From Chloroflexus sp. Y-396-1 (lineage in GTDB: Bacteria; Chloroflexota; Chloroflexia; Chloroflexales; Chloroflexaceae), in NCBI RefSeq assembly GCF_000516515.1, contig NZ_KI911784.1, positions 2,574,881 to 2,638,880 on the forward strand: 64,000 nt of DNA, in the 5' to 3' direction. This document shows positions 1-64,000 of this stretch, one piece after another. The notes below the pieces were generated by a model, which was not told the DNA's origin, did no database searches, and worked only from the letters and a program-made list of their open reading frames with translations. Both the position numbers and the translations under genes were made by a program. The stretch's first letter is position 1, and each line of letters opens with the position of its first letter.

Positions 1-627
1 ATGGGTACCGTAGGCAAGGGCCGGAAAGGGTTCAAGCAAGTTATGCTGCATAAAGGTCACGAGTTGACGTACCCGTTCGTGAACGGCCAGACCATTCTCG
101 TGGGGTGTAAAGAAACGTACCCGCTGTAAGGGAGACAGATTCGTTAACGTGCGTCCACGATACACCCCACTTTGCGCTTTGGCCAAGGCAGCAGTACTCA
201 GATCGGTAGCAAGAATCGTGACCGGACGAGGCAGCGGTTCACCGAGTGCCTCTAACACGGTAATGGCGATTGAATACGGCTCTTCGCCGGTAGCACAGCC
301 AGCACTCCAGATTTTAATCGGCGCCCCTGGTGGCAATTTCGCATGAAGAGCGGGCAGGATGGTCTTGCGCAATGCATCCATATGGGGGCGATTGCGAAAA
401 AAGATCGTCTCGTGATTCAGCAACAACTCGGCCAGTTGCTGCAACTCGGAACGGTCGGTCGCCAAAACTAAATCGGCTAGGTAACGCGCCGGAGGCCGGC
501 CACAGGCAGCAGCCCGCCGCTCAACTGCACTACGCAAGGTCAGCAAACGCGCATCGTCGAGCACGACCCCGCAATAGCGTGCCAGCAGATCGCGAAGAGG
601 GATCAGCATCTCCGATGACAGTGTCAT
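1..627 (-). CDS. cheR: CheR, chemotaxis protein methyltransferase (partial, 3' end outside window)
   Basis: SAM-dependent enzyme that methylates glutamates on chemoreceptors, working against CheB. The visible 209 residues hold the N-terminal helical domain, an NHETIFFRNRPHM segment typical of CheR, and the SAM-binding IWSAGCATGEEPYS motif around residues 108-121, followed by ILATDLS. Usual CheR length is about 270-290 residues, so the C-terminus is cut by the window edge. The ATG at 627 overlaps the cheB stop codon by four bases (ATGA), implying translational coupling. It is the last visible gene of the chemotaxis operon. A short plus-strand frame at 1-129 is only its antisense. Confidence 0.95.
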   Translation of the reverse strand, partial: MTLSSEMLIPLRDLLARYCGVVLDDARLLTLRSAVERRAAACGRPPARYLADLVLATDRSELQQLAELLLNHETIFFRNRPHMDALRKTILPALHAKLPPGAPIKIWSAGCATGEEPYSIAITVLEALGEPLPRPVTILATDLSTAALAKAQSGVYRGRTLTNLSPLQRVRFFTPHENGLAVHERVRQLVTFMQHNLLEPFPALAYGTH

Positions 628-1709
628 AACATACTCGCAGGTCTGGCAAACCGCTCGCACAACACCACCAATATCTCTTCAGGCGACAAGACCATCTCGG
701 CTGCCCCTAGCTCAATGGCTGCACGAGGCATACCAAAAATCGTGCAACTGGCCTCATCCTGGGCAATTGTCAGTCCACCTGCCCGTCGAATGGCACGCAT
801 GCCAACTGCGCCATCACGTCCCATACCGGTTAACAGCACCCCTACCGCACTGGCGCCGTAGAGTTCAGCCACTGCCATCATCGCAATATCGATAGAAGGG
901 CGTTGTAACAACAACGGTGACGTACTCAAATGAATCGTGCCATCGGGATTGATCAATAAATCGGATCGATCGGGAGCTAGTACTGCATGGCCGGGGCGTA
1001 ATGGCATCCCCTCAGTAGCCAGCGCGAGCGGAATGGCGCTTGCCCCGGCCAACCATTCGGCCATACCAACACTGAAGCCCTGCGCAATATGTTGCACCAC
1101 AATGACTGCTGCGGCAAACGTTGATGGTAGCCCGGCCAACAACTGGCGAACAACCTTTGGACCACCGGTTGAAGCCCCGATCACGACCACCGGGAATTGC
1201 CCAGGGGCAACCCGTGTTGTACGAACGTGATGAGGGGTATCGTCAGGAGAACCGTATAATGCCGGAGGTGGATGACGCCGCCCGCGTAAATGGGTCACAA
1301 CCTTAATCCGGGCAATCAACTTAACCCGCTTAATGAGCATACGGCGCAAATGATCAAGTTCGTCGGGATTGCTCAGGCTAGGCTTTTCCATCACCTCAAG
1401 TGCACCAGCCGCCAGCGCCTCAAATGATGTTGTAGCGTCCTGACCACTTACGGCTGCCGACAACACCAAAATAGGGGTCGGATGATAAGCCATAATCTGG
1501 CGGGTCGTTTCCACACCGTCCAGTACCGGCATGCGGACGTCGAGCGTGATGACATCGGGGCGCAACTCGGCAGTTAGCGCAATGGCCGTTTTGCCATCTG
1601 CAGCTTCTCCGACGACCCGGATCGACGGGTCACTTTCGAGCATTTGCCGCAGCAAACGGCGCACTAACGCAGAATCATCAACAACTAAGACCCGTAGAGG
1701 GTTGGTCAT
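624..1709 (-). CDS. cheB: CheB, chemotaxis response regulator protein-glutamate methylesterase
   Basis: 361 residues. It removes methyl groups from, and may deamidate, receptor glutamates when phosphorylated by CheA. Residues 5-125 are a receiver domain with acidic pair Asp11/Asp12, phospho-acceptor Asp57 (ITLDVRMP) and Lys109. A linker leads to the methylesterase domain from about residue 173, with catalytic Ser180 (IGASTGG), His207 (VVQHIAQGF) and Asp299 (LTGMGRDG), spaced as in characterised CheB enzymes. The full catalytic set is present, so it should be active. It lies 40 bases after cheY and overlaps cheR by four bases. Confidence 0.97.
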   Translation of the reverse strand: MTNPLRVLVVDDSALVRRLLRQMLESDPSIRVVGEAADGKTAIALTAELRPDVITLDVRMPVLDGVETTRQIMAYHPTPILVLSAAVSGQDATTSFEALAAGALEVMEKPSLSNPDELDHLRRMLIKRVKLIARIKVVTHLRGRRHPPPALYGSPDDTPHHVRTTRVAPGQFPVVVIGASTGGPKVVRQLLAGLPSTFAAAVIVVQHIAQGFSVGMAEWLAGASAIPLALATEGMPLRPGHAVLAPDRSDLLINPDGTIHLSTSPLLLQRPSIDIAMMAVAELYGASAVGVLLTGMGRDGAVGMRAIRRAGGLTIAQDEASCTIFGMPRAAIELGAAEMVLSPEEILVVLCERFARPASML

Positions 1710-1749
1710 ACATACTACCCACGAATTGCGCCGCCGTTCGGCTCTGCAT

Positions 1750-2109
1750 CTATTCCATCTCTAACACTAAGCGTACCCGATTGGGTAGATTGAGCAGATC
1801 GATGTCTTTGTTGAGATAATCATCAACTCCGGCCTCAAAGGCGGCACGCTTATCATCAGAAGAGGTTAACATAATAATTCGCAGATCGTCTAGGGCCGGA
1901 TTTTCGCGAATTCGACGACATACCTCATAGCCATCGATACCGGGCATCTGCACATCAAGCACCAGCAAATCGGGTGGTTCAGCAGCGATGATGGCAAGCG
2001 CCTCTTCACCGCTATGAGCCAGGCGAACTGTATAGCCGTACATCTCCAGCCGCATCTTCACGATGTCGGTAACGAGACGACTATCATCGACGACTAGAAT
2101 TGTTGGCAT
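1750..2109 (-). CDS. cheY: CheY-like single-domain response regulator
   Basis: 119 residues, a lone receiver domain: acidic pair Asp8/Asp9, phospho-acceptor Asp52 (LVLDVQMP), Thr82 (IMLTSS) and Lys101 (LNKDID). There is no output domain. It starts only two bases after the cheA stop and is followed 40 bases later by cheB. By family it would carry the CheA signal to a motility apparatus. No flagellar genes are in the window and Chloroflexus glides, so the target is more likely a surface-motility or type IV pilus system than a flagellar switch; that is inference. A role as phosphate sink is also possible because CheA carries its own receiver. Confidence 0.93.
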   Translation of the reverse strand: MPTILVVDDSRLVTDIVKMRLEMYGYTVRLAHSGEEALAIIAAEPPDLLVLDVQMPGIDGYEVCRRIRENPALDDLRIIMLTSSDDKRAAFEAGVDDYLNKDIDLLNLPNRVRLVLEME

Positions 2110-2111
2110 AG

Positions 2112-4358
2112 TTACTCCTCGTGGCCAAGCAATTGCTGAATGACCTTCAGCAAGCTATCTTGATTAAACTGACTCTTCACGATGTAGGCCTGCGCTCCTA
2201 CTTCCAGACCACGACGACGATGTTCTTCTGAGGCGAGGCTGGTTATTAAAATCACCGGTAGATCAACGAGGGCCAGGTCGTTTCGGATGCGAGTCGTGAG
2301 GGTAAAGCCATCGACACGAGGCATCTCGATATCGCTTACTACCAGATCGTAGGTCGTTGCTCGTAACCTGTCAAGAGCATCAGCTCCGTCAATTGCTACC
2401 GTTACATCGTATCCAGCCGATTGGAGGATGCTCCGTAACAACTCACGGGTGGTAAATGAATCATCGACAACCAGCAAGCGCGCCGGTGGGGTGGCAATCG
2501 GTATCGTTTTCGTTGCGTTAGCCGGCGGAAGTGAACGATATGCGTTGCTATCGACGAGGTAGAGCGGATTGATTAACAATATCAACCGACCATCGCCCAA
2601 TTGTATTGCACCGCTTAAAGCCGGGCGACGCGCAAACAAGGGTCCCAGTGGTTTCACCACCGCCTCACGTTCGTCGATCAAATCATCCACTAACAGCGCA
2701 ACCCGCTTCTGACGTACCTTGAGAATGAGAGCCGGCGCTCGTAGATGCCGCTGGAGTGGTGACTCAGCAGGGAGACCGAGGAGCGCAGCAAGAGGCAGAA
2801 GACTGGTTGCACGTTGTTGATATGTGATCGCAGGCTGGTTATCGATGAAGTACACTTGATCGCGTTGAACCCAAATAATGCTCTGTACTGCGGTTGCCGG
2901 TAGCGCCACGACTTGCTGCGCAACCTGTACCAACACGATCTGACTAGTAATCAGGGTGAGGGGAATTGTCAGGGTAATCGTAGTCCCTTGACCAACGACG
3001 GTATCGATCCGTACCTGACCACCTAACTCGAGGAGATTGGCGCGGACAATGTCCAAACCAACGCCGCGACCAGAGATTTCAGTGATCGTTGTAGCCGTCG
3101 AGAAGCCTGGTTGAAAGATTAGATCGAGGGTTTCCTGGGTATCGAGCTGACCAGCCCGCTCGGCAGTCAACCAACCAAGTTCAACCGCACGACGACGGAT
3201 CCGGGCCGTATCAATACCTCGCCCATCATCCTGAATACGGATGCGAATTTCATTCCCTGCGGCCTCGGCGCCGATCCGAACTAAGCCGACAGGTGATTTC
3301 CCTGCCGCAATTCGCTCCTCTGGCAACTCAAGACCGTGATCTATCGCATTGCGTACCAGATGCACCAATGGGTCACCTATCAGCTCCAGCACCTTACGAT
3401 CTAGTTCTGTCGTTTCGCCGTATATGTCAAGTTGAACCTGCTTACCGGTGGCAGACGCCAGATCACGTACCAATCGTGGTAAACCGTTGAAGAGCGTGGC
3501 TATCGGCAACAGCCGCACGGCCATTACTTCGTGTTCCAGCTCTTTCACCAATAAATTCTGATGTGAAAGATGCCGACCAAGCCGATCAAGCTGGTGCTGG
3601 ACATGGTCGGTAAGCGTGGTTTGCGCATCGCGTAACTCGGCAAGATGAGCATCAAGTAACTGACGTTGTGACGGTGAAAAACGGAGACGGGCCAGAGTAC
3701 GTTCGAGCGCCAGGAGAGCACGTTGCTGGCGTTCAACTGTTTTTTGCAACCGCTCTAACTCTCGTTCTAGTTCGGTAAGCCATTGCTGACCGATGTTCAG
3801 CTCACCGGCCAGATTAAACAGTCGATCAAGTCGGTCGACCCGCACGCGCACTGTTTGCCGACCGGTGCGTGAAGTTGGGGTGGCATCGGTTGGCATCGCT
3901 GATGGGGTTTCGGCGGCTGAGGATGCGGCTGGCGCTGGTGGCGGCAGCGGTGGTGAAGCAGAAGCAGTTGGGGCCGGCGTATCACCCAAAGCTTGCAGCA
4001 GTTCGGGCAACCGAGCGAGTGTTGCAGACGATAGATGAGGAACTTCGCTTGTCAATTGCATCACCAGATCGCCACCACGAAGTAAGAGATCAATCAATGA
4101 CCGTTCTGGTATGCGTTTGCCCTGTCTCACTTCATCTAGCACATGTTCTAAGGCATGGGCCAGACGGGCAATTGGCTCAAAGCCCAACATTCTGGCCGAG
4201 CCTTTAATCGTATGTACTGCCCGAAACGCACGATCAAGCTCGGCGCGTCGTTGGGCCTCGTCAATCTGCGACTCGAGCGCCATCAGAGCATCGTTCAAGG
4301 CACGAACGTGTTCGCTAGTTTCATCACGAAATTGAGTATGAAAGGCGGTCAAATCCAT
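2112..4358 (-). CDS. cheA: CheA hybrid histidine kinase with C-terminal receiver domain
   Basis: 748 residues, central kinase of the chemotaxis complex. Order: N-terminal Hpt (P1) domain with phospho-acceptor His49 (VHTIKGSARMLG), a Pro/Ala/Ser-rich linker at about 130-165, a dimerisation helix pair, the ATPase domain with N box VHLVRNAIDHGLE, DDGRGID and ISGRGVGLDIV, a CheW-like P5 domain, and a receiver from about residue 626 with Asp676 (VVSDIEMP). No separate P2 CheY-docking domain is obvious. Such CheA-REC fusions are common in gliding-type systems (FrzE-like). The MCP ends 45 bases upstream and cheY follows after two bases. Confidence 0.96.
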   Translation of the reverse strand: MDLTAFHTQFRDETSEHVRALNDALMALESQIDEAQRRAELDRAFRAVHTIKGSARMLGFEPIARLAHALEHVLDEVRQGKRIPERSLIDLLLRGGDLVMQLTSEVPHLSSATLARLPELLQALGDTPAPTASASPPLPPPAPAASSAAETPSAMPTDATPTSRTGRQTVRVRVDRLDRLFNLAGELNIGQQWLTELERELERLQKTVERQQRALLALERTLARLRFSPSQRQLLDAHLAELRDAQTTLTDHVQHQLDRLGRHLSHQNLLVKELEHEVMAVRLLPIATLFNGLPRLVRDLASATGKQVQLDIYGETTELDRKVLELIGDPLVHLVRNAIDHGLELPEERIAAGKSPVGLVRIGAEAAGNEIRIRIQDDGRGIDTARIRRRAVELGWLTAERAGQLDTQETLDLIFQPGFSTATTITEISGRGVGLDIVRANLLELGGQVRIDTVVGQGTTITLTIPLTLITSQIVLVQVAQQVVALPATAVQSIIWVQRDQVYFIDNQPAITYQQRATSLLPLAALLGLPAESPLQRHLRAPALILKVRQKRVALLVDDLIDEREAVVKPLGPLFARRPALSGAIQLGDGRLILLINPLYLVDSNAYRSLPPANATKTIPIATPPARLLVVDDSFTTRELLRSILQSAGYDVTVAIDGADALDRLRATTYDLVVSDIEMPRVDGFTLTTRIRNDLALVDLPVILITSLASEEHRRRGLEVGAQAYIVKSQFNQDSLLKVIQQLLGHEE

Positions 4359-4403
4359 ACAACACTTATCAGGACACTAGCATATTGCCCTGCTCCCTCT
4401 CAA

Positions 4404-5876
4404 TCACTGCCGATGATCCGATTGAGCCAATCCGTGTAGGCGAGCAGCAATCGCATTCAATTTTGCTGCCGACTCGGCCATATGCCGAGCGCTCAGCGCC
4501 GATTGACGGGCAACTTCAGCGATCTCACGCATTGTCTCGACCACCTGCTCACTAGCGCTCTGCTGTTGAGCAGTTGCCAGACCAATCTCAGCGGCGGCCT
4601 GCGCTGTCCGCTCGGCAACCATCACAATATTGTCCATAACCTGACCGGCGCGATGGGCCAATTCGACGCCACGTTCAACCTCTTTGCTGCCCTCTTCAGC
4701 AGCCAACACTGCGGCACTGGTTGCCTGCCGAATTTCGGCAATTACCCCTTTCACTTCTTTTGCGGCAGCCAGCGTGCGATTGGCTAAGCTCTTCACCTCG
4801 GCTGCAACAACGGCAAACCGACGCCCATATTCGCCGGCGCCAGCAGCTTCGATAGCTGCATTGAGAGCAAGCAAGTGGGTTTCGTCGGAAATATCGTCAA
4901 TCAGGTCAATAATCTCACCAATCTGTTGAGAACGTTCGCCCAGACCGAGCACACGGGTTGAGATGTCTTGCACCCGCTGCCGAATGCGTTCCATGGCCTG
5001 AATACTTTCATCAACGGCGCTCTGCCCACTACTGAGTTGTTCCAGCGTCTGCTGTGCTGCTTCCGAAACGTGTTCTGCCGCTTGGGCAATCTGGCGGGCT
5101 GTACTGCCCAGCTCTTCAATCGTCGTCGAAACTTCGGAAACGGCACTGGCCTGCTCACTGGCGCCACCAGCCTGTTGCTGCGAATTGGCCTGTAGTTCGG
5201 CAGCGGCAGCCGCCAATTCACTACCCAACTCGACCTGCTGAATGTTTCGCTCCATCAGTTGTTCGGTATTGCGCAGCAATTCTTCGGCGCGTGCCTGCGA
5301 TTCGGCAAGTGCGCGACTGAGATCACGACTGCTCAACCAAGCCAGGGTACTGATCGAAACAACTGCGATGAGCAAAAAGCTGCTGTCAATGAAGAGATTT
5401 CCGGCATGAAACGGTTGTAAGCCGGCATACTGTTCGGCTAGCAGGAGTGCGAAATATGTCACGAGATTGGTAACACTAACCAGCAAGGTATCACTGCCAC
5501 TGCCGAGCAAACCGGCGCTGACGACCGCTACAAGCATGACACTCACCCGTGCGCCATCGACACCACCAAACAGCAATATCACCAGAACGGCTCCGGTTGT
5601 CATGGCTAGAAACAGCCAGCGGCGCCCGGCAATCGTTCGTCCGCGCCTAAACGACCAGATTGCCAGGCCGTATAGCATCAGTCCGATCAGCGTTATCAGA
5701 CTGGCAAGCACAAACGAGGGCAAGAGTGTGTTGTTGGAAAACCAAAAGCCTAGACCTATGATCCAAAATATCACCTGAGCAATAGCACCGGTTACAACTA
5801 ACCACTGCAAGAGAGAACGATTCTCGCGCAGCGCTAACAACTCGGTCGGAGAGAAGGTGGCGGTTCGCACATTCAT
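4404..5876 (-). CDS. Methyl-accepting chemotaxis protein with an all-membrane N-terminal domain
   Basis: 490 residues. Residues from about 28 to 180 form roughly five or six hydrophobic segments with very short loops. From about 185 there is a long coiled coil, and the conserved hairpin tip ([28 protein letters not shown]) lies around residues 335-365. There is no periplasmic ligand-binding domain and no clear HAMP, so the stimulus is probably sensed in or at the membrane. The start codon overlaps the upstream cheW-like gene by four bases. It is the only receptor in the operon. Ligand unknown. Confidence 0.93.
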
Positions 5877-6286
5877 ACCTCTTCCTCAGCATGGTTCAAG
5901 CGCAGACCAAGAGCAAGATCGGCGGCTAATCGACGCAGATCGAGCACGACAACCGGCTGTTCGTCGAGCAAAGCTACACCATTTACCCATGGCAACCGCA
6001 AACGGGCCGCCAGAAATGGGGCAAGTGGCGCGATAACGGGCGAATCGGCAAGTAGATCAATCCGCACAGCCAGTAACTCCACAACCCGCCGCCGCAAACC
6101 GATGGTCAATGCATGTAAACGACCAGAAGCTGGTGGATCGGTCGGATCGAGTAGTGGCCCCAACTGATAGCGCAGAATTGTGCGGCCCCGTTCATCACGA
6201 TCCACGGTAGAAGGCCAGCCAATCGTATCGACATCACTCTGCCGACCAAGATACCTGCGGGTAACGGTTTCGATAAGCAGGATCAC
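5873..6286 (-). CDS. CheW-like coupling protein, divergent and short
   Basis: 137 residues. The C-terminal half ([20 protein letters not shown]) looks like the last strands of a CheW beta-barrel, while the N-terminal half is divergent. It is somewhat shorter than ordinary CheW (about 150-170). It is coupled by four-base overlaps to both the upstream cheW and the downstream mcp, which supports a role in the same receptor-kinase array. It could act as an alternative adaptor that tunes the array. The family call is less certain than for its neighbour. Confidence 0.7.
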
Positions 6287-6744
6287 AATGCCTCCTGCAC
6301 CAGGATCAATAAGGCTGACGGATCGAGAATTGCTATCGGCAGATCATTATCGGGTTGGTACACGGCCTGAATCACTCGCTGAGCCGATCCGGCGAGATTG
6401 ACCGGCGGCGAAGTGAGCTGCTCAGAGGTGATAGTGATCAAATCGATCACCGCATCAACCAGCAATGCCGCATCGATGGCATTATGCTGAATCCAGATCA
6501 GACGAGTTGCCCGACCGGGAGGCGCAGCCGCTAAACCGAGAAGCAGTCGGGCATCGATCACGGTCAGAATCTGACCACGCTGATTAATCAGACCAGGAAT
6601 AACCGGGGGTGCGCCAGGGACAGGTGTCGGCGTTCGCCAGCGCATAATCTCACGAACTGATGTGCCGGGCAGCGCGTAGTATTCTGACGCTAAACGCACA
6701 GTAAGATAGCTGGTCGTTGGTGATTGAGCTGTTAACGACATCAT
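6283..6744 (-). CDS. cheW: CheW adaptor protein
   Basis: About 153 residues from the ATG at 6744; a second ATG follows immediately at 6741. The open frame extends upstream to 6804, but that would run into the promoter, and a GATGGGG stretch lies before 6744. The sequence shows the CheW fold: YLTVRLASEYYALPG, VREIMRW, PGLINQRGQILTVIDARLLLG, and a C-terminal VDAVIDLITI segment. It links receptors to CheA. First gene of the operon, transcribed from the promoter at 6793-6821. Its end overlaps the next gene by four bases. Confidence 0.92.
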   Translation of the reverse strand: MMSLTAQSPTTSYLTVRLASEYYALPGTSVREIMRWRTPTPVPGAPPVIPGLINQRGQILTVIDARLLLGLAAAPPGRATRLIWIQHNAIDAALLVDAVIDLITITSEQLTSPPVNLAGSAQRVIQAVYQPDNDLPIAILDPSALLILVQEAL

Positions 6745-6792
6745 ACCCCATCGGCAATCGTCAAATGGCCGGTACTTCCGGTGATTACTGTG

Positions 6793-6821
6793 AGCATACG
6801 GCAAGCATGCCGGTTGGTCAA
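6793..6821 (-). promoter_or_regulatory. Sigma70-type promoter of the chemotaxis operon
   Basis: On the minus strand TTGACC (6821-6816), a 17-base spacer, then TATGCT (6798-6793). Transcription would begin near 6786, about 40 bases before cheW. Its -35 box lies five bases from the -35 box of the rplS promoter on the other strand, so the two promoters are back-to-back and could compete or share a regulator. Confidence 0.75.
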
Positions 6822-6826
6822 GCAGC

Positions 6827-6855
6827 TTGCCGGTATCGGCTTGCTATGCTATAAT
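6827..6855 (+). promoter_or_regulatory. Sigma70-type promoter of rplS
   Basis: TTGCCG (6827-6832), exactly 17 bases, then a perfect TATAAT (6850-6855). Transcription should begin near 6862, giving a leader of about 120 bases before the GTG start of rplS. Confidence 0.82.
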
Positions 6856-6861
6856 CGCCGA

Positions 6862-6981
6862 TGGAACAGAGCCGATCAGGCAGGCGGCGTACCATCCGCC
6901 TGCCAAATTTGTGTGTCAGAGCGCCGTGCAGTCCCGCTACCATGCGGGCGCCTGTCGGCATAGAGCGAAAGGAGCGACGCC
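6862..6981 (+). promoter_or_regulatory. Structured 5' leader of rplS with two hairpins sharing a loop sequence
   Basis: Two stem-loops stand in the leader. The first is CAGGCGG (6881-6887) paired with CCGCCTG (6896-6902) around loop CGTACCAT. The second is CCCGC (6933-6937) paired with GCGGG (6944-6948) around loop TACCAT. Both loops contain TACCAT. Leaders upstream of ribosomal-protein genes often bind the protein for feedback control, and L19 leaders are known in other phyla. A regulatory role here is inference. The ribosome binding site AAAGGAG follows at 6968-6974. Confidence 0.5.
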
Positions 6982-7341
6982 GTGTCGCAACAACTGCTAG
7001 AAGAGTTGGGCCGGCGCCAATACCGCACCGACATTCCCGATTTTCGCGTCGGTGACACGGTGCGCGTCGGTGTAAAAGTCGTCGAAGGAAACCGCGAACG
7101 AGTTCAGGACTTTGAAGGGGTCGTTATTCGCCGACGCGGCGAGGGGATCAACGAGAACTTTACGGTGCGACGGATCGCATCACACGGCATTGGTGTTGAG
7201 CGTACTTTCCCGTTGCACGCTCCGCGAATTGATTACATCAAAGTCATTCGGCGGGGGAAGGTGCGCCGGGCCAAGCTTTACTACCTGCGTGGTCTCGCCG
7301 GTAAGGCAGCGCGCATTCGAGAGCGCCGAGAGACGACGTAA
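6982..7341 (+). CDS. rplS: 50S ribosomal protein L19
   Basis: 119 residues from a GTG start preceded by AAAGGAG at good spacing. It shows the L19 core: [29 protein letters not shown], the internal [16 protein letters not shown] region and C-terminal [20 protein letters not shown]19 sits at the 30S-50S interface of the ribosome. Elsewhere it is usually found with rimM and trmD; here it is a single-gene unit with its own promoter, leader and terminator. Confidence 0.98.
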
Positions 7342-7360
7342 TTTTTGCCTCTCTAACGGT

Positions 7361-7396
7361 CGAGGCGTTGTCCACCAACGCCTCGATTTTTTTGTT
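7361..7396 (+). terminator. Rho-independent terminator of rplS
   Basis: CGAGGCGTTG (7361-7370), loop TCCAC, CAACGCCTCG (7376-7385), then a run of T residues. It has a ten-base-pair perfect stem and lies 20 bases after the rplS stop codon. Confidence 0.93.
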
Positions 7397-7540
7397 ATTT
7401 TCTGAGTAGGTTTGAAGCTTACTTCTCCTGCCTGAACGTGCGAGCATCTGCCATGCAATCGAAGCGAATGTTCAGACACTCACTTGGACGATTTCAAGAA
7501 TTGAACCAAACGAATAACTACAAAAATAAAGATGAGTGCA

Positions 7541-7735
7541 CTGCAAAAACGTACCACGGAGCACACAGAGTACACAGAGCGTGTAAGGTTTATGAATAAA
7601 AGGATCATTTTTGGCCATTGGGCACATTGTAAGAAAAATGTTCACAACTCTATGTTCAATGAAAGATAAGATTATCCTTAGTCTCTGCGATCTCCGTGAT
7701 CTCTGTGGTGGAAAGATTACCTTTTTGCGGTGGGG
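7541..7735 (-). repeat. Solitary diverged copy of the 166-bp repeat, reverse orientation
   Basis: This stretch is the reverse complement of the unit that is tandemly repeated at 16633-17380. Shared blocks include the CACGGAG/CACAGAG segment, TTTTTGGCCATTGG, AATGTTCACAAC and TCTCTGCGATCTCCGTGATC. It is about one unit long and more diverged than the array copies, so the element is dispersed and was not made only by local duplication. Confidence 0.8.
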
Positions 7736-7797
7736 TCAAGATTATTAAATAGCAAACAAATGTAGCAATACTCGTGACGAGAAATAGTACTCCACCC

Positions 7798-8135
7798 TAT
7801 TCTTTGAGAAAGGGATCGAGAAAATCGGTGTATGGGAAGAGCCGAATAGTCCAGGTGACACGAACATCGTCAGCATCAGTTTGAAACAACCATGCCCCTA
7901 GATAAAAAAGTGGACAGCAAGATATAGCGCAATATCTCTCTTGCTTGATGTGAGAACAGTAATAAATGCTGTCATCAAACCCAGATGCACGAATGCCCAC
8001 AGAAAGAGCAATACTCCAAAAATGATCAGAAGCTAACCGGTGACTGCAAAACGCAAGAGGAGTGGAATACCAACAAAGAGAACCTCTGCGCCGATTAAGA
8101 AGATTTTGGTTCGTGCGCTCAGGTGTTTATGTTCC
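7798..8135 (-). pseudogene. Broken small membrane protein
   Basis: Reading the minus strand from the ATG at 8135 gives MEHKHLSARTKIFLIGAEVL and a first hydrophobic helix, then an in-frame TAG just after FAVTG. The same frame goes on with a second hydrophobic helix (LLIIFGVLLFLWAFVHLGL), and a one-base slip in a run of six T then moves it into the frame that ends DADDVRVTWTIRLFPYTDFLDPFLKE. Put together this is a protein of about 110 residues with two or three membrane helices. It is disabled by one nonsense and one frameshift mutation, or else carries sequencing errors. Family not recognised. Confidence 0.5.
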
Positions 8136-8604
8136 ATTATCATTCCTTTCTCTGCATGGTTTTTTTTCGTGGTATACGCTCCAAGTATGTTCGACAACCG
8201 TAACAGATTCCTGGAAAACGAAGATACTCTAATTACGACCCTCATAGCGGAGCCAGAACACTTCTTTAAGCGGGTATTTTCTTGTTGATAAAGCCGATCC
8301 TGAGCTGCAAGCAACTTCTACTTTGGCAACTGTGTATTCTTTGAAGGTCGATTTCAGCGCACGTTGGGTATTGCGTGCATTGTCGTTGATGGAGATTTTG
8401 TCCGCACCTTACATCTTGTGCCTGGTGACAAAGAACTTCTGTCTAGTCCTTCAGAGTCCTGGGGGTCAAGCTAGATAACGATGCTATTGAGAGCATCGCT
8501 CAAGGGTTAAAAACCTGGGATCAAGTCGTCTTACCTCCATACCTTGCCATGCGGTCGTATAATACATATAGAAGTACTCTTTTGCAGATAATAGGAACAA
8601 GGCA
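8136..8604. other. Gene-poor stretch upstream of the alcohol dehydrogenase
   Basis: No intact gene. On the plus strand around 8286-8478 two frames together read like the tail of a decayed protein (KADPELQATSTLATVYSLK, then in another frame TLGIACIVVDGDFVRTLHL). A perfect TATAAT stands at 8558-8563, about 40 bases before the alcohol dehydrogenase, but no convincing -35 box lies at the right distance. Confidence 0.4.
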
Positions 8605-9759
8605 ATGCAAGACTTTTTTGAATTCAGCCTTGGTGCAAGAGTATTGTACCAGATTGGGCTGGCCGGTGAACTGGGTCAGGTAATCAGCAGTGCGCTCCCG
8701 CAACGTCGAGCCTTCATCGTTGCCGATAAAGGTGTTGTGCAGGCAAGATTACTCGATCCGATTCAGGCTGGCCTGGCTCCCATCGAGGTCGTTGGGATTT
8801 TTGACGATGTGCCGGCCAATTCTTCTGTCGCAAAGGTCACTGAGGGCGCCGAACGGGCACGGGCCGCTGACGCTGATCTGATTATTGCAGTGGGTGGTGG
8901 TAGTCCTATCGATACTGCTAAAGGGATTCGCATATTACTCACCCTCGGTGGATCAATTCCTGATTATGAAGGGTATAACGTGATTGAAACGCCACTAACA
9001 CCACTGGTGGCAGTCCCAACAACTGCCGGTACCGGTAGTGAAGTAACGCCAATTGCCGTCATCCTCGATGAAGAGGGTCAGCGAAAAATAAGTATTGTCA
9101 GTCGCTACATCACACCCACGCTGGCCATCCTCGATCCGATGATGACCCGCACCTTACCCCCGCGCCTGACAGCGGCCACCGGTATGGATGCTCTCTCACA
9201 CGCGATTGAAACGTATGTCTCGACCGAGAACAACCCCTTGAGCGATAGCCTGGCCCTGGCTGCTATCGATATGATTGCTACTCATTTGCGAGATGCTGTT
9301 CACGATGGCAATAACATTGAGGCGCGTAGCCAATTGTTGATTGCAGCCACGATGGCCGGTATTGCCTGTGGCAATAGTCTCTTCGGTGTGGTGCACGCAC
9401 TGTCGCACGCCGTCGGCGGAAAGTTCCCCGTTCACCACGGCACAGCCAATGCGATCTTCTTACCGCCGGGGATGCGTTTCAATAGCGAAGTCGTACCCGA
9501 CCGCTATGTCCGCATTGCCAGAGCTATGGGGGTCAATGTTGGTGGCCGCAGCAACGCTGAAGTGATTGCCGATGGTATTGCAGCCGTGCGGACGCTGACG
9601 GCAGATTGTGGTCTGCCAACAAGACTGCGTGAGGTGGGCGTACCACGTGAAGCGCTTCCTGAACTGGCAGAATTGGCCGCCGTCGAACCGGCAATTTTCA
9701 ACAATCCACGACCGGCAACCGCCGCAGAATTGCTGGCAATGCTCGAAGAGGTATGGTGA
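8605..9759 (+). CDS. Iron-containing alcohol dehydrogenase
   Basis: 384 residues, full length for family III NAD(P)-dependent alcohol dehydrogenases. The NAD-binding GGGSPIDTAKG lies at 97-107. Expected metal ligands are present: Asp195 and His199 (GMDALSHAIE), His264 (GVVHALSHAVGG) and His278 (FPVHHGTANA). These enzymes interconvert alcohols and aldehydes or ketones in the cytoplasm; the substrate cannot be told from sequence. The ATG is preceded by an AAGG-like site. It stands alone, with no operon partner, after a decayed region. Confidence 0.93.
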   Translation: MQDFFEFSLGARVLYQIGLAGELGQVISSALPQRRAFIVADKGVVQARLLDPIQAGLAPIEVVGIFDDVPANSSVAKVTEGAERARAADADLIIAVGGGSPIDTAKGIRILLTLGGSIPDYEGYNVIETPLTPLVAVPTTAGTGSEVTPIAVILDEEGQRKISIVSRYITPTLAILDPMMTRTLPPRLTAATGMDALSHAIETYVSTENNPLSDSLALAAIDMIATHLRDAVHDGNNIEARSQLLIAATMAGIACGNSLFGVVHALSHAVGGKFPVHHGTANAIFLPPGMRFNSEVVPDRYVRIARAMGVNVGGRSNAEVIADGIAAVRTLTADCGLPTRLREVGVPREALPELAELAAVEPAIFNNPRPATAAELLAMLEEVW

Positions 9760-10087
9760 CTGAAGGAAAGGCTGGAGCAGGTGATGTACCTCTCCCAGCT
9801 TTTACGAAGAAGTCGAACATTTCCTGCCTGACAGGAAGATACATGTAGGGATGGGTTCCACCGGTAGGGGCACTGCCCCTACCTAGGATGCTGTCGGCGC
9901 CGGGCTGGTCGTCCATCATATGGTAGCTACGAACAGGGCTTTCATCCGTCGTGGACGTGACGATAAGATATGCGGATCGGTGATTATGCAGCTTGCGCTC
10001 ATGCCACCGGTTCACCGCAGAATGGTAGAATGGCAGCATTCCATGAGAACAGACCCGGCCCCCTCTCCACTTGGACGGTAAAGATCG
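9760..10087. repeat. Intergenic region with palindromic dispersed element
   Basis: No gene seen. GGTAGGGGCA (9863-9872) and TGCCCCTACC (9874-9883) form a near-perfect palindrome. It belongs to the same loose family as the GTAGGGGCGGG-type elements at 16530, 28094 and 37050. It lies between convergent genes and could form a hairpin in either transcript, but there is no T-run. Confidence 0.5.
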
Positions 10088-10648
10088 TCACGTCTGAGAA
10101 ATGTTACCGTTTGCCCGTACTACCCGATGCGCGAACAGTTTTTGAAATTTTGCTACCTTTGGCGCTACCACAAACTGACAATAGGGCTGATAGGGATTGC
10201 GGGCAAAGTATTCCTGATGGTAGTCTTCGGCAGGATAGAACGTCGTGGCCGGTACAATCTCGGTCACTATTGGATCGCGGAAAACTTTCTGTTCGGTTAG
10301 TTCACGTACCAGTTGCTCAGCGATTTGACGCTGCTCTTCAGAGTGATAAAAAATGGCCGAACGATACTGAGTTCCTACATCAGCTCCCTGCCGATTCAGC
10401 GTCGTCGGGTCGTGAATGCTGAAGAAAATTTCGAGCAGCTCACGATAGCTAATCTGTTCCGGATCAAACGTGATCTGTACTGCTTCAGCATGACCGGTCT
10501 TGCCACTGCAAACCCGTTCATAGGTCGGGTTGGCGACATGTCCGCCGGTGTAGCCTGACACGACATCTTTTACACCAATGACCTGATCGTATACTGCTTC
10601 CAGACACCAAAAACATCCACCGGCCAAGGTAGCCGTTTCGAGAGGCAT
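10088..10648 (-). CDS. msrA: Peptide-methionine (S)-S-oxide reductase MsrA
   Basis: 186 residues from the ATG at 10648, which has AAAGGAG just upstream; the longer frame to 10678 would bury that site. It reduces methionine-S-sulfoxide in proteins or free methionine. Catalytic Cys12 is in the diagnostic [11 protein letters not shown] motif, followed by GVVSGYTGG-like DVVSGYTGG, then [12 protein letters not shown] and the [12 protein letters not shown] segment typical of MsrA. Transcribed alone. No msrB is in the window. Confidence 0.96.
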
Positions 10649-10678
10649 AGCGGAAACTCCTTTGTTCAAATCCTTCAC

Positions 10679-11188
10679 CTGTATGTAGTCTACCGCAGTT
10701 TGCCGGTAGATGCAGGGCGAAAGAGTAGATCATCGTTTTGCGCACGTAGCATCCTCATTTCAGATGTTCCACGTGCTCTGGAAAGCCGGCCTTCGGCCTG
10801 CATCCCACAAGATAGGGTTGGAACCATAGCACACCCCCGCCGACTCGCCGATCATACCTGTTAGCGTAACGGGAGAAGCAGGGGCTCCTGACCCCGCTTG
10901 CGGGAGGGCTGACGGATGATAAAGTGCTGATGCGCCAAACGATGGGTTCCTGCCGAGTGCTACACGACGCGGGCCAGCGGCCCACGCATCGGGAACGAGA
11001 GTTGGTCGAGGTTCATCGTTAGCGAAGGCGGAAAGGTGACCGAAGCTGAAAACTCCGAAAACCCCTACCCGACAATGGGTTAACAAGGGCTCTTGTTTAG
11101 CGGTACCGATCCAGTACCGCATTTCATACACCATCTCTCGTGCTAACAATTAACCGGCATACCGTACTGGCAAGGTGACCCTGTTTTC
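10679..11188. repeat. Repeat-rich intergenic region
   Basis: No credible gene; the 129-residue minus frame here is made of repeat sequence. Recognisable pieces include a GGCCGGCCTTCGGCC-type palindrome near 10783, GCGGGCCAGCGGCCCACGC near 10970 (compare 16584 and 51776), and a CTGAAAACTCCGAAAACCCC motif near 11047 that resembles elements at 51620 and 52010. Confidence 0.6.
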
Positions 11189-11755
11189 CTACAAGGGATT
11201 GTATCGATTCATTGCCGTGATCAGGCCGTCACGTAAGACCACTTCAACGGCATCGGCCACTCGTGCGAGCACATCGGGCAGAACTGCTTCTTCTTCCGGT
11301 GTAAAGCGGCTCAACACGTAATCGGCTGCATCCATCTTCCCTGGCGGCTGGCCGATACCAATCCGCAGTCGCGGAAATTCGGTTGTTCCTAATTGAGCAA
11401 CAATTGAACGCATCCCATTATGGGTTCCGGCGCTGCCCCGCTCGCGGATGCGGACTCGGGCGAATGGCAGATCAAGATCATCGTAGATAACGAGTAACTC
11501 ACGCGCCGGATCAATTTTGTACCAGTTGCGCAGTGCCGACACCGCCTGTCCACTGAGGTTCATATAGGTCTGTGGTTTTACCAAGACGACCCGCTGCCCA
11601 TGAATAATCCCTTCGGCAAGCTGACTGTTGGCCCGCTGCTGACGAAATGTTAAACCGTGGCGCTCGGCCAGCGTTTCGACACTGCGAAAACCGATATTGT
11701 GACGGGTTCGTGCATAACGTTCACCTGGATTACCAAGGCCAACAATAAGCCACAT
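11189..11755 (-). CDS. pth: Peptidyl-tRNA hydrolase
   Basis: 188 residues from the ATG at 11755. It releases tRNA from prematurely dropped peptidyl-tRNA. Family signatures: LIVGLGNPGERYARTRHNIG with catalytic His19, VLVKPQTYMNLSG, LLVIYDDLDLP with the catalytic Asp, and GSAGTHNGMRSI. Usual length. Divergent from the PLP-enzyme gene, with about 110 bases between the two starts. Confidence 0.97.
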   Translation of the reverse strand: MWLIVGLGNPGERYARTRHNIGFRSVETLAERHGLTFRQQRANSQLAEGIIHGQRVVLVKPQTYMNLSGQAVSALRNWYKIDPARELLVIYDDLDLPFARVRIRERGSAGTHNGMRSIVAQLGTTEFPRLRIGIGQPPGKMDAADYVLSRFTPEEEAVLPDVLARVADAVEVVLRDGLITAMNRYNPL

Positions 11756-11867
11756 GCGTTGTATCCTTACCAACACCTATATCACTTGTGCAACACATCA
11801 TACCATCACTTCGCCGGTTATCAGCGATAATGAGAACGAACAATGTTCAGTCGAGAGGAATGATCCC

Positions 11868-13073
11868 ATGCACGCCACAACCTGCAAACTACCCCTCCCC
11901 GAAATAGCCGACCAGTTTCTGCTGCGGCGCGATATGACCTTTCTTAATCACGGTAGCTTCGGGGCGTGTCCTCGTCCGGTTTTTGCTATCTACCAGCAAT
12001 GGCAACGTACTCTTGAAGCACAACCGGTTGAATTTCTTGGCCGATGCCTGTCTGAACGCCTGCGTCAGGCCCGCAACAGCCTGGCCGCTTTCGTCGGCGC
12101 ACCGGCAGATGATCTCGTCTTTGTGCCAAATGTGACCTATGCCCTCAATATCGTTGCTCGTTCGATCACCTTACAACCGGGTGATGAGGTTTTGGGTATT
12201 ACTCACGAATACGGTGCAATTGAACGTACCTGGCGTTACGTCTGTCACCAACGGGGAGCAACGTATATTAATCAGCCAGTAGCATTACCGGTAACGACAC
12301 CTGAACAGCTTATCGAACAAATTTGGCATGGCGTCACTTCCCGCACACGAGTGATCTTGCTCAGCCACATCACATCGCCGACGGCCATCATTATGCCGGT
12401 GGCAGAAGTATGTCGGCGGGCACGTGCAGCCGGGATCATCAGTGTGATCGACGGTGCCCACGCACCCGGCCAGATCGACCTGAACCTGCAAGCATTAGGA
12501 GCTGATTTCTACGCCGGGAATTGTCACAAATGGCTGTGCGCACCAAGAGGGGCCGGATTCCTATACGTGCGCCCTGAACACCAGGCCGCTCTCGAACCGC
12601 TTGTGGTGAGCTGGGGCTGGCAACCACCAACACCATTGTCAGGCAGCTTTCTGGCCTATCCAGAAGGACGCCCGTTACAGGCCTACTACGAGTGGATGGG
12701 AACCGATGATCCATCAGCATTTCTTAGCGTACCGGCGGCCATCGAGTTCCAGCACCGTTACCGCTGGGCCGATGTGCGGCGCGCTTGTCACGAATTGCTG
12801 TACACTGCATCACAACAGATACTGGCCTTGACGGGTACAGCACCGCTAACCCCAGACGATGAACACTGGTGGATGCAGATGCGGTCATTACCGCTACCAC
12901 CCTGTGATCCGGCACTGGTTCAGGCCCGGCTTTGGCATGAATGGCGTGTCGAAGTCCCATGCTTTACCTGGCAAGAGCAACCGTTGATCCGAATTTCGAT
13001 TCAGGGATACAATGCTCCAACTGACATTGATCGTCTATTGACCGGCTTGCAAGCAGTGCTGAATACACTATGA
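11868..13073 (+). CDS. PLP-dependent aminotransferase class V family protein (isopenicillin-N epimerase-like)
   Basis: 401 residues from the ATG at 11868, preceded by GAGAGGAA; an upstream extension to 11754 lacks a ribosome site and overlaps pth. Fold-type I PLP enzyme related to CefD and cysteine desulfurases. It has LNHGSFGACPRPV near the start, VIDGAHAPGQIDL with the PLP-ring Asp, and GNCHKWLCAPRGAGFLYV with the Schiff-base Lys. Substrate unknown; most non-fungal CefD-like proteins are not epimerases of penicillin. Its stop overlaps the ABC ATPase start by four bases (ATGA), so the two are co-translated, although no functional link is obvious. Confidence 0.85.
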   Translation: MHATTCKLPLPEIADQFLLRRDMTFLNHGSFGACPRPVFAIYQQWQRTLEAQPVEFLGRCLSERLRQARNSLAAFVGAPADDLVFVPNVTYALNIVARSITLQPGDEVLGITHEYGAIERTWRYVCHQRGATYINQPVALPVTTPEQLIEQIWHGVTSRTRVILLSHITSPTAIIMPVAEVCRRARAAGIISVIDGAHAPGQIDLNLQALGADFYAGNCHKWLCAPRGAGFLYVRPEHQAALEPLVVSWGWQPPTPLSGSFLAYPEGRPLQAYYEWMGTDDPSAFLSVPAAIEFQHRYRWADVRRACHELLYTASQQILALTGTAPLTPDDEHWWMQMRSLPLPPCDPALVQARLWHEWRVEVPCFTWQEQPLIRISIQGYNAPTDIDRLLTGLQAVLNTL

Positions 13074-14683
13074 TCAACATCGAACATGTGAGCTATACCT
13101 ATCCTGGCGCAACTAGGCCCATCCTCCGCGATCTGAGTTTTCAGATTGATCAAGGTGAGTTCCTGCTCGTTTGCGGCGCAAGTGGTGTCGGCAAAAGTAC
13201 CCTGCTCCGCCTATTGAATGGTCTGGTTCCCCATTTCTACGGTGGGCATTTCCGTGGACGAGTAGAAGTCTGGGGGCGTCATACATTGCACTATCAACCA
13301 CGCGATTTGGCCGATCTCGTCGGGTTTGTTGTGCAAGACCCTGAAAGTCAGTTTGTCGTTGAACGAGTAGAAGACGAAATCGTCTTTGCGATGGAGAATC
13401 TAGGAGTACCGGCGGCCATTATGCGGCGGCGCGTGGAAGAAGTTCTTGATCAACTGGCAATCGCCCATCTGCGTCACCGCCACGTCGCAACGCTGAGCGG
13501 TGGCGAACAACAGCGTGTGGCAATTGCCGCTGCTTTAGCTTCCCAACCACGAGTGCTCGTCCTCGATGAACCAACCAGTCAACTCGATCCCCACGGTGCC
13601 GAAGAGGTCTTAACTGCTCTCCAAAAACTCAACACCGATCTCGGTATTACCATCGTCCTCTGCGAACATCGGCTGGAACGAGTGGTACAGTATGCCGACC
13701 GTGTGCTCTATCTGGCGCCAGATGGAACGATCGATCTCGGATCTCCGCGCGAGGTATTGGCTCGAATCGATCTGCGACCTCCGCTTCAACATCTTGGGGC
13801 AGTATTGGGATGGCATCCGTTGCCACTGACCATTAAAGAGGGACGACGATTTGTTCCTGCCGATTTACCGGCAACATCACCTGTAGTATCGCCGTCACCA
13901 CTTGTCTCATCTGCACCCCTGGCGCGTTTGCATAACGTTACCGTGCGCTACCACCAGCATGAAGCACTCTATCGAGTCAATCTGGAACTACCACGTGGTC
14001 AGCTTATTGCCCTGATGGGACGCAACGGGAGCGGAAAAAGTACCCTTCTCAAAACCCTTATTGGTCTGGTCCGACCGGTTGAAGGGCGAGTCGAGTTAGC
14101 AGGGCAAGACATTGCTCCGCTGGCAGTGGAAGAACTGGCCCAGCGTGTCGCCTACGTGCCACAAGACCCGCGGAGCATCCTGTTCCACGATACACTGGGT
14201 GAAGAGATCGCATTCAGTTTACGGGGCCGCAAGCTCCGTCCTTCACCGTCGGCAATTCGCGACGCGCTGTCCCGCTTCGGCATTGCGCACCTGATCGAAC
14301 ACTACCCACGCAATCTCAGTGGCGGCGAAGCACAACGGGCGGCGCTAGCGGCCGGCCTGGTCGGCAACCCCCACCTCATTCTCCTCGATGAGCCAACCCG
14401 TGGTCTTGATTACCAGGCCAAACGCAGTCTGGTCACCACCCTGCGCACGCTATGTAATGAAGGTCGCACTGTCTTGATGGCAACCCACGATGTGGAGTTA
14501 GCTGCCGCTTGCGCCGATTGGGTCGTCTTGTTGAGTGAAGGCGAGATTGTTGTAGAAGGCCCAACCACCGAATTACTCGGCAACAGCCTGATCTTCTCAT
14601 CACAGATCGCTAAGCTGTTTCCCGGCCAAGGCTGGCTAACCGTCCCGCAGGCCCTTACCGGTCTAGGACGCGCACCTGATTGA
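13070..14683 (+). CDS. Fused double ATP-binding protein of an ECF/CbiO-type ABC transporter
   Basis: 537 residues with two complete ABC domains. The first has Walker A GASGVGKS at 36-43, signature LSGGE at 142-146 and Walker B VLVLDEPTS at 162-170. A Pro/Ser-rich linker (about 265-285) follows. The second has Walker A GRNGSGKS at 317-324, signature LSGGEAQR and Walker B LILLDEPTRGLD. This matches fused EcfA1-EcfA2 (YkoD/CbiO-like) ATPases that energise vitamin or metal uptake. No EcfT transmembrane partner or S component lies next to it, so it must work with proteins encoded elsewhere. It may serve several S components; substrate unknown. Confidence 0.9.
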   Translation: MINIEHVSYTYPGATRPILRDLSFQIDQGEFLLVCGASGVGKSTLLRLLNGLVPHFYGGHFRGRVEVWGRHTLHYQPRDLADLVGFVVQDPESQFVVERVEDEIVFAMENLGVPAAIMRRRVEEVLDQLAIAHLRHRHVATLSGGEQQRVAIAAALASQPRVLVLDEPTSQLDPHGAEEVLTALQKLNTDLGITIVLCEHRLERVVQYADRVLYLAPDGTIDLGSPREVLARIDLRPPLQHLGAVLGWHPLPLTIKEGRRFVPADLPATSPVVSPSPLVSSAPLARLHNVTVRYHQHEALYRVNLELPRGQLIALMGRNGSGKSTLLKTLIGLVRPVEGRVELAGQDIAPLAVEELAQRVAYVPQDPRSILFHDTLGEEIAFSLRGRKLRPSPSAIRDALSRFGIAHLIEHYPRNLSGGEAQRAALAAGLVGNPHLILLDEPTRGLDYQAKRSLVTTLRTLCNEGRTVLMATHDVELAAACADWVVLLSEGEIVVEGPTTELLGNSLIFSSQIAKLFPGQGWLTVPQALTGLGRAPD

Positions 14684-14704
14684 GCAGTTCACAGGGGTTT
14701 AGTT

Positions 14705-16138
14705 TCATCGTAACAGTGCTGCCACCCCATCCTGAAGGGTAGCGAATGAACGCAAGCCGTCCCAGGTTGAGCTAGTATGCACCATCAGCTCGGCCAGATC
14801 AGGGCGAATACCACACAGCACCACCTCAGCACCCATCAGACGGGCGCCGTTGCTGATCTGATGCAGGGTATGCGCCAACGTCTGCTCAAACACGGTCAGG
14901 CCGGTCAAATCGAGTAACACAGTCCGTACCTGACGGGCAGCGATTTCGGCGAGAATTGAACTGAACAGTAACTGACAGCGCTCAGCATCGAACGCCCCGA
15001 TAAGGGGCGCCACCAATGTTGTCTGGCTCAGAGGAATAAGAGGCAAGGTTAAACGACGCAACAGCTCATCACGTTGCTGAAGCTCCGTCAGTGAATGTTC
15101 GAGGGCAGCACTTCGTTCGGCCAATGCCTTTTGCGATGCCACAAGCTCAGCCCGCTGCCGTTCGATCAGCGTCATATCACGAAGCAATACAACGCTGGTC
15201 CCGCCGCGCTCGTCGCGAATGGCAACTTCCGAGATTAGCAATACCTGACCATTGCTTCGTTCAAACCGGCGACTGCCGAGCTCACGGTCAACATCGGTTG
15301 TCTGCTCTGCAAAACCGGCATCAGCAAGAGCGTGATCAAAACGTTGTTCCCTATCCAGTTCAAGTATCTGCCGGGCAGCCCGATTAGCAAACCGAATCTG
15401 CCGATCGGTATCAAGCACCAGTATCCCATCGGGAAGATGTTCAACTGCTGTTTGCAGTGCAACCTGCGAAGGTCGAAAGATACCATAACGCAACGTCACC
15501 CAGCCGAATGAGAGGTGTAGTGGGAGAAGACTGGCATAGGCAAGCGGTATCAAACCCACTTCACGCGAGATATAGCCGGTCAGGAAGGTCAAAATCGTTC
15601 CGGCCGTCAACCAGATAGCAGGAACACGCACTTTTGGATGCTGCACTGCAATTGTCACCAGCATTGTCAAAGGAACGAGGATACAACCAGTGATGTAGAG
15701 AGCAAATACCGGCCAAAAGGCCGGCCCCCGGACAAAATTGGTGATACCGCTCTCGCCACGAACCACGTCAATGCCGACGATCCCCAAGCGTCCGTACCAG
15801 TCTACGGCCAACCCGATTGCCATCACTACATACGGTGCGATCACAACCCATCGTAGCAGCGGCTGCTGGTAGCGATGCGGCATAAACAGGAGCATAATCA
15901 ACCAGATCAAAAACCCAAAAATCGCCGCTTGCAGCGACGTTAGCAGCCCAGACAGCAACCAAACTTCAACCATATTCCGGCTGGCAAAACGTACTGCGCC
16001 AGCACAGCTCAAGAGCAGTGAACCGGTCGTGAATACAGCAAAGACACGATTCGGTATTGCACGATGGTCTTGCAACAACACATACACGACGCTTGCAACC
16101 AGAACGACAATGGTGAACAGGATAAAGAGTAGTTCCAT
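14705..16138 (-). CDS. 7TM-PAS-STAS sensor protein without kinase domain
   Basis: 477 residues. Residues 1 to about 215 carry seven hydrophobic helices like the 7TM region found on many histidine kinases. A PAS domain follows (about 225-330: PDGILVLDTDRQIRFANRAA ... VLLRDMTLIERQ), then a short coiled coil, then a STAS domain (about 365-477) of RsbR/RsbS type (VRTVLLDLTGLTVFEQ, GARLMGAEVVLCGIRPD). There is no HisKA, HATPase or GGDEF domain. The STAS end suggests signalling by partner-switching or stressosome-like contacts. It has its own promoter (16226-16254) and ends 21 bases from the convergent ABC gene. Confidence 0.82.
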   Translation of the reverse strand: MELLFILFTIVVLVASVVYVLLQDHRAIPNRVFAVFTTGSLLLSCAGAVRFASRNMVEVWLLSGLLTSLQAAIFGFLIWLIMLLFMPHRYQQPLLRWVVIAPYVVMAIGLAVDWYGRLGIVGIDVVRGESGITNFVRGPAFWPVFALYITGCILVPLTMLVTIAVQHPKVRVPAIWLTAGTILTFLTGYISREVGLIPLAYASLLPLHLSFGWVTLRYGIFRPSQVALQTAVEHLPDGILVLDTDRQIRFANRAARQILELDREQRFDHALADAGFAEQTTDVDRELGSRRFERSNGQVLLISEVAIRDERGGTSVVLLRDMTLIERQRAELVASQKALAERSAALEHSLTELQQRDELLRRLTLPLIPLSQTTLVAPLIGAFDAERCQLLFSSILAEIAARQVRTVLLDLTGLTVFEQTLAHTLHQISNGARLMGAEVVLCGIRPDLAELMVHTSSTWDGLRSFATLQDGVAALLR

Positions 16139-16225
16139 ACGAGCGTCCGCCGTCCTGTGTGATTATGCAACCAGATGTGTCCGGGATGAAGATGTCGTCA
16201 ACATTAACGGAGGTCTTGCCCCTTT

Positions 16226-16254
16226 ATTATCGGTTTTATTATAGACGTTGTCAA
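16226..16254 (-). promoter_or_regulatory. Promoter of the 7TM-PAS-STAS gene
   Basis: Minus strand: perfect TTGACA (16254-16249), 17-base spacer, GATAAT (16231-16226). Transcription would start near 16219, giving a leader of about 80 bases. Confidence 0.78.
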
Positions 16255-16632
16255 AGAATTGCATTAACTTATACCAATCCTGTCTGTGCAAAACGTGAAT
16301 CATCCTGCTGATGCCGCTAGTACCCCCACCACCCCCCGCTTGCGGGGGGATGGGGGGGTGGGGGGGTGATCCAGAGGCCTGCGCACTCTCGACCGTGCGG
16401 CGATCTTGGGCTGGTGCGAGTTACGCTACCTCGCAAGCGGGGGGTGATCCAGAGGTCTGCGCACTAGGATACATGGTTTTCGCGAACGGGGTTGGTATTG
16501 GTAATAATACCTGCCGGTCTGCGTAACCGTAGGGGCGGGGTCCCAACCCGCCCGCTAAAGTTTCCGTATCTAGCATTCCTGCACGCGGGCCAGCGGCCCG
16601 CGCACCCAGGGAACCGCGTGAGGCTAGTGCAA
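16255..16632. repeat. Mixed dispersed repeats before the tandem array
   Basis: No gene. There is a poly-G/C tract (about 16320-16368), two copies of GTGATCCAGAGG(C/T)CTGCGCAC at 16366 and 16444, and a palindrome GGCGGGGTCCCAACCCGCCC near 16534. A GCGGGCCAGCGGCCCGCGC palindrome stands near 16586. All are short elements that recur elsewhere in the window. Confidence 0.65.
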
Positions 16633-17390
<758 letters not shown>

Positions 17391-17440
17391 ACACTCAATG
17401 ATGCAGTGGACTCATCGTTTGGCTTAGGCACGTATGGCAG

Positions 17441-20400
17441 TTATCTGTTCAGCTCCATCAACCGCCATACCAGCTCGCGCTGGACTGACGGTGCAACCGT
17501 GTAGCGGATCTGGCCGCGCTCGTTGGGGTAAAAATCGTGTTGTGGGTCAAGATCATCCCATCCGTAACACGCCATGATAATGCGGTCGAGCGCAACGTGC
17601 AGTCGCCGTAGTTCAACAATATCGGCGTCGGTGCAGGTCGGGTTGTGGAAGAGGTTGTAGGTTTTGGTCAGGCCTAGTTGTCGGGCCTGCATGATCTGGC
17701 GGCGGTGTTCGTAGTAGGTGGCGCCGATCTGCGCCGCCTGCCAGAAGACCGGCGGCATGTCGGAAAGCTGCCATGCTCCTGCTGCCAGTTGTTCGTATTC
17801 CGCCGGTGGGAAGGGGAAGGTGGCAAAACAGTCGGTTGGTGTGTAGCGAAGGTCGGTACGTAAACTGGAGGCTTGTTTTCGTACCCACACCTCATGCACG
17901 GCAGATTGCAGCAGGGCGAAGTGGTAGTCGTCGTCGTAGGCGAAGACGATGAGCTGTTCGTTATAGATATACCCCTGAGGAACAAACACCATTGCATGCA
18001 ACTCACTGACCCGACTCCTTACTAACACCCGTCGCAGCGGAGCGATGGCCTGGCGCATGCCCTTTGCAAAAGCTGCGTAAAGCCACCATCGCTGTTTGAG
18101 ACGGTCATAACCAGCGACATCTGAGCGCAGTTTTTCACGCTCCGGCTTCACCCGTTCCTCCACCATCCGTAGCAGGTCGGGGTACTGCTGCGCTCGCGCT
18201 AGTTCCCAATCGTGGAAGCAGATCACCCACCGACTCGGTTGTTGCGCCGGATGGCTGTTGAGGTCTTCGCCGTTCAGGTAGGGGAAGAGGCAATCGGCGT
18301 TGCGCGGGTCGCACTCGATCAGGGCGCGGGCTTCAGCCGGTTCGAGCACAAAGCCGATCCCGCGCACGTAGTCGCCAATGAATGCCTTGCCTTCATTCAG
18401 CGGCAGGCGTACCGGTTCGCGTTCAGGCTGATCGTCGAGGCGTGAGGAGATAAAGGGTACCGGCTGGTCATCGAGGATCGCGGCCGTGCGACGGGAATGG
18501 TCACTGCGCAGACGTGGGGCTTCAATCACCACCAGATTGACTTCGACGTTCGCCTGGCCGGGCCATGTGACGAAGCGTTGCGCGAACGGTATCCACCCGC
18601 CCTGGGCCAAGATGACCTTTAGGCCGCTTTCGCGGGTGTCGCCCTGGCCGAGCGTGTTGGTCGCGATCAGACCCAACCGTCCGCCGGGTTTGAGCAGGGT
18701 AAAGGCGCGGCGGAAGAAGGCAGCGCAGAGGTCGGCAATACCGCCGAAGGGATGGTAGGCTGCTTCCAGCCACAGGCGATAGGCTGCGCCGAAGGTGCTA
18801 CTGATGCGCAGCCCGCCCATAAATGGCGGGTTGCCGATAATCACATCGAAGCCACTGGGTGTAGAGCCGCTATCACGCGGCCCGAGGATGTCGGCGAATT
18901 CGAGCGCCCAGTGGAAGAAGGCGTGCCGGTGGCTCAGCTCTGTCACCCGGCTCAGTGTTTGCGGATCGGGCAGCGTATCCCTGCGCAGCACCTCGTACAG
19001 ATCGGCAGTGGTGAACAGTAGCGGAGGGGTGGTTTCCTGCCCAAAGAACGCGGCAGTATAGGTGTCGCAGGCGTCTTTGAGCTGTCGGAAGGCAACGCTC
19101 CGCTGGAGCTGCGCGAAGGCCGTCCGTTTGGCGCGCACCTCGGCAATCGTCGTTTCGGGCATCGCGACAATCTGCTGGATGGCCGTCGCAACCTCGGCCA
19201 GCAGTTGGGTAATGAAGCTGTATTGGAAGAGTGCCGATTGCCGTTCTTTCGCGTTGCGTTTCCGAGTCGTGGTCAGCAACGCACGGTTTGCGTTGCCGAC
19301 CGGTCGGTACGCCGCATCGGGGATACCATCTTTTAAGAGGCTGAGGTCGGCCAGCCCGATCAGCGAGTCGCCGCAGCGGATGTGCTGTTCAAGAAAGGTG
19401 AGCGGTTTATCGCGGGTATGACCTTCGAGCCAAAGCGCCACGCGACACAGCTCAACCGCCAGCGGGTTCTTATCGACGCCGTAGATGCAGTGGGTAATCG
19501 CGTCACGCACACTGTTTTGGATCGCTTCCGGTGGTGGTTCATCGGTGCCGGTGCGTAATCGCGCCAGCTCCTTCCCCAGCCGACGGGCCGCCGCGAGCAG
19601 AAAATGCCCTGAACCGCAGGCCGGGTCGAGAATCTTCAGGGTGAGAATGGCCGCTTCGCGTTCGCGATTGGTACGACAGGCTGCCAACCGCTCGCGCAAG
19701 ACCGGCTCGAGCGTCTGGTGCACGAGCCGTCCGACCAGTTCAGGTGGCGTGTAATGCGACCCGGTGGCGCGCCGTTCGGTCCCGCGCACTGCGAGCGTAA
19801 AGCACATCTGCTCATCGGCGCCGGTCAGGTGTGGGTGCAGTTCGAGCAAACTCTCGTAGACCGAGCCGAGTTCTTCGGTATCGAGCGCCGCGTAGTTAAT
19901 GCGGCGAGGCGGCGAGTCGTAGAAGGTGAGGTACCAGAACGCCCTGAGCAGATCACGGTTGGTAATGCTGGCATGATCGAGTTCCTGTTCCGCGAAGAGA
20001 TCACCGTTCAAGACCGGCAGACCGAGCAGCGTTGCCAGCGGTTGGCCATCGACGTGCGGTGTATCATCGCGCAGCACCATCCAGAGCACGCGCAACGAGC
20101 ACCAGAGATCGTCGTGATCGGTGAAGGCGTCTGGTCGTTCGACGAGCGTGCGGAGGCGGGTGATGCTGTAGTGTTCGCGGTAAAGCGGATCGGCGCTGAT
20201 CAGACCGCGCTCTTCCGAAACGAGCAGAAAGAGCAGGCGGTAGACCAACCGCAAGAGCTGACGGTAGAGTTCGGCTGCACCGTGGTGGGCAACCCATGCG
20301 CGCAGCTCTTGACTATCACGATGTCTGAGAAACCCGTTGGCGAGCTGTTGCAGACAGGCTTCCACCCCTTCGCGTAATTTCTCACGTACCCGGCTGCCCT

Positions 20401-21100
20401 GTTCCAGCGCGTGTTGGTAATAGATTTCCAGCGGGCACGAGCGAGCAGCGCTGGCAGTGCGTGGCAAGCGGGAACGGTGGAGCAGACGGTAGAAGACGGC
20501 GAAATCTTGAAAGTGCTGCTCCTCAATCATCGTTGCCAGATCGAACTCCAGATAGACCTGACGACGAATGTAGGTACTGTCGCGCAGCAGGCGGATGATG
20601 CGGCCATTGGTGACAATGCCCCAGAGATGCTCGGTACGGTTGAGAAACTCTTGCAGCAGGGTGTGCGGTGCGAGGCGAGGTCGTCCACCTGGCGCAAGGT
20701 GATCAAGCTCTTGCCGAACACCAACGATATGCACCGGTACCGCATCATCGTCCTCGCCGAGACGGTGCGAGATTGCGAAACTCATCCCGTCGATGTCGTA
20801 GGCGCGGGCGTTGTAGCGCAACTCATAGCCAAGCATACTCAAGAGCGGGATCATCCAGGCGTCGCGGGTGAGCGAGGTCGCCGAATCCCGTTCGTCGAGG
20901 CGGGCCAGCCGGTTTTGAAAGACACCCCAGAGCGTGCAGGCATCGTGAAACACAGCCGCAATCTCATCGTTCAGATGGCGACGACTGCTGATACCAAAAT
21001 CCTCCGGTTGCTGATACGGCAGTTCGCCCCGCAACAGTTGTTCAGGCAGGTCAGGCCCAAAGAGACCACCTGCAATGCGCAGTGTTGGAAAGGTACTCAT
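17441..21100 (-). CDS. Eco57I-type N6-adenine DNA methyltransferase, DrmMI-like
   Basis: 1219 residues. An N-terminal alpha/beta region of about 450 residues leads to GSHYTPPELVGRLV (448-461), SAM-binding motif I LDPACGSGHF at 491-500 and catalytic motif IV FDVIIGNPPF at 751-760 (NPPF, typical of N6-adenine methylases). A C-terminal TaqI-like target-recognition region follows (LNGEDLNSHP; RYTPTDCFATFPFP). The N-terminus resembles the type IIG/ISP layout, but I see no intact PD-(D/E)xK nuclease motif. The start overlaps the stop of the helicase gene by four bases, so the two are made together. The size and pairing match DrmMI with DrmD of class 1 DISARM. Likely role: host-DNA modification in a defence cassette; an orphan function is possible. 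Confidence 0.85.
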   Translation of the reverse strand: MSTFPTLRIAGGLFGPDLPEQLLRGELPYQQPEDFGISSRRHLNDEIAAVFHDACTLWGVFQNRLARLDERDSATSLTRDAWMIPLLSMLGYELRYNARAYDIDGMSFAISHRLGEDDDAVPVHIVGVRQELDHLAPGGRPRLAPHTLLQEFLNRTEHLWGIVTNGRIIRLLRDSTYIRRQVYLEFDLATMIEEQHFQDFAVFYRLLHRSRLPRTASAARSCPLEIYYQHALEQGSRVREKLREGVEACLQQLANGFLRHRDSQELRAWVAHHGAAELYRQLLRLVYRLLFLLVSEERGLISADPLYREHYSITRLRTLVERPDAFTDHDDLWCSLRVLWMVLRDDTPHVDGQPLATLLGLPVLNGDLFAEQELDHASITNRDLLRAFWYLTFYDSPPRRINYAALDTEELGSVYESLLELHPHLTGADEQMCFTLAVRGTERRATGSHYTPPELVGRLVHQTLEPVLRERLAACRTNREREAAILTLKILDPACGSGHFLLAAARRLGKELARLRTGTDEPPPEAIQNSVRDAITHCIYGVDKNPLAVELCRVALWLEGHTRDKPLTFLEQHIRCGDSLIGLADLSLLKDGIPDAAYRPVGNANRALLTTTRKRNAKERQSALFQYSFITQLLAEVATAIQQIVAMPETTIAEVRAKRTAFAQLQRSVAFRQLKDACDTYTAAFFGQETTPPLLFTTADLYEVLRRDTLPDPQTLSRVTELSHRHAFFHWALEFADILGPRDSGSTPSGFDVIIGNPPFMGGLRISSTFGAAYRLWLEAAYHPFGGIADLCAAFFRRAFTLLKPGGRLGLIATNTLGQGDTRESGLKVILAQGGWIPFAQRFVTWPGQANVEVNLVVIEAPRLRSDHSRRTAAILDDQPVPFISSRLDDQPEREPVRLPLNEGKAFIGDYVRGIGFVLEPAEARALIECDPRNADCLFPYLNGEDLNSHPAQQPSRWVICFHDWELARAQQYPDLLRMVEERVKPEREKLRSDVAGYDRLKQRWWLYAAFAKGMRQAIAPLRRVLVRSRVSELHAMVFVPQGYIYNEQLIVFAYDDDYHFALLQSAVHEVWVRKQASSLRTDLRYTPTDCFATFPFPPAEYEQLAAGAWQLSDMPPVFWQAAQIGATYYEHRRQIMQARQLGLTKTYNLFHNPTCTDADIVELRRLHVALDRIIMACYGWDDLDPQHDFYPNERGQIRYTVAPSVQRELVWRLMELNR

Positions 21101-23946
21101 TGTGGTGTAACCATCGGTTGCAAGACAAGAATGCCGAGCAGATCAGGCGGAAGCTGAGGCTTGAGCGCCAGTTCGCGCACCCGTAGTGCTACTGCCTGCC
21201 GAATGCGCTTGTGGCTCTGTTCGAGCGTGCCAGCTCGTATGTTCAGAAAGGCAGCGATCTGTTCTTGCGCAGTTGACCATTGGGTGATGGCATCATCGAT
21301 CAGTTCGCGCTTTTCCGCCAACGGTACATTCGCATCAGGTTGTGCATCGAGCAAGGCCAATGCTTGATCGGGATCAAGCCACTCACCGGTTGGCTGTTGG
21401 CCGACAACCACCACCTCTTCGGCCAGCAGCGGATGCTGACCCGGTTGTTCCAGCAAGTAGCGTACCCGCAGTAGCCAGAGCGTTGTTAGTCGTGACACTG
21501 CGCGGGTACGGATCACACCACAACGGGCAGCGATGGCCGATTGGGGATTGGCGAGCGCATCTTCAAACAAGAAGCGGGCCAGAGTTGTGACAAAGCGATG
21601 GTTACGACCGAGGTATTCAGCTTCAGGAGGTACCGGTGAAACAAAGCTTATTCGCCATAGCGAAGAACGGTGCGGAGTGGATAGGGATGGTGTCAGCCCT
21701 GCCCGGATCGGCGCCGGCAAGCGGTTCAACGTCGCCTCCGACACATCAACCAGAAAGACATCGGCCCGGCGGCGATCAGGCTGAATAGGCAACCCCAACC
21801 GTTGTGCCGCTGTCAACACAAACTCGCGCACTGCCGTGGGATCACCGAGCACGGCATCGGTTGCCTCTAGCTCCCGGCGCACCTCATCTGGCTTCAGTGC
21901 TCGCTGCGCAAACCGAGTACGGTTAACCCGTTCACGCTCAGCATCTTGTTGCCAGCGTCGGTGCAGCACCTCAACCGCCGGTACGCCGAGATCGAGTTCC
22001 AGTTGTTGCCCTGCGCGACCACGCCGCAAAAAGAGCGCATTGAGCACCGCTTCGGTGACACTGGCGCTATCTTCAGGAACCGGCACATACGTTCCCAGTG
22101 CGCGATGAATCTCACGGGCTTTGTTCAGCAGCACATCGATCACCACGCCGTCTACCGGATTATCCCGCCCGTAGAGGCGGATCACCCGCACGGTTGATGC
22201 CAACTGGCCGTAGCGGTCAACCCGCCCCTCACGCTGTTCGAGCCGGTTTGGATTCCAGGGCAAATCGTAGTGTACCACCGCGTTAAAACGGTCTTGCAAA
22301 TTAATCCCCTCGCTCAGGCAATCGGTGGCAACCAACACCCGTGGCTGATCGGTCGTGAGCGATTCGATCATCATCCGCCGTTCATCATCTGCCATCCGCC
22401 CGGTCACACACACCACCTGTACTGTTTCCGGCAGCGTCTGCCGTAGATGGTCGGCCAGGTATTCAGCAGTGGCGATATAGCGGCACCACAGAATGGGGCA
22501 AAAACCCTCGCCGAGCAACTGCTGCACCACCTCGCGGCAGCGTTGCAGCTTGGTATCGGCGGTTGGCCCGGCCAGTGCTCTGGCAAGACGAATCAGCTCG
22601 TGCAATCGTCGCCGCTCGTGATCGTTCAGCGTTTGCGCACTTGCTTCAACCGGCGGTAACGGCGCCTCATCGTTGGTGCGATTGTCATCAGCTTCAAAAA
22701 TAAACGGCTGAAAATCGCTCTCTTCATCGGTAACCGCCAGAGTGTCAATGCGGGCTTCTAACGCAGCCCGAGCAGCGGCCGGACTCGACATCACACAGCG
22801 CAACAGGGCCAGCGCCCCCCAATACCGCACCCGCCGCTGACGCTCGTGCAAATGGTCGCCGGTGTGCACGATTTCAGAGCAGAAGGCGTAGATACGTTCA
22901 AACAAGTGACGGTACTCGGGTGAAAGATCATACGTCACGTCAATCGCTTCTCGGCTGGGGAAACAGCGCACCTCTTCCCAGTGCAGCTCAATATCTTTGC
23001 GCGTCCGCTGAACGAAATGGCGGGCCAGCGTTATCCGTTGGCTCTCTTGCAGATCGGCAATCTGCCAGTCAGCAAACTCCGGTCGCAGCAGCCCCAGCAG
23101 CGAACGAAACGCCATCTCAATCCCACTGTGGGGAGTGGCGGTCAGGAGAATGAGATGGCGTTGCGCATCGGCAGCCAGCTCCTGAAGCAAACGATGGCGT
23201 TGCTGCTGACTCTGAAAACGTTCATCGGCTGCCGCTGCACTGTGTACTTCATCAACGATCACCAGCTCAGGGCAATGCAAGAGAAACTGATGACGGTTCC
23301 GATCCGTCTTCACAAAATCAATACTCACCACCTGAATAGGGTAATGAGCATAGACACTCTTACCCGGGGGAACCTGACGCTCCAACTGCGTGATCGTTCC
23401 CGAACGGATAATCACTGCGTCGAGATGAAACTTCGTTGCCAGTTCGTGCTGCCACTGTTCGCAGAGGTACGGCGGGCAAAGCACACATAACCGACGAATC
23501 TCCTGACGGTCGAACAGCTCACGGGCAATGAGCAGCGCCTCAATCGTCTTGCCGACCCCTACATCATCGGCGATCAACAACCGTACCGGATGCAGACGCA
23601 GCGCCATCAGGAGCGGAACAAACTGATAGGTACGAGGCCGGATCGAAATCCGCCCCAGCGAGCGAAATGGCGCTGCGCCTTCACGGAGGGTCAGGCGGGC
23701 GGCCTGCCAGAGCAGCCGGATCGCTGCCGCATCTGCAACCTGATCGACGGTGGGCAGTGGAAACGTCGCCGGTTGCAGACGCTCCTCGGGCAACGTATAG
23801 CCAACCAGGTCGGCCAGCCGACGATGAATGGCCACCACCTGATCGCTCGCCCCGGCCAGAGGCCGCAGCAACACGACATCGGGCTGATCTGATGGCAACA
23901 ACACCCAATCACGTTTCCGACAACGCACAATCGAGCCGGGTTGCAT
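21097..23946 (-). CDS. SNF2-family DEAD/DEAH-type helicase, DrmD-like
   Basis: 949 residues. Walker A is DDVGVGKT at 127-134, motif II is DEVH at 232-235 (VIVDEVHSA) and motif III is LLTATPHSG. The second RecA domain has VLVATDCLSEGINLQ and LEQREGRVDRYGQ (motifs V and VI). A C-terminal region of about 350 residues is predicted to be largely helical. There is no nuclease motif that I can see. It is the first gene of a two-gene operon with the adenine methylase and is divergent from the riboflavin operon. Homologues pair with large adenine methylases in class 1 DISARM phage-defence loci. Assignment to the SNF2 superfamily is firm; the defence role is inferred. Confidence 0.87.
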   Translation of the reverse strand: MQPGSIVRCRKRDWVLLPSDQPDVVLLRPLAGASDQVVAIHRRLADLVGYTLPEERLQPATFPLPTVDQVADAAAIRLLWQAARLTLREGAAPFRSLGRISIRPRTYQFVPLLMALRLHPVRLLIADDVGVGKTIEALLIARELFDRQEIRRLCVLCPPYLCEQWQHELATKFHLDAVIIRSGTITQLERQVPPGKSVYAHYPIQVVSIDFVKTDRNRHQFLLHCPELVIVDEVHSAAAADERFQSQQQRHRLLQELAADAQRHLILLTATPHSGIEMAFRSLLGLLRPEFADWQIADLQESQRITLARHFVQRTRKDIELHWEEVRCFPSREAIDVTYDLSPEYRHLFERIYAFCSEIVHTGDHLHERQRRVRYWGALALLRCVMSSPAAARAALEARIDTLAVTDEESDFQPFIFEADDNRTNDEAPLPPVEASAQTLNDHERRRLHELIRLARALAGPTADTKLQRCREVVQQLLGEGFCPILWCRYIATAEYLADHLRQTLPETVQVVCVTGRMADDERRMMIESLTTDQPRVLVATDCLSEGINLQDRFNAVVHYDLPWNPNRLEQREGRVDRYGQLASTVRVIRLYGRDNPVDGVVIDVLLNKAREIHRALGTYVPVPEDSASVTEAVLNALFLRRGRAGQQLELDLGVPAVEVLHRRWQQDAERERVNRTRFAQRALKPDEVRRELEATDAVLGDPTAVREFVLTAAQRLGLPIQPDRRRADVFLVDVSEATLNRLPAPIRAGLTPSLSTPHRSSLWRISFVSPVPPEAEYLGRNHRFVTTLARFLFEDALANPQSAIAARCGVIRTRAVSRLTTLWLLRVRYLLEQPGQHPLLAEEVVVVGQQPTGEWLDPDQALALLDAQPDANVPLAEKRELIDDAITQWSTAQEQIAAFLNIRAGTLEQSHKRIRQAVALRVRELALKPQLPPDLLGILVLQPMVTPQ

Positions 23947-24175
23947 AGCACAGCACTCCTGGTAGCAGCACGCGATGATCCAACTGGCTGAAAAAAGGCC
24001 TTCCTGCGCCGGTGAGCACAGGATTTTTTCGGAGGTATCCGTAGTGATACAATCGTTTTACGTACAGCATCAGCACTATTCTATTACACCAGAAACAATG
24101 TGGCAAAAGACATATGCGAGCATTGCCGAAGGTTTTTTCAACGTTTCCCATTTTCAATCGTGTTTGCGACGGCGG

Positions 24176-24204
24176 TTGACACCATCCCATTTTCACGGTA
24201 TCGT
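24176..24204 (+). promoter_or_regulatory. Promoter of the riboflavin operon
   Basis: Perfect TTGACA (24176-24181), 17-base spacer, TATCGT (24199-24204). Transcription would begin about 28 bases before the FMN riboswitch. Confidence 0.72.
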
Positions 24205-24238
24205 AATCAATATATGTCGCTACAGCGACATAATCCGA

Positions 24239-24367
24239 AGACCTTCGGGGCAAGGTGAAATTCCTGATCGGCGGTAATGGTGGCGTGCCCACACAAGCCC
24301 GCGAGCCGCAAGGCAGGACTCGGTGCGATTCCGGGGCCGACGGTATAGTCCGGATGGGAGAAGGTCT
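24239..24367 (+). promoter_or_regulatory. FMN riboswitch (RFN element)
   Basis: The outer stem P1 is AGACCTTC (24239-24246) with GAAGGTCT (24360-24367). Within it stand the conserved RFN blocks: GGGGCAAGGTGAAATTCC, GATCGGCGGTAA, AGCCCGCGAGC, GATTCCGGGGCCGACGGTA and TAGTCCGGATGGGAGAAGG. It binds flavin mononucleotide and lowers expression of the downstream riboflavin genes when FMN is plentiful. Its place directly upstream of ribD confirms the call. Confidence 0.98.
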
Positions 24368-24488
24368 GCGGTTGGTCCGGCACGATGGAACATGCAGTGA
24401 CAAGGGCACACTCGCTGCTCTTGTCTGTTTGTGCAACTGTACCGGTTAAGCACCGGACGGTTGTTCTCCTCTGCTTCATCGTCCTCCC

Positions 24489-24524
24489 CGCGATGCCCCG
24501 AAGGTTATGCAAAGGGGTGTCGCG
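24489..24524 (+). promoter_or_regulatory. Hairpin sequestering the ribD ribosome binding site
   Basis: CGCGATGCCCC (24489-24499) can pair over eleven positions, two of them G-U, with GGGGTGTCGCG (24514-24524), which directly abuts the ATG of ribD. The purine-rich AAAGGGG that would serve as ribosome binding site (24511-24517) is partly in the 3' arm. This fits an FMN riboswitch that acts on translation rather than through a terminator; no T-run terminator is seen between aptamer and gene. Confidence 0.7.
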
Positions 24525-25733
24525 ATGAATGATCATCACCAATGCTTCACACCTGATCGCTTTATTGCCCTTGCTTTGCAGCAGGCAGCGGCTGTTGTTG
24601 GTCGCACCAGCCCTAATCCGCCGGTTGGGGCAGTGGTCGTGCGCGATGGACAGGTGGTTGGGGTAGGTGCCACCCAACCCGCCGGCGGATCGCACGCAGA
24701 ACGAGTCGCGTTGGCGGCTGCTGGTCACCGCGCACAAGGGGCCGATCTCTACACGACCCTTGAACCATGTACGTTCCACGGCCGTACACCACCTTGCACC
24801 GAAGCCATCATTGCTGCCGGTATCCGGCGCGTCTTTTTCATTGCCCATGACCCTGATCCGCGCATGGGGGCCGGAGCAACGCCGGTGTTGCAGAGTGCCG
24901 GGATCGAGGTGCATCGGATCACGACCGGCGCTGCCGTTGTCGCCGAACAACTGGCACCGTTTCGTTGTCGGGTACAGTCTGGTCGGCCATTAGTCACGGC
25001 CAAATATGCCATGACGCTCGACGGTCGGATTGCGACTGCCGGTGGCGATAGTCGTTGGATCACCGGTTCTGCCGCTCGTACTGAAGTGCATCGGCTACGC
25101 GATCGGGTTGATGTGATTATGGTGGGAGTCGGCACCGTGCTCAAAGATGATCCGCAACTGACCACCCGTCTTGATCAACACTGGCGGATGCCGCGCCATC
25201 CGCTGCGGGTGATTGTGGATAGTCATGGTCGAACCCCATTGGAAGCGCGGGTACTTAGCTCCGACCTCCCCGGTCAGACACTGATTGCGACGGTGAAGCC
25301 CGCTCCGGATTGGGTGAGCGCCGTACAGGAGCGTGGGGGAAAGGTGGTGCAATGTCCACCTGGCACCGACGGGCGTGTCGCTCTTAAGCCGTTACTGTGC
25401 TATCTCGCAGATCAGGGGCATAATCACGTGTTGGTTGAGGGTGGCGCGACGCTGTTGGGTGCGCTGCACACCGATGGTGTGATCGATGAAGTCTGGGCCT
25501 TCATTGGTACCCGGATCGTTAATGATGCCCTGGCGCCAGCGCCTATGGCTGGCGCCGGTGTGCCACGAATGGCCCTGGCTCACTCCTACCGTTTGCGTCG
25601 AATTGAGCAGTATGACCAGGATGTGCTGCTGATTGCCTCGTCAATCGCTGCGCCATGGTGGAATATCGAGGAGGTTGCTGATGTTTACCGGGATTGTGGA
25701 AGAGATGGGAACGGTTGCACACATTGTTGGTGA
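24525..25733 (+). CDS. ribD: Bifunctional riboflavin deaminase/reductase RibD
   Basis: 402 residues from the ATG at 24525, just after the AAAGGGG site. Two steps of riboflavin synthesis. The N-terminal deaminase has zinc ligands in SHAERVALAAAG and LEPCTFHGRTPPC. The C-terminal NADPH-dependent reductase begins at VTAKYAMTLDGRIAT and contains DSRWITG and VEGGATLLGAL. The usual end of the family is near DQDVLLIA; here about 30 further residues run 53 bases into ribE in another frame. This tail is unusual and may be a true extension or a lost stop codon. Confidence 0.95.
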   Translation: MNDHHQCFTPDRFIALALQQAAAVVGRTSPNPPVGAVVVRDGQVVGVGATQPAGGSHAERVALAAAGHRAQGADLYTTLEPCTFHGRTPPCTEAIIAAGIRRVFFIAHDPDPRMGAGATPVLQSAGIEVHRITTGAAVVAEQLAPFRCRVQSGRPLVTAKYAMTLDGRIATAGGDSRWITGSAARTEVHRLRDRVDVIMVGVGTVLKDDPQLTTRLDQHWRMPRHPLRVIVDSHGRTPLEARVLSSDLPGQTLIATVKPAPDWVSAVQERGGKVVQCPPGTDGRVALKPLLCYLADQGHNHVLVEGGATLLGALHTDGVIDEVWAFIGTRIVNDALAPAPMAGAGVPRMALAHSYRLRRIEQYDQDVLLIASSIAAPWWNIEEVADVYRDCGRDGNGCTHCW

Positions 25734-26289
25734 TCAGGCTCAGGCGAACCAATTGACCGTGAACTGCCATACCGTGCTCGCAGGAACACGCATCGGCGAC
25801 AGTATTGCGGTCAACGGCACATGCCTGACGGTGACAGCGCTGACCGATCACAGCTTCACGGTTGGGCTGAGTCCAGAGACGCTGCGGCGCACCAATTTGG
25901 GGCGGCTCAAGGTCGGTGATCCGGTGAATCTCGAACGGGCCCTCGCGTTTGGTGGCAGAATGGGCGGGCATTACGTCCAGGGCCACGTCGATGGTGTTGG
26001 CGAAATTGTCGCCATCGTTCCCGAAGGTGACTCGAAGCGCGTGACGATTCGCCCGCCTGCTCATTTGTTGTCGTACATCGTCGAAAAGGGTTATATCGCG
26101 GTTGACGGTGTGAGTCTGACGGTGGCCGAAATGGGGCCTGACACGTTTACTGTTGCGTTAGTCGCCTATACCCAATCAGCAGTCATTATGGGCCGCCAGG
26201 AGGTTGGGGCGTTAGTGAATATTGAGGTTGACATAATTGCGAAGTATGTAGAACGGCTGGTAGAAGCTTACCGGCGGGAGGCGCACTAA
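25681..26289 (+). CDS. ribE: Riboflavin synthase, alpha subunit
   Basis: 202 residues. It dismutates two 6,7-dimethyl-8-ribityllumazine molecules to riboflavin and a pyrimidinedione. The start MFTGIVEEMG is invariant in the family and fixes the ATG at 25681, inside the end of ribD, with GAGGAGG-like AGGAGGTTG just upstream. Two repeated barrel halves are visible: GDSIAVNGTCLTV with GRMGGHYVQGHVDG, and VEKGYIAVDGVSLTV. The stop shares a base with the next start (TAATG). Confidence 0.97.
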   Translation: MFTGIVEEMGTVAHIVGDQAQANQLTVNCHTVLAGTRIGDSIAVNGTCLTVTALTDHSFTVGLSPETLRRTNLGRLKVGDPVNLERALAFGGRMGGHYVQGHVDGVGEIVAIVPEGDSKRVTIRPPAHLLSYIVEKGYIAVDGVSLTVAEMGPDTFTVALVAYTQSAVIMGRQEVGALVNIEVDIIAKYVERLVEAYRREAH

Positions 26290-27497
26290 TGTTTGCATCA
26301 GTTGCGGAGGCTTTACAAGATTACGCAGCCGGGCGAATGATCATCATTGTTGATGACGCGGATCGTGAAAACGAAGGTGATCTGGCCTGTGCTGCCCAAC
26401 ACGTTACTGCCGAAACAATTGCATTTATGGCTCGTGAAGGTCGGGGGCTGATCTGTCTGGCGCTCGCCGGTGATATTGCCGACCGTCTGGGGTTAGCGCC
26501 GATGGTGCAGCACAACCGGGCTCGTTTTGGGACTAACTTTACCGTTTCTATCGAAGCGGCGCGTGGTGTCACAACCGGTATCTCGGCTGCTGATCGAGCG
26601 CATACCATTCGGGTGGCAGTTGATCCTGCGAGTGGCCCGGATGATCTGGTACAACCGGGCCATGTCTTTCCGCTGCGGGCAGCGCCCAACGGTGTCCTGG
26701 AACGTCGTGGGCAAACTGAGGCGGCTGTCGATCTGGCGCGGCTGGCCGGTTTGCGTCCGGCTGGGGTCATCTGCGAGATTATGAACGACGATGGCACCAT
26801 GGCGCGTTGCCCCGATCTCGCTCGTTTTGCTGCTCGTCACGGCCTGAAGATGATCAGTGTGGCGCAGTTAGTTGCGTACCGCAAGCGACACGAGCGCCTG
26901 ATAGAACGCATGGCTGAAGCGCACCTGCCTACCCCCTATGGCGCCTTTCAGATCGTGTCGTACACCGCTCGCTGTACACCTCACGAAGCTGTCGCGCTAG
27001 TGATGGGGAAGCCTTCAGCCGATCAGTCGGTTGTGGTGCGGCTACATTCTGAATGTCTGACCGGTGATGTGTTTGGGAGTCTACGTTGTGACTGTGGTGA
27101 GCAACTCGACATCGCTCTACGGCAGATTGCGGCTGCTGGGTGCGGGGTAGTGGTGTATCTGCGGCAAGAGGGACGTGGGATCGGATTACATCATAAACTG
27201 CGGGCATATGCCCTTCAGGAACAGGGTTTGGATACGGTAGAGGCAAATGAACGTCTCGGTTTTCCTGCCGATCTCCGCGATTACACCGTCGGCGCGCAGA
27301 TTCTTGCCGATCTTGGTCTACACAATGTTCACCTATTAACAAACAATCCGCAAAAAGTTGCTGCTTTGCGCGAATTTGGCTTTCTGGTTACGCCAATTCC
27401 GATCCACGTACCGGTCAATCCGCACAACGCAGCATATTTGCTTACAAAACGGGATCGAATGGGTCATCAACTGGAGCACCTCTATGACCATTTATGA
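26289..27497 (+). CDS. ribBA: Bifunctional DHBP synthase / GTP cyclohydrolase II RibBA
   Basis: 402 residues. The N-terminal half makes 3,4-dihydroxy-2-butanone 4-phosphate ([11 protein letters not shown] metal-binding acidic loop at about residue 19; [27 protein letters not shown]). The C-terminal half opens GTP as the first committed step, with the three zinc cysteines in [21 protein letters not shown] and the RQEGRGIGL loop. Both halves appear intact. It overlaps ribE by one base and ribH by 14. Confidence 0.98.
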
Positions 27498-27951
27498 AGG
27501 TATGCTGGTAGGAAATGGCTTACGGATCGCAATCGTTGTCAGTCGTTGGAACGAACTGATCACCAATCGTCTTCTTGACGGCGCCCGTGATGCGCTCCGT
27601 CGGCATGGTGTAGCCGAAGAGCATATTGATATTGCCTGGGTACCGGGATCGTTTGAAATACCACTGGTGTGTCGGCGATTAGCCGAGCGTGGTCGTTACG
27701 ATGCCATCATTGCGTTGGGCGCAGTGATACGTGGTGCAACCAGCCACTACGAACACGTCGCCGGTGCCGTCAGTAGTGGTATCGCCCAAGTGAGTCTCCA
27801 AACTGGTGTTCCATGTATCTTTGGTGTAATCACAACCGAAAATATCGAGCAAGCGATTGAACGTGCCGGTACGAAGGCTGGCAATAAAGGGTTTGAAGCG
27901 GCTACCGCAGCTATCGAGATGGCTACTCTCTTACGCAGTCTGAAACGCTAA
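27484..27951 (+). CDS. ribH: 6,7-dimethyl-8-ribityllumazine synthase
   Basis: 155 residues from the ATG at 27484; the longer upstream frame lies wholly inside ribBA. Condenses the RibA/D and RibB products. Signatures: [29 protein letters not shown] and [22 protein letters not shown] with the catalytic His. Length is normal. Last gene of the operon. No terminator hairpin is evident in the following 200 bases, which instead contain a GTAGGGGCGGGTTCGCGACC dispersed element near 28093. Confidence 0.97.
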
Positions 27952-28151
27952 ACTCGCCTAGTGCAAAGCTGGTCTACCAAATCATTGACAGGGCCAACAA
28001 GAGCGTGTACGATGCTACTGTAGCCATTCACATTGAATTATAGAACGCGGTACAGAGCTGTTACCGTTACAGAAAGGTCTGTTCGCACAGCGGTAGGGGC
28101 GGGTTCGCGACCTGCTGCCAGCTCCTGCCGTTGCGCTGATGAAGTAACTCT

Positions 28152-29093
28152 ATGAGCACAAAACGCATTGTCATTACCGGAGCGACCGGTCTCATCGGGC
28201 GTAAGTTGGTTGCCGAATTACAGAACGAATACGCCCTGGTCATCTTTAGTCGTAATCCATCACGAGCACGAGATACCCTGCCCGGCGCGGCTGACTACGT
28301 AGCTTGGCAGCCCTCTGAACAGGGCGCCTGGATGTCGGCTATCGATGGCGCCTGGGGTGTCATCCATCTGGCCGGTGCACCTATTTCAACCGGCTTGCTC
28401 GGTAAGCGTTGGACACCTGAATACAAAGCGGAAATCCGCAATAGTCGGGTGATTGGCACCCGTGGCATTGTGAACGCCATCGCGGCTGCTTCCCAACGTC
28501 CCAACGTCTTCATTTGTGCATCGGCAGTCGGGTACTACGGCCCCTATCGCGATAGCACTCCGCTCGACGAATCTGCGCCGCCAGGCCGTGACTTTTTGGC
28601 GCAGGTTTGCGTAGCCTGGGAAGCAGAAGCGGCACGGGCTGAATCGTTTGGGGTTCGTACTGTGCAGTTACGTACCGGCCTGTTACTCGATCCCGAATCG
28701 GGTGCGTTACCGCAAATTATGCTGCCCTTTAAGCTCATGACTGGCGGCCCTATTCTCCCCGGTACTCAGGTCTACCCATGGATACATCCCGCTGATGAAG
28801 TTGGTCTGATCCGCTTTGCCCTCGAAGACGAACGGGTACGCGGACCGCTCAATGCGGTCGCACCAGGTGCACTACCCAACCGCGAGTTTGCCGCCATCCT
28901 CGGCAAAGTGCTCGGCTCGCCGTCGTGGTTGCCGGTCCCTGAGTTTAGTTTGCGAATCGCTCTGGGTGAGATGGCCGACCTGGTAGTGTACGGCCAAAAC
29001 GCCATCCCTCGCAAGGCACTCGATCTCGGCTACCAGTTTCGCTTCCCAACCTTAGAACCGGCACTGCGCGATCTGCTGAAGTTGCCGCCATGA
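28152..29093 (+). CDS. TIGR01777-type NAD(P)-binding epimerase family protein
   Basis: 313 residues. Extended short-chain dehydrogenase fold with ITGATGLIGRKLV at the N-terminus, VIHLAGAPI, ICASAVGYYG holding the Ser/Tyr pair, and the PWIHPADEVGLI and GPLNAVAPGALPNREF blocks of the YfcH/TIGR01777 group. Complete length. The substrate is unknown for the family. It stands alone between ribH and htrA. Confidence 0.88.
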   Translation: MSTKRIVITGATGLIGRKLVAELQNEYALVIFSRNPSRARDTLPGAADYVAWQPSEQGAWMSAIDGAWGVIHLAGAPISTGLLGKRWTPEYKAEIRNSRVIGTRGIVNAIAAASQRPNVFICASAVGYYGPYRDSTPLDESAPPGRDFLAQVCVAWEAEAARAESFGVRTVQLRTGLLLDPESGALPQIMLPFKLMTGGPILPGTQVYPWIHPADEVGLIRFALEDERVRGPLNAVAPGALPNREFAAILGKVLGSPSWLPVPEFSLRIALGEMADLVVYGQNAIPRKALDLGYQFRFPTLEPALRDLLKLPP

Positions 29094-29411
29094 TCTTTCT
29101 GATCGAGTGTCTGAAAAAGTGTGGCTGGTAAACGTACCATTCCCTCGATGCCCCTTCCCCAACGGATTAGCGAAAGGGGCATCACATGTAGCAAGACGGT
29201 GTTCAGCACCTCGCTGAGGATTCAAGTCAACTCTCTTATCCAATGCTGAGAACGGCCTGCAATGGTTTGATCCTGCTGTCTATCTCACTTTCTACGTATC
29301 ATCTCATCAACTTCTTACGCCCTTCTAACCGAATTTTAAAATAACTGCGTGATGATATGCTTAGCAAACAGGCGAATTCGTGATCGTCTGGCTCATTTGG
29401 GAGGTTTGGCT
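29094..29411. other. Intergenic region without recognised features
   Basis: About 320 bases between the epimerase and the protease. I see no gene, no strong terminator and no clear repeat. A GGGAGG ribosome site for the protease lies at its right end. Confidence 0.5.
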
Positions 29412-30581
29412 ATGAACGGTAATCGTCTAGCGTTGATTTTTACCTTCTTGTTAGGCATCTTTATCGGTGTTGCCGGTGGCGCCGCTGCCGGTGGTCTGGT
29501 AGGGTTTCTGGTCTCACAGCAGACACTGGCTCAGGTAACAGCAAAGGTGTCTGCAATCGATACACGACCCGTCAATACCGTTACTCAAACTCCACCATCG
29601 TCGTCAACGGTCAATGAAGCCGTTGTTGTCAGCCTCTCTGATGCTATGGTCGCGGCGGTAAAGCGCGTTGCCCCCGCAGTCGTGACGATAACAGTCGAAG
29701 GTCGTACCGGTCGCGGAAGTGGCAGTGGGGTGATTATCAGTGAAGATGGATATATTATTACGAACAATCACGTCGTTAGCGACGGTAATCGCTACTTCGT
29801 GCTCTTCGCCGATGGTACGCGCCGTCAAGCAGAGCTAGTCGGTACCGACTCACTCAACGATATTGCCGTACTCAAAGTAAGTGGCGAGGTGCCTGGTGTG
29901 GCTGTCATTGGTGACTCATCGGCTCTGCAACCGGGTGAAACGGTGCTGGCAATTGGTAGTCCGCTCGGAAATTTTCGCAATACGGTAACCGCCGGTGTGG
30001 TAAGTGCGCTCAACCGTTCGGTACCGGGTAGTGGGATGGAAGGGCTGATCCAGACCGACGCGGCTATTAACAGTGGCAATAGTGGTGGGCCGCTCATCAA
30101 CCTGAAAGGTGAAGTGGTCGGTATCAATACGTTAGTGGTGCGCAACGATGTAGGCTTTGGCACAATGACCCCGGTTGAGGGACTAGGTTTTGCTGTACCG
30201 AGCAGCATCTTCTCTAACGTCGCCGATCAGATCATCCGCACCGGTCAGGTGCGCTATCCGTTCCTCGGTATTACCTATCTCATGATCGATGGAGAAGTGG
30301 CAGCCGAGTATAATCTGCCGGTACAAAATGGTGCGTTTATCAGCGCTGGCATTAGCGGTCAGTCGGCTGTGTTGCCCAATACTGCTGCCGCCAAAGCCGG
30401 TTTGCGCGAGGGTGACATCATCGTCGCTGTCAATGATCAACGTCTCGATGGTAATGTCTCGCTACGTCAACTATTGTTGCAGTACCGTCCTGGAGATACG
30501 GTTGAACTGACCATTCTCCGCGATGGTCAAGAGCAGAAGGTGTCGGTAACCCTGGGTGAGCGCCCAAGTAATCTGCGCTAG
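29412..30581 (+). CDS. HtrA/DegP-type serine protease with PDZ domain, membrane-anchored
   Basis: 389 residues from the ATG at 29412 (GGGAGG upstream). A single N-terminal hydrophobic helix (about 7-34) acts as signal anchor. The trypsin-like domain has the triad His120 (ITNNHVVSDG), Asp150 (SLNDIAVLKV) and Ser224 (INSGNSGGPLI). A C-terminal PDZ domain (about 295-380) contains GLREGDIIVAVND. It would face the cell exterior and degrade or refold damaged exported proteins. Single-gene unit. Confidence 0.95.
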   Translation: MNGNRLALIFTFLLGIFIGVAGGAAAGGLVGFLVSQQTLAQVTAKVSAIDTRPVNTVTQTPPSSSTVNEAVVVSLSDAMVAAVKRVAPAVVTITVEGRTGRGSGSGVIISEDGYIITNNHVVSDGNRYFVLFADGTRRQAELVGTDSLNDIAVLKVSGEVPGVAVIGDSSALQPGETVLAIGSPLGNFRNTVTAGVVSALNRSVPGSGMEGLIQTDAAINSGNSGGPLINLKGEVVGINTLVVRNDVGFGTMTPVEGLGFAVPSSIFSNVADQIIRTGQVRYPFLGITYLMIDGEVAAEYNLPVQNGAFISAGISGQSAVLPNTAAAKAGLREGDIIVAVNDQRLDGNVSLRQLLLQYRPGDTVELTILRDGQEQKVSVTLGERPSNLR

Positions 30582-30597
30582 TTTGGGTAGAGTGGAA

Positions 30598-30628
30598 GCC
30601 TGATCAAAACCCTGGTTTCTGATCAGGC
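30598..30628. repeat. Perfect inverted repeat between htrA and the HEPN gene
   Basis: GCCTGATCA (30598-30606) and TGATCAGGC (30620-30628), a nine-base perfect stem with a 13-base loop. No T-run follows. A TATAAT (30634-30639) begins five bases later, so the palindrome sits where a repressor dimer could bind just upstream of the toxin-antitoxin promoter. It could equally be a weak htrA terminator. Half-site-like GCCTGATCAAAA recurs at 33180. Confidence 0.55.
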
Positions 30629-30633
30629 TCTGA

Positions 30634-30639
30634 TATAAT
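30634..30639 (+). promoter_or_regulatory. Probable -10 box of the HEPN-nucleotidyltransferase pair
   Basis: Perfect TATAAT about 35 bases before the start codon. No good -35 hexamer at 16-18 bases, so an activator or a nearby regulator may be needed, or this site may not be used. Confidence 0.5.
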
Positions 30640-30672
30640 ATAAGTTATCACCAGACCAAGGGTGGACATCTC

Positions 30673-31098
30673 ATGAGCACACAAGATGTTCGCTGGATAC
30701 AGCGGTACAAGCATTTTGTACGAGCTTTTACGCAACTTGAGCAGGCAGTTGCTTTATCTCATAGCCGTTCACTGTCAGAATTAGAAAAGCAGGGTTTGAT
30801 CCAAGCTTTTGAGAATACCCACGAGTTGGCTTGGAACACACTGAAGGATTTTCTTGAGGAACGGGGCGTTCGCAAGTTGTATGGTTCAAAAGACAGTACC
30901 CGCGAGGCGTTCAAGCAGGGTCTTATTGAAGCTGGGGAAATATGGATGGATATGATCACTAGTCGAAATCTTTCTTCTCATGCGTACAATCAAGACCTGG
31001 CAGAAGAAATAGTTCGTAAGATTATTGAACGTTATTTTACTGAATTCAAGCGCTTAGTTCATCGAATGCAGGCGATCATTGATAGAAATATATCATGA
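30673..31098 (+). CDS. HepT/HI0074-type HEPN protein (putative toxin)
   Basis: 141 residues, all-helical, of the family once called nucleotidyltransferase substrate-binding proteins. It carries the exact RX4HXY motif of HepT RNase toxins: Arg98, His103 and Tyr105 in SRNLSSHAYN. In type VII toxin-antitoxin systems this tyrosine is AMPylated by the partner antitoxin. The next gene overlaps by four bases (ATGA) and encodes that partner, so a toxin-antitoxin module is likely. Activity cannot be proved from sequence. Confidence 0.88.
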   Translation: MSTQDVRWIQRYKHFVRAFTQLEQAVALSHSRSLSELEKQGLIQAFENTHELAWNTLKDFLEERGVRKLYGSKDSTREAFKQGLIEAGEIWMDMITSRNLSSHAYNQDLAEEIVRKIIERYFTEFKRLVHRMQAIIDRNIS

Positions 31099-31427
31099 GA
31101 TTTGGCCTTCCAGAGACAACTATCGCGAATATTCAGGCAGTATTGGCGCAATATCCCCAGATTGAACAGGCTATTTTGTATGGATCACGCGCAAAAGGGA
31201 CGTACAAACCTGGCTCGGATATCGATTTGACCCTGGTTGGTAGTGAAGAATTGACGCTTGATGTGCTTTCTCGGGTTATGGATGCACTCGACGATCTCCT
31301 TTTACCATACACGTTTGATCTCTCCATTTTTCATCAGATCAGTGACCCCGATGTCGTCGAGCACATCCGGCGGGTTGGGATGAAGCTGTACGAAAAAGTG
31401 CCGGCGGTTTCCAGTGTTATACTTTAG
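31095..31427 (+). CDS. MntA-type minimal nucleotidyltransferase (putative antitoxin)
   Basis: 110 residues. Carries the exact GSX10DXD signature of MntA-like adenylyltransferases: Gly30-Ser31 and Asp42, Asp44 in YGSRAKGTYKPGSDIDLTLV. It has no regulatory domains beyond the minimal fold. Translationally coupled to the HEPN gene upstream. Family role: neutralises the HEPN RNase by adding AMP to its active-site tyrosine. It is followed by about 280 bases with no gene. Confidence 0.9.
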   Translation: MRFGLPETTIANIQAVLAQYPQIEQAILYGSRAKGTYKPGSDIDLTLVGSEELTLDVLSRVMDALDDLLLPYTFDLSIFHQISDPDVVEHIRRVGMKLYEKVPAVSSVIL

Positions 31428-31705
31428 CGTCTGATTGTTGGTACGTTGACGTGACACGCCAGTATGTTGCGCATACGACCTGACGTGGCACTGGCGTCAT
31501 TATTTTGATGCCGGATTGGCGATATTCCATCGCTGACGGGTGCAACCGGTATCGGCACGTGCCAACCCCACGAACCGCACCAACGGGATGAACAGTGGGT
31601 TCGGCGATACCGCCCCGCCATTCCATCGGATTCGATCATGCTTTGGTGTATGATCGTCATTCCCCACTCTTCAGTAAGCGATGCTGGCAGGGTATAGGAC
31701 TAACA

Positions 31706-32878
31706 TCACATAATCACACTCCCCGCTGTAATACGACTCGCAGGTGCGATCGTGAGACCGGCAGCTACGACCGCCCCCCGGTTGACCAGATCGGTGTAGG
31801 TGAGCAGACCGTTCACCACCGCTGTCGGTTGAGGATCGGAAAACGCTGCTGCTTCGATAACTGTCTGCGACCCGATCTGCACTCCTTCCTCCAGCCACGA
31901 GTGGCTAATCGTGGCATTGGCGCCGATAACCGCCGCAGGGCCGATTACCGAACCGCCAATCATCGCACCAGTCTCAATTGTTGCCCCAGCCTCGATCACC
32001 GATGCAATCACCAATGCGCCCGACTTGATCTCTGCCTGCGGCCCGATCCACACCGGGCCGACAATCCGCGCCTGACCCTCAATTCGCGCCCCCTCACCAA
32101 TGACTACTGACCCTTCGAGATCGACCTGTGGGTCAACGATTGCACCGGATGCTATCTGTGGCTGCGGCTGATTCTGGGCCTGTTGGGCCAACAAAAAGCG
32201 AGCTGCCACTAGTGCTTCCCATGGTGTCCCCACTGGAATCCAATGACCAGTGCAGACATGACATCCTACCGGATGCCGGGCGGCCAGGAGTTCTATCAGA
32301 TCGGTTAATTCTAGTTCACCGCGTGGGGAAGGCGTAATCTGATGCAACAACGGCACTACTTCGCTATCGAAATGGTAAATTCCGGCATTCGCCAACGCAT
32401 CAGGTGGTGGGTACGCCGGTTTTTCGATAATTCGCTGTACCTGTCCCTCGACCAGCTCAAGAATGCCAAAGGACCGTGGATCACTGACCCGCAGACCGGC
32501 CACTGCATAGCGCATCTGCTGCACTCCCTCTACATCGGCCCGCGCAACCAGATTGTCTCCGTAGAGCAACACAAACGGATCATCAAGTGGGGTCGCCGCC
32601 AACAGCGCTCCCGCCGTGCCGTTAATCGTCGTTTGGTACGCATACTGGATCGTCATCCCTCGATACACAGTGCCAAACGTTGCCACAATCTGCTCAGCCC
32701 GATAGCCTACGACCAGTGTCACCCGATCCACCAGCCCTACCAACTCATCGAGGATATGCGCCAGCAATGGCCGCCCCAGCAACGGGATCAGCGGTTTCGG
32801 GCGCTGAACGGTAAGGGGGCGGGTTCGGGTTGAAGCACCGGCCACTAGAATCACCGCGTGACGTGCAATATTATTCAT
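31706..32878 (-). CDS. Sugar-1-phosphate nucleotidyltransferase with left-handed beta-helix
   Basis: 390 residues. The N-terminal Rossmann-like domain (1 to about 230) has the activation loop LVAGASTRTRPLT...RPKPLIPL, then LLYGDN and the VQRIIEKP segment of glucose-1-phosphate thymidylyl/uridylyltransferases. The C-terminal part (about 245-375) is a run of hexapeptide repeats (VVIGEGARIEG, IETGAMIGGSVIG). This two-domain layout is like archaeal GlmU-type or mannose-1-phosphate guanylyltransferase-like enzymes. The exact sugar and base cannot be set. Likely feeds nucleotide sugars to envelope glycans such as those of the island to the right. Confidence 0.88.
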   Translation of the reverse strand: MNNIARHAVILVAGASTRTRPLTVQRPKPLIPLLGRPLLAHILDELVGLVDRVTLVVGYRAEQIVATFGTVYRGMTIQYAYQTTINGTAGALLAATPLDDPFVLLYGDNLVARADVEGVQQMRYAVAGLRVSDPRSFGILELVEGQVQRIIEKPAYPPPDALANAGIYHFDSEVVPLLHQITPSPRGELELTDLIELLAARHPVGCHVCTGHWIPVGTPWEALVAARFLLAQQAQNQPQPQIASGAIVDPQVDLEGSVVIGEGARIEGQARIVGPVWIGPQAEIKSGALVIASVIEAGATIETGAMIGGSVIGPAAVIGANATISHSWLEEGVQIGSQTVIEAAAFSDPQPTAVVNGLLTYTDLVNRGAVVAAGLTIAPASRITAGSVIM

Positions 32879-33256
32879 GCTGCGTCTCCATCGAGTACTC
32901 GTGCAACTGCTATCGTATTATATCCCTGACCTGCTTAGGGAGAGGAGGGTGAACGCCCGTATCATCCCGATCATCAACCGCAGCACCTCGCGCAGAGTGT
33001 CGCTGAACCCCGAACAGCAGCGCCGGAATGTGAACCTACAGGTTGCGCATCAAGATCAGGACACGTTGATATTGCTATCAGGTAGGGTTTACCAACAGTG
33101 CCGGAGAATTTTAGAAGTGATACGAACCTTGCCAGGAAGAATACAAACATACGACAAAGCGAGTGGACATATCTAAGAGCCTGATCAAAAACGTTTCATT
33201 GGGCACGTACTGTGCTCGTGCGGCCATTGCGTGAATTACGTGAGGGGTTGCCAACG
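32879..33256. other. Intergenic region, no gene seen
   Basis: No credible coding sequence. It contains a TATAAT on the minus strand (32922-32917) that might serve the nucleotidyltransferase gene, but without a good -35 box. The GCCTGATCAAAA motif, also present in the palindrome at 30598, occurs near 33180. Confidence 0.4.
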
Positions 33257-33540
33257 TTCTTTCTCTCCAGCCCCCTCACCCCCGGCCCCGCTCCCGCGCT
33301 GCGGGCCGCCCTCACCCCCGGCCCCGCTCCCGCGCTGCGGGAGAGGGGTGGTAGTGGACACGGTATTGTTGCAAGACGGAGGCGCAGAATTGCCACTGCT
33401 ACGCTCATCTCTCCCTTTCCGCTCCCTGGTGAGTGGAAGGGGGCTAGGGGGAAAGTGCGGGAGCATCTCCCCCCTTCCGCTCCCGCAGCGTGGGAGAGGA
33501 AGGGGGGGCTGGGGGGGAAGGTGAGGGGGGCGCCAGACGT
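33257..33540. repeat. G+C-rich palindromic repeat block, left copy
   Basis: Two direct copies of CCCTCACCCCCGGCCCCGCT plus CCCGCGCTGCGGG are followed by a GGTGGTAGTGGACACGGTAT block, a TTGCAAGACGGAGGCGCAGA block and a CTCATCTCTCCCTTTCCGCT block. The same modules, in the same orientation, make up 37088-38815. Long open frames here are by-products of base composition. Confidence 0.88.
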
Positions 33541-34057
33541 GCCATGCAGCGCGTATTTGGTGCCTGGCGAGCCTCATCAAAAACCCAGATTGTTGACCAC
33601 ACTCTAAGATGATGTCAGATACCAGATGCTGTCAGACGATTGCGTTCAATTCTCATTCCGTATTCACCGGCGTACCGATCAAGCCTGCTGACACAACTAT
33701 CATCGCTGTCGATTGATCCTGTACAGCATCAGTCCGTCTTTATGCGACCTCCTCACACCTCAACCTGGTACTACGACTGACCATCATACAGGCAAAAGGT
33801 ACTATTGTTTTCGCTCATCAAGTCAGGTTAGGGTGAAAGTGTAGCGCAAAAATCACACGATATACGGCTGCAAGGTAACAGTGTCGTTCACCAAGACCGA
33901 ACTCGATGTTCGGTTGCAGTCATTTTTGTGTCAATGAGCTGAAACGGAGGCATTCTAGGATTAAGAATGGTTTGGACATCCGTGAAGAGAATGCAGACAA
34001 CCGATACTGATCGCGCTCCCGTTCTATCTACACCGTCTGGAAAGGAATCTGTCAATC
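33541..34057. other. Leader region of the G8-domain gene
   Basis: About 500 bases of ordinary composition without a recognised gene or repeat. An AAAGGAA site stands before the ATG at 34058. I could not find a convincing promoter. Confidence 0.4.
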
Positions 34058-37018
34058 ATGCCCTTTGCGCACTTCATTCGACTACGGATACTGACCAGCT
34101 TATTAGTGTTGGTATGTGGTATCATTTTCACGCCACTCATTGGATCAATGGCTGCTCCAGCACAGCCACAGACCCAGGTAACGCTGACTACCGGTCAGAA
34201 CTACGAACTATACACGACAGCCAATGAAGCCATCCAATTCATTAATCCCGACCCCAATACCTTCCATCGCCTGCGTGCCATCGATGGAAGCTGGCAAACC
34301 TCATTGATCGCACCGGGTGAGAGCACAACACACATCTTTAACGTGCTTGGTCGGATGGCTTTCATCTGTGATATCGATCCAACAATGCGTGGCTCCATAA
34401 CCGTTCAATCAAGCTACCCAGTCTTCGTCCCGCTCGTGATGAACAAAACTGTTGAACGCTGGTCACAACCGACAACCTGGGGTGGTCGGCTGCCTCAGGC
34501 TGGCGATGCCGTCACCATTCCACCGGGTAAAGTTGTTTTGCTCGATGTTAGCCCGCCACCCCTCAAGAGTTTGCTGATCGAAGGCGAACTGATTTTTGAT
34601 CGGCGTGACCTTGAACTAACTGTCGGCTGGATTATGCTGCACGGTCGGGGCCGCCTGCAAATTGGTACCCCGACGGAGCCGTTTACTCAGCGGGCGACGA
34701 TTACTCTGAATGCCAGTGAGCTAAACGAAGACGTAATGGGAATGGGGACGAGGGGTATCTTGCTGATGGGTGGTTTCTTCGAGGCCTATGGCGCAATCCC
34801 GAACCGTGTATGGACTAAATTGAATGATCATGCGGCTGCCGGTGCCACTACCCTTACCCTCGACGAAGCAGTAACCTGGCCGTCGAATGCCGAGATTGTC
34901 ATTGCCCCAACAGATTTCTATGGCGTTTCAGAAACCGAACGTCATACAATACGCCAGGCAGATGGGACACAGCTTACGATTATGACGCCGCTCCAGACTG
35001 CACGTTGGGGACGGTTGCAGTATGTCAGTGCGACCGGCCTGACGACCAATCCAACTACAGAAGTAACACCGCTCGTGCTTGATGAACGTGCCGAAGTGGG
35101 CCTGCTCTCTCGACAGATCGTGATCCAGGGCGCCGATGATGAACGTTGGCGCACAGACCGCTTTGGCGCCCACATTATGGTGATGGGGACAGGTGTCTTA
35201 CGCCTCGATGGCGTCGAGCTACGACGAGTCGGTCAGGGTGGACGTCCTGGTCGCTATCCTATCCACTTTCATATGCTATCGTATGCGGCTGATGGCAGTC
35301 TGATCGGTGACGCTACCCAACAACGTATCACCAACTCAAGTATTTGGAACTCGGCTAATCGCTGCATTACCATCCATGGCACGAACGGAGCCACCATTCG
35401 CAACAATATCTGTTACGACATTGCTGGTCATGCTGTCTTTGTTGAAGACGCCGTTGAGCGTCGGAACGTGATTGAAAATAATCTGGTTCTCAAAGTGCGT
35501 CAACCTCCTCAACCTATCTTACCGAGTGATCGTGAAGCCTTCCGGCGCGGTCCGTCGGGTTTTTGGCTAACCAACCCCGATAATATCGTGCGTGGGAATG
35601 TAGCCGCTGATGCAGCCGGTAACGGGTTCTGGCTGGCTTTCCCCGAACAGCCACTCGGCCCGAATAAACTTGTTCCGCTCCGTCCGAGCAACATGCCGTT
35701 AGGGGTGTTTAGTCACAATGTTGCGCACTCGAATAACAAACCGGGTGTGAACCTCGACTTTGCCCCCTTTGATGATTCAGGGAATACACGCGAGAGTAGG
35801 TACGTGCCGACCAGTGATGGTGGTCCTGACCGCTACAATGCCAATCGGGTACGCTTTACCTTCAGCGATATTACCACGTATAAGAATCGCGATAACGGTT
35901 TATGGAATCGCACATCCTGGCCTGATTATGTGCGTTTTGTATCTGCCGATAACGTCGGAATGTTCTTTGCCGGCGCCGGTGATAACGGTCGCATCTCCGA
36001 TTCGCTGATCGTTGGGGTTAGCCTGAACAACAGCACGTCACCACCAATATCAGATCAGCCGAATGCAGCCGTCGCCAGCTATCACAGCACCTTCAATATT
36101 TTCAACAACGTGATCGTCAACTTTCCGCTACACAATCGCCTAGATCGGGCCAGTGGTGCTTTTGCCACCAACGACTATTACACTCGTCCCGTTGATCGCG
36201 GGTTGATTCGTAATCCCAATAACCTATTGATCAACAGCCATCCTGGCAGAAGGGTCATATCGCCGAACATTAATACACCGGTCGGGAATGCTGCGCTAGC
36301 GGGTGCCTTGTGGGATCCGCACGGGTATTGGGGGCCGACCGAAAACTACTGGGTGTACAACATTCCCTTCCTGACCGCTGGCCAAACCTGTGTGCCGATT
36401 GCCGGTGAAACTCATGCCCAGAGTTGTGCTGGCCCGTACTACGGTGTCTCTGGTTTTCGCATTGATGGAAGTGACCGCTACAAGCCACAAATGCCGTTGA
36501 CCATCACCCGTCTCGATCACACTATGCAACCAATTGCCACGTGGGTGGTTGAAGACGGAAGTAGTGGTAATCGTAACACCTTCGGTATCATGTCACATAT
36601 GCGCCATTTTGCCGCCGTTCCTAATGGTCGCTACCGGATCGAGTTTCGCGATAGTTCGGTGAGCTATCCTCTGCCGACCCAGGAAGTCATGCTCGTGCTC
36701 TCCAATATGCACTCGTCCACCGATCGTCTGATTCTTGCCGTCCCGTTCAGCAGTAGTACACCTGTTCAGGCGTACCTTACCACCCGTGAATTGTACTGGG
36801 ACATTCAAGCACCTGGTACACCGGTACGTCATCTGGCCCCGGTCAACTCACTGGCAGCGTTGCTTGCCACCGAGAACAGTGTATGGCAAGACCACGGTAA
36901 CCAACAGGTTTGGGTACACGTGAGCGGTGGGATGCACCTGCCGGGTGGCGATCCATCTGACCCACTGTCGGACGAAGCTCTTTACCGCATGACGTATCTA
37001 CGAATTTTCAAACCGTAG
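34058..37018 (+). CDS. Secreted cupredoxin-like / G8 / parallel beta-helix protein, CEMIP-type
   Basis: 986 residues. A signal peptide (about 1-35, hydrophobic core ILTSLLVLVCGIIF) precedes a cupredoxin-like domain (about 38-117) with ligand-like His70, Cys104 and Met110. The second His of the usual C-x-x-H-P-x-M is Asp107, so copper binding is doubtful. Residues about 133-260 form a G8 domain (TTWGGRLPQAGDAVTIPPGK). Then comes a right-handed beta-helix with RYPIHFHM, RCITIHGTNGATIRNNICYD and AVFVEDA, as in animal CEMIP/TMEM2 and bacterial G8 proteins. No wall or membrane anchor is visible. Probable extracellular polysaccharide-binding or -cleaving protein; substrate unknown. Boxed by the same repeat family on both sides. 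Confidence 0.85.
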   Translation: MPFAHFIRLRILTSLLVLVCGIIFTPLIGSMAAPAQPQTQVTLTTGQNYELYTTANEAIQFINPDPNTFHRLRAIDGSWQTSLIAPGESTTHIFNVLGRMAFICDIDPTMRGSITVQSSYPVFVPLVMNKTVERWSQPTTWGGRLPQAGDAVTIPPGKVVLLDVSPPPLKSLLIEGELIFDRRDLELTVGWIMLHGRGRLQIGTPTEPFTQRATITLNASELNEDVMGMGTRGILLMGGFFEAYGAIPNRVWTKLNDHAAAGATTLTLDEAVTWPSNAEIVIAPTDFYGVSETERHTIRQADGTQLTIMTPLQTARWGRLQYVSATGLTTNPTTEVTPLVLDERAEVGLLSRQIVIQGADDERWRTDRFGAHIMVMGTGVLRLDGVELRRVGQGGRPGRYPIHFHMLSYAADGSLIGDATQQRITNSSIWNSANRCITIHGTNGATIRNNICYDIAGHAVFVEDAVERRNVIENNLVLKVRQPPQPILPSDREAFRRGPSGFWLTNPDNIVRGNVAADAAGNGFWLAFPEQPLGPNKLVPLRPSNMPLGVFSHNVAHSNNKPGVNLDFAPFDDSGNTRESRYVPTSDGGPDRYNANRVRFTFSDITTYKNRDNGLWNRTSWPDYVRFVSADNVGMFFAGAGDNGRISDSLIVGVSLNNSTSPPISDQPNAAVASYHSTFNIFNNVIVNFPLHNRLDRASGAFATNDYYTRPVDRGLIRNPNNLLINSHPGRRVISPNINTPVGNAALAGALWDPHGYWGPTENYWVYNIPFLTAGQTCVPIAGETHAQSCAGPYYGVSGFRIDGSDRYKPQMPLTITRLDHTMQPIATWVVEDGSSGNRNTFGIMSHMRHFAAVPNGRYRIEFRDSSVSYPLPTQEVMLVLSNMHSSTDRLILAVPFSSSTPVQAYLTTRELYWDIQAPGTPVRHLAPVNSLAALLATENSVWQDHGNQQVWVHVSGGMHLPGGDPSDPLSDEALYRMTYLRIFKP

Positions 37019-38844
37019 CTAACGTTCGCCCGGAATTAGCACACAAGAGCAGGCGGGTTCCCAACCCGCCCCTACCGGTGTAGTCACGAACAGGCGAAGC
37101 GGCGAGCGAAGCGCTGCGGGCCGCCCTCACCCCCGACCCCGCTCCCGCGCTGCAGGAGCGGGGTGGTAGTGGACTCGGTATCGTTACAAGACGGAGGCGC
37201 AGGATCGCCACTGCTACGCTCATCTTTCCCTTTCCGCTTCCCTGATGAGTGGAAGGAGGCTAGGGGGAAGGTGCGGGCTGCCCTCACCCCCAGCCCCTCT
37301 CCCGCAGCGCGGGAGAGGGGTGTGTTGGTTAGTGGCCTCGGTATCGTTGACAGACACCGGTACAGGATCGCCACGGCTACGCTAACCCCCGCTTCCACTC
37401 CCTTAGTGGAAGCGGCAGGGGGCCGGGGGAAGGTGCGGGCCGCTCTCCCCCCTTCCTCTCCCGCAGCGCGGGAGAGGAAGGGGGCTAGGGGGAAGGTGCG
37501 GGCGCCAACGCCAGGCGCTGCGGGCTGCCCTCACCCCCAGCCCCGCTCCCGCGCTGCGGGCCGCCCTCACCCCCAGCCCCGCTCCCGCGCTGCGGGAGCG
37601 GGGTAGTTGTGGACTCGGTATCGTTGCAAGACGGAGGCGCAGGATCGCCACGGCTACGCTCATCTCTCCCTTTCCGCTCCCTTGGTGAGTGGAAGGGGGC
37701 TAGGGGGAAGGCGCGGGCCGCCCTCACCCCCGGCCCCGCTCCCGCGCTGCGGGAGCGGGGTGTGTTGGTTAGTGGCCTCGGTATCGTTGACAGACACCGG
37801 TACAGGCAGGATCGCCACGGCTACGCTAACTCCCGCTTCCACTCCCTTAGTGGAAGCGGCAGGGGGCCGGGGGAAGGTGCGGGCCGCTCTCCCCCCTTCC
37901 TCTCCCGCAGCGTGGGAGAGGAAGGGGGGCTGGGGGGAAGGTGAGGGAGCCAACGCCCGCGCTGCGGGACAGGGGTGGTTGTGGACTCGGTATCGTAGAA
38001 AGACTGAGGCACAGGATCGCCACGGCTACGCTCATCTCTCCCTTTCCGCTCCCTTGGTAAGAGTGGAAAGAGGCTGGGGGGAAGGTGCGGGCTGCCCTCA
38101 CCCCCAGCCCCTCTCCCGCAGCGCGGGAGAGGGGTGTGTTGGTTAGTGGCCTCGGTATCGTTGACAGACACCGGTACAGGATCGCCACGGCTACGCTAAC
38201 TCCCGCTTCCACTCCCTTAGTGGAAGCGGCAGGGGGCCGGGGGAAGGTGCGGGCCGCTCTCCCCCCTTCCTCTCCCGCAGCGCGGGAGAGGAAGGGGGGC
38301 TGGGGGGAAGGTGAGGGAGCCAACACCAGGCGCTGCGGGAGAGGGGTGGTTGTGGCCTCGGTATCGTTGACAGACACCGGTACAGGATCGCCACTGCTAC
38401 GCTCATCTCTCCCTTTCCGCTCCCTGGTGAGTGGAAGGGGGCTAGGGGGAAGGTGCGGGCCGCTCTCCCCCCCCTTCCTCTCCCGCAGCGCGGGAGAGGA
38501 AGGGGGGCTGGGGGGGAAGGTGAGGGGGCATCTCCCCCTTCCTCTCCCGCAGCGCGGGAGAGGAAGGGGGCTAGGGGGGAAGGTGAGGGTCGCCCTCACC
38601 CCCAGCCCCTCTCCCGCAGCGCGGGAGAGGGGTGGTAGTGGACACGGTATCGTTGCAAGACGGAGGCGCAGAATTGCCACTGCTACGCTCATCTTTCCCT
38701 TTCCGCTCCCTTGGTGAGTGGAAGGGGGCCGGGGGAAGGTGCGGGCCGTTCTCCCCCCTTTCTCTCCCGCAGCGTGGGAGAGGAAGGGGGGCTGGGGGGG
38801 AAAGGTGAGGGCGCTAGCCGTACTCTACACCGACAGCTTTTCTC
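37019..38844. repeat. Large G+C-rich repeat cluster, right copy
   Basis: About 1.7 kb built from shuffled modules. A CTCTCCCGCAGCGCGGGAGAG palindrome, with variants, occurs more than ten times. A TGTGTTGGTTAGTGGCCTCG block begins at 37321, 37761 and 38135. A CGCTTCCACTCCCTTAGTGG hairpin (with its closing arm) occurs near 37390, 37845 and 38205. A GGACTCGGTATCGTTGCAAG block also recurs. No codon-like constraint is visible and open frames are present in all six frames, so I call no gene here. At 37040-37080 there is also a GCGGGTTCCCAACCCGCCCC palindrome. Confidence 0.93.
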
Positions 38845-40035
38845 CTACATGCGCCGCATCAGCTCAAGCAGGGCAGCCGCCAGCTTCTGCCCATCGTGGC
38901 GCAACACGCGCACAGCGCGACTCTGCAGCGGATTATCGAGCGACGTTGTGTACTGAATGACCGCCGCCGATAGATCGGCCTCGATGACCATACTCCCTTC
39001 GATGATCACTCCACGCTGACTATGCACATCACCGGGCAGTGTTGCCATCTCTTCGTAATCACTCGGATCAAGGTACACCGGCGTCTGATGGGCGGCAGCG
39101 TAGATGCGAGTCGTCTCTGGATCAATACGCTGCGCATTGACCAATACATAATCTGGGGTAAGACCGGCGTACTCCTTAATTACCCGAATATGGTCGGCCA
39201 CGCGAAACCCACTCGTGCGCCCTGGTTCGGTCATCAGGTTACAGACGAAAATCTTCTTCGCGCTGCTCGAACGCACCGCTTCAGCGAACTCCGCCAGCAG
39301 AAAATTGGGCAAAATACTCTCGAAGAGACTCCCCGGCCCCAAGATAATTGCATCAGCCTCACGAACTGCATCGAGTGTCACGCGAGTGATCGGTGGTGGT
39401 ACGGAGTCCTTATTCAAGTGTAACTGACGCACATACCGCTCGGCCAACTCAGGATGGAGATGAATATGGCGGACATCGATCAGCGTTCCGTCGTCAAGCT
39501 CGGCCACCACACCGAGCGGTTCTGGGGTCGGTACAACATAATAAACATTCGGTTGGTTAAGCAGCCCTGACGCCCGATAGTAATACTCAACCGGATCGGT
39601 GATCGGTACGATACAGGTCATCCGATCAACTTGTTCACTCAACCCTGCTAAGACAAGCATCCCGGCGCCACCAGAGATGACGACAACCCGACGTGGCCGA
39701 TGGGTGCGGTCGTAGCCTAGTACAAGCTCACCATCGGCGGGTAACTGATGCGGTCGCGGGATCACCACCACACCACTAAGCTGCCAGATACCGCCGGCCA
39801 GTACGAGCAGACCGATAGTGATCAGCAATATCCCGCGTAGCGGCCGGGGCAGAAATTGCAGGGTCAGCCACCAGACCATTTCAGGCAGACCTTCAACAGT
39901 ACGGTAGGCGTGGATGAAAAGGTAAGCGACACCCAGCGAGAGCAGCACGATGCCTACGAAGGTTAGCGAGAGCGACGGGATGAGATAACGTAATGCGCTC
40001 AGACGATTGATAATCTGTTTCATGAACTTCCACAT
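38845..40035 (-). CDS. YvcK/CofD-superfamily protein with N-terminal membrane segments
   Basis: 396 residues. Two hydrophobic helices (about 17-38 and 63-88) precede a domain that starts VVVISGGAGMLVLAGL. It continues with ADAIILGPGSLFESILPNFL and KKIFVCNLMTEPGRTSGF, matching the gluconeogenesis-factor (YvcK) family that binds UDP-sugars and affects cell-wall growth. The DDGGSSG motif expected after the first strand in typical YvcK is replaced by ITDPVEYYY. So this is a divergent, membrane-tethered member and its ligand may differ. Not in an obvious operon; the next minus gene ends 85 bases upstream of its start. Confidence 0.8.
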   Translation of the reverse strand: MWKFMKQIINRLSALRYLIPSLSLTFVGIVLLSLGVAYLFIHAYRTVEGLPEMVWWLTLQFLPRPLRGILLITIGLLVLAGGIWQLSGVVVIPRPHQLPADGELVLGYDRTHRPRRVVVISGGAGMLVLAGLSEQVDRMTCIVPITDPVEYYYRASGLLNQPNVYYVVPTPEPLGVVAELDDGTLIDVRHIHLHPELAERYVRQLHLNKDSVPPPITRVTLDAVREADAIILGPGSLFESILPNFLLAEFAEAVRSSSAKKIFVCNLMTEPGRTSGFRVADHIRVIKEYAGLTPDYVLVNAQRIDPETTRIYAAAHQTPVYLDPSDYEEMATLPGDVHSQRGVIIEGSMVIEADLSAAVIQYTTSLDNPLQSRAVRVLRHDGQKLAAALLELMRRM

Positions 40036-40119
40036 CGTTTCCCGGCACAGAGGCCGCTGGTTGCCGCGTTCGGCTTTTTTGTCTCACCAGCGTATCACAC
40101 CGTGCGTAAAGGTTTACTT

Positions 40120-41235
40120 CTACTGAGCACTAAACTGTGATCTTAGGGCCGCGCATAGCGTGCGGAGACTACCATTGCTCCGTGCTGCCGCATCACAAAA
40201 TAACAAACCGGCCAGCAACCCATCGGGGCAACCCCGCCAACGGCTCAGCACAACCTCACCGCTGGTTGTCATCGCCACCACCGGTTGGCGTTCGAGGTAC
40301 AACCCATCACCGGCCAGCTCCAGCTTCATACCGGTGGCATCCTGCCAGGCCACCAGTTGTCTGGGTTGGGCATGCAGTGGACTGTTGGGGGCTGGCGGTG
40401 GAGCAATCACCAGACCCCGCTGTCGATAATGCATTGCCAGATGACCGGCCAACAGCAGACTAGCCTCAAACGGCTCCAACACCTCACCACCCGGTTCGAC
40501 AACCGCCAGGGCGGTGCCATCGCCAGAAAGTGCCAGACCGAGGTGTGAATCACTTTCCCGCACCAGCTTTCGTAGACGATTCAGACTAGCTTCAAACGGA
40601 TGTGGTGCTCCCCGTCCAAAAAGTGGATCGGGGTCACGATTAATCTCGATCACGCGCGCCTGCCCTCCTTCACCGAACAGCGTTGTGATAATTCCCGCAG
40701 TCGTACCGGCCATTGCATCGACGAAGAAGGTCATTGGAAGACGCCGAATGGCTTCTAGATCGAGAGCGTTACGGAGTGTCTCGATGTAGGGCGTGCGTAT
40801 ATCGATTGTTGCCACATTAGTCGCAGGAGGCGGAAAATCTACCGGAGGTAAAGGGTCGCTTGCCGGATGGATCGTAAGCTGACTCTTATCATCGGCGATC
40901 AGGAGCAACCCGCCGATGTAATATGGACGGTTACGCGCCGACACATACAGTGCGCAATCGGCATGCTTCTGATCAAGGGCGTGATGGATTGCAGGCAGCG
41001 GCGCCGGCGTGCTGGCGAGCAACACGTTCACCCCCTTCGCCGCCAGGTCCTGAGCCAATGTCTGTGCGAAGAAGTGTGCCAGAAAGCGCGTATCAAAAGC
41101 GATAAGACAACGTGCTTGCTGTTCGGCCAATGCTAGGCCAACCGTCATCGCCCGGCGACGCAGTTGTTCGAGTGTCAATCCGGCAGTGTACGTTGCCTCC
41201 CAGGCCTGTAGGAAAGGGCGTCGATACGCGCTCAT
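40120..41235 (-). CDS. Catalytically degenerate phosphohexomutase paralogue
   Basis: 371 residues. Aligns by eye with the phosphomannomutase encoded just upstream, but key positions are lost. The phosphoserine loop SASHNP has become SARNRP (Arg101 in place of Ser). The metal loop DGDGDR has become SGDGTA (Ser237, Asp239, Thr241). It is also about 100 residues shorter. The reading frame is intact and the start overlaps the stop of the active mutase by four bases, so it is probably expressed. A regulatory or structural partner of the neighbouring enzyme is a reasonable guess; a mutase role is unlikely. Confidence 0.8.
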   Translation of the reverse strand: MSAYRRPFLQAWEATYTAGLTLEQLRRRAMTVGLALAEQQARCLIAFDTRFLAHFFAQTLAQDLAAKGVNVLLASTPAPLPAIHHALDQKHADCALYVSARNRPYYIGGLLLIADDKSQLTIHPASDPLPPVDFPPPATNVATIDIRTPYIETLRNALDLEAIRRLPMTFFVDAMAGTTAGIITTLFGEGGQARVIEINRDPDPLFGRGAPHPFEASLNRLRKLVRESDSHLGLALSGDGTALAVVEPGGEVLEPFEASLLLAGHLAMHYRQRGLVIAPPPAPNSPLHAQPRQLVAWQDATGMKLELAGDGLYLERQPVVAMTTSGEVVLSRWRGCPDGLLAGLLFCDAAARSNGSLRTLCAALRSQFSAQ

Positions 41236-42611
41236 GCCAGTGTGCGAAACTCCTCGACGACGTTCAACATCTCATCGCGGATAGCGTGAACACGCTCCCA
41301 TGTCTGTGCTTCAAAGCGGGTTGTAATTGCTGGCTCCGTATTCGAAGCCCGTACCAATCCCCAACCATCGCCGAAATCGATCCTAACACCATCAATATCG
41401 ATGATTGGGTAGATACCGGCAAATCGCTCGCGCAAAAAGTCGATCACCGCAAATTTTCGCTCTTCTGGAAAGGGGATGCGACCTTCATCAATCGATGGCA
41501 AGACCGGATACGGAGCGAGCGCCTCGGTTAACGCTTGCCCCAACTCGTGCAACGCATGCAACAGCACCGCGCCGGCGAAGGCACCATCATCGAAGTAGCG
41601 ACCCGGCCAGGGAAAGATCGTATGCCCACTCAGTTCACCGCCCAGCACCGCGTCAATTTCGCGCATCTTCGCCGACAGACTGGTATAGCCGGTCTTCCAC
41701 ATGATCGGCTCACCCCCTAACTCGCGGATAGCCTGCGGTAACACTGCACTACACTTTACATCGAAGACCACCGGCCCTTTACGTTTTGCCAACAGCGCTT
41801 TCGCCAGCACAATCAGATAGCGATCGGCAAAGACGACCTCACCGTGACTATCAACCACCCCTAGCCGGTCACCATCGCCATCGAGGCCAATCCCCAAATC
41901 GGCCTGCTGTTCACGTACCGCTACCTGGAGGTGACGGAGATTCTCGACCTTTAATGGATCTGGATGGTGATTGGGAAACGTTCCATCCGGCTCAATAAAT
42001 AGTGGAATAACCTCAATCCCCAAGGCTTCGTACATTGCTACCGCGAGCGGCCCAGCCACGCCATTACCACCATCTAACACCACACGCGGGCGGTGCGTTC
42101 CAAAATCGATCCAGCGGCGTGCGGATTCAATATATGCTGGCCCAATATCGACCTGTTCGTAGTTCCCGTGACCCTCAACAAACTGACCACTCGCAGCAAT
42201 TTGTCCTACCTCTTGAATCGCCGCCGACGGCAACGGCTCCGAACCAAAACGCGGTTCCGAGCGTCGCAGCTTCAACCCATTAAACTCTGGCGGGTTATGA
42301 CTGGCCGACACAATCGCACCCGCATCGGCCCCCAACGCTTCAACTGCAAAATACATCACCGGTGTCGCTACCATCCCGATATCGATCACATCCATGCCGG
42401 TGGAGCGCAGACCGTTGATTAGCGCTGCTTGAAAACGTGGCGAGCTGAGACGGGCATCACGAGCTACTACAATCCGTTGCCGACCCTCTCGGCGAAAAAG
42501 GGTTCCCGTTGCTTGACCTAAACGTTCGTAAATACCTTCGTCGAGATCGACCTCGACAATCCCCCGAATATCATACGCCCGAAAAATCGTCTGATTGAGC
42601 GCTACGCCCAT
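41232..42611 (-). CDS. Phosphomannomutase/phosphoglucomutase
   Basis: 459 residues from the ATG at 42611, preceded by GAGGGAA; the longer frame to 42644 lacks such a site. Alpha-D-phosphohexomutase that interconverts hexose 6- and 1-phosphates for nucleotide-sugar synthesis. The phosphoserine is Ser104 in VSASHNPPEFNGLK. Metal ligands are Asp244, Asp246 and Asp248 in LDGDGDRLG. The sugar-binding loop is GGELSGHTIFP and the phosphate-binding RASNTEPAI is near the C-terminus. All four domains look intact. Promoter at 42675-42703. Co-translated with the degenerate paralogue. Confidence 0.94.
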   Translation of the reverse strand: MGVALNQTIFRAYDIRGIVEVDLDEGIYERLGQATGTLFRREGRQRIVVARDARLSSPRFQAALINGLRSTGMDVIDIGMVATPVMYFAVEALGADAGAIVSASHNPPEFNGLKLRRSEPRFGSEPLPSAAIQEVGQIAASGQFVEGHGNYEQVDIGPAYIESARRWIDFGTHRPRVVLDGGNGVAGPLAVAMYEALGIEVIPLFIEPDGTFPNHHPDPLKVENLRHLQVAVREQQADLGIGLDGDGDRLGVVDSHGEVVFADRYLIVLAKALLAKRKGPVVFDVKCSAVLPQAIRELGGEPIMWKTGYTSLSAKMREIDAVLGGELSGHTIFPWPGRYFDDGAFAGAVLLHALHELGQALTEALAPYPVLPSIDEGRIPFPEERKFAVIDFLRERFAGIYPIIDIDGVRIDFGDGWGLVRASNTEPAITTRFEAQTWERVHAIRDEMLNVVEEFRTLA

Positions 42612-42674
42612 GGTTCCCTCAAGTCGTGGATAACGTTTCCCCAACGTTCCTCTGCCAAATGTTGGGCTGGTTCG

Positions 42675-42703
42675 ATCCTAGCCGAAAGCATAGTATCCGT
42701 CAA
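42675..42703 (-). promoter_or_regulatory. Promoter of the phosphohexomutase operon
   Basis: Minus strand TTGACG (42703-42698), 17-base spacer, TAGGAT (42680-42675). Start of transcription about 57 bases before the ATG. Confidence 0.68.
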
Positions 42704-43799
42704 GGTGTAAATGCTATTCTTAGCAACTACCAACCCGTTGAACTCATCTCAAACACAACTACCTTGATTGCTTGTTGATGCCTATAATCATATTAATCGT
42801 AGTGTCCCAACGCTAGAAAGAACTGATAGACCTCACTTCATTATCAACACCTAGGTAGAACACATAGGACATAGTCGTAAAGTGTATAAGCGGGTTTCTG
42901 AATTGGCAATTCTAAACATCGTGGAGTAATGGATAAAGCAAGGTATCAGTCTGCTCGAAGGAGTTTCCCGCACTTCAGTTGCATCCGTTTTAGGAGGAAG
43001 CCATGGACTCTCTCATTCAGAAGGAATGAATATACCACCAGTGATGGCTTCATCAAGCTATAACCTACCCCTATTGGTATAGAGTCTGTACCTTTTTCCG
43101 ATGGCTTTTTGGATCGGAGGATTTGGTAGCCTGTTCCTACCATTGTATCTAAAGAAGTGCGGTCATAAAGGGAACTAGATGATATAGTGCGTACATCTAG
43201 TGTACCGATTGTTTCGAGATGCTACCAGTGGGAATTCATGACCTTACCGACAGTATACGAACAAGCGGATAATCCACTCACTGGAGAATGACTGGTGGAC
43301 GAGAACTTTGCAGATCGTTCTACTGACGCGACTAATCATCCTGATGGACACGGTTAACCCTGATCTGCTGGACAAAACTACATTTGGATGACGGAAACAT
43401 CGATTCCAGAGAATAGTTCCACACATTCTCGACATTCTCGTTCGATAGAGACGTTAAGTTAACCGTCAATGAGAGACGTTCAACTGTCCGATGCGAAAAC
43501 GAAACTCGACTTGCGACAAGAAATTATAAGGTGAATATGTTAGCTACAATCTAATTGCGATCGTAACGGCTCATCCCTTTGGGAGAAACGCTCGAGCGAA
43601 CTTTTTTCCATACTGTTTTTGTCTTTTTCTAACTTCCTGAAGAGAGAAAGGAGGAATGAGGAGAAACATCAGCTACCTTTAGGTCTTAGCATAAGCGCAG
43701 ATTCTATTTGTCAGTACCATAGTTCAAAGAGATAATAAGAGTCACAAGAAGGCCATGATTCTAGCGGCTATGTAGCTAGTGTTGCTATCGATTTTGATG
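42704..43799. other. Long gene-poor gap at the left edge of the polysaccharide island
   Basis: About 1.1 kb with no frame that reads like a protein in any direction beyond short open frames. Base composition is more A+T-rich than the genes to the left. It probably holds decayed sequence, but I could not recognise its origin. Confidence 0.5.
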
Positions 43800-45095
43800 T
43801 TAATCACTAGCTGGATTAGGTTCTAAGGCTGGAGTCTGAGCTGTAATACCGGAGAAAATCGATCTCGCAATAATTAGGGATACTGAAACAATCAAGCCTA
43901 CTAATGCACCCAAAACTACGAACGGTACCGACTTTGATACATTAGAAGGCTCTTCATAGACCATAGTACCAAGATGACGTACAGTTATCGGTCTTGATAA
44001 TTCTTCGAGCTTCAATTCATCGATGCGGCGCAATAGCGTATCGTAGAGAGAATACGCTGTATCACGCTCTCTTGTCAGCTCTATTTGCTGCCGATTCAAC
44101 TGCTCGAGACGCACTTGCTCAGCGAACAACTGATTATACAGATTTTCTATATCCACGGTTGTGAAACTATCGAATTTTGTGATGCTCAATTCAGCCACAT
44201 CGCGTTGTAACCGACCATACTCTGCTTCTAGAGAACTGATGACAATGTCAATATCGTCTGTAGTAACTGAGATACCATTGATCACAGACGAATCAAGCTG
44301 TAGTATTGGCCCACCACTTACGCCAGTACTCTGTACCCGAAACAAGAGAGCAGATAAGCTGTCTGATAGGTCTGTATCACCGCGTGTCATCCTCTCGCGA
44401 ATTAGCTGAGCGTCACGCAGCATCCGATCAATCTGATTCATTCGACTCAGGTATTCATTGTAACGATTAAGAGTCGCCGCACGCACTCCTTCAATGGCAT
44501 TCGAAATGCGCCTAATCTCTTGTGATGTTGCTTCTATCTCACCACGCTCGATAAACTGTTCAAGTGCGATCTGAGCTTTCTGGTAGCGCTCTCTTGCCTC
44601 CTCTAATTTTCGCGATGTATCAAGTATGGCAGAGTTGTCGGCAGCATAGCTTTCGTAAATGAAGCGTATAGCTTCCTGAGCATACAACTCGGCTACTTCT
44701 TTTGCCCCAATACTTGTTGCACTGTAGACCTTCAAAAGAAAGATTGTATTACCCTGTCTATCTACTTCGAACTGAAAATCTTGTAAATTTAACCCCTTAT
44801 CTATTAGTAATGCCCCAATTCGATTCATGAGCAGTTCGCCCTTCATTAGATCTTCCAACTCATCGTAAGCAGTTCTACCTGTCAAGGGTGGCTGATTTGA
44901 AATTATTTGTGTACTAGGCTGTAATTGCGTGCTTTTGTTTACCACCAGCAGTGTGGCCCGTGCTTCATATGGAGATGTCGTTACAACTTTGAATATCCCA
45001 ACCAGTAACGCAGATGTGAGAATGGTGGCAATAATGATCTTCCACGCTTTGATAATATTCTGAAAAATTGGTCGTAGGTCAATTTCATCGTTCAT
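43800..45095 (-). CDS. Wzz/GumC-type polysaccharide co-polymerase
   Basis: 431 residues. It has an N-terminal transmembrane helix (about 18-36, IIIATILTSALLVGIFKVV), a Wzz-like first segment (YEARATLLVVNKS) and a long periplasmic-side coiled coil (about 150-370). A C-terminal helix follows (about 388-410, FVVLGALVGLIVSVSLII). It sets chain length in Wzy-dependent polysaccharide export. No fused tyrosine kinase domain is present. The promoter is at 45134-45162 and GAGGTG lies before the ATG. Outermost gene on the left of the island. Confidence 0.9.
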   Translation of the reverse strand: MNDEIDLRPIFQNIIKAWKIIIATILTSALLVGIFKVVTTSPYEARATLLVVNKSTQLQPSTQIISNQPPLTGRTAYDELEDLMKGELLMNRIGALLIDKGLNLQDFQFEVDRQGNTIFLLKVYSATSIGAKEVAELYAQEAIRFIYESYAADNSAILDTSRKLEEARERYQKAQIALEQFIERGEIEATSQEIRRISNAIEGVRAATLNRYNEYLSRMNQIDRMLRDAQLIRERMTRGDTDLSDSLSALLFRVQSTGVSGGPILQLDSSVINGISVTTDDIDIVISSLEAEYGRLQRDVAELSITKFDSFTTVDIENLYNQLFAEQVRLEQLNRQQIELTRERDTAYSLYDTLLRRIDELKLEELSRPITVRHLGTMVYEEPSNVSKSVPFVVLGALVGLIVSVSLIIARSIFSGITAQTPALEPNPASD

Positions 45096-45133
45096 ATATC
45101 TTACACCTCTGATTGTATCGCTATCGGGGAACT

Positions 45134-45162
45134 ATGATAGCACATACACAGATTCTAGTCAA
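45134..45162 (-). promoter_or_regulatory. Promoter of the Wzz-like gene
   Basis: Minus strand TTGACT (45162-45157), 17-base spacer, TATCAT (45139-45134). Leader of about 30 bases. Confidence 0.75.
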
Positions 45163-45374
45163 ACTCATAACAGATAGGAGTCAGGCAATTTCAGCATGTC
45201 GTGTTCGCAAGTATATAAGACAAATTCTTATGTTCAATAACCAGCGCATCGTGGCTCGGTTTAAGTAATCGGTCAGACGATAACCTGAATTGCTGAGGAT
45301 TGTCGGTATGCTCATTCAGGAACGCTGAAAGGTCAGCACAATCTAGTGAAGAAAAATCATCATCTAATTAATAT

Positions 45375-46345
45375 GATTCATTAGGAGTCACGCAGTTGAG
45401 ACTGGGTATGGCGTGGTTAAGTTAGGGAGACCCGTATCGCCTCGCGAACCTACTGCGTGGCTGTACTTCACGCCGTGCCTGTACGCAGGTGGTGACGTTC
45501 CAGACAGAGGAAGCACGGAGTGCCAAGCCGATGTAATTCCTCTGGGTGTCTGCGGAGCGGCGTCGGGATCACTCGATGATGCAGCCTTGCGTGACCCGCG
45601 ATGGTCCTCTTCGATGCGCCACTGGCAACGTGCGCCCTCCGCACCCTGGGCAATGCTCATCCCCAGGTCGCTGGTGGCTCCGTATTCCCGAACACCGTCT
45701 GAGGTAGCCATCGTGAACCCGTTGATGACGCCGTATCCCTTCAAACGATGGCGCCATAGCACCGAATCAGCCCTACTCTGATCGGTCGGGTGCTCGAACT
45801 ATCGGAATCAACAAAGCGATTGATGTTCAGCCGGGTCAGCCACTGTCCGTTTCAAGCGCACACCAGCTTCACGGTCTCCAATTTAGCATACACCGGCTGT
45901 CGCAGCCCAACAATTGGAGCTGCAATCCCCGTGCTGCCGCTGCCTTCACTATCGCCTGGACATGATCGTTTGTGGTCAACCCGTCGTGCGTGTGGTTGGA
46001 GATGCGAACGGCGCCGGGCAGGGGGCTTCCCCATCGGTTCACAGTATGCGGATCGGATTGACACCCAAGACTACCCGATGATGGTTGCCCGACCGATGGC
46101 GGAGTGGCGGCTCGATGGCCTGGCTGTGCGGCTTGTCCAACGTCGTGTCGTCGATCATCACACAGCCCTTGATCAAAGAACCACCGTACTGCTCCTCCTT
46201 CCCCAAGGTGATTCCATCTGCGTGCCACCATGCGGGTGCAGGCATCGTGTGTTAGACATTCGTGTCGGCAGACAGATGGAATCCCGCTGCGTCAGTGTTG
46301 CTGAAAACGTTCTGCGCTGTGACCAGAACTTGGATATAGTCTAGT
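45375..46345 (-). pseudogene. Decayed DDE transposase (IS4/IS701-like group)
   Basis: Pieces of one transposase are spread over all three minus frames in the right order. First comes DYIQVLVTAQNVFSNTDAAG, then GCVMIDDTTLDKPHS and SGNHHRVVLGVNPI with the first catalytic Asp region. DGLTTNDHVQAIVKAAAARG follows, then LKGYGVINGFTMATSDGVRE and QWRIEEDHRGS near the catalytic Glu. The last piece is QRNYIGLALRASSVWNVTTC. Several frameshifts and stops make it non-functional. No clear terminal inverted repeats were found. Insertion near the edge of the glycan island fits past mobility. Confidence 0.8.
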
Positions 46346-47066
46346 TCGTCCCCCTTCGGCGGGTTCATAGGCTCAAGGATACACCATCAGGAGGAACTGC
46401 GTGGCTCCTATATGAAATATGCGAATCCTGTACTGGTGGAGTGCATGTATGGCGTGGCGAGAGCAGTGTTCCGACCTCAGAGGGTGATCGAAAATGTTAT
46501 TGTTACTTCGATGCGACACGCAGGTATTCCTTGCATACAATCTGATGTGATGACCAGGTGAACAATTCTATAATTTTGGATGATAGTGATCTCCTGCTAC
46601 TGATGGATATAGAACCAATAATGGTGATCATGTTGCCATCATCGATTTCAATCGTTCTAACTGCATCTCCGGCATTGATATGCCAACAGAATAGATTGAT
46701 GGTATAGTAAGGTAGGGGAAAATATTTCCTACCTACCTACCGTTTTACCGTCCGCCACTTATCCCAAAACTTAACTTGTCCTAACACTATTGGGGCGCAA
46801 TACCGCGAGGTTTTCGTGATAGCCATTATGACCTTCCTGGAACGGCAGATCGGGAAAGACTATCTGCGGCCAAACGTCCCTACGCTTTCATATCATCCGA
46901 TGGCAATTAGGATGATGAATCATTCGTTCTAATGCAATGGTGTAAGGAGATGGTACAACCTGATAGAGTCGAGGCCTTTCATCAGGCTTTAACTATCTCT
47001 CAGTATCTTCAGATGAAGTGTTCGTACAATATTAAAGCGTGACATGACAATAATTAACTCTTTGCA
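46346..47066. other. Gene-poor A+T-rich gap
   Basis: No gene recognised. An inverted repeat GGTAGGGGAAA/TTTCCTACC with extra CTACC copies stands near 46712-46741 and may be a relic of an element end. A 60-codon plus frame near 46820-46940 shows no family likeness. Confidence 0.45.
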
Positions 47067-48500
47067 TCAAACCATATAGTAGAATCTCACCAATGTTAGC
47101 ATTGCTATTAGGTCAAAAACTCTTGTAGTAATCAGTAGAATGTAAGCTGCCAACCGTCGCCATTGCTTAGGCCAGAGCTGTTGCCAGCCTACCATCAGCA
47201 GCCACATCGCAGGCAGCATCGCCCAGTAGAGATAGCGACCACGCGGAATATATGGAGTCCTATCGCCGAGAGGATGCAACCGTCCGAATAATGCAATCCA
47301 GGCAACCACAACCGCTATGACACAGAGCCACAACCAGCGTGATTGCCAGCCTGGCGTTAGTAATGTCCGCTGCCATATCCCGCGCAGCAAACCACCGATA
47401 GCGGCAACGCTCAAGCCGGCAAAGAACCAATCACCTACCGGTGGCCAGACCGCGATATGGCCCCAGGCCAGGCGTACCCAAAAATGGTTGTGCGCAATCT
47501 CGAGCGTGCGTCGATACCACGGCCACGCCTGCTCCCAATTGCCCCACGACAGGAGCCATGGCACGATCTTAATGCGCAGATACTCTTGCTCGACCATCGC
47601 CAGCCACGGACGCGAGTGCAAGCCTTTACTGTCGAAGGTAAAGCTGACCATCAGCAGCACGCTGGTGAAGGCAATACTCCCGGCCAGATACACCCACCAG
47701 CGGAGCGGACGCCTCCAGAAACTCCAGATCAGCGCCAGAATCAGAGGAATGAGGAGCGGCATTGCTGTGCGCTTAGTGAGGACTGCAACCATCGTGCCAA
47801 GGATGGCCAGCCCCAAACCGGTCAACCGCCAACCGTCACGAATGAGGATGGCAAATCCCAGAAATGCGGTTGCCGCAGCAAAGTTCATCAGCACATCACT
47901 ATTGAAGGCACTCATCAGATCAGCAAATGCCGGAATAGTCGCAACGAACAACGCCAGTATGACTGCCATCTGCGGCGCATTAGGGAAAACGATGCACCCA
48001 GCTCGCCATACGGTTACAACCGTCAACGTCATCAGAAAAGCACTGATGATGCGACCAGCGTAAAGCTGATGTTCAACCGGCAGGTAGCGGAGTGGGCCAA
48101 GAAGCCACGCCATCATGCCGTAATAGAATGGCGGGTGCTGTCGCTGATCGGTGGGAATACCGGGAGGGAGTGGACTGAGCAGGTCAGGCTTTACCCCAGG
48201 TGACCAGAAGCGGTGGCGGTACATTGAATCGGCGACTTCGCGGGCAATCGCAACATCGTCTGGCTCGGTGATTCCACCACGGATGATGTACGCCGTGTAC
48301 AAAAAGTGACCCGGCTCATCATAGTGCTGCCAGGGTGGCACAAGAAACACGTAGATCAGGGTGTGGAGAAAGGCAAGTGGCGCCAGCCAGCGTATGACCA
48401 GCCAATCGTCCCTTGTGAGCGTCATAAACCGCCACCAGCGTGGTATCCGGTTGGCGGTCGATGCTTCACTGCTCGTAACAGGTACTTCGATGTGTGCCAT
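47067..48500 (-). CDS. DUF2142-type multi-spanning membrane protein
   Basis: 477 residues, about ten to twelve hydrophobic helices. Near the first helix is VPPWQHYDEPGHFLYTAYII, an acidic loop motif shared with the protein at 53372-55321 and typical of GT-C-like DUF2142 proteins found in polysaccharide clusters. A long extracytoplasmic loop follows (about 90-150). By fold and context it may be a lipid-linked-sugar glycosyltransferase or polymer-modifying enzyme at the outer face of the membrane. No biochemical role can be set from sequence. Confidence 0.78.
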   Translation of the reverse strand: MAHIEVPVTSSEASTANRIPRWWRFMTLTRDDWLVIRWLAPLAFLHTLIYVFLVPPWQHYDEPGHFLYTAYIIRGGITEPDDVAIAREVADSMYRHRFWSPGVKPDLLSPLPPGIPTDQRQHPPFYYGMMAWLLGPLRYLPVEHQLYAGRIISAFLMTLTVVTVWRAGCIVFPNAPQMAVILALFVATIPAFADLMSAFNSDVLMNFAAATAFLGFAILIRDGWRLTGLGLAILGTMVAVLTKRTAMPLLIPLILALIWSFWRRPLRWWVYLAGSIAFTSVLLMVSFTFDSKGLHSRPWLAMVEQEYLRIKIVPWLLSWGNWEQAWPWYRRTLEIAHNHFWVRLAWGHIAVWPPVGDWFFAGLSVAAIGGLLRGIWQRTLLTPGWQSRWLWLCVIAVVVAWIALFGRLHPLGDRTPYIPRGRYLYWAMLPAMWLLMVGWQQLWPKQWRRLAAYILLITTRVFDLIAMLTLVRFYYMV

Positions 48501-48738
48501 GCAGTTCCTTGGTTTGGTAGCCCTTCGCAGATTCTTCTCAGATCGACATCCCTGGTATCGCGCTTTCTACGTAGAGCCTGTCCGAAACATCTTGTTGCGG
48601 GAGATGAAGGTCATCGAATGTTGTTACCTTACTCGATCGGTGTGCATCACAGGGGATATTGGCATCCGGCTAATCGCAAGTCGTATTGAATCCATCAACA
48701 AGTTTCACTCGTTGTAGCGTGACAACTCGGATAGGCTC

Positions 48739-49107
48739 TTAATGTTCTTCATCACCTATTCGACTGGCCAACACGATGCTTCCCCGCAGCATCTGCTGTA
48801 CTTCGTCTGCAACTACCTTATCGTAGATCAGCATGTCGATCCCTATATCGAGATGGCGTGAAAAAAAGAAGAAGTATGGTCTGATCACTTCCAGCGGATT
48901 TGCAATCGGCTCATTCACTTGCAACAGCAGATCAGCATCACTCGTTCCGGTATGAGAACCGGTTGCCAGTGAGCCGATGAGTCGTACCTCTCGCAGGTGG
49001 GGGAAGATCGCCAATGCTTTCGCAGAGACCTCTCGCAATTGTCGCATCACCTCATCACGATTCAGGGAGATAGCTTTCACAGAACTGTATGACTCGATCC
49101 GCCGCAT
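48739..49107 (-). CDS. MNT-type nucleotidyltransferase (putative antitoxin)
   Basis: 122 residues from the ATG at 49107. Exact GSX10DXD motif: Gly45-Ser46 and Asp57, Asp59 in LIGSLATGSHTGTSDADLLL. Paired with the HEPN gene upstream, whose end it overlaps by 53 bases. Same type of module as at 30673-31427, but not close in sequence. Likely the antitoxin-like half of a HEPN/MNT pair inside the glycan island. Confidence 0.85.
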   Translation of the reverse strand: MRRIESYSSVKAISLNRDEVMRQLREVSAKALAIFPHLREVRLIGSLATGSHTGTSDADLLLQVNEPIANPLEVIRPYFFFFSRHLDIGIDMLIYDKVVADEVQQMLRGSIVLASRIGDEEH

Positions 49108-49450
49108 AGAGACCTTCTCTCGCCTGTCGTTCGGTAAAATAGTCAGCCGGCTTCCCTGCCGCAAAACCGTTTGGGTAGCGCGGTGGAATGTAATACATAT
49201 CCAACAGACGGGCGCTATCTAACACTTCCTCGGGTATTTCCAGGTCTTGTTTCAAACGTTTGAGCATTTCGGTAAGAGAGTGCCCCCACAGGGTTATCCC
49301 TTTAACGAGACCTAATGCCTTGATCACCTTCTCAGACGATTGTTGCAACGTAAAGCAGGCCCATTCGTAGTACCCGTATTGAATGTCTAGGAGGGCGCGC
49401 GTGTAGTCTCGCTTTCCTTGCTCGTACCAGTCTTTCCAGCGATTCATCAA
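49055..49450 (-). CDS. HEPN-domain protein
   Basis: 131 residues, all-helical. The pattern AL.DIQYGYYEWACFTLQQSSEKVIKALGL, GHSLTEML and PPRYPNG is characteristic of HEPN proteins (PF05168-like). No clear RX4-6H RNase motif is visible, unlike the protein at 30673, so toxin activity is less sure. An alternative ATG lies one codon downstream. An extended -10 promoter stands 38 bases upstream of the start. Confidence 0.85.
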   Translation of the reverse strand: MMNRWKDWYEQGKRDYTRALLDIQYGYYEWACFTLQQSSEKVIKALGLVKGITLWGHSLTEMLKRLKQDLEIPEEVLDSARLLDMYYIPPRYPNGFAAGKPADYFTERQAREGLYAADRVIQFCESYLPES

Positions 49451-49487
49451 CGACCATTCCTATATACGGTACGATGACCACAATACT

Positions 49488-49496
49488 ATTATACCA
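49488..49496 (-). promoter_or_regulatory. Extended -10 promoter of the HEPN/MNT pair
   Basis: Minus strand TGGTATAAT, a perfect TATAAT (49493-49488) with an upstream TG, and no good -35 box. It would give a leader of about 30 bases. Confidence 0.6.
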
Positions 49497-49767
49497 TATA
49501 GCCACCAATCCCTTCTTTGCAAACCGTGTTATCCTTATGTCTACTGTTCCACCATGTGACCCTGTCTGTATCAGGATGGTCGTGAATCGTTTTGCCAACA
49601 GGCTTTATCCGTGTGACATGATGACCGGGTATTCAGATTAACTACCCTACACTGCAATGCTCGGTCGAACATCGTCGGGTGACTGCTCAGAAAGAGTTTC
49701 ACCTGCTCACGATAGCATACACGCTTTGATCTACGAGTGTAGCATGAACATCTTGTCAGACATACTC
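49497..49767. other. Intergenic region without recognised features
   Basis: The gap between the HEPN/MNT promoter and the end of the sugar-transferase gene holds no gene, RNA or clear repeat that I can identify. Confidence 0.4.
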
Positions 49768-51138
49768 TCAATAGGCGCCATGCCCCTTCCAAACCACAAT
49801 CAATGTTCTCATCAAAATACGTAGGTCTAGCCAAAACGAATAATTCTGGATGTAGTAGAGGTCATCTTCGGTATGGAGATGCATTGGTTTTTCACTCCGA
49901 CCATTAATCTGCCACCAGCCGGTAATTCCAGGCGGAACTCGAAACCGCTGCCACTGCCACGGCTCATATTCCGCTGCAATGTAGGGCATCTCAGGTCGTG
50001 GCCCGACCAGACTCATCTCGCCGCGCAGTACATTAAACAGTTGCGGTAGCTCATCAAGTGATGTCCGCCGTAACTTCCGTCCAACCCGTGTCACTCGTGG
50101 ATCATCCTTCACTTTGTGAATCAGACGTCCCTGCTCATCACGTTTTGCCACCTCTTGCCAGCGCCGGTCAGCATCTTGATACATAGTACGAAACTTCAGC
50201 ATCTGAAAACGCCGTCCGTGTTCACCGATTCGTTCCTGACGAAAAATGACTGGACCGGGTGATTCGAGCTTGATCAAGACTGCAATCACGAGCATCACCG
50301 GCGCGAGCAGGATGATCAGGATAGTACTAACGACAATATCAAACAGACGTTTCACGAACCGTTGTGATGCAGTCAGGGCCGATTCGCGTAGCGAGATGAG
50401 TGGAATCCCACCGATGCTTTCTACCGGCGTGCGGGCAAAGACGAGATCTAGCGCCGTTGGTACGGTATGCAGCATTACCGGCTCTTTTAGCAATTGCAGC
50501 GATAGGTCGACTACTTGATCGTTACGTGATGGCGGGAGCGCAAAGATCACTTCATCGATCTGATAGCAGCGCACAAGGCCGACGAGGTCGGCCAGATGAC
50601 CTAGGCGAGGCAGTTCTACTGGTGCGTCACGTTCATCAGAGACATAACCCACAATGTGTAATCCGGTCCAGGGGCGACGGCCAAATTCATCGGCCAAGCG
50701 GAGGGCAGTACTGACATCACCGACCACCAACGTGCGTCGGCCATTCCCTCGTTGCTGGCGCCAGCGCGTGATCGTGCGGAAACTGAGATGAATCACGCTC
50801 AGCGCTATTAAGTCGCAAAGTATGAATAGAATAAATGTTGATCTGTCGATAATAGCACCGTTCAACAAATATAACACACCAGCGAGTGATGTTGCCGACA
50901 GCAACACGGCAACGTGTAAACGGGTAAACGCTTCCAGCAGAGGATGGGTGAAGAGAATGCGTTGTGGAGCAAGCGTAATGAAGACAACCGTCCAAATCAA
51001 GGCTACACCTGCATAAAGTGGTGATCTGAGTAGAATGGTATTATCAATACCAACGATCAGTATCAGACAAATCAGGGTAGCGGTGATGTCCCACGCAAGC
51101 ACACTCCCCATCAATCTCGTGTGAATGCGTTCGAGCAT
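49768..51138 (-). CDS. Polyprenyl-phosphate hexose-1-phosphate transferase (WbaP/CpsE type)
   Basis: 456 residues. Four or five N-terminal membrane helices (about 10-125) and a CoA-binding-like Rossmann domain (about 130-240, [20 protein letters not shown]) precede the catalytic bacterial sugar transferase domain (about 270-456). That domain has [50 protein letters not shown] and [13 protein letters not shown]. It places the first sugar phosphate on undecaprenyl phosphate and so starts repeat-unit assembly for the island. Own promoter at 51240-51268. Confidence 0.94.
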
Positions 51139-51239
51139 ACTGGCTCCTTACACGAAGGTGAGACACGGCAACGTGGCCGCACCTTCGACTCATGGCAGCG
51201 AGGTAGTACGTACACCCGACGTGGGGTATGCCACGGGAT

Positions 51240-51268
51240 AGTATAGCAGCATGAGAAACAACGTGCAA
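51240..51268 (-). promoter_or_regulatory. Promoter of the initiating sugar transferase gene
   Basis: Minus strand TTGCAC (51268-51263), 17-base spacer, TATACT (51245-51240). Leader of about 95 bases. Confidence 0.72.
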
Positions 51269-52157
51269 TGCATGACTTAGGGGTTTTTAAAGTATTCAGT
51301 TTTTAGTCACGTTCACCAATGAACGTTATTCACACCGTCACGACAATCGCCAAATCAATGCCGCTTGCCTTAGTGCGTGGGGCGTTGGCCCGCATCCTAC
51401 AGTGGCAGCGCTGGAACAGCGCATGTCGCAAAAGCAGGCCATGGAGGCGGGTTTGTAACCTGCCTTTCCTATGCGCTTACGGGAATTATTGGCGAGTGAT
51501 CAGGGTCCTGACCCTAGACCACTGTCGGCGCGGAACGCAGCGTACCATTGCCCACGCTGTGGACATTCCCCCTACTCCTCGCGCTTCTCCCCCCGCTCCT
51601 CACGTCTGCTTAGGTGGGGTGAGAACGTTGAAAGGCCCTGCACATTGCTAACACTTTGCAGAGTTCTCAGTTGTAGGTCATCTTCGATGATCAAACGATG
51701 AACCACAGAGCGAAATCGATGAACCTCACCTATCTACTGCCGATGACTCCCGACTCGTACCGTCACCCGAGTGCACGGGCCTCCGGCCCGCGATGTGTGT
51801 GGGGGACACGAGAAGGTATTGGGGCGAGTGTGGTACCTGTCCCTCCCAAGGCGGAGACAGGCGTGATCGGCGTACCAACGAGGGCCTGGGCCGCCAATCA
51901 TATCGGGATGCTGCACATATTCTTACTCCCTGCGAACGGCTTGAGCGTCACTCCATTCTCTCCTCTCTCACTCCTCTCCTCTAACTCCTCACGTAACTTC
52001 CGGGGAGATGAAAACTTTGAACAGCCCTACACATTGCTGAGTGATCGCAGAGAAGGGAGAATTTCCGAAGATTTATCAAACCAGGAATATTTAGAAGCTT
52101 TCTTTGCCAAAATAGCTATTAAAAACTATTACAATTCTATTAACATGTCTTTGTGAA
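51269..52157. repeat. Repeat-bearing gap
   Basis: No credible gene; the 110- and 152-residue plus frames are composed of repeat sequence. Two diverged direct copies of a GAGAACGTTGAAAGGCCCTG / GAAAACTTTGAACAGCCCTA element, each continuing into CACATTGCT, lie near 51619 and 52008. A GGGCCTCCGGCCCGCG palindrome (about 51777) and a GGCGGGTTTGTAACCTGCC palindrome (about 51446) are also present. Confidence 0.6.
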
Positions 52158-53333
52158 TTAGTGTTCTGCATGTACTGTCGAATTCAACAGCAATGCACGC
52201 TTTTCCCAACGCTGTGCCTCTTCAATCCGACCGAAGCGGATAGCTTCGTCACGTCGTGCCAACAATACATTCTGATTAAATCCGCCATCCAACCATGCAG
52301 CACGCATCCGAGCTAATGGCGCATAACTAGCGTAACGTGCTGCAGTAGGTGATGTAAGTATCACGTTTGCCCATCCAAACCAGTCAGCAGTGGTATCGCC
52401 CTTCGTACCGGGTAGTATCTCGAAGATAATTGCCACTTTCTGATCACTCCAGGGGGACAAATCAACCCATCCGGGAATCCACCCCGTTCCTGCCTGCTCA
52501 GGTGTTACTGATTGCTCAAAAACATATTGGAGCGTTCCAACCGTGGTCGTTACACCGATGCGGAAGACAGCGCCATCACTTCCCCATGCACGAGCCTGTG
52601 GATCAAATCCAAGGATAAACGACAAGCCTTCCTGACCTACAGGAACAGAGATATCGAAACGTGCCGTAGCCGGCGGATGTAAGAAGAAGAAATCATAAGT
52701 AAACGGCGATGGATCGCTTATTCCAGCGTATGGCATAGTCAGAGTTGTCATTCCAGCGTAACATGTCTGTGGGGCGCCTTGTTTGCAGAATGGAGTAGCA
52801 ATCGAAACGTTCGGTGCTGATAGAATCGCTTGGGTCAACTGATGGGTCAGCGGGGTCGATGGTGCTTGTGAGATGGTCGCCAGCATCTGTTCGTAAACTA
52901 GACCGGTTTCCCAGTCAATCATCGGTTCTGCAGTATTTATTGCTCGTGCTCGCTCAAACGCAGCGACCGCTTGTTCTAAATCGCCGCGAGCTAGGTATAT
53001 CCATCCGCTCATTCGGTAAGCGTGGGCGTGGTAGGGACGATAGGACTGAGCATTTCCAAGGTGGTCGAGTGCTTGACGAATAGTAGCGTCATCCACAACT
53101 GCTGGGATGCTGTCAACATAGCGTGGTTGTGGCCAGGTTAATCCTTCCTTCATCAAAGTTCCGGCTCGGTCAATATGATAGAGCCATAGGAGCCACGGAG
53201 CAGCAAGCCATAGTAATCCTATGACTCCTGGTATACTGATCCACCATAGCGATCGTACATTTGGTATACGTTTTACTGATTGCTGAGTAGCCAATTGGTG
53301 ATGTTCCATAGCACGAATACGGCTTTCAAACAC
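52158..53333 (-). CDS. TPR-containing membrane-anchored protein
   Basis: 391 residues. It probably begins with GTG at 53333; an ATG eight codons later is also possible, and neither has a clear ribosome site. One transmembrane helix (about 32-53, ISIPGVIGLLWLAAPWLLWL) is followed by tetratricopeptide-like repeats (about 80-165, AYRMSGWIYLARGDLEQAVAAFERARAIN) and a beta-rich domain (about 210-330). The last helices again look TPR-like (RRDEAIRFGRIEEAQRWEKR). It follows the DUF2142-type gene by 38 bases, so the two probably share a transcript. Function unknown; likely an assembly or scaffold factor for the glycan machinery. Confidence 0.7.
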   Translation of the reverse strand: MFESRIRAMEHHQLATQQSVKRIPNVRSLWWISIPGVIGLLWLAAPWLLWLYHIDRAGTLMKEGLTWPQPRYVDSIPAVVDDATIRQALDHLGNAQSYRPYHAHAYRMSGWIYLARGDLEQAVAAFERARAINTAEPMIDWETGLVYEQMLATISQAPSTPLTHQLTQAILSAPNVSIATPFCKQGAPQTCYAGMTTLTMPYAGISDPSPFTYDFFFLHPPATARFDISVPVGQEGLSFILGFDPQARAWGSDGAVFRIGVTTTVGTLQYVFEQSVTPEQAGTGWIPGWVDLSPWSDQKVAIIFEILPGTKGDTTADWFGWANVILTSPTAARYASYAPLARMRAAWLDGGFNQNVLLARRDEAIRFGRIEEAQRWEKRALLLNSTVHAEH

Positions 53334-53371
53334 AAACTGTTTAGATATTTTCGACTACAGCACGATACACA

Positions 53372-55321
53372 CTACCAGAAAGAAACTATCCGCCAGAGCG
53401 AAACACCGTTCAGAATGAACAGCCAGATGAACAGTGTAACAGTACTCCATCGCTTCACATTCTGCCACGGCCACGCTGTCCATCCTGCTACGAGAGCCAG
53501 TGCAGTTGGAATAATTACCGGATAGGCGTAACGCGCAACTGGAATAAACGTGCGATCCCAGGGATAGAGTGGTAGCGGCCTGAGAAGCGTTATGACCCAT
53601 ACAACTATCATTGCTATACCAAGAAATAGCAGTGCCCAACAAGTTGGAGGAGAAAGTGTTTTGCTCATAGAACGTATTATTTGTACTATCGCACCAATAA
53701 AACCAATTACCGTCAGCCAGATAGATATTTCATACCACAGATTATCTATCAACACGTGTCCCCATCCGAATACGGCCCAGAAGGAAGTAACTAATCTACG
53801 AATAGCGATTGGATATATGTAACTCGTTCGCTCCCAGTCAAGAATTGCTGCTATATTCTCTTCTGGACGAAATGTTACACGAGATACGAGCCGGTGAAGG
53901 AGTTGTGCTACCCATGGCCGAATCCCCGGACTGCTCTCTTCAAACGATGGATTGCGTACCAGATTTACAAACTGTCGTTTGCCCCAGGTTCCGGTGGTAC
54001 CATTTGGATTGTCGAATTGCGGTGGCGAATCCAATGGTCGATTACCTTCAGCGAGAACTAGACCGTCGTAGAAGACGATAACTCTCTCTTGTTGATCGGT
54101 GTATGGCTCCAAGAAAATAAACACTTGATCCGAAGCTATTTGAAAACGAAAAGCGTGAAAAGAAGGTTCTATTCCTATATCAGTGTTAGTTCCTTCTTTG
54201 CTGATGGCTCCCGAAAGGATTGGTGGACGAATAGTTGTTGGTTTTGATGCCCACATCCAGACCCCTAAAGTTACCTCTTTTCCTTGAAGATGTTTAACCG
54301 TTTCAGGCAACAAAAAGTGAAAGGCTGCCCGTCGCGCATTTTCTGGATCAATCTCTACTGCCAAGGTGCCTTTCCCTACCGGTGCGTTCAACATCTGCTG
54401 ACGCAAAGGTGTCAACTGATAGGGATAACAGTACCAATACCTTACTTCCCCTAGATCAAATATTGTAAGGAGTGCAACCGCGCATGTTCCCACGAAGATG
54501 AACAAAACGTTCCTATTCCACCATTGTCGCAGGAGTGTCATTAATGTTACCAGAGCAAGGAGTGGGAGAGCAACAAACACTGTATTCTTCGTCCACAAAC
54601 ATAGTCCAGTAGCCAGAACGACCCAGATCGCGTTTACAATAGATAAACCTTGTATCAACAAACGAGTACATCCCCATAAGAAGAATGAAAAGACAACAAC
54701 TGCTCCGACATCATTATTCACGGATGTCATGAGATCAGTATAAGCCGGAAGTAACGCCATAAATCCGGCTACCATCAGACGCAGGAAGCGATTACGAGGT
54801 AGTAAATCGCTAACGAGACCATACGCCAACAAGATACTGATCAGGTACAGGAAACAAGACACCAGGCGTGCTGCATAGAGTTGAGTGATAATATCGGTAT
54901 GGCGTAGCGGTATTAAAGCTATTGCTACCAGGAGATAATACAATGGTGGATCGTCAGTTTGTGGAAATGGCAACCAGAGTACTTCATCGTCAGTTAGCAT
55001 ATTCGGTGGTCCACCGATGTTCTCGTAAAAATTGTGGGCCACCATCGTACTGATGACTTCACGTCTCATGTGCTGCTCAAAGTCGCCAGGATCAGGAATC
55101 TGCCAGCGTTGCGCAATAAGCCACGCATACTCAAAGTGACCAGGTTCGTCGTAGTGTTGCCAGGGGGGAATGAGGAAGATATGAAGGAGACCGTGAACGA
55201 CTGCAATTGATATTATGATGAAAAAAAGAATTCGACCTAATATGACGGAGTCATGTTTTCGTAGATCGTTTCTTGGCAACCCCTTTGTTTTTGAATTTCT
55301 AGTGTTCATCATAGTGTTCAT
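53372..55321 (-). CDS. Large DUF2142-type membrane protein with extracytoplasmic domain
   Basis: 649 residues. It has about ten hydrophobic helices and the PPWQHYDEPGHFEYAWLI motif shared with the protein at 47067-48500. A soluble insert of about 170 residues (about 305-475: EVRYWYCYPYQL ... PLDSPPQFDNPNG ... NPSFEESSPG) sits between helices and looks like a beta-sandwich carbohydrate-binding fold. The helices resume at about 500. Probable GT-C-like enzyme acting on lipid-linked glycans outside the cytoplasm. The insert, absent from the shorter paralogue, could bind the acceptor chain. Function is inferred from context. Confidence 0.75.
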   Translation of the reverse strand: MNTMMNTRNSKTKGLPRNDLRKHDSVILGRILFFIIISIAVVHGLLHIFLIPPWQHYDEPGHFEYAWLIAQRWQIPDPGDFEQHMRREVISTMVAHNFYENIGGPPNMLTDDEVLWLPFPQTDDPPLYYLLVAIALIPLRHTDIITQLYAARLVSCFLYLISILLAYGLVSDLLPRNRFLRLMVAGFMALLPAYTDLMTSVNNDVGAVVVFSFFLWGCTRLLIQGLSIVNAIWVVLATGLCLWTKNTVFVALPLLALVTLMTLLRQWWNRNVLFIFVGTCAVALLTIFDLGEVRYWYCYPYQLTPLRQQMLNAPVGKGTLAVEIDPENARRAAFHFLLPETVKHLQGKEVTLGVWMWASKPTTIRPPILSGAISKEGTNTDIGIEPSFHAFRFQIASDQVFIFLEPYTDQQERVIVFYDGLVLAEGNRPLDSPPQFDNPNGTTGTWGKRQFVNLVRNPSFEESSPGIRPWVAQLLHRLVSRVTFRPEENIAAILDWERTSYIYPIAIRRLVTSFWAVFGWGHVLIDNLWYEISIWLTVIGFIGAIVQIIRSMSKTLSPPTCWALLFLGIAMIVVWVITLLRPLPLYPWDRTFIPVARYAYPVIIPTALALVAGWTAWPWQNVKRWSTVTLFIWLFILNGVSLWRIVSFW

Positions 55322-55474
55322 AGTAATAGTATAGTCAAATATTCAAAGAGAATAAATATTATTTAACGTTGGATTACACAAAATTTAGCATTTCAAGTAA
55401 TAGTGACCATGATCCTTTTAGGTAGTCATATAGATGTATATGTCAACTACTGCAGCCGACACATATGATCGGCG
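55322..55474. other. A+T-rich upstream region of the DUF2142-type gene
   Basis: Contains a minus-strand TATACT (55333-55328) close to the gene start but without a strong -35 box. No gene. Confidence 0.35.
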
Positions 55475-56090
55475 TATATGAAAGACTAAATCACCCCGAG
55501 ATGATTCTCCTGGTTTTTGGAGAACTACGACGCCATCAGTACTAAACAACTACAGCGTTGCCACAACGTGGGATTGAAGCGCTCCATAAAACTGTTTTTC
55601 TGCCACTCTTGCCTATGGCGTTGTACTGCAGGAAGAACTGCCGAATATACCCGCTAGAAGTCACTATCGTAGACCGCACCCTTCCAATAGCCAACAGGAA
55701 GTGACCGCCATCAATCCTATGTACTAAAGTCATCTCGGTTACATCCCTAGCAGTCTACGATGCGGCCGACTGCTGTATCCGAGACTAGCCAAAGCCACTC
55801 TGTATTCGTTGTGCTCCCCACAAACAACCAAAGTTCATCACCTTGTATCGTTACACAGGGTTGTTTTCGTGGAGAAGTTTACCTGCTGTGATCGCGTTTG
55901 ATATGTTCGGTTGACATTGCGTTGTAACCAGCGTAAGAAGACACCGGAGAATTGGACAATCTCAGTGATCAAGAAACGTTCCAAGGGCAATTGGTCACCT
56001 AGCACCCCTGAGCGGCCATAATGAGATGCTTGCAGAACTGCGAAACGAACTAGCAACACACACGGTTTACACGAATGTGGGTTTGCCAAT
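55475..56090 (-). pseudogene. Decayed IS1-family transposase
   Basis: In order on the minus strand, across frames: LPLERFLITEIVQFSGVFLRWLQRNVN (the helix-turn-helix of IS1 InsA type), then QGDELWLFVGSTTNTEWLWL with the first catalytic Asp region. These are followed by SLPVGYWKGAVYDSDF, MERFNPTLWQRCSCLV with the catalytic Glu region, and FSKNQENHLGVI. These match the IS1 transposase layout. Stops and frameshifts make it inactive. It lies between the amidotransferase block and the DUF2142-type gene. Confidence 0.82.
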
Positions 56091-56368
56091 GTGGATGCGG
56101 CTGTTCTTCATCACGTGTATGGATAAGCTCCGGCGCCATGTCGACATCAGATAGCCTGGTCGCGATGATTGTAGCTTCCGGAGTATACCACTACTTTGCA
56201 CGATTACCTTTGAGTTGTTATTGTGACCTCCTAATGTCTACGAATGTAGCGAGCATGAGGAGATGTAAATCTTTGAGTTTCATTAATCCTATTGTGTACT
56301 TCATTTTGAAAATTACAAAGAGTTAGTTGTCAAACTTTTTCTACCATACCAAGGACTTAGCCGAAGAT
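56091..56368. other. A+T-rich gap after the amidotransferase
   Basis: No gene or strong terminator recognised. It joins the IS1 relic to the end of the amidotransferase gene. Confidence 0.4.
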
Positions 56369-57565
56369 CTATTTGACACTCTTTCGGAATGCCAAATTTA
56401 TGTCGAACTTTCTACTTCTTATATTTCTCTTAATATCTCTAGCCTTGGTCAACATGCTGCTGAGACTATCCCAGAGCGGTTTTTCTGATGGAAAACTATC
56501 ATGAGGTCGCTCAGGACGGCTGATGTATTCTTCGAGTTGATTAGTTGACCAACCCATTTTTTTGAGAAAGTAATGCTTATCTTCTTCCAGATCTAGCTTG
56601 GAGGGATAAGGTGGGTCTTCTAATATTTCTAAAGCTTCGCCTCGACTCATCTGGTTTGAAATGATAAGTGTACTGAGATGTACCCGACGTTTGTCCACAC
56701 CAAATTTCTCGGGCAGAATATATCCTTGGTAAAATCGTGTAAAAATGGACTCATAATGCTTATATGGATATGGTTTAAACCCGAAATCACGTTGAAGCAT
56801 TTGTAAGGCATCGAACTTATTGTATTCAAAGTAGTCCAGAAAAGAAATCCATTTGATACGTTTCACAAACGTATACCAAATGAAATCTAGTGTACCTATG
56901 GCGGGAAATGTCTTGAATGAAACAATTCCTGCTCGGCGGGCTATTGCCATAATATTCCTTTTATCCCATTTAAACCAATTCCATGTTGGAGGAATACGCA
57001 TGCCTTCTGTACTTTGATTTGTACCGGCGAGTATGTAACGTATACCATATTTAGCTGCTTGCTGATAGTTTACAGCTAACATTGCATTGTCATATAATAA
57101 CTCAACATCGATCACATCTGCATCAAAGAAAGCTTGCATCAAAGCACGATACTCATCCCAATCAATCACATGAGTAACGAGATCTACTCCAAGAATTCGT
57201 ACCAAATTGGCGATATTGTTCTGTGCCAATTCTGAGTCCCAGCCGTTATCCATATGAACAGCAAGTGGACGTAATCCAAGTCGAATGGCGTATACTAGTG
57301 CTGTAGAACTGTCTACACCTCCTGATAGACCTATAATACTATCATAGGGTTTGTTTTTTCCTTGCTCTTTAATCTCTCTTACTAATAATTCCAACTCCTG
57401 CTGCCTCTGGGATTGATCTTTAAACAGCGTCGCGGATGCTCTAGATAAAAACTCAGAGCAATAATTACAAATTCCATTCTCATCAAATGCAATATCGGGC
57501 GCACTGGTGTCCATAACACAACGAGTACACATTTGATAAGACCGGGTCTTTGTTACTGTTTCCAT
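56369..57565 (-). CDS. N-acetyl sugar amidotransferase (WbpG/PseA family)
   Basis: 398 residues. Two zinc-type cysteine pairs at the N-terminus (MCTRCVMDTSAPD, GICNYCSEF) precede a PP-loop ATPase motif SGGVDSSTA (about 80-88), then VHMDNGWDS and LAGTNQSTEGMRIPP. The family turns an N-acetyl group into an acetamidino group, taking ammonia from a dedicated HisH/HisF pair. Exactly that pair lies directly upstream; the hisF-like gene overlaps this start by 13 bases. In Campylobacter the homologue PseA makes the acetamidino form of pseudaminic acid. Composition is more A+T-rich than the genome average, suggesting transfer. Confidence 0.9.
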   Translation of the reverse strand: METVTKTRSYQMCTRCVMDTSAPDIAFDENGICNYCSEFLSRASATLFKDQSQRQQELELLVREIKEQGKNKPYDSIIGLSGGVDSSTALVYAIRLGLRPLAVHMDNGWDSELAQNNIANLVRILGVDLVTHVIDWDEYRALMQAFFDADVIDVELLYDNAMLAVNYQQAAKYGIRYILAGTNQSTEGMRIPPTWNWFKWDKRNIMAIARRAGIVSFKTFPAIGTLDFIWYTFVKRIKWISFLDYFEYNKFDALQMLQRDFGFKPYPYKHYESIFTRFYQGYILPEKFGVDKRRVHLSTLIISNQMSRGEALEILEDPPYPSKLDLEEDKHYFLKKMGWSTNQLEEYISRPERPHDSFPSEKPLWDSLSSMLTKARDIKRNIRSRKFDINLAFRKSVK

Positions 57566-58314
57566 AAGTCTTCCAACTCCTGATAACGTGGATAAGAAAT
57601 CAGAACAGCGCGATGCGGACCATGAAATACAAAAAACGCACCAGCAGCTACGGCGCTGGCACCAGCGTCGGTAGCTGCTTTGATATCTGCAAGACTACCT
57701 ACTCCCCCGACCGCAACTAGAGGCACCGATAGATCAGTAGTTGCTCTGCGAATGAGGTCGAGATCCATGCCCGACATTGTACCGTCGCGATCAACTGAAT
57801 TGAGTAACACTTCACCCGCACCGGCTGATACTGCACTATGCAGGTAATCCAACCAATGACGTCTTAGTGTCTTGCCGCTCGCTGATGCGTAGAGTTGAGG
57901 TAGACCTCGCCAGTTTCGCTTTATATCAATAGAAACAACAACAGCCTGACTTCCAAAGCGATCCGCAAGCTCGGTAATAATTGATATATCATACAATGCT
58001 GCCGTTTGCAGGCAAATTTTCTCTACTCCCAACGCAAACAATCGCCTTGCCTGTTCGACCGTTCGAACCCCCCCGCCGTAACAGAGCGGCATGAAGCATT
58101 CACTGGCAATTCTCTCGATCATTTCATAGTCCGGCTCGCACGGCACTTTGCTGGCCATGATGTCGAGAACCATAAGCTCATCGACTTCTTTTTCGTTAAA
58201 AATCCGAACGATGTTGATCGGATCTCCAACATACCTCGGATCCTTGAACCTCAATGTCTTGACTAAACCTCTATTCCGCAAGAGTAGACATGGTATAACT
58301 CGGTGTTTAAGCAT
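57553..58314 (-). CDS. HisF-like cyclase subunit of sugar amidotransferase (WbuZ/HisF2 type)
   Basis: 253 residues, TIM barrel. It keeps VSIDIKRNW (equivalent of HisF Asp130 strand) and LLNSVDRDGTMSG. The N-terminal IACLDVKDG motif of true HisF is changed to IPCLLLRNRG, so the catalytic Asp11 is Leu11. That change fits the HisF2/WbuZ group, which serves surface-sugar synthesis rather than histidine synthesis. It would pass ammonia from the HisH partner to the amidotransferase. It begins directly after the hisH-like stop. Confidence 0.9.
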   Translation of the reverse strand: MLKHRVIPCLLLRNRGLVKTLRFKDPRYVGDPINIVRIFNEKEVDELMVLDIMASKVPCEPDYEMIERIASECFMPLCYGGGVRTVEQARRLFALGVEKICLQTAALYDISIITELADRFGSQAVVVSIDIKRNWRGLPQLYASASGKTLRRHWLDYLHSAVSAGAGEVLLNSVDRDGTMSGMDLDLIRRATTDLSVPLVAVGGVGSLADIKAATDAGASAVAAGAFFVFHGPHRAVLISYPRYQELEDLWKQ

Positions 58315-58923
58315 CTATAGCCTCAGAAAGTTATTTATAAGCCGTATACCAAATTTATGACTTTTTTCCGGGTGGAATTGCACACCAAAGATGTTATCAT
58401 GGTTGATAGCCGAAGCAAATTCGTAACCGTAATGTGCTGTAGCTAAGACATCGTTTGGATTGTTACAAACAACATGATAGGAATGAACAAAGTAAAAACG
58501 CTGTTCATCATCACCAGTCTCTAATAAAGGGTTAGACTTAACGATCTTGACAGTATTCCAACCCATATGTGGAAGTTTGAGATTGAGATCCGATGACCAG
58601 GAAAACCGCCTAACTTCAGCATCAATCCAACCAAGACCAGGCAAATGGCCTTCCTCACTAAATTTACACATCAGTTGCATTCCCAAGCAGATTCCAAGAA
58701 TTGGGATTCGTCGTACAAGTACTGCATTTTCCAATTCCTCACGCCACATGCTATTAATACTCGTCATCCCGTAATCAAATGCACCAACGCCAGCCAATAT
58801 AATCTTATCCGCTTTTCGAAGTGCGATTGGAGAGTCTATCAACTCAGCGTAACCGCCGCACTTATCGATAACCCTTAATATCGAAGCAAAATTACCAAGC
58901 GAAAGTGCGGGTATAACAATCAT
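58315..58923 (-). CDS. HisH-like glutamine amidotransferase subunit (HisH2 type)
   Basis: 202 residues, class I glutamine amidotransferase. The nucleophile is Cys in ILGICLGMQLMC. The His/Glu pair is in FGVQFHPEKSHKFG. VGAFDYGM stands near the oxyanion loop. The triad is complete, so it should release ammonia from glutamine. It abuts the hisF-like gene with no gap. In this setting it supplies the amidotransferase rather than histidine synthesis; no other his genes are in the window. Confidence 0.92.
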   Translation of the reverse strand: MIVIPALSLGNFASILRVIDKCGGYAELIDSPIALRKADKIILAGVGAFDYGMTSINSMWREELENAVLVRRIPILGICLGMQLMCKFSEEGHLPGLGWIDAEVRRFSWSSDLNLKLPHMGWNTVKIVKSNPLLETGDDEQRFYFVHSYHVVCNNPNDVLATAHYGYEFASAINHDNIFGVQFHPEKSHKFGIRLINNFLRL

Positions 58924-58967
58924 AGTATATCCCCTGGTTACTTACTTAGGAGTATGCAACCGTGATA

Positions 58968-60281
58968 TTAGCCGTCTCTGCATGTACTTCCTAACATCCA
59001 CTCGACTGCGGAAGTCCAATCACCGCTTGAATTGAATTGAAAAGGCTCGAGCCTCCGGTCAACCATTCGTAACCATTCCAGAATAGTCTGTGCATTTAGC
59101 GAACCAAGTGTAGCATAGCCTGATCCTAATAAATCCTGAAACATGCCATAGCAAGAACCACCAAATCTGAGGGTTGGGCATAGTAACAATGAAGGAACAC
59201 CTTGAAATGCTGCGTCGTATGTTGTCATACTTGACATTGTGATGTGACCGTCTGCATAATTGAGGAGTAAGGGTAATGGCAGCGTTGAGGATTGCTGCCA
59301 CTCACAGTTGCTGAGTTTTTCACAAAGATTGCGTAAAAATTTACGATGACGAACGTATCTGCGTTTTCTTATCTGAACGGGATGTAGTCTAATCAACCAC
59401 ATCACAGTCTCCTGAGTCGCTGAAATAGCACTTAGCACTTCATTATGTATGATACCATTTGGCAATATGCCTGAAAACTCTTCCAACTCACCATCATATC
59501 CCCATTGTAATGACAATAACACTCTCTTTCGTTGTTCACTAAGCAACCATTCAGGAACGACCTTCCATTCTTCCGGTAAATGTCTCATCACTTCAGGATT
59601 TAGAAAACGCTTAAGCCAGGGATGGGGAATCTGCTTTATAATTATCCCTTTTGCATTAAGGGCCGAGAAAGTCTGCGTACTAACATCGTCCAATGATAGG
59701 ATACCTTTCGGAAGCGACTCCGATTCTCGCTGATCCCACCCCCACGGTATCTTTGTATACCCGATGCCATGCAACAATTCGACGACAGGAAGACCTCGAC
59801 TGTGTGCTGCCTTGCACATGGCTGGAGGTGATCCTATTGTAATCACAACGCGACATCGAGCACGATCAAATAGTTCGTCATAAAATCTTTGCTCGTAAGA
59901 TGTGATCCATCTGACTGTTTCTGTACTTAACCTGATACCCGCTTTCTTTACTAATTGGTAAAGCATTAGTAGAATCTTACCTAAAAACAGCCTACGGTTT
60001 GCAGAGACAGGCCTACCCCAAGCCTTTTTACCAACTAATATAGAAGGGGGAAGGGCAAATTGTGCACACTTCCATCCATCTCGGATCAATTCCTCAGCTA
60101 CGCTGTCAATAAGCCTCGAGTATGCTTGTCCTCTGAGCATATCACCGCGATCAACGTCGTGACAGCACAGCAAGACGTCACAAATCTCTATATTGTGATA
60201 GGAATCCTTGATAAGGAGTGAGCGTAGGTCTTCAAAAATGACCTCTATCTTGTTTTTGAAGGAAGACACTCGTAACAACAT
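58968..60281 (-). CDS. Putative GT-B-fold glycosyltransferase
   Basis: 437 residues, no strong family recognised. Two Rossmann-like halves can be made out. The N-terminal half has VVITIGSPPAMCKAAHSRGLPVVELLHGIGY. The C-terminal half begins RVLLSLQWGYDGE and contains WLIRLHPVQIRKR, then the ADGHITMSSMTTYDAAFQGVPSLLL segment. The latter resembles the nucleotide-sugar-binding end of capsule and glycerophosphate-type GT-B enzymes (HP motif, then an S-S-x-x-x-Y-D-A-A pattern). In a nonulosonic-acid island it could transfer that sugar. Specificity unknown. Confidence 0.6.
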   Translation of the reverse strand: MLLRVSSFKNKIEVIFEDLRSLLIKDSYHNIEICDVLLCCHDVDRGDMLRGQAYSRLIDSVAEELIRDGWKCAQFALPPSILVGKKAWGRPVSANRRLFLGKILLMLYQLVKKAGIRLSTETVRWITSYEQRFYDELFDRARCRVVITIGSPPAMCKAAHSRGLPVVELLHGIGYTKIPWGWDQRESESLPKGILSLDDVSTQTFSALNAKGIIIKQIPHPWLKRFLNPEVMRHLPEEWKVVPEWLLSEQRKRVLLSLQWGYDGELEEFSGILPNGIIHNEVLSAISATQETVMWLIRLHPVQIRKRRYVRHRKFLRNLCEKLSNCEWQQSSTLPLPLLLNYADGHITMSSMTTYDAAFQGVPSLLLCPTLRFGGSCYGMFQDLLGSGYATLGSLNAQTILEWLRMVDRRLEPFQFNSSGDWTSAVEWMLGSTCRDG

Positions 60282-60473
60282 AAAACATCTTTAGACACAG
60301 AAACAAGGCTATTATCTCACCGAATACGTTCATCAGTCCCAGTCAGGAAAAGTTTCCGGTAAACGTCTTTGATAGTAAAGAGTAGACCTTCCATGAGGAC
60401 ATACCCTCCGCTGTTCTCCTACTGCCAATAGCCCTTTCTTGCGCAGAAATTTCTCTTCTTGTTTGAACTTCCG

Positions 60474-61223
60474 TTAGGTGATCCTTTGAAAAAGCATGAC
60501 GACGTTGTGCTGCTTTCGTTCATTTGCGTCGACGTCCTGAAACAGCTTGTATGTATATGGCAGAGAGAAGATTTTCTGGACCGGATGAAGGCCGGTATCC
60601 CAGTCATAACTTCCGTCATCCCATTCTTTGATACACTGAAAACCGTTAGCGACCGCTGTATGGACAAGGTATTCTTTCGTATATTGTCTAAGATAGGTGT
60701 AGTCATCGAACATCCATCGTGCGCAAACTGCTCGAGACGCTGGGCTGAAACTAATCCAGAGAAATCCTTGTGTATTAAGTACCTTAATGACACCCAGATA
60801 TTCCATCATTGCATCTGCCACCTCTTTTGCAAAAGCTGTTACGACCACTTTGCTTGCTATAGACCTCATATCAGATGCAAAAAAGCCAGGTTCACCGCTT
60901 ACATCAAGTATGCTCTTGCCCTTAGGCGATAATCCTAGTTCGTGTAGCCTTTTAATAACCACTTCCATCTCACCAGTCCATTTTCCACGGTTACCGGATG
61001 TTATGTAGTCTATATAATACTTGTAGAAGTCAGCCCCTTGATCCTTTTTTCCGAGAAGGGGTATCAGTCCTCTAACCTTTGGAATTGGTTTGATTAACGG
61101 TGCTAAAGAGTTAATAAAACTTTCAAGAGGATACTTCCGCTTTTGTTGCCTTTCATAGTTGCCTGTTGACAAGTCTTGTATCCATATACTCTTGTAAGTA
61201 TTAAACACTTTTTTGTCACTCAT
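60474..61223 (-). CDS. Class I SAM-dependent methyltransferase
   Basis: 249 residues. The SAM-binding loop is SILDVSGEPGFFASDM (about 99-114), where the usual DxGCGxG is DVSGEPG; this is close to the variant seen in some glycan methyltransferases. Motif DYTYLRQYTKEYLVHTAVANGF and a C-terminal FSLPYTYKLFQDV complete the fold. It probably O- or N-methylates a sugar of the island's glycan. Downstream to the left is about 190 bases of non-coding DNA before the glycosyltransferase-like gene. Confidence 0.78.
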   Translation of the reverse strand: MSDKKVFNTYKSIWIQDLSTGNYERQQKRKYPLESFINSLAPLIKPIPKVRGLIPLLGKKDQGADFYKYYIDYITSGNRGKWTGEMEVVIKRLHELGLSPKGKSILDVSGEPGFFASDMRSIASKVVVTAFAKEVADAMMEYLGVIKVLNTQGFLWISFSPASRAVCARWMFDDYTYLRQYTKEYLVHTAVANGFQCIKEWDDGSYDWDTGLHPVQKIFSLPYTYKLFQDVDANERKQHNVVMLFQRIT

Positions 61224-61246
61224 AGCAGAAATCCTTTCACGTCACG

Positions 61247-62722
61247 TTATTTCATCAGGCTAAGACGTGTTTGCAGTTTGGCAACGAGCAACTGAATCTG
61301 CTGTTTTTCATTGTCTGACAAGAATCCGGATATAGTGATCAAGAATGGGAATAGACATAGAATGATGGACTTACCCGCAATCTCGAACCCAATCATTGAC
61401 CAGGGAATCGAATTGCCGATGATCCACAAAGTCATTGTAATGACAAACAAGATTGCCAGACGTCTGTATTCGTAGACATCCAGATATGTTTTGCGGGCAA
61501 ACCACCATGTCAAAAGAAGCATGATCCCGTAACTGAGAAATGTCGTCCATGCGGCTGCTATTACACCATGGACAGGTATCAGGCAAATATTTAAGATGAT
61601 GTTTGCAACTGACGAAATACCTGTAATCTGAGACACGATGGCTGTTTGTCTACGCAAAAATAGAAAGTTAACTGGGAAGTAATAGAGACTGGACAAAAGT
61701 ATCCCTGCAACGATCCATGAGGCAATTTTACCTGCATCATGATACTCAGAAGGGGTTAGCAGAACGATGGTTGGTTGTGCTGCCAGACCGAGGAAAAGAG
61801 CTGCTAAACAGAGAGTCATGGCAAAATATGTGCCCATCTGACCTAATTGAGAGGCAATTTTTGTGCCTCTTTCAGCATCAATTCTAAACAGATATGGAAC
61901 CCATGCCAGGTTCATTGCATACGCAATCAGATTAAGAAGTGTACCGTAAGAGTAAGCTAATGAATATAAGCCTAGATGGTCGAGTGGAACATACCATTGC
62001 AAGATCGTGCGATCTGAGAGTTCAAGCAGCCAACTTGACAGCGAATGAGGAACGAGAGGTAATGAAAAGATCAGAGCCTGCTTTAGAACATTCGCTTTGA
62101 AGGACAATGTTAGAGTACGCAGAGCCAAAGTTGTATATGGAACCACCATGATTAGTGCAGCGATCAAATATCCTGTCAATATTCCGGTAACCCCCCAACG
62201 TAGATGGACTAAAAACCATAATGCCAATCCTATCTGCAAAAGTGAGCCGAAAAGAGAGAATATGACGTATAAGCTGCTACGCTCTTGAGTCTGCAGCAAT
62301 CTAAGAGGAATTAGCCCCCATGAATTCAGGTATGTCGTCCAGATTGCAAGGCGGATATATGGATGAAATGGCACGTCACGAACTACCATAGGTAACAGCA
62401 ATGAACCTAATTGATCTAACAAAAGAGCAATAACGCCACCTAAAAGAACAACGCTAACAAAAAGAGTTCCGATGTTTTTTCGTCGTTCCTTCTCGTCTGA
62501 GCCATCAAAGTAAATGACTGGAATAAATCCGTGAATGCTAAGAGAAATAAAAATAGACACCACACTGGAAACAACATTGGCTAATGCCCATATTCCATAG
62601 TCTGACGGATTCAATAAGCGAGTATATAATGGCAACAGGAGAAATGAAATCGCTCTGAGAAAGAGATCTCCTGCTCCATAAATGGCTGATTTTGTAGCCA
62701 AGCTCTTAATCTCTGAAAACAT
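61247..62722 (-). CDS. wzx: Oligosaccharide flippase, Wzx type
   Basis: 491 residues with about fourteen hydrophobic helices and no long soluble part. N-terminal KSAIYGAGDLFLRAISFLLLPLYTRLLNPSDYGIWA is characteristic of the polysaccharide-transport (RfbX/MVF) family. It moves undecaprenyl-linked repeat units across the membrane. With the Wzz-like and WbaP-type proteins it indicates a Wzx/Wzy-dependent pathway; no clear Wzy is in the window unless a DUF2142-type protein or a gene outside fills that role. Confidence 0.92.
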   Translation of the reverse strand: MFSEIKSLATKSAIYGAGDLFLRAISFLLLPLYTRLLNPSDYGIWALANVVSSVVSIFISLSIHGFIPVIYFDGSDEKERRKNIGTLFVSVVLLGGVIALLLDQLGSLLLPMVVRDVPFHPYIRLAIWTTYLNSWGLIPLRLLQTQERSSLYVIFSLFGSLLQIGLALWFLVHLRWGVTGILTGYLIAALIMVVPYTTLALRTLTLSFKANVLKQALIFSLPLVPHSLSSWLLELSDRTILQWYVPLDHLGLYSLAYSYGTLLNLIAYAMNLAWVPYLFRIDAERGTKIASQLGQMGTYFAMTLCLAALFLGLAAQPTIVLLTPSEYHDAGKIASWIVAGILLSSLYYFPVNFLFLRRQTAIVSQITGISSVANIILNICLIPVHGVIAAAWTTFLSYGIMLLLTWWFARKTYLDVYEYRRLAILFVITMTLWIIGNSIPWSMIGFEIAGKSIILCLFPFLITISGFLSDNEKQQIQLLVAKLQTRLSLMK

Positions 62723-62749
62723 GGATGATTTGTAAGCAACACTTACAAC

Positions 62750-63808
62750 TTATTCCGTCATAACCAGGTTCCACCTCAACGGCGTTCCCTTCTCAACATC
62801 CCTCACCGCCCGCCGACCCAAAATCTCTGGCAGATATTTCGGTGGTAGTCCATAGCCTGGCCGAATAGATCGCACATTTTCTTCCGTAAACACCTCCCCT
62901 GCTTTCATATCCTTCACCACAAACAACGACCTTCGGAACACCCTACTTCGAGCCTCCCGTTCGCTCACCCCATAATGCACCTTTCCCAAAGTCTTCTCTA
63001 CAGTACGAATCGCTTCAACCATTGCCTTAAACTCATGCGGCTCTAGTGAGAATGCACTATCAGGGCCAGGAATGTCACGAGATAATGTGAAATGCTTCTC
63101 TACAATGCAAGCACCTAACACCACTGCTGCCACTGGCGCCGCAATACCTAGGGTATGGTCTGAAAGCCCTACTGGAACACTGAAGGCATCCGCTAGGTGC
63201 GGAATGGTCCTCAAATTCATCTCCTCGGGTGGAGCAGGGTAGGCGCTTGTGCATTTGAGTAGGGCGATTTGAGTTGCTCCGGCACGGCGAGCAGCGTGCA
63301 CTGCTTCTTCTATTTCACCTAATGTCGCCATCCCGGTGGAAATGATCAACGGCTTGCCCGTGCGTGCCATCTTCTCGATGAGAGGGATATCTACGATCTC
63401 AAAAGATGCCACCTTATGAATCGGAACCTCTATCTGTTCTAAGAAGTCAACGGCTGTAGGATCAAAGGCTGTGGAGAAGAGGTCTATGCCGATACTATCA
63501 GCGATCTCTTTGAGTTTAGTCTGCCATTCCCAGGGGGTGTAGGCTTCGCTGTAGAGATCGTAAAGGGTGTGACCGTCCCAAAGTGTTCCTCCACTGATAC
63601 GGAAATACTCCTTGTCTGATTGAATTGTGAGTGTATCGGCTGTGTATGTTTGCAGCTTGACGGCATCCGCACCTGCTTCTTTGGCAGTATGTAGGAGGCG
63701 CACTGCTTGATCAAAATCCTGACAGTGATTCGCAGACATCTCAGCGACAATGTAGGCTGGCTCACCTAGCCCGATTCGTCGATTCTTAATTTCTATGTGT
63801 GACATCAT
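62750..63808 (-). CDS. pseI: Pseudaminic acid synthase (NeuB family)
   Basis: 352 residues. It condenses phosphoenolpyruvate with a hexose derivative to give a nine-carbon nonulosonic acid. The TIM barrel (1 to about 280) has AEMSANHCQDFDQA, VKLQTYTADTLT and the PseI-type ISGGTLWDGHTLYDLYSEAYTPWEW. LISTGMATLGEIEEA-like segments and PVGLSDHTLGIAAP follow. A C-terminal SAF antifreeze-like domain (about 290-348: RSLFVVKDMKAGEVFTEENV, RPGYGLPP) completes it. GAGGTGG lies before the start, where two ATGs stand in tandem. The WDG...AYTPWEW pattern favours pseudaminic over sialic or legionaminic synthase, though that is a judgement by eye. Confidence 0.9.
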   Translation of the reverse strand: MMSHIEIKNRRIGLGEPAYIVAEMSANHCQDFDQAVRLLHTAKEAGADAVKLQTYTADTLTIQSDKEYFRISGGTLWDGHTLYDLYSEAYTPWEWQTKLKEIADSIGIDLFSTAFDPTAVDFLEQIEVPIHKVASFEIVDIPLIEKMARTGKPLIISTGMATLGEIEEAVHAARRAGATQIALLKCTSAYPAPPEEMNLRTIPHLADAFSVPVGLSDHTLGIAAPVAAVVLGACIVEKHFTLSRDIPGPDSAFSLEPHEFKAMVEAIRTVEKTLGKVHYGVSEREARSRVFRRSLFVVKDMKAGEVFTEENVRSIRPGYGLPPKYLPEILGRRAVRDVEKGTPLRWNLVMTE

Positions 63809-63823
63809 TGCGTACCACCTCTA

Positions 63824-63961
63824 TCAGACAAAACGTATCAGCTCAAACGCCTCCGCAGCTTCTACCCCCACCACGCTCCTCCGGCGCTGCGCAATCGCAT
63901 GCAGCGCTTGGGGCGAGCGAGGATGAGAAAAAGATCGGGCTTCACTCTCATACAGCGCCAT
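63824..63961 (-). CDS. Small protein upstream of pseI, unrecognised
   Basis: 45 residues from an ATG at 63961 with GAGGTG six bases upstream; an in-frame TAG just before the ATG rules out an extension. The sequence MALYESEARSFSHPRSPQAL ... EAAEAFELIRFV is soluble and has no signal or membrane helix. It ends 15 bases before pseI, so it would be part of the same transcript. It may be a real small protein or the remnant of a larger gene. No family recognised. Confidence 0.45.
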   Translation of the reverse strand: MALYESEARSFSHPRSPQALHAIAQRRRSVVGVEAAEAFELIRFV

Positions 63962-64000
63962 AGCCTACACCTCGGTCTCTAGTTAGGAACCGATCACTGG

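Follow-up and report, generated by a model that had tools for sequence, protein, structure and literature searches.

ARMADA, as set out in the main text of the preprint by Bell et al. (2025; PMC12458937), is the described system to which the locus studied here compares best. Its Type I starts with a YprA-like protein, ArmC, followed by a BrxHII/RapA-like helicase (ArmA) and a PglX-like methylase (ArmB), with the reverse gene order in many archaea and cyanobacteria. For the Type II system of E. coli, the same text reports that all four genes are needed for protection against phages, that ATPase mutants of ArmA or ArmC and a mutant of the ArmB NPPW motif abolish this protection, and that the action is non-abortive; protection that depends on every component is reported for this system only. 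A three-gene operon of D. radiodurans pMP1, encoding a 1706-aa DEAD helicase, a second helicase, and a methylase, is of a type that fits ARMADA Type I as defined there. We found no description of a split arrangement, with armC away from the other genes, in the main text of that preprint.

The armA-armB pair of the window

The window analysed here, a stretch of 64,000 nucleotides, is part of the complete 4.89 Mb chromosome of Chloroflexus sp. Y-396-1 (genome G000). It carries on its minus strand two genes, armA (21097-23946), encoding a 949-aa SNF2/RapA (BrxHII-like) helicase, and armB (17441-21100), encoding a 1219-aa PglX/DrmMI-like N6-adenine methyltransferase, the armB start overlapping the armA stop by 4 bp. 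A previous sequence-only reading had described this coupled helicase-methylase operon with the same protein lengths, and every motif it cited lies where it placed it. In ArmA (Pfam domains SNF2-rel_dom and Helicase_C), these are the Walker A (residues 127-134, positions 23545-23568, minus strand) and the DEVH Walker B (residues 232-235, 23242-23253, minus strand), both conserved in 14 relatives; ArmA K133 and D232 agree in motif position with K136 and D236 of the E. coli Type II protein as given in PMC12458937. In ArmB (Pfam domains Eco57I, N6_Mtase, and MmeI_TRD), they are the SAM-binding motif I, LDPACGSGHF (residues 491-500, 19601-19630, minus strand), and the catalytic NPPF (residues 757-760, 18821-18832, minus strand), followed by an MmeI-type target recognition domain (PF20466; residues 916-1099, 17804-18355, minus strand). 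The two ORFs are not a chance pair, since full-length homologues of both, arranged in the same way, occur across many phyla and their dN/dS values against the G011 homologues are 0.14 and 0.25.

None of the flanking genes is defence-like: Pfam domains identify riboflavin genes on one side and a PAS/STAS protein, an ABC ATPase, and a class-V aminotransferase on the other. A clean empty site for the insertion could not be demonstrated in G003, where ribD and its downstream genes are syntenic and the other flank is not. Directly 3' of armB, an array of 166-bp direct repeats (16634-17431, strand not assigned) occupies the slot where related operons have a cargo gene and armC. The repeats are arranged head to tail, 96-97% alike with a last stretch at 83%, and generate a ladder of overlapping 94-aa ORFs; being tandem copies without spacers, they are not a CRISPR. 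The cargo slot between armB and armC is variable, with different genes in the relatives (L094, L095, L097, L099, L101, L105, L117, and L132), judged by eye to be Fic-like, an ATPase, RmuC-like, and others. A DUF3644 gene, considered as a conserved third gene, was discarded because it occurs only in G011 among the loci fetched (L024:8383-9300, Pfam).

The pair is almost certainly the armA-armB module of an ARMADA Type I system, a relative of DISARM and Druantia. The best PADLOC model of the window helicase, matched over its full length, is PDLC02853, named 'DpdE' (633 bits), DrmD coming second (299 bits), and the NCBIfam models for both DrmD (NF038317; 337.7 bits, cut-off 610) and DpdE (199 bits, cut-off 500) remain below threshold. 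As a yardstick, the annotated DrmD of a DISARM locus with its full gene set (drmD, methylase, drmA, DUF1998 protein, and drmC) reaches 1245 bits on PADLOC DrmD but 177 on PDLC02853; for the helicase of the D. radiodurans pMP1 operon, the ranking is the opposite, with 769 on PDLC02853 and 265 on DrmD. By these profile scores, the window helicase sides with that of D. radiodurans and not with a true DrmD. With DrmD as the root of a FastTree phylogeny of 95 helicases, it falls inside the 92-row armA clade, where it groups with proteins from Bacteroidota, Planctomycetota, Verrucomicrobiota, Armatimonadota, and others that are encoded in loci of the order armA-armB-cargo-armC; in the sampled loci of other phyla with enough flank, window-type armA-armB is followed by armC in L094, L095, L097, L099, L101, L117, and L132. 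Homologues of the window helicase in genome contigs were searched with an alignment as query, a single-sequence query having given none.

The sequence-only reading had called the pair class 1 DISARM-like; the relationship to class 1 DISARM holds, but the family is ARMADA Type I. Class 1 DISARM was rejected on the profile scores and on the lack of drmA, drmB, and drmC, already noticed around the pair and extended here to the whole genome: DrmB (NF038324, a DUF1998 protein) is absent by a profile search that detected its controls, a DrmA query from the Rhodococcus ruber DISARM matches the armC gene only (22.9 bits), and a DrmC query, in a search run without positive control, matches nothing. A Dpd system was also rejected, since the cluster PDLC02853, despite its name, equally holds the helicases of armC-armA-armB operons and the NCBIfam DpdE score is below cut-off. 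PDLC02853 seems to be a model of the ARMADA helicases, and older tools may therefore report armA as DpdE or as DISARM-like. On the methylase side, the DrmMI model gives 782 bits against 351 bits for the type IIG models, which match the C-terminal half. This half, with its MmeI-type recognition domain, sets the protein apart from most of the fetched ARMADA ArmBs and shares 35% identity with DrmMI across 819 columns, which explains the initial DISARM call. The type IIG match and the MmeI-type domain are also what an ordinary type IIG/ISP restriction-modification enzyme with a neighbouring helicase would display, an explanation that we consider highly improbable given the much higher DrmMI score, the location of most full-length ArmB relatives beside armA-like helicases, and an N-terminus without canonical nuclease residues.

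The remote armC gene and predicted nuclease folds

There is no armC in the window. A search of the genome with the armC of G005 found a single full-length, intact homologue, G000:C1:849908-855004, encoding 1699 aa and located 1.74 Mb from the window pair on the same complete chromosome. With armC outside the locus and the operon, the window system is a split variant and not a canonical locus. Of the two explanations offered by the sequence-only reading, core genes located elsewhere was the better one, although the missing core gene is armC, coding for a YprA/DruE-like helicase-nuclease, and not drmABC; a minimal stand-alone defence unit is probably not what we see.

The ArmC of this genome has DEAD, Helicase_C, and MZB/DUF1998 domains, and its K115 and D231 agree in motif position with K110 and D234 of the E. 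coli Type II protein as given in PMC12458937. Its last 120 residues show a pattern common to relatives, S-E-L-E ... D-F ... D-G-x-x-H-D. The DUF559 profile matches 17 of 18 homologous ArmC C-termini at E-values up to 1 (the best, 5e-8); the C-terminal domain of the genome's ArmC reaches 18.8 bits (E=0.0016), below the Pfam cut-off of 20.6. An AlphaFold2 model of this domain, made for a homologue and not for the genome's own ArmC (pLDDT 85), has its best match in I-Bth0305I (Z 9.3, rmsd 2.8, 89 residues) and also matches Vsr (1cw0; Z 8.1, rmsd 2.6, 92 residues). The ArmC C-terminus is predicted from these comparisons to be a Vsr-type nuclease domain. The corresponding residues look lost in one armC clade (L080:11386-11901 and the armC C-termini of L028, L029, and L034), as if the ARMADA systems of this clade did without an active nuclease there, and the C-terminal domain of the G030 ArmC looks degenerate by sequence.

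A nuclease had been suspected to hide in the window pair itself, and the ArmB N-terminus is indeed predicted to have a restriction-endonuclease fold. In an AlphaFold2 model of 439 aa (pLDDT 92), residues ~45-235 (20396-20968, minus strand) match the endonuclease domains of DrdV, HsdR, and BpuSI (VIA-align), for example the HsdR fragment 3h1t (Z 8.3, rmsd 5.1, 124 residues) and BpuSI (Z 7.4, rmsd 4.2, 144 residues); the Z-scores are moderate and the top of the list is mostly endonuclease folds. However, none of 55 ArmB sequences has an acidic residue or a lysine at the strand positions expected for a canonical PD-(D/E)xK site, assigned by topology without a superposed structure: the PD and (D/E)xK sites are occupied by a conserved Ser-His (111-112) and Pro-x-His (122-124), respectively. 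We read this domain as a probably inactivated nuclease fold serving for DNA or protein contact. A stand-alone, two-gene minimal DISARM-like unit would have it as effector, with the helicase moving it in the manner of type ISP/IIG enzymes. The resemblance to the DrdV, HsdR, and BpuSI endonuclease domains speaks for such a unit, but the replaced catalytic residues, the retention of the same domain in the armB of operons that contain armC, and the reported need for all four genes in E. coli Type II (PMC12458937) make it improbable.

The distribution of the genes is in line with a functional link between the separated parts. Among the 41 nearest genomes, armA is found in 13 and armC in 16, all 13 armA carriers having armC. 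In a survey of 399 Chloroflexota genomes with completeness of at least 90%, 60 have armA, 65 have armC, and 56 have both (Fisher odds ratio 513, P ~1e-53, a statistic that ignores relatedness); outside the family of the window, the numbers are 48, 49, and 44. In armC-bearing genomes, armC lies within 15 kb of armA in 48 of 65 armA places and not within that distance in 17, many of which may be contig breaks. When the 22 assemblies with no more than 10 contigs are considered, armA and armC lie on different contigs or at a great distance from each other in G000, G003, G030, and G382, and 27 kb separate them in G168. Lone armB genes without adjoining armA (G036:C79, G004:C148, G008, and G030:C1:2335164; loci L082, L087, L089, and L090) and the armC of G001 (L083), where neither armA nor armB was detected, suggest that ARMADA parts are scattered across Chloroflexales-like genomes.

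Such scattering could also mean that ArmAB is an orphan modification module, marking host DNA for self-protection from ArmC or another ARMADA, or for gene regulation, without triggering restriction. Window-type armAB pairs without a local armC in G000, G030, G011, G299, G310, G382, and G343 (some perhaps due to contig breaks) and armB genes without adjoining armA, as in G004:C148, G030:C1:2335164, and G036:C79, are in line with it. Nevertheless, the helicase is intact beside the methylase, with dN/dS of 0.14-0.25 for the pair, whereas a pure methylation mark should not need a helicase, and we regard this explanation as rather unlikely.

The resident armC and a second armAB pair

In G000, armC has holB on one side and an ABC-ATPase gene on the other. 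The flank on the holB side is shared with the armC locus of the sister species G003, and it is likewise found next to armC in that genome and next to a complete armC-armA-armB operon in the close relative G005. Both G000 and G003 also carry a second armAB pair, unlinked from armC, beside the same OYE-family gene (91.6% identical). Since the holB-side armC and the OYE-side armAB are shared, their separation probably predates the split of G000 and G003; most simply, armAB would have left a complete operon at holB, presumably in that direction, with armC staying at this ancestral site. The armC gene is under purifying selection while split, its reading frame being kept between G000 and G003 at 72% identity (dN 0.21, dS saturated). 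The strongest argument for an ability of armAB and armC to act in trans is this maintenance of armC, although the second armAB pair, present in G000, G030, G011, and G299, could alone explain why armC was retained.

The window pair represents a further armAB module, which belongs to a different lineage and lacks an armC of its own. Its armA clusters (support 82) with those of the armA-armB-cargo-armC loci. The armCs linked to that lineage belong to a different subclade from the resident armC, which groups with those of G003 and G005; the window pair and the resident armC are therefore not cognate, which weighs against action in trans. The same combination is seen in G030, which has pairs of both the window type and the resident type and a single armC, of the resident type.

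In G000, the resident armB is broken into two reading frames (ORFs of 935 and 768 aa), so the window pair may be the sole intact armAB in the genome. The interruption (L004:1543-6397; G000:C1:1330043-1334897), between motif I and NPPW, contains GGEGG-type repeats and a DUF559 reading frame in a partly masked region, and similar repeats occur elsewhere in the same interrupted armB. A split methylase is no proof of death, since armB is also annotated as two genes in the armC-armA-armB operon of the laboratory strain D. radiodurans R1 (pMP1; L176, 4863-16359), near McrBC genes. Still, the second armB already divided by a repeat/DUF559 insertion, the absence of a cognate armC, and the repeats filling its expected place would all suit a decaying remnant that had lost its own armC. 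We give this little credence, given that both window ORFs are full length with all motifs present and that the same arrangement recurs in other genera.

Proposed division of labour and comparison with known systems

We favour, with a probability of about 0.66, the reading that the window pair is an ARMADA Type I armAB separated from armC, with the remote ArmC cutting in trans. ArmB would methylate N6-adenine at a motif set by its C-terminal recognition domain, thereby marking host DNA, while ArmA, as a SNF2/RapA-like translocase, would together with ArmB sense or move along unmodified incoming DNA. The remote ArmC, a YprA/DruE-like helicase with a putative C-terminal Vsr-type nuclease, would then unwind and cut it in trans, as we infer from the co-occurrence of the genes, their conserved split organisation, and the reported requirement of E. 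coli Type II for all its genes. Most likely, methylation and specificity come from the window pair and cleavage from the remote ArmC, and the system appears to function with dispersed and not adjacent parts. No paper on the Chloroflexus methylome was among the top literature matches.

More tentatively, a single resident ArmC may serve several armAB modules that were acquired horizontally, lie at independent sites, and differ in their recognition domains, by analogy with one HsdR serving several specificity subunits. If so, a host would gain new target specificities by acquiring armAB modules only. If armAB modules act in trans with a distant ArmC that is not their cognate partner, ARMADA has a specificity part that can be separated from its effector; this would offer a simple two-plasmid way to dissect the system and predicts that 'orphan' helicase-methylase pairs elsewhere are live. 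Defence-system finders rely on the co-location of genes and therefore label a split ARMADA as DISARM-like or incomplete.

Among known systems, class 1 DISARM (e.g., the Rhodococcus ruber plasmid locus L173) shares with the window the order of SNF2 helicase and adenine methylase, and the C-terminal two thirds of ArmB are 35% identical to DrmMI, but drmA, drmB, and drmC are missing from both locus and genome and the helicase is far closer to ArmA than to DrmD. Druantia resembles it through ArmC, which is DruE-like by PADLOC (348 bits); in contrast, ArmC terminates in a predicted Vsr-type domain, and the main text of PMC12458937 describes Druantia without an ArmA/ArmB pair. Type IIG/IIL enzymes (MmeI, DrdV, and BpuSI) have in common with ArmB the restriction-endonuclease-like N-domain, the adenine methylase core, and the MmeI-type recognition domain, whereas ArmB lacks the canonical catalytic residues in its nuclease-like domain and has a helicase as neighbour. 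ARMADA Type I provides all the parts, namely ArmA with adjoining ArmB in the window and, in the genome, a YprA-like ArmC with DUF1998 and a predicted Vsr-type nuclease; the present system differs in that armC is 1.74 Mb away and from another ARMADA sub-lineage, and in the presence of a second armAB pair.
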